NCBI GenBank assembly: GCA_018814745.1
Contig: JAHIZC010000229.1
Span: 1 to 11,905, forward strand
Source: Candidatus Omnitrophota bacterium
GTDB lineage: Bacteria; Omnitrophota; Gorgyraeia; Gygaellales; Profunditerraquicolaceae
Direction of reading: 5' to 3'
DNA: 11,905 nt
The number at the start of each line of letters is the position of its first letter. The first letter of the stretch is position 1. The notes under the pieces are model-generated. The model was not told the DNA's origin, made no database searches, and saw only the letters and a program-made list of their open reading frames with translations. The position numbers and the translations under genes are program-made. Positions 1 through 11,905 of the stretch are shown one piece after another.

Positions 1-503
1 ATAACCGTAAAGGCACAGGGATTCACTCCGTCGATCAGGCCTGCGGCCGCAATTACCAAAGGCCCAAGAGCCTCAAAGCGCTCAATCAAATTTACTTCAG
101 GCAGAGCCTTTTCTCTGTAAGGCAGATTTAAAGATTTAGCGATAAAACCTACGAGCTTCTCTTCGGCTTCCTTTTTACCCACAAAAAAACTACCGTTAAA
201 ATAAAAAGCAGGGACAACTACCTTGATCTCTTTTTTCTCAGATTCTATAAGACTTAAAAGAAATTTGTAGTTCTCGAGATCATCGATATCACGGTATTCT
301 ATCTCGATTCGATCCTTAAAATTCATTTCGATTATAGGAATTATCTTATTTTTTGTTTCGACGCAATTATGACAGGTGGGAGAGTGAAAGAATATGAGCT
401 TAGCACTATCCGCAGCATAAACTTCACTCCCGGCAATATTCGTAAACAGCAGAGATAAAAATACTACCAAAAACAAACCTATTTTTTGCCTAGTCATATT
501 CAT
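1..503 (-). CDS. Secreted thioredoxin-like domain fused to DsbD/CcdA-type membrane domain (partial, C-terminus beyond window)
   Basis: This reading frame runs from an ATG at 503 (or 497) to the left edge without a stop, giving 167 codons. Residues 5-31 look like a signal peptide or signal anchor: a short basic start, a hydrophobic core, then VYAAD. A thioredoxin-like domain follows, with the redox motif CHNC at residues 44-47 preceded by IFFHSPT. Residues 148-167 enter a hydrophobic segment containing GVNPCAFTV, the NPC signature of the first helix of DsbD/CcdA-type transmembrane electron carriers. In such families the membrane part passes electrons from cytoplasmic thioredoxin to a periplasmic CXXC domain. 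The inferred role is thiol-disulfide reduction outside the cytoplasm. There is no Shine-Dalgarno in front of either ATG, but a good promoter lies immediately upstream. The catalytic remainder is off the window, so the exact subfamily is unknown. Confidence 0.85.
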   Translation of the reverse strand, partial: MNMTRQKIGLFLVVFLSLLFTNIAGSEVYAADSAKLIFFHSPTCHNCVETKNKIIPIIEMNFKDRIEIEYRDIDDLENYKFLLSLIESEKKEIKVVVPAFYFNGSFFVGKKEAEEKLVGFIAKSLNLPYREKALPEVNLIERFEALGPLVIAAAGLIDGVNPCAFTV

Positions 504-517
504 AATATTTGATAAAT

Positions 518-545
518 ATTATACTTCTTTTGACACTAAACTCAA
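518..545 (-). promoter_or_regulatory. Candidate promoter for the thioredoxin/DsbD-like gene
   Basis: On the minus strand TTGAGT (545-540) and TATAAT (523-518) are separated by 16 bases. Transcription would begin near 511, only about 8 bases before the ATG at 503, so the mRNA would be leaderless or nearly so. This agrees with the absence of a Shine-Dalgarno. Sequence-only prediction. Confidence 0.4.
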
Positions 546-559
546 GCTCTTTAGGGCCG

Positions 560-654
560 TCCTACTTCGCTCTTCAACTTTCTATATTGCTGGTAGAGCT
601 TCGTAGGACTGTTCTCCGAAGCCCTACCATAGATAAGATTATTGAAGGGCGAAG
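560..654. repeat. Nested imperfect inverted repeat
   Basis: Two inverted repeats are nested. The outer arms are cttcgctcttcaa (565-577) and ttgaagggcgaag (642-654), 13 bp with one G-T wobble. The inner arms are ggtagagcttcg (592-603) and cgaagccctacc (617-628), 12 bp with one mismatch, around a 13-base loop. An alternative pairing joins gtcctac (559-565) to gtaggac (603-609). No reading frame of interest crosses it. It sits between the promoter region of the leftmost gene and the 23-bp tandem array, so it may be part of the same composite intergenic element. No tract of T follows the stem, so it is not an obvious intrinsic terminator. Confidence 0.7.
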
Positions 655-785
655 GAGAAAGTCTTCACATCCAAAGCAGAAGCGTCTTCTAACCCAAAGC
701 AGAGTCGTCTTCACTGCCAAAGCTAAGGCGTCTTCGGAGCCGTTCGGGAAGCGTCTTCACTGCCGAAGCTAAGGGTGCCCCCCCT
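648..785. repeat. Tandem array of 23-bp units (locus 1)
   Basis: Units start at 671, 694, 717, 740 and 763, exactly 23 bp apart, with a degenerate unit at 648. Three units begin ccaaagc, and most carry a version of gaagcgtcttcactg, itself a small inverted repeat (GAAG-CGT-CTTC). The last unit, starting ccgaagctaagggtg, ends in a run of seven C (778-784). The final 43 or so bases recur in inverted orientation at 4433-4475. The array lies just beyond the 3' end of doxX. An 87-codon open frame across it is explained by the repeat and is not called as a gene. Confidence 0.8.
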
Positions 786-788
786 ATA

Positions 789-1181
789 TCAGAGCTTATT
801 GTAGATGCTGTACTTTCCTGCTCCCGAAATAATTAAAGCAAAACAGACAGCCGCAATAATCAAAGTATATTCAAAGCCACCCGCTGATAGAAAGAACCCA
901 TTTGGTATATGAACCTTTAGCGCCGCTACAGCTATCAAAATCAGCAATAATGAAGAGGTACTCCTAACCAGGATTCCAAAAATCAAAAATAACCCTCCTA
1001 TTAATTCAACATATGCTGCTAGATAAGCCCAAAATAATGCTGGCGTAAATCCCATAGCAGATAACATCTTGGTAAATCCATCAATTCCAGGACCACCAAA
1101 CAAACCAAAGCACTTCTGTAACCCATGACCTGCGAACATAGCACCCAAGGAAACCCTCAAAACTAAACTTGCCAGATTCAT
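789..1181 (-). CDS. doxX: DoxX family membrane protein
   Basis: A 130-residue integral membrane protein with four hydrophobic segments (roughly residues 4-22, 48-70, 74-92 and 104-121). The N-terminal signature AGHGLQKCFGLFGGPG, the later YVELIGGLFLIFGILVR and the GGFEYTLIIAA stretch are typical of the DoxX family. Members were named from a thiosulfate:quinone oxidoreductase subunit, and many are of unknown function but linked to redox or quinone proteins. The start is taken as the ATG at 1181. It overlaps the stop of the restored ndh frame (TGATG) and lies 9 bases after GGAGG (1195-1191). A GTG at 1184 would add one residue and is the alternative. It is the last gene of the prenyltransferase-ndh-doxX operon, so a role near the quinone pool is inferred. 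Its substrate is not shown by the sequence. Confidence 0.85.
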   Translation of the reverse strand: MNLASLVLRVSLGAMFAGHGLQKCFGLFGGPGIDGFTKMLSAMGFTPALFWAYLAAYVELIGGLFLIFGILVRSTSSLLLILIAVAALKVHIPNGFFLSAGGFEYTLIIAAVCFALIISGAGKYSIYNKL

Positions 1182-1381
1182 CACCTCTCACCTCCCCTGA
1201 TTATCAAGCTTCGCGTTATCCCTAATTTGCTCCTAAGCGAATAAGAACGGTATATACACATTATATAATGGAAAAACGTAGCAAGAAAGCCTTTTACTTC
1301 TAAGCCTAAGACTCTTCCGCAGGAACTATTATTAGCCATAGGTATGATATAGCCTAAATCTATTGGTGTATATTTATGAAG
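1181..1381 (-). pseudogene. ndh: Out-of-frame C-terminal part of the type II NADH dehydrogenase
   Basis: In the -1 frame relative to the ndh body, 66 residues can be read from CTT at 1381 to TGA at 1183-1181. They start LHKYTPIDLGYIIPMANN and include VLGLEVKGFLATFFHYIM and CIYRSYSLRSKLG. This is the pattern expected for the C-terminus of bacterial NDH-2: the family-typical stretch around 'Y-x-x-x-DLG-x-x-x-P-M-A', then an amphipathic, hydrophobic membrane-attachment region followed by basic residues. Joined to the first 310 codons of the upstream frame it gives about 376 residues, a normal size for the family. The stop overlaps the doxX ATG, as expected for a coupled operon gene. It has no start or ribosome binding site of its own, so it belongs to ndh. 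Whether it is translated is unknown. Confidence 0.85.
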
Positions 1382-2310
1382 TTTTTTCCTCCTATGCTAT
1401 CTATTATATTTCGAGCAGCGCACTTACCTTCCATTATGCTGAATTGAACCGCCATCCTTAAAAATGATTTTTTATACGGGAAATAAGCTGCGTCGCCGGC
1501 AACAAAACAATCTTCGGTCAACCTTAAATACTCATCGGCCTTTATCCTACCCTGCGGGTTTTTTTCTACTTTTAAATCCTCAATAAACTTCCCGGTTTTT
1601 ACCCCTGCAGACCAAATCAACATAGCATTCTTAAAAACTACTCCATTGGTCAAATAAATATTCCCTTCTTCAATTTTCTCAATAGAAGTATTTAATAAAA
1701 TACCAACATCCATCTTCTCAAGGTTCTTGCCTACATAAGTTTTCATCCATTCAGGCAATGGCCCTAAAATCGAAGCAGCTCGTTCAATGATCACTATCTT
1801 TTTGTGATCAAATTTTCCACTCATTCTCTTTCTAAGATTTGTAGCTATCTCTATGCCCGTGTAACCGCCTCCGATGATAAGATAACAACTAAAGTTCCCC
1901 TCTTCTATACCCAGGTAAATCTTCTTTACGTCCTCGGCACCATCCAGTTTATAAGCGTTTTTCATTGTATTATTATCGCCGTAAAAGTTTGTTTCAGATC
2001 CGCTGGCAATAAGCAGATAATCATAGATTAGTTCTTGCCTAAGAGTAAATACTTTATTTTGTTTTAAATCAACGGAATAAACATCTTGATTAATAAATCG
2101 GAATCCGTATCTTTTACTTAAATCACTGATAGGATAAACCATAAAATTAGTGTTTATTTTCCTGCCTATCGCATCAGGCAAAAGAGGTAAAAAATTAAAA
2201 TTTAATTTTTTATCTATTAGGGTAACTTCAACTTGCCTTCTCTGTCTGGATAAAACTCTGGCCGTGCTCAAGCCGGCAAAACCGCATCCGATAATTATAA
2301 CTTTTTTCAT
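1360..2310 (-). CDS. ndh: Type II NADH:quinone oxidoreductase (NDH-2), frame 0, truncated by a frameshift
   Basis: A 316-residue FAD-dependent pyridine nucleotide oxidoreductase. Residues 8-13 (GCGFAG) are the FAD-binding GxGxxG. ASGSETNFYG (102-111) follows the first beta-alpha-beta region. GGGYTGIE (147-154) begins the NADH-binding Rossmann fold, and CFVAGDAA (268-275) is the late FAD contact. NDH-2 is a peripheral membrane enzyme that oxidises NADH and reduces quinone without pumping protons. Its ATG overlaps the TGA of the upstream prenyltransferase gene (ATGA, 2310-2307), indicating translational coupling. The protein ends with GGKNFINIHQ, just where the family continues into the membrane-binding C-terminus; that missing part is present in the -1 frame at 1381-1181. 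As it stands the product would lack membrane attachment. The cause is either a lost A in a run of six (1382-1387) or programmed slippage. Confidence 0.9.
   Translation of the reverse strand: MKKVIIIGCGFAGLSTARVLSRQRRQVEVTLIDKKLNFNFLPLLPDAIGRKINTNFMVYPISDLSKRYGFRFINQDVYSVDLKQNKVFTLRQELIYDYLLIASGSETNFYGDNNTMKNAYKLDGAEDVKKIYLGIEEGNFSCYLIIGGGYTGIEIATNLRKRMSGKFDHKKIVIIERAASILGPLPEWMKTYVGKNLEKMDVGILLNTSIEKIEEGNIYLTNGVVFKNAMLIWSAGVKTGKFIEDLKVEKNPQGRIKADEYLRLTEDCFVAGDAAYFPYKKSFLRMAVQFSIMEGKCAARNIIDSIGGKNFINIHQ
1381..1387 (-). other. A AAA AAC slippery heptamer at the ndh frame junction
   Basis: In frame 0 the codons are GGA AAA AAC, so the last seven bases form the X XXY YYZ pattern A AAA AAC in the correct phase. 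A -1 slip here leads directly into the CTT codon that opens the missing NDH-2 C-terminus. The same heptamer is the known -1 frameshift site of IS1. An AGGAGG lies immediately upstream (1392-1387), closer than the roughly 10-base spacing known for the stimulator in E. coli dnaX. A simple one-base deletion in the A run explains the data equally well or better. Confidence 0.45.
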
Positions 2311-3197
2311 ATCAATAAATCCAAGATTAATATAATCCCTACCAGTGTTTGTAAAGTTATAGTCAATTTGGATGATTGGATCAGTTTTGCCTTATCCTTA
2401 AAATCTCTCTTCAGGATATTACCGGTTTTAACTGCCAGAATAATAAATACCAGGCAAGATAAAGCCCGAACACTTAAGAAGCCTAGCCAAATATTGAGAG
2501 CTATAGCTAATAATGCAGCGCCAACTAACATATAATAGGTAACAAAAGCCTTCTTGGGACCGGTAATACTTACCCAGGTGGATTTTTCCGCTTGTTTATC
2601 ATCAGCAAAATCAGGGATTTCGTTAACGAACAAAATCAAAGTAACTAAAAAACCGAAGGGTAATGATAGCATAAAACTTCTAAGATCAGGAAATATGCCG
2701 GTTTGAATAAAATACCCGCCCATAACCAAAGCAGGTCCAAACAAAATGAAAAGCACAGGTTCACCCAGCCTTCTATAAGAAAGCTGCAGCGGTTTAATTG
2801 AATATGACCAACCTAGGAAAACAATAAGCAGGTAATATATGATTACTGTCGGCCTTTTTAAAACTAGGGCTAGAAAGATAACGCTAAATAAAGAAATAAA
2901 AGCAAGAACTACGGCAAACCGTAGATAGAATCTCTCAGAGAATACTTTCTCCTGGATTAGTTTAGAACCTCCAAAGAACCTATAGAATTTTCTATCCTGC
3001 CAATCTGCGCCACTCTTTGAATCCGCATAGTCATTGATCAGATTAGCGCTCAGGTGAGTGGAAATTGCCGCAATTAACCCTAGAAAAAAACCGAAGAGAT
3101 TGAAATATTCTCTTTCGATAAGTGAACCGAAGACAAAAGGTAGGACGCTGGCGGTAACAAACGGTAATCTAAGAGCTCTCGCAAAGTCTCTGATCAT
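2307..3197 (-). CDS. menA: MenA/UbiA-type polyprenyltransferase
   Basis: A 296-residue membrane protein with about eight or nine hydrophobic helices, the usual size for the UbiA superfamily. The first aspartate-rich motif is NLINDYADSKSGAD (residues 52-65). The second is NEIPDFADD (192-200). Both bind the Mg2+-diphosphate of the prenyl donor. The stretch FFGGSKLIQEKVFS (74-87) and YSIKPLQLSYRRLGE (132-146) resemble 1,4-dihydroxy-2-naphthoate octaprenyltransferase (MenA) more than 4-hydroxybenzoate transferases, so a role in menaquinone formation is likely. The acceptor cannot be proved from sequence. No other menaquinone gene is in the window. It is first in the operon with ndh and doxX, and divergent from the prenyl diphosphate synthase that would supply its donor. 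No Shine-Dalgarno precedes the ATG at 3197. Confidence 0.85.
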   Translation of the reverse strand: MIRDFARALRLPFVTASVLPFVFGSLIEREYFNLFGFFLGLIAAISTHLSANLINDYADSKSGADWQDRKFYRFFGGSKLIQEKVFSERFYLRFAVVLAFISLFSVIFLALVLKRPTVIIYYLLIVFLGWSYSIKPLQLSYRRLGEPVLFILFGPALVMGGYFIQTGIFPDLRSFMLSLPFGFLVTLILFVNEIPDFADDKQAEKSTWVSITGPKKAFVTYYMLVGAALLAIALNIWLGFLSVRALSCLVFIILAVKTGNILKRDFKDKAKLIQSSKLTITLQTLVGIILILDLLI

Positions 3198-3205
3198 CTT
3201 ATTTT

Positions 3206-3233
3206 ATTTGAATTACCTATGTCCTTATGTTAA
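3206..3233 (-). promoter_or_regulatory. Candidate promoter for the menA-ndh-doxX operon
   Basis: On the minus strand TTAACA (3233-3228) and TCAAAT (3211-3206) are 16 bases apart. The predicted start, near 3199, is two bases before the ATG at 3197, which implies a leaderless mRNA and fits the missing Shine-Dalgarno. The element overlaps the oppositely oriented promoter of the prenyl synthase gene within a 46-base gap. Sequence-only prediction. Confidence 0.35.
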
Positions 3234-3241
3234 CATATAAT
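3213..3241 (+). promoter_or_regulatory. Candidate promoter for the polyprenyl synthase gene
   Basis: TATAAT at 3236-3241 is a perfect -10 hexamer, with a weak -35 (TTACCT, 3213-3218) 17 bases upstream. The -10 ends two bases before the ATG at 3244, so transcription would start at or just inside the start codon. An in-frame TAA at 3238-3240 excludes an upstream start, and no Shine-Dalgarno exists. A leaderless mRNA is the simplest reading. An alternative is initiation at the TTG at 3250. Confidence 0.35.
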
Positions 3242-3243
3242 TT

Positions 3244-4284
3244 ATGCTTTTGGCAATAAAAAATAGAGTAGATAGCGAACTGAATAGATTCGTACTTGAC
3301 CTAGATAGCTTATACTCCGTAAATAAGTTATCCCCCCTTCTATTTAAATCAATAAAGGAGTTTATTTTAAGAAAAGGTAAGCGCTTAAGGCCCACCCTGC
3401 TTGTAATCGGCTATCTGGGCTTTAGCTCAAAAATTGCTCCAAATCTCTATAGAACCGCTATATCTCTAGAGTTGCTGCACGATTTTATGCTAGTGCATGA
3501 TGACATAATCGATAAATCCGCTACCAGACGCGGAAAACCTTCGATGCACGAAGCGTTCAATAGATACCTAAAAGGTAATAATAATCGCAAGTTCAGCGGA
3601 GAGGACCTAGCGATTGTTGCCGGAGATGTGATATATGCTATGGCAGTACATGCCTTCCTTGCTATAAAAGAAAATCTCTACCGCAAAGAATTAGCCTTAA
3701 AAAAGTTTAGTGAAGCGGCCTTCTATACCGGAGGCGGAGAATTTCTCGAGTTGCTCTGCGGCCTTAAAAGTATCGAAAGGATGTCTAAGGAAGATATCTA
3801 TAAAATATACGACTTAAAAACTGCAAATTATACCTTTGCTTCACCTTTAAGTATCGGTGCAATCTTAGCCGGTGCTTCAAAAAAACAGGTCGATATAATT
3901 TTTAATTATGGTTTATATTTAGGCAGGGCGTTTCAGATTAAAGATGACATTATCGGTATGTTTGAAACTGAAAAAGAGATCGGAAAATCTACTCTTACAG
4001 ACCTACAGGAATCTAAAAAGACGCTGCTTATCTGGTATACCTACGAGTATTCAGATAATAAAAGTAAAAAAACTATAAAAAGAATTTTTTCGAAAAATAA
4101 AGTAACTAAAGCTGACTTAGCTAAAATACGTAATATTATAATAAAATCAAAAGCGTTGGACTATACTAAAAGAGAGGTTGATTTATTAAGAAAAAAAGCG
4201 GAAGTCTTGATTAAATCTTCTTTAATAAAACCCGATTATAGAAATACTCTTACTGCATATTCAAAAAATATACTCGATTTATAG
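3244..4284 (+). CDS. Polyprenyl diphosphate synthase (trans-isoprenyl, probably short chain)
   Basis: A 346-residue all-helical isoprenyl diphosphate synthase. KGKRLRP (residues 44-50) is the isopentenyl diphosphate binding region. The first aspartate-rich motif is HDDIID (85-90), followed by RRGKPSMH (95-102). KTANYTFASP (192-201) is the family's KT motif, and FQIKDDIIGMF (230-240) is the second aspartate-rich region. The enzyme condenses isopentenyl diphosphate onto an allylic diphosphate. Phe81, five residues before the first DDxxD, suggests a C15-C20 product by the usual chain-length rule, but this rule is not decisive. It is the only plus-strand gene and is transcribed away from menA, whose donor it may supply. 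The C-terminal 80 residues are lysine-rich and more diverged than the catalytic core. Confidence 0.88.
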   Translation: MLLAIKNRVDSELNRFVLDLDSLYSVNKLSPLLFKSIKEFILRKGKRLRPTLLVIGYLGFSSKIAPNLYRTAISLELLHDFMLVHDDIIDKSATRRGKPSMHEAFNRYLKGNNNRKFSGEDLAIVAGDVIYAMAVHAFLAIKENLYRKELALKKFSEAAFYTGGGEFLELLCGLKSIERMSKEDIYKIYDLKTANYTFASPLSIGAILAGASKKQVDIIFNYGLYLGRAFQIKDDIIGMFETEKEIGKSTLTDLQESKKTLLIWYTYEYSDNKSKKTIKRIFSKNKVTKADLAKIRNIIIKSKALDYTKREVDLLRKKAEVLIKSSLIKPDYRNTLTAYSKNILDL

Positions 4285-4340
4285 TCAACTCTTGCTTATT
4301 CCCCGCCTTTAAAGCAAAAAAATACAACCTCCACCCCACA

Positions 4341-4501
4341 CCCTACTAGAAGCGTCTTTGGAGCCAAAGCTAAGCCTGTCCCCAACCCAAAGCAGAAGCG
4401 TCTTTAGAGCCTAAGCTAAGGGTGCCCCCAGAGGGGGCACCCTTAGCTTCAGGAGTGAAGACGCTTCCCGATTGGGTATAAAGACGCTTCTATTTATTGG
4501 G
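4341..4501. repeat. Two 23-bp-unit arrays facing each other (locus 2)
   Basis: Direct units begin at 4341, 4364, 4387 and 4410, exactly 23 bp apart. Units in the opposite orientation occupy 4433-4455, 4456-4478 and 4479-4501. The unit resembles locus 1: ccaaagc followed by agaagcgtcttt. Both half-arrays end in the tail aagctaagggtgccccc and are joined tail to tail around AGA. In reverse complement, 4433-4475 matches about 43 bases at 740-784 with roughly five differences. The element fills the gap between the converging prenyl synthase and hppA genes. Confidence 0.8.
4395..4467. terminator. Strong hairpin between convergent genes, possible bidirectional terminator or transcript end protector
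   Basis: A perfect 17-bp stem (4413-4429 with 4433-4449, AAGCTAAGGGTGCCCCC) encloses a three-base loop AGA. After an 8-by-8 internal loop the stem continues for 10 bp (4395-4404 with 4458-4467, gaagcgtctt). It lies between the stops of two converging genes, the right place for a shared terminator. No T tract follows on either strand, so a canonical intrinsic terminator is not supported. It arises from the tail-to-tail joining of the 23-bp arrays. Confidence 0.5.
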
Positions 4502-4505
4502 GGTG

Positions 4506-6608
4506 TTATTTAAAGAGGGTGTTAGAGATGACAAAAGAGGTAAAAACAATGGAGACCATAGACATAAGTTTAATCAGGATATTAATGCTCGGGCCTGCGG
4601 TATCTTTAAATGGGTCTCCAACAGTATCCCCAACTACACTGGCCTTATGAGCAAAAGAGCCTTTTCCGCCAAGATTACCTTCTTCGATATACTTCTTGGC
4701 ATTATCCCAGGCTCCCCCGGAGTTAGCCATCATTATTGCCAAAACAAAACCGCATACCAATGTACCTATTAAAAGCCCTACTGTTGCCTCTACTCCTATA
4801 AGTAAACCAACCACAATCGGAGCAATAATAGCGGTTAATGAAGGTAGAATCATCTCCTTTTGCGCTGCGACAGTAGCAATTTTTACACAGCGAGCATAAT
4901 CAGGCTTTGCCTCCCCTTCCATAAGGCCAACTATTTCTTTAAATTGCCTGCGTACTTCTACTACGATTTTACCAGCTGCCCTACCTACTGCACGCATGGT
5001 CATAGAGGAAAATAAAAATGGAAGCATCCCGCCGAGAAATAAACCTACCAAGAGATTAGGATTCATCAGGCTTAAAGTCATCTCCTTGCCATATAAAGCA
5101 ACCTGCTCTCTATAAGCAGCAATCAAGGCCAAAGCCGTTAAAGCAGCAGAACCTATAGCAAATCCCTTACCTGTAGCAGCAGTGGTATTTCCTAATGCAT
5201 CTAAAGCATCAGTTCTTTTCCTGACCTCCGGAGGTAGATTTGACATTTGGGCGTTACCACCGGCATTATCAGCTACCGGTCCATAAGCATCTGTGGCTAA
5301 AGTTATCCCCAATGTTGATAATAATCCTACAGCGGAAATCCCCACGCCATAAAGGCCGGCCTGGAAATTAGCCGCTCCTCCGGAAAGAAAAAAGCTCGTT
5401 AAAATTGCTATCCCTATAATAATCACCGGAAAGAAAGTCGACATCATTCCTACGGACATACCGCTGATAATAACCGTAGCCGGGCCGGTTAAAGATGCAT
5501 CTGCAACAGAACGGGTAGGCTTAAAATTACTGGAGGTGAAATATTCTGTTGATAACCCAATCAAGACTCCTGCGATCAAACCAGAGAGCACCGACCAATA
5601 AACTCCTAGATTCTCTACGCCCAATGTAAATCTAATTAAAAAATATGAAGTTACTGCGACCAATATCGCGCTGACAAAAATCCCTTTTCTTAGTGCGGCT
5701 AATAAAACATTCTGCTTTGCTTCTTCGCTGCTTCTTACAAAAAAAGTACCCAATATAGAACAGAAAACCCCTACCGCAGCCATAACCATAGGAACGGTTA
5801 CGCCTGCCACTCCTAAACCAGCGGCTACACCTAAAGCTGCAGTAGCTACTATCGAACCTACATAAGACTCGTAAAGATCAGCACCCATACCTGCTACGTC
5901 GCCGACATTATCACCTACATTATCTGCAATAACCGCAGGATTACGCGGATCATCCTCGGGAATTCCTGCTTCAACCTTACCTACTAAATCTGCTCCTACA
6001 TCAGCTGCTTTGGTAAAGATACCTCCTCCTACCCTGGCAAATAAAGCCTGAGAACTAGCACCCATACCAAAACAAAGCATTGTAGAAGTAATCGCGGTGA
6101 TTTTATCTGTTCCTATAGGTATAGGGTGGCTGGAATAATACCAATCGAGAAAATAATACCAAATACTCAAATCCAGGAGCCCTAAACCAACTACCACCAA
6201 ACCCATCACAGCACCGCTTGAGAAAGCCACACGCAATCCAGAATTCAGGCTCTTCATTGCAGCCGCGGTTGTGCGGTTAGAGGATTCAGTCGCAATGCTC
6301 ATTCCGATAAATCCTGCTAAACCGGAAAATAAACCTCCTGTCAGAAAGGCATACGGCACAAAAATAACTAAATACTTCTTTAATGCCATAATGTATAGGA
6401 TAATAAAAACTACAATAAAGAATATAGCTACTCCTGCATACTGCCTCTTGAGGTAAGCCTTTGATCCGACTTTCACTGCCTGAGCAATCTCCTTCATCCT
6501 AGGAGTCCCCTGATCTTTAGAAAGGATCGAGAAAGCAAGGTAGGCGGCAAATAATAACGCGATTATCGAACCAACCGGTGCCAACAACAATAAATCAAAA
6601 TTACCCAT
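4506..6608 (-). CDS. hppA: Membrane-bound K+-dependent pyrophosphatase, probably Na+-translocating
   Basis: A 700-residue membrane protein with about 16 hydrophobic segments, full length for the family. It hydrolyses cytoplasmic pyrophosphate and pumps an ion outward. The substrate site is intact: DVGADLVGKVE (203-213), DDPRNPAVIADNVGDNVGDV (219-238) and, near the end, GGAWDNAKKYIE and GDTVGDPFKDTAGPS. GNTTAATGKG (473-482) has Ala at the position that is Lys in K+-independent enzymes, so it belongs to the K+-dependent group. The gate glutamate in GADLYESYVGSI (Glu247) sits where Na+-pumping enzymes such as that of Thermotoga maritima carry it. Na+, or both Na+ and H+, is therefore more likely than H+ alone, though this is inference. 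The ATG at 6608 has AGGAG (6622-6618) 9 bases upstream. Pyrophosphate released by prenyl and other biosynthesis would be its fuel. Confidence 0.95.
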   Translation of the reverse strand: MGNFDLLLLAPVGSIIALLFAAYLAFSILSKDQGTPRMKEIAQAVKVGSKAYLKRQYAGVAIFFIVVFIILYIMALKKYLVIFVPYAFLTGGLFSGLAGFIGMSIATESSNRTTAAAMKSLNSGLRVAFSSGAVMGLVVVGLGLLDLSIWYYFLDWYYSSHPIPIGTDKITAITSTMLCFGMGASSQALFARVGGGIFTKAADVGADLVGKVEAGIPEDDPRNPAVIADNVGDNVGDVAGMGADLYESYVGSIVATAALGVAAGLGVAGVTVPMVMAAVGVFCSILGTFFVRSSEEAKQNVLLAALRKGIFVSAILVAVTSYFLIRFTLGVENLGVYWSVLSGLIAGVLIGLSTEYFTSSNFKPTRSVADASLTGPATVIISGMSVGMMSTFFPVIIIGIAILTSFFLSGGAANFQAGLYGVGISAVGLLSTLGITLATDAYGPVADNAGGNAQMSNLPPEVRKRTDALDALGNTTAATGKGFAIGSAALTALALIAAYREQVALYGKEMTLSLMNPNLLVGLFLGGMLPFLFSSMTMRAVGRAAGKIVVEVRRQFKEIVGLMEGEAKPDYARCVKIATVAAQKEMILPSLTAIIAPIVVGLLIGVEATVGLLIGTLVCGFVLAIMMANSGGAWDNAKKYIEEGNLGGKGSFAHKASVVGDTVGDPFKDTAGPSINILIKLMSMVSIVFTSFVISNTLFK

Positions 6609-6653
6609 TTTAAATTTCTCCTTTTATCAGAAAATTAATTTGTAATTGTGCCT

Positions 6654-6681
6654 ATGCTAACATAAAAATATTATAAGTCAA
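6654..6681 (-). promoter_or_regulatory. Candidate promoter for hppA
   Basis: On the minus strand TTGACT (6681-6676) and TAGCAT (6659-6654) are 16 bases apart. The predicted start is near 6648, giving a leader of about 40 bases that contains the hppA Shine-Dalgarno. This would let hppA be expressed apart from the upstream genes, whose last stop is at 6688. Sequence-only prediction. Confidence 0.4.
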
Positions 6682-6687
6682 TATAAT

Positions 6688-6951
6688 TTATTCCAGCTTC
6701 TGTTTATCGTCTACCACCCGTCCTTCTACGTCTATTACATCATCCTTCTGGCCTGGCGCAGAAGCAATCCGGCGCATGAGAATATAGGAATTAAGAAAAA
6801 AGAGCAAAATTAATACTCCTTCTATTAGCAACCAGGTAGTAAATCCAAAGAAGATCCAACCAAAGAAGAAATTGAATACTATTAGTGAAGGAAGTAGACA
6901 TCCTGTCCGGCTTAAGAAGATCATAGAACTCAAATTATCCTTTTTAGACAT
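6688..6951 (-). CDS. Small two-helix membrane protein, function unknown
   Basis: An 87-residue protein of unrecognised family. After a polar start (MSKKDNLSS) there are two long hydrophobic stretches (about 18-37 and 39-59), rich in Phe and Leu. A basic RR follows, then an acidic tail of about 25 residues (DDVIDVEGRVVDDKQ). The acidic tail and arginines suggest that both ends are cytoplasmic. It starts 8 bases after the stop of the methyltransferase gene, and a GGGAG inside the end of that gene is rather far away for a ribosome binding site. The spacing suggests co-transcription. It precedes hppA, but a functional link to the pump is only a guess. Its length, good hydrophobic pattern and clean spacing argue that it is a real gene. 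Confidence 0.65.
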   Translation of the reverse strand: MSKKDNLSSMIFLSRTGCLLPSLIVFNFFFGWIFFGFTTWLLIEGVLILLFFLNSYILMRRIASAPGQKDDVIDVEGRVVDDKQKLE

Positions 6952-6959
6952 AAAGCAGC

Positions 6960-7682
6960 TTATTCTCCCTTTATCATAGGAACAAATCTAACTGGCAGGA
7001 TATTCTTCTCAATTAATTTTCCTTGGCTCTTAATCAATAACTTTAATTCCTGGAACAGGGTTCCTACGGGAACCACCATCCGTCCACCCTCAGCTAGTTG
7101 TTCGATTAGAGCCTGGGGGATCTCTGGCGGAGCTGCGGTTACGATTATCGCATCAAAAGGGGCAAAATCCGGCCAACCTAAATACCCATCTCCTTGTTTG
7201 ACACTAATATTTTTGTAACCTAAATCTCGCAGCAAGGCCTCTGCCCTACTTGCTAATTCTGGCAGAATCTCGATAGTATACACTTCTTTCGCTAATTCGC
7301 CTAATATCGCCGCCTGATATCCGCTACCCGTACCAATCTCTAGAACCTTCTCATTACCTTTTAACTCTAGCAGTTCAGTCATTAACGCGACGATATAAGG
7401 CTGGGAAATTGTTTGGCCGCTACCGATCGGTAAAGGTCCGTCCTCATAGGCCAAATGCCTAATCTTGGAAGGAACAAATTTATCTCTTTCTATGCTACGC
7501 ATTACTTCTACCACTCTTTTATCTTTAACTCCTCTTGCTTCAATCTGTTCACCTGCCATTCTCTCACGTTGCCTCTTATAGTCTACTTTGTAAGTAGCAG
7601 AAGTAACCGCATCTTGTGAAAAAGCTAAATTATAAACCATTAATAAAGCACCAATGAACAATAAACTAATCTTATATCTCAT
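6960..7682 (-). CDS. pcm: Protein-L-isoaspartate O-methyltransferase with signal peptide
   Basis: A class I SAM-dependent methyltransferase that repairs isoaspartyl residues. Counting from the ATG at 7682 (240 residues), SGQTISQP (88-95) is the PCMT signature and LEIGTGSGYQAA (114-125) is SAM motif I. GDGYLGW (164-170) and VTAAPPEIP (181-189) complete the site, and RFVPM lies close to the C-terminus. The N-terminus MRYKISLLFIGALLMVYNLAFS is a signal peptide with a likely cut before QDAV, so the protein is predicted to be exported. Exported PCMTs are known in some Gram-negative bacteria, but a methyl donor in the periplasm is not obvious. An upstream GTG at 7694 would add MGVE; the ATG is preferred because it gives a standard signal peptide. 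The gene lies 26 bases after the nitroreductase stop. Confidence 0.88.
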   Translation of the reverse strand: MRYKISLLFIGALLMVYNLAFSQDAVTSATYKVDYKRQRERMAGEQIEARGVKDKRVVEVMRSIERDKFVPSKIRHLAYEDGPLPIGSGQTISQPYIVALMTELLELKGNEKVLEIGTGSGYQAAILGELAKEVYTIEILPELASRAEALLRDLGYKNISVKQGDGYLGWPDFAPFDAIIVTAAPPEIPQALIEQLAEGGRMVVPVGTLFQELKLLIKSQGKLIEKNILPVRFVPMIKGE

Positions 7683-7708
7683 CTCCACACCCACAGTATT
7701 TCTCTAAC

Positions 7709-8209
7709 TTAAAGCTTCTCCCAATGGATCAGGTCATCCAATTTTCTTTTATCTTTAATCTTAAAGGCATCTTCTGAATCAGGATAACCTAAGGCTATAA
7801 GGCTTACGAGTTTAAAACCCGCAGGAACATTTAAGATAACGCTGACCTGACTGCAATAAGGCTTCTTGTCGCCGGCTACCCAGCAAGAGCCAATGCCTAA
7901 AGCAGTTGCGCTCAAGAGTATATTCTGAGTTGCCGCAGAGCCATCCTCTAAGTAATACTTGGTATCTTTACAAAATACCGCTATGCAAGCCGCAGCACCC
8001 GATAGAAACCTACCATTTTCAGCTAGATCCCCTAACTTACTAAGGAGATCTCTTTCGGTTATAATAATAAACTCCCATGGCTCAACCCCTCTTGCTGTAG
8101 GAGCAAATCTTGCCGCATCCACTAACTTCTGGAGGTCTTCCCTGGGTATTTTTTTATCAGCATAATCCCTGACACTTCTCCTTTTTTTTATTGTCTCAAG
8201 AAAATCCAT
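7709..8209 (-). CDS. Nitroreductase family FMN-dependent oxidoreductase
   Basis: A 166-residue short nitroreductase. RRSVRDY (10-16) holds the arginines and serine that bind the FMN phosphate. APTARGVEPWEF (36-47) is the typical flavin and dimer region, and LSATALGIGSCWVAG (99-113) and SLIALGYP (136-143) are the late FMN motifs. Such enzymes are homodimers that use NAD(P)H to reduce nitro compounds, quinones or enones. Members of this short type are also found as ferredoxin- or flavin-linked enzymes in anaerobes, so the substrate is open. The ATG at 8209 has GGAGG (8218-8214) four bases upstream, a short but usable spacing. The gene is separated from the thioesterase by 101 bases with a hairpin, and is followed closely by pcm. 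Confidence 0.85.
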   Translation of the reverse strand: MDFLETIKKRRSVRDYADKKIPREDLQKLVDAARFAPTARGVEPWEFIIITERDLLSKLGDLAENGRFLSGAAACIAVFCKDTKYYLEDGSAATQNILLSATALGIGSCWVAGDKKPYCSQVSVILNVPAGFKLVSLIALGYPDSEDAFKIKDKRKLDDLIHWEKL

Positions 8210-8251
8210 CTTACCTCCATTTTTTATTTGGCACCTTTAGATATAAACGAC

Positions 8252-8307
8252 AAGGCGTCCTCATAGGGGGGACACCCTTCCGCACGGCTACAAAGACCTC
8301 CCTATGA
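8252..8307. repeat. Hairpin with tail similar to the 23-bp repeat family (possible locus 3)
   Basis: tcataggg (8261-8268) pairs with ccctatga (8300-8307), extended by a G-T and two G-C pairs to 11 bp, around a loop of 25 bases. On the minus strand 8280-8264 reads gaagggtgtcccccctat. This matches the end of locus 1 (aagggtg, C run, tat at 771-787) with essentially one substitution and a shorter C run. On the plus strand aaggcgtc (8252-8259) also occurs at 725-732. It lies in the 101-base gap between the thioesterase and nitroreductase genes. No T tract is seen on the minus strand after the stem. It may be a decayed copy of the repeat, or a weak transcription-attenuating hairpin. Confidence 0.45.
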
Positions 8308-8310
8308 AGA

Positions 8311-8688
8311 TTAGGAAATTTTACTCCGAATTTCTGTTGGAATGGGTTTAGGTTTTAAATTCTTATCTACGCAGGCGAGAATTGTCTTTGCCTGTGAAAT
8401 TATCTTATCGTTCTGATTTTTTAATAGACAGCTAAACTCCATACTCACCTTAGAAATATTGGTAATCTGCGTATCTATCCGCAGTGTATCTGCGTAAAAG
8501 GCGGGCATTTTATAGTCTATCTCCTGTCGGACAACTACGAACAATATGCCCTGCTCCGCCAGTTCTTTTATCAGAACCCCTCTCTCTGCCAGGAATTCAG
8601 TACGGGCCTCTTCGAGAAATTCAAGATATTTTCCGTAGTAAACTACGCCTCCGCAATCAGTGTGATGATAATAGATCTTTTTCTGCAT
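8311..8688 (-). CDS. ybgC: YbgC/FadM-type acyl-CoA thioesterase (hotdog fold)
   Basis: A 125-residue single hotdog domain. The active-site region is YYHHTDCGGVVYYGKYLEFL (6-25). It matches the family pattern Y-x-D-T-D-x-x-G-x-V-Y-x-x-x-Y, with Asp11 as the expected catalytic residue, and continues into EEARTEFLAERG. The enzyme probably hydrolyses short or aromatic acyl-CoA thioesters as a tetramer in the cytoplasm. In many Gram-negatives YbgC genes sit beside tol-pal, which is not the case here. The ATG at 8688 has AAGGA about five bases upstream. The gene begins 38 bases after the permease stop. The hotdog family is certain; the substrate is not. Confidence 0.85.
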   Translation of the reverse strand: MQKKIYYHHTDCGGVVYYGKYLEFLEEARTEFLAERGVLIKELAEQGILFVVVRQEIDYKMPAFYADTLRIDTQITNISKVSMEFSCLLKNQNDKIISQAKTILACVDKNLKPKPIPTEIRSKIS

Positions 8689-8726
8689 TTTATCCTTCTA
8701 ACAAAATAGACTAAATTCTTTAATTA

Positions 8727-10577
8727 TTAAAAATGCTTATCCCTGTGCCTCTTTGCCAAAAGCACTGCATTTTTTAGTTCATTTAAATTAGCAGCACCAA
8801 GCCACTTCTTGTCAAATTCAGTATCCTGAGTAATCTGAGCTATGGCAGCGAGAACTTTTAAATGTAGGTTCCTCTGATCGGGAGAACCTGCCAAAACAAA
8901 AGCAATATGCACAATCTGATCACTGGGGAAAATAATCCCCGTCTTTGCTCTAACTAATAGTATTTTGAAGATATTTTCTCCCTGTACAATTATATGCGGT
9001 ATTGCCAGGCCTTTTCTTATAACCGTGCTTGTATCATTCTCTCTTTCTATGAGCTTTTGAAATAATATTTTGGAAGGCTGATTTAATTCTTTAGCCAAAA
9101 GTTCAGAGCACTGCTTAAAGAAATCTTCAAGTTTCACCGGTCCCTCGATATCTAAAACCTTTCCTTCCTCAATAAGCCTGTGAAACTTATCTTCTACCAA
9201 CTCATCCCTTCGAACGACAATATCCTTTAATTCCACTAAAATAGTATCTGAAGTCAGTTCTTTATCCTTTGATACTAATCTCTCCAGAGCATATATAAGA
9301 GCCGAATCTACAGAGACCCTTTTCTGCACGTAAATTTTATACCAGGCTAATCCTAATAAGAGAAATATAATTGTTAAAAACACTACAAACGACCCCATTT
9401 CAATCAGAAGAAATAACCCTCCGAATATACCTATAATTTGTAGATAGGGATAAAGCGGTGCATGGAACTTCGGCCGGTAACTTAAGATTTTACTCTCCCT
9501 AAATAGAATCAAGGTCAGATTTGCCAATAAAAACAATATAATTAGAATACTGGATGCAACTTTAACTAATAGTTCTAATCTCAATAGTAAAATAACCGCA
9601 ACCATAAACAACCCGGTAAAGAGAATAGAAACATAAGGAGTCTTAAATGTCGGGCTTATTTCCTGGAAAAGGCGAGGCAGCAGCTTATCTCTACTCATCC
9701 CCAGGGGATACCGGGAAGCAGCCATAATCCCTGCGTTGGCTGTTGAAATAAATGCTAAAAAAGCTCCTATGCTGACAATTATCCTCAGTAGATCGCCGCC
9801 GAATACCCCTGCTCCGTCAGATATAGGAGTAAGTGTAGTTCTTAGGTTTTGAGGATCTAGGACTCCCACAGTCACAAAAATCACCAAACCATATATAATA
9901 GTTACAACTAACAACGAAAGAAACATCCCTAGAGGTAGATTCCTCCCCGGATTCTTTACTTCTTCAGCTAAAGCCGCTACTTTAGTTAAACCACCATAAG
10001 AGATAAAAACAAAACTAGCTGTGGTAAATACTGAGTCTATTTTTTCTGGAAAAAACGGATGGAAATTTGAGGGATTGACTTCCTTAAAACCTAATATCAC
10101 ATAGGTAAAAAGTACTACTAACAGGCCAATCACTAATATTACCTGAAATCTCACTGCTTCTTTAACCCCGATTAAATTTAATAAGATAAAGAATAAGCAG
10201 CAAAATAAAGCAATGGTATTCAGGGGTAAATTAGTTAATAGAGTTAAATACGCACCCATCCCGATCAGTGCAAATGCCGCTTTTAAACTCAGAGAAAACC
10301 AGCTGCTAAAACCTGCCATTGTTCCGATTACAGGACCAAAACCTTTCATAATATAAACGTAGTCTCCTCCTGCACGCGGCATGGCAGTGGTCAATTCAGC
10401 CGTACTTAATAGAGTAGGAATACATAAAGCAGCGGAGAGCAGATAAGCTACGATTACCGCCGGCCCTGCCTTAGCAAAAGCCAAGCCCGGTAAAATAAAT
10501 AATCCGGAGCTGATCATTGCTCCAGAGGCTATACAAAAAACGCCTAAAAGATTAAGTTCTCTCTTTAGATACTTCAT
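8727..10577 (-). CDS. APC-superfamily amino-acid permease fused to a C-terminal PTS EIIA domain
   Basis: A 616-residue fusion. Residues 8-415 form an amino acid-polyamine-organocation permease with about 12 helices, starting LGVFCIASGAMISSGLFILPG (11-31), where the GAMISSGLF stretch is the substrate-binding break in helix 1. Residues 420-500 form a charged linker. Residues 501-616 resemble a fructose/nitrogen-type EIIA domain, with the phosphorylatable His528 in GLAIPH and the usual FVLAGSPDQRNLHLKVLAAIA core. The EIIA part suggests that transport is controlled by phosphorylation from HPr or a similar donor; none is in the window. The ATG at 10577 overlaps the preceding gene by 26 bases and has no clear Shine-Dalgarno, so it is probably translated by coupling. 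The transported amino acid is unknown. Confidence 0.88.
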   Translation of the reverse strand: MKYLKRELNLLGVFCIASGAMISSGLFILPGLAFAKAGPAVIVAYLLSAALCIPTLLSTAELTTAMPRAGGDYVYIMKGFGPVIGTMAGFSSWFSLSLKAAFALIGMGAYLTLLTNLPLNTIALFCCLFFILLNLIGVKEAVRFQVILVIGLLVVLFTYVILGFKEVNPSNFHPFFPEKIDSVFTTASFVFISYGGLTKVAALAEEVKNPGRNLPLGMFLSLLVVTIIYGLVIFVTVGVLDPQNLRTTLTPISDGAGVFGGDLLRIIVSIGAFLAFISTANAGIMAASRYPLGMSRDKLLPRLFQEISPTFKTPYVSILFTGLFMVAVILLLRLELLVKVASSILIILFLLANLTLILFRESKILSYRPKFHAPLYPYLQIIGIFGGLFLLIEMGSFVVFLTIIFLLLGLAWYKIYVQKRVSVDSALIYALERLVSKDKELTSDTILVELKDIVVRRDELVEDKFHRLIEEGKVLDIEGPVKLEDFFKQCSELLAKELNQPSKILFQKLIERENDTSTVIRKGLAIPHIIVQGENIFKILLVRAKTGIIFPSDQIVHIAFVLAGSPDQRNLHLKVLAAIAQITQDTEFDKKWLGAANLNELKNAVLLAKRHRDKHF

Positions 10578-11259
10578 CTGGATTTCTGGCGAATGATTTA
10601 CTGATATCCTGACGGGAATAGCAGATTAGAACATCCTTTGCTTTAATCACTGTATCTCCGGTAGGCCCTCCGATAAAAGTTTCTTTTTTATTTACCTTAC
10701 GGTAAATAGCTAAGATAAGCACTCCTTCTTTATCTAATCGTAATGCGCTTAACTTCTTATCAACCAGCCAACTGTCTCCTCTAACAGTAATCCTTGAGAT
10801 AATATAACCTTCATTGAAACCTAGTATCTGCTCATAATCAAAAATCCTCAGGGACGTCCATTTCTCCAGCGCCTTTCTGATTATTTTTCTCATCAACAGG
10901 TATAAATGTTTTGAGCGCGCAATCAGATAAATGATAAGTACGCCGGAAATTAATTGCGCTCCCCTGATTAACATATCTCTTCCCGTTTCTCCGACAAAAG
11001 TCAAAACTAAGGTTGCAACCGAAGTAGTAACTCCCGCGCTGCCGAAAAGGATAAGTATACGGATGATCCGCCTTCTTACAGGATGAGTGACTACTGCTTC
11101 AGACTCAGCAGTCGTAAACCCTACTCCGGAAAATGCCGATTGGGCCTGAAAAGAAGCTATCTCGGGAGAGAGGCCGGTAAGTTCTAAGGCGATTGCGCCG
11201 ATCCTGATAACCACTATAGATAAAAGAATAACAGCCAATAAACCGATAAGTGCTACCAT
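10552..11259 (-). CDS. Membrane protein with TrkA-C (RCK-C)-like cytoplasmic domain
   Basis: A 235-residue protein. Hydrophobic segments lie at about 3-26, 66-88 and 97-115. Between the first two is SFQAQSAFSGVGFTTAESE (36-54), loosely like the pore loops of TrkH/KtrB-type cation transporters; that likeness is weak. Residues 145-220 have the beta-rich pattern of the TrkA C-terminal ligand-binding domain: ISRITVRGDSWLVDKKLSAL, then GVLILAIYR and IKAKDVLICY. Such domains bind nucleotides or ions and gate partner transporters. AAGGAG lies 10 bases before the ATG at 11259, and the gene starts three bases after the response-regulator stop. Overlap with the permease gene implies joint production, so it may gate or sense for that permease. 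The exact function is not known. Confidence 0.7.
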   Translation of the reverse strand: MVALIGLLAVILLSIVVIRIGAIALELTGLSPEIASFQAQSAFSGVGFTTAESEAVVTHPVRRRIIRILILFGSAGVTTSVATLVLTFVGETGRDMLIRGAQLISGVLIIYLIARSKHLYLLMRKIIRKALEKWTSLRIFDYEQILGFNEGYIISRITVRGDSWLVDKKLSALRLDKEGVLILAIYRKVNKKETFIGGPTGDTVIKAKDVLICYSRQDISKSFARNPDEVSKERT

Positions 11260-11262
11260 GTT

Positions 11263-11905
11263 TTATGCACTCCTTAGGATAATTTTGCTGATCAGAGAAA
11301 ATAACAGATAATTCAAGTTAACCGGCTTGATCAGATAATCATAAATGCCTAACTTCATCGCCTCGAGTGCGATATTTTCATCTCCCGAGCCGGTTATAAC
11401 GATTACACCCGTTGCCTCATTAGCCTCTTTGATCTTCTTCAAAGCCATAAGGCCATCCATGCCGGGCATATTCATATCCAGGAGAACGATTATCGGCCGC
11501 TCGCTTTTCACCTTCTCTAAAGCCTCCTCACCACTTCTGGTGATAATCGGACTAAAACCCTTTTTCTTCAAAAAATCTCCGAGTAAAATACAGATCTCCT
11601 CGTCGTCATCAACAATCAGGATACGCTTCCTCGCCTCCTGAGAGACATCTAAGTTCTCGTCAATCACAGAATTTACTATTTTTGAAATTGCAGTAATCCC
11701 CCAGGATTTTCTCATCAGGCCGGTTGCGCCTTCATGCCTGGCCTGTCTATCTAATTCCGGGTCCTCAAGAGCAGTAAGCATAATTACTTTTACCTTAGGA
11801 GAGATCTCTCTCATCCTCTTTAAGGTATCAATGCCGCTTAATTGCGGCATTTTCATATCTAATAATACCAAATCAATTTTTTTTGACTTAAGTATTTTAA
11901 CTCCC
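11263..11905 (-). CDS. Response regulator with two receiver domains (partial, N-terminus beyond window)
   Basis: The frame is open to the right edge (213 visible residues, first codons GVKILKSKKIDLVLLDM), so the gene starts outside. The first receiver domain lacks its N-terminal acidic pair in the window but shows its phospho-acceptor Asp16 in LVLLDMKMP, Thr44 (MLTA) and Lys66. The second domain is complete: VDDDEE (98-103), Asp143 in LLDMNMPGMDG, Thr171 (VITGSG) and Lys193 (IKP). Both have full sets of phosphotransfer residues. No DNA-binding or enzymatic output domain follows the second one, so it probably acts by protein contact or phosphorelay. A TTG at 11871 is only an internal codon. 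It is followed directly by the TrkA-C-like gene. Further domains may lie upstream. Confidence 0.88.
   Translation of the reverse strand, partial: GVKILKSKKIDLVLLDMKMPQLSGIDTLKRMREISPKVKVIMLTALEDPELDRQARHEGATGLMRKSWGITAISKIVNSVIDENLDVSQEARKRILIVDDDEEICILLGDFLKKKGFSPIITRSGEEALEKVKSERPIIVLLDMNMPGMDGLMALKKIKEANEATGVIVITGSGDENIALEAMKLGIYDYLIKPVNLNYLLFSLISKIILRSA

What the first reader, a model, noticed from the sequence alone, without database searches (positions are those of the whole stretch)
1181..2310. ndh is split at an in-phase A AAA AAC heptamer, with the whole missing C-terminus present in the -1 frame
Frame 0 of NDH-2 ends at 1360 right after the conserved core. From 1381 the -1 frame encodes 66 residues with the expected NDH-2 ending (KYTPIDLGYIIPMANN, then an amphipathic membrane anchor). 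The join occurs at GGA AAA AAC, a textbook -1 slippery site in the right phase, and the restored stop makes a TGATG overlap with doxX. Known: A AAA AAC is used for -1 frameshifting by IS1. Inference: either one A was lost from a run (7 to 6), or a soluble, short NDH-2 and a membrane-bound, full-length NDH-2 are made from one gene. A homopolymer error is the simplest explanation and must be excluded first.
Basis: partly seen in the sequence, partly recalled or inferred. Interest (0 to 1): 0.75.

Follow-up and report, generated by a model that had tools for sequence, protein, structure and literature searches.

The report
Broken NDH-2 gene, probably ordinary frameshift
A respiratory-type enzyme gene in a draft genome of an uncultured Omnitrophota bacterium changes reading frame at a short run of A; intact relatives, the lack of any frameshift signal and other broken sequence in the same draft point to a sequence error or one-off mutation, not a regulated switch.

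Summary
In detail: an NDH-2-like gene (minus strand, 2310-1360) leaves frame 0 at GGA AAA AAC (1387-1381), and its missing 66-residue C-terminus lies in the -1 frame, ending in a TGATG overlap with doxX. The two-product reading is not supported. Of 37 distinct relatives whose fetched DNA covers the junction, 35 carry the tail in one open frame, one has five TAG but the same frame, and one changes frame at a run of N upstream of it. No stimulator was found: first hairpin 26 nt downstream, folding no better than shuffles; AGGAGG abuts the heptamer. In-phase A AAA AAC occurs 12 times in 158 sampled ORFs. The tail has not decayed. The same draft genome (247 contigs, 80.75% complete) holds its only recognisable valS, an essential gene, with an internal stop and a frame change, so its consensus seems to carry errors. 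Best explanation: a length error in the A run or, less likely, a recent mutation. Reads and papers could not be consulted.

The parts
1360..2310 (-). Frame-0 ORF of the NDH-2-like flavoprotein, 316 aa (FAD/NAD core, Pyr_redox_2)
1381..1387 (-). A AAA AAC heptamer at the frame change
1181..1381 (-). -1 frame: 66-residue C-terminus homologous to intact relatives, then TGA at 1183-1181
1360..1380 (-). Frame-0 continuation after the heptamer: FINIHQ and TAG, without counterpart in the aligned relatives
789..1184 (-). doxX (PF07681); an ATG at 1181-1179 overlaps the TGA of the -1 frame
2307..3197 (-). UbiA-family prenyltransferase (MenA-like) directly upstream

Best explanation
The gene is an ordinary single-frame NDH-2-like oxidoreductase gene of Omnitrophota. 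In this draft genome the A run at 1387-1382 has a length that breaks the frame, through a consensus or assembly error (most likely, about 0.58 of the whole probability) or a recent mutation in the sampled strain (about 0.30). It does not encode a regulated second product. Shown: the frame break, the undecayed tail, its single-frame state in relatives, and that an essential gene is broken in the same assembly. Inferred: the cause of this break.
For: 35 distinct orthologues keep the tail in one open frame, L024 keeps the same frame with five TAG, and 52 of 56 non-own match rows of the family search have an uninterrupted open frame of at least 377 aa. No stimulator. A runs of 7 or 8 are frequent in sampled ORFs: 66 and 18 in 59,038 codons, so targets for such a change are plentiful. 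The end of the -1 frame overlaps doxX as in relatives L010, L011 and L015, which marks the full-length form as ancestral. Draft of 247 contigs. Its only recognisable valS (contig C49 = L109) has an in-frame TAA (6450) and a frame change at a repeat-like stretch (about 5480-5560), while 19 of 20 relatives searched have a match without inner stops, 16 of them with open frames of 874-954 aa; a cell cannot live on a broken sole valS, so errors in the consensus are likely. The other relative of the ndh gene that changes frame, in G128, does so at a run of N.
Against: Breaks are rare: among 103 homology-supported stretches (94.9 kb; window plus 60 of 247 contigs) only ndh and valS were seen broken, and the valS breaks are of another type (an in-frame stop; a change at a repeat-like stretch), not in an A run. 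An unassembled second valS is possible at 80.75% completeness. The heptamer is a real slippery sequence in the right phase. The undecayed tail (ratio 1.138, rank 12 of 36) fits a still translated tail as well as an error.
Confidence: 0.88

Rival explanations
1. Programmed -1 ribosomal frameshifting at A AAA AAC makes a short and a full-length NDH-2 from one gene.
For: In-phase A AAA AAC at exactly the junction; tail undecayed and open to its natural stop.
Against: Not conserved: none of the 35 open orthologues, nor L024, changes frame here. First hairpin 26 nt downstream (19 nt in one of 13 shifted folds); folds no better than shuffles, z +0.62 and +0.76. AGGAGG touches the heptamer (0 nt), not the roughly 10 nt known for dnaX (recalled). 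The frame-0 product would lose a segment conserved in the aligned relatives. Pseudoknots were not tested.
Confidence: 0.04
2. The mutation is real and recent, and the A run happens to give some -1 slippage by ribosome or polymerase, so a little full-length enzyme is still made (accidental leaky rescue).
For: In-phase heptamer and undecayed tail; slippage on A runs is known in general (recalled).
Against: A run of six A is short for polymerase slippage (recalled); nothing here shows expression; an error or a very young mutation explains the undecayed tail equally well.
Confidence: 0.08

Closest known systems
Bacterial type II NADH dehydrogenase (NDH-2) and NADH dehydrogenase-like proteins with solved structures, e.g. 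PDB 5na1, 4nwz, 9pxk (YjlD)
   Same: Two-dinucleotide-fold FAD/NAD enzyme; an intact relative (L039, 368 aa) matches 9pxk at E 2e-24 over residues 2-316, 5na1 at 2.8e-24 over 2-333 and 4nwz at 4e-22 over 3-338
   Different: The last 30 to 52 residues of L039 are not covered by these matches. In the window the last 66 residues are out of frame
Programmed -1 frameshifting as in dnaX and IS1 (recalled, not from a call)
   Same: X XXY YYZ heptamer in phase
   Different: No downstream structure and no Shine-Dalgarno at the usual distances, no conservation

Membership tests
Programmed -1 ribosomal frameshift | Slippery X XXY YYZ heptamer in frame 0 | tested here: met
   GGA AAA AAC at 1387-1381
Programmed -1 ribosomal frameshift | Downstream stimulatory hairpin or pseudoknot about 5-9 nt after the heptamer (distance recalled) | tested here: not met
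   First hairpin starts 26 nt after the heptamer, 19 nt in one of 13 shifted folds; z +0.62 and +0.76. Pseudoknots not tested
Programmed -1 ribosomal frameshift | Upstream Shine-Dalgarno about 10 nt before the heptamer (distance recalled) | tested here: not met
   AGGAGG ends 0 nt before the heptamer
Programmed -1 ribosomal frameshift | Conservation of the frame change in related genomes | tested here: not met
   Not seen in 35 open orthologues nor in L024. No genome listed is of the same genus (32 genomes without a match were not listed), so sister species are untested
Programmed -1 ribosomal frameshift | Both products made in the cell | not testable with these tools
   needs proteomics or ribosome profiling
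NDH-2-like flavoprotein | Two-dinucleotide-binding oxidoreductase related to solved NDH-2 | tested here: met
   Pyr_redox_2 at 4.9e-38; intact relative L039 matches solved NDH-2 chains by sequence
NDH-2-like flavoprotein | NADH:quinone oxidoreductase activity | not testable with these tools
   needs an assay; of 40 NCBIfam matches the best 25 were shown and none of these passed its cut-off

The most novel reading that the evidence does not exclude
The break is real in this species, and -1 shifting on A AAA AAC supplies a minority of full-length, membrane-bound NDH-2 beside a short form: a lineage-specific frameshift site of recent origin without classical stimulators.
Probability: 0.06. Interest if true: 0.55.

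Novelty: not a real feature. Interest (0 to 1): 0.1.

Why it matters
As a regulated switch it would be a new way of making soluble and membrane-bound forms of a respiratory enzyme. As it stands, it is a caution: a slippery heptamer at a frame break in an A-rich draft genome is what a length change in an A run can leave by itself, so the motif alone is weak evidence for recoding.

Tried and rejected
Structure: an AlphaFold2 job on intact relative L039 with 3 further sequences gave mean pLDDT 55.5, with residues 301-368 below 50; I drew nothing from it and ran no fold search. A codon-usage scan for frame changes listed 93 candidate pairs, many plainly ordinary neighbouring genes, and did not list the ndh break itself, so it was insensitive and I replaced it by the homology scan (24 of its 1,631 probes were skipped by BLAST). 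Outside the window one search flagged six rows at five places. L048 at about 10914 is two neighbouring paralogous genes, the second with its own GGAGG and GTG. L109 at about 5500, which I first took for noise, proved on re-checking to be valS with an in-frame stop and a frame change; this raised the odds of a consensus error and lowered those of a real mutation and of leaky rescue. L048 at 9867 and L054 (49-63 bits) lie opposite to longer ORFs; L119 (54 and 88 bits) was not resolved. The short relative G128 turned out to break at a run of N. Pfam has no family for the tail (68 residues, E up to 1).

Full report
What is there. On the minus strand of an 11,905-base contig (C162 of a 1.10 Mb, 247-contig genome, 80.75% complete) lies an ORF of 316 aa (2310-1360) with the FAD/NAD core of the pyridine-nucleotide oxidoreductases (Pyr_redox_2, 4.9e-38). 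Its named relatives from the genome collection are three Candidatus Omnitrophota loci (47-52% identity) and one distant Bacteroidia locus (28%). An intact relative, L039, matches solved NDH-2 chains, so 'NDH-2-like' is fair; none of the 25 NCBIfam matches shown (of 40) passed its cut-off, so the activity itself is untested. Frame 0 ends IGGKN-FINIHQ-stop. From the heptamer AAAAAAC at 1387-1381 the -1 frame reads LHKYTPIDLGYIIPMANN and on to RGGER, 66 residues, and stops at TGA 1183-1181, overlapping an ATG of doxX.

Relatives. I examined 41 loci with a close relative. In 38 the tail lies in one open frame with the core. Three of these (L041, L072, L075) have the same junction DNA as L021, L039 and L040, which leaves 35 distinct. 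Of the other three, L028 and L029 are cut by contig ends, and L024 has five in-frame TAG but its tail in the same frame. In the family search of 108 genomes, 56 had a match at 1e-60 or better, the window's own included. Of 56 match rows besides its own, 52 have an uninterrupted open frame of at least 377 aa; about half of these rows were not fetched, so for them only the length is known. The other four are G018 (= L024), G128, and two partial matches that start at residues 86 and 94. G128 was fetched: its frame changes at a run of N some 15-20 residues upstream of this place, with the tail going on in another frame. No genome listed is of the same genus (32 genomes without a match were not listed), so sister species could not be compared; this is the main gap.

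The slippery site. Programmed -1 shifting usually rests on the heptamer plus a downstream structure and, in bacteria, an upstream Shine-Dalgarno (distances recalled). Downstream of the heptamer the first predicted hairpin begins after 26 nt, and 70- and 100-nt stretches fold slightly worse than the mean of their shuffles (z +0.76 and +0.62); in one of 13 shifted 60-nt folds a stem begins 19 nt after the heptamer. An AGGAGG is present but abuts the heptamer. Pseudoknots were not modelled. The heptamer is not rare: 12 in-phase A AAA AAC, this one included, in 158 ORFs of at least 200 codons stop to stop (59,038 codons; window plus 60 of 247 contigs; some of these ORFs may be spurious), with 66 A7 and 18 A8 runs on the coding strand. 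In the 60 bases around the junction 7 of the 35 distinct relatives have some in-phase heptamer, none at the window's codons; L079 has A AAA AAC two codons upstream, inside an intact frame. Phase is no independent support: a run of A that changes length in front of C at this codon position leaves the heptamer in phase by itself.

Age of the break. The tail is as similar to relatives, compared with the core, as in intact genes: mean identity 0.590 against 0.519, ratio 1.138, rank 12 of 36 (others 1.032-1.312). One of 11 invariant tail columns (N361S) and one of 36 invariant core columns (L57M) are changed. No decay is seen, as expected for an error, a very recent mutation, or a tail that is still translated; the test does not separate these.

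How sound is the assembly? ORFs of relatives (1,631, from 60 stretches of three genomes and from the fetched loci; 24 were skipped by BLAST) were compared with the window and 60 contigs (282,580 bases). 103 coding stretches in 30 contigs, 94.9 kb, were supported at 100 bits or more. Two genes are broken among them: ndh, and a valyl-tRNA synthetase gene on contig C49 (L109), identified by tRNA-synt_1, Anticodon_1 and Val_tRNA-synt_C matches of its pieces. That gene has an in-frame TAA at about 6450 and a frame change at a repeat-like stretch at about 5480-5560. I found no other valS in this genome: the next hits are at 26% identity in a 952-aa frame and a 60-residue stretch. In 19 of 20 relatives the gene matched without inner stops, in 16 with open frames of 874-954 aa. 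valS is essential (established knowledge), so these breaks are probably consensus errors, though an unassembled second copy cannot be excluded. This makes an error at the ndh A run more credible, but the valS breaks are not A-run changes, and two broken genes in 94.9 kb is a low rate.

Verdict. Most likely a homopolymer frameshift in a normally single-frame gene (0.88), as consensus error (about 0.58) or recent mutation (about 0.30). Accidental leaky rescue of a real mutation 0.08; a programmed switch 0.04. Neither reads nor papers could be consulted: all paper calls failed, and what I say about known frameshift sites is recalled.

Noticed in passing
L109 (contig C49 of the same genome) 4018-6827, minus strand: The only recognisable valS of the genome has an in-frame TAA at about 6450 and a frame change at a repeat-like stretch at about 5480-5560.
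   Followed up: yes
L024 (G018:C18:13439-17368), minus strand: The ndh relative in another genome of the same family has five in-frame TAG, no other stop, and an intact tail. Its UbiA neighbour, hppA and 15 ABC-transporter matches show no inner stop, so a genome-wide TAG reassignment is unlikely; a decaying gene is possible, but TAG alone five times is odd.
   Followed up: partly
window 661-787: Intergenic stretch (AAAGCAGAAGCGTCTTC-like units) with 17 further matches in the same genome at 80-97% identity, in 12 contigs including this one: a dispersed intergenic repeat.
   Followed up: no
L182 (G128:C71:8800-10100): A relative of the gene changes frame at a run of N, an assembly gap of probably wrong length.
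   Followed up: yes
window 789-2310: The ndh-doxX order recurs: 17 fetched loci of relatives show a DoxX-like ORF matching window 792-1352 in the part of the output that lists inner stops, sometimes with overlapping stop and start. The tail motifs SCG and MCIYRS are strongly conserved and the tail matches no Pfam family.
   Followed up: partly
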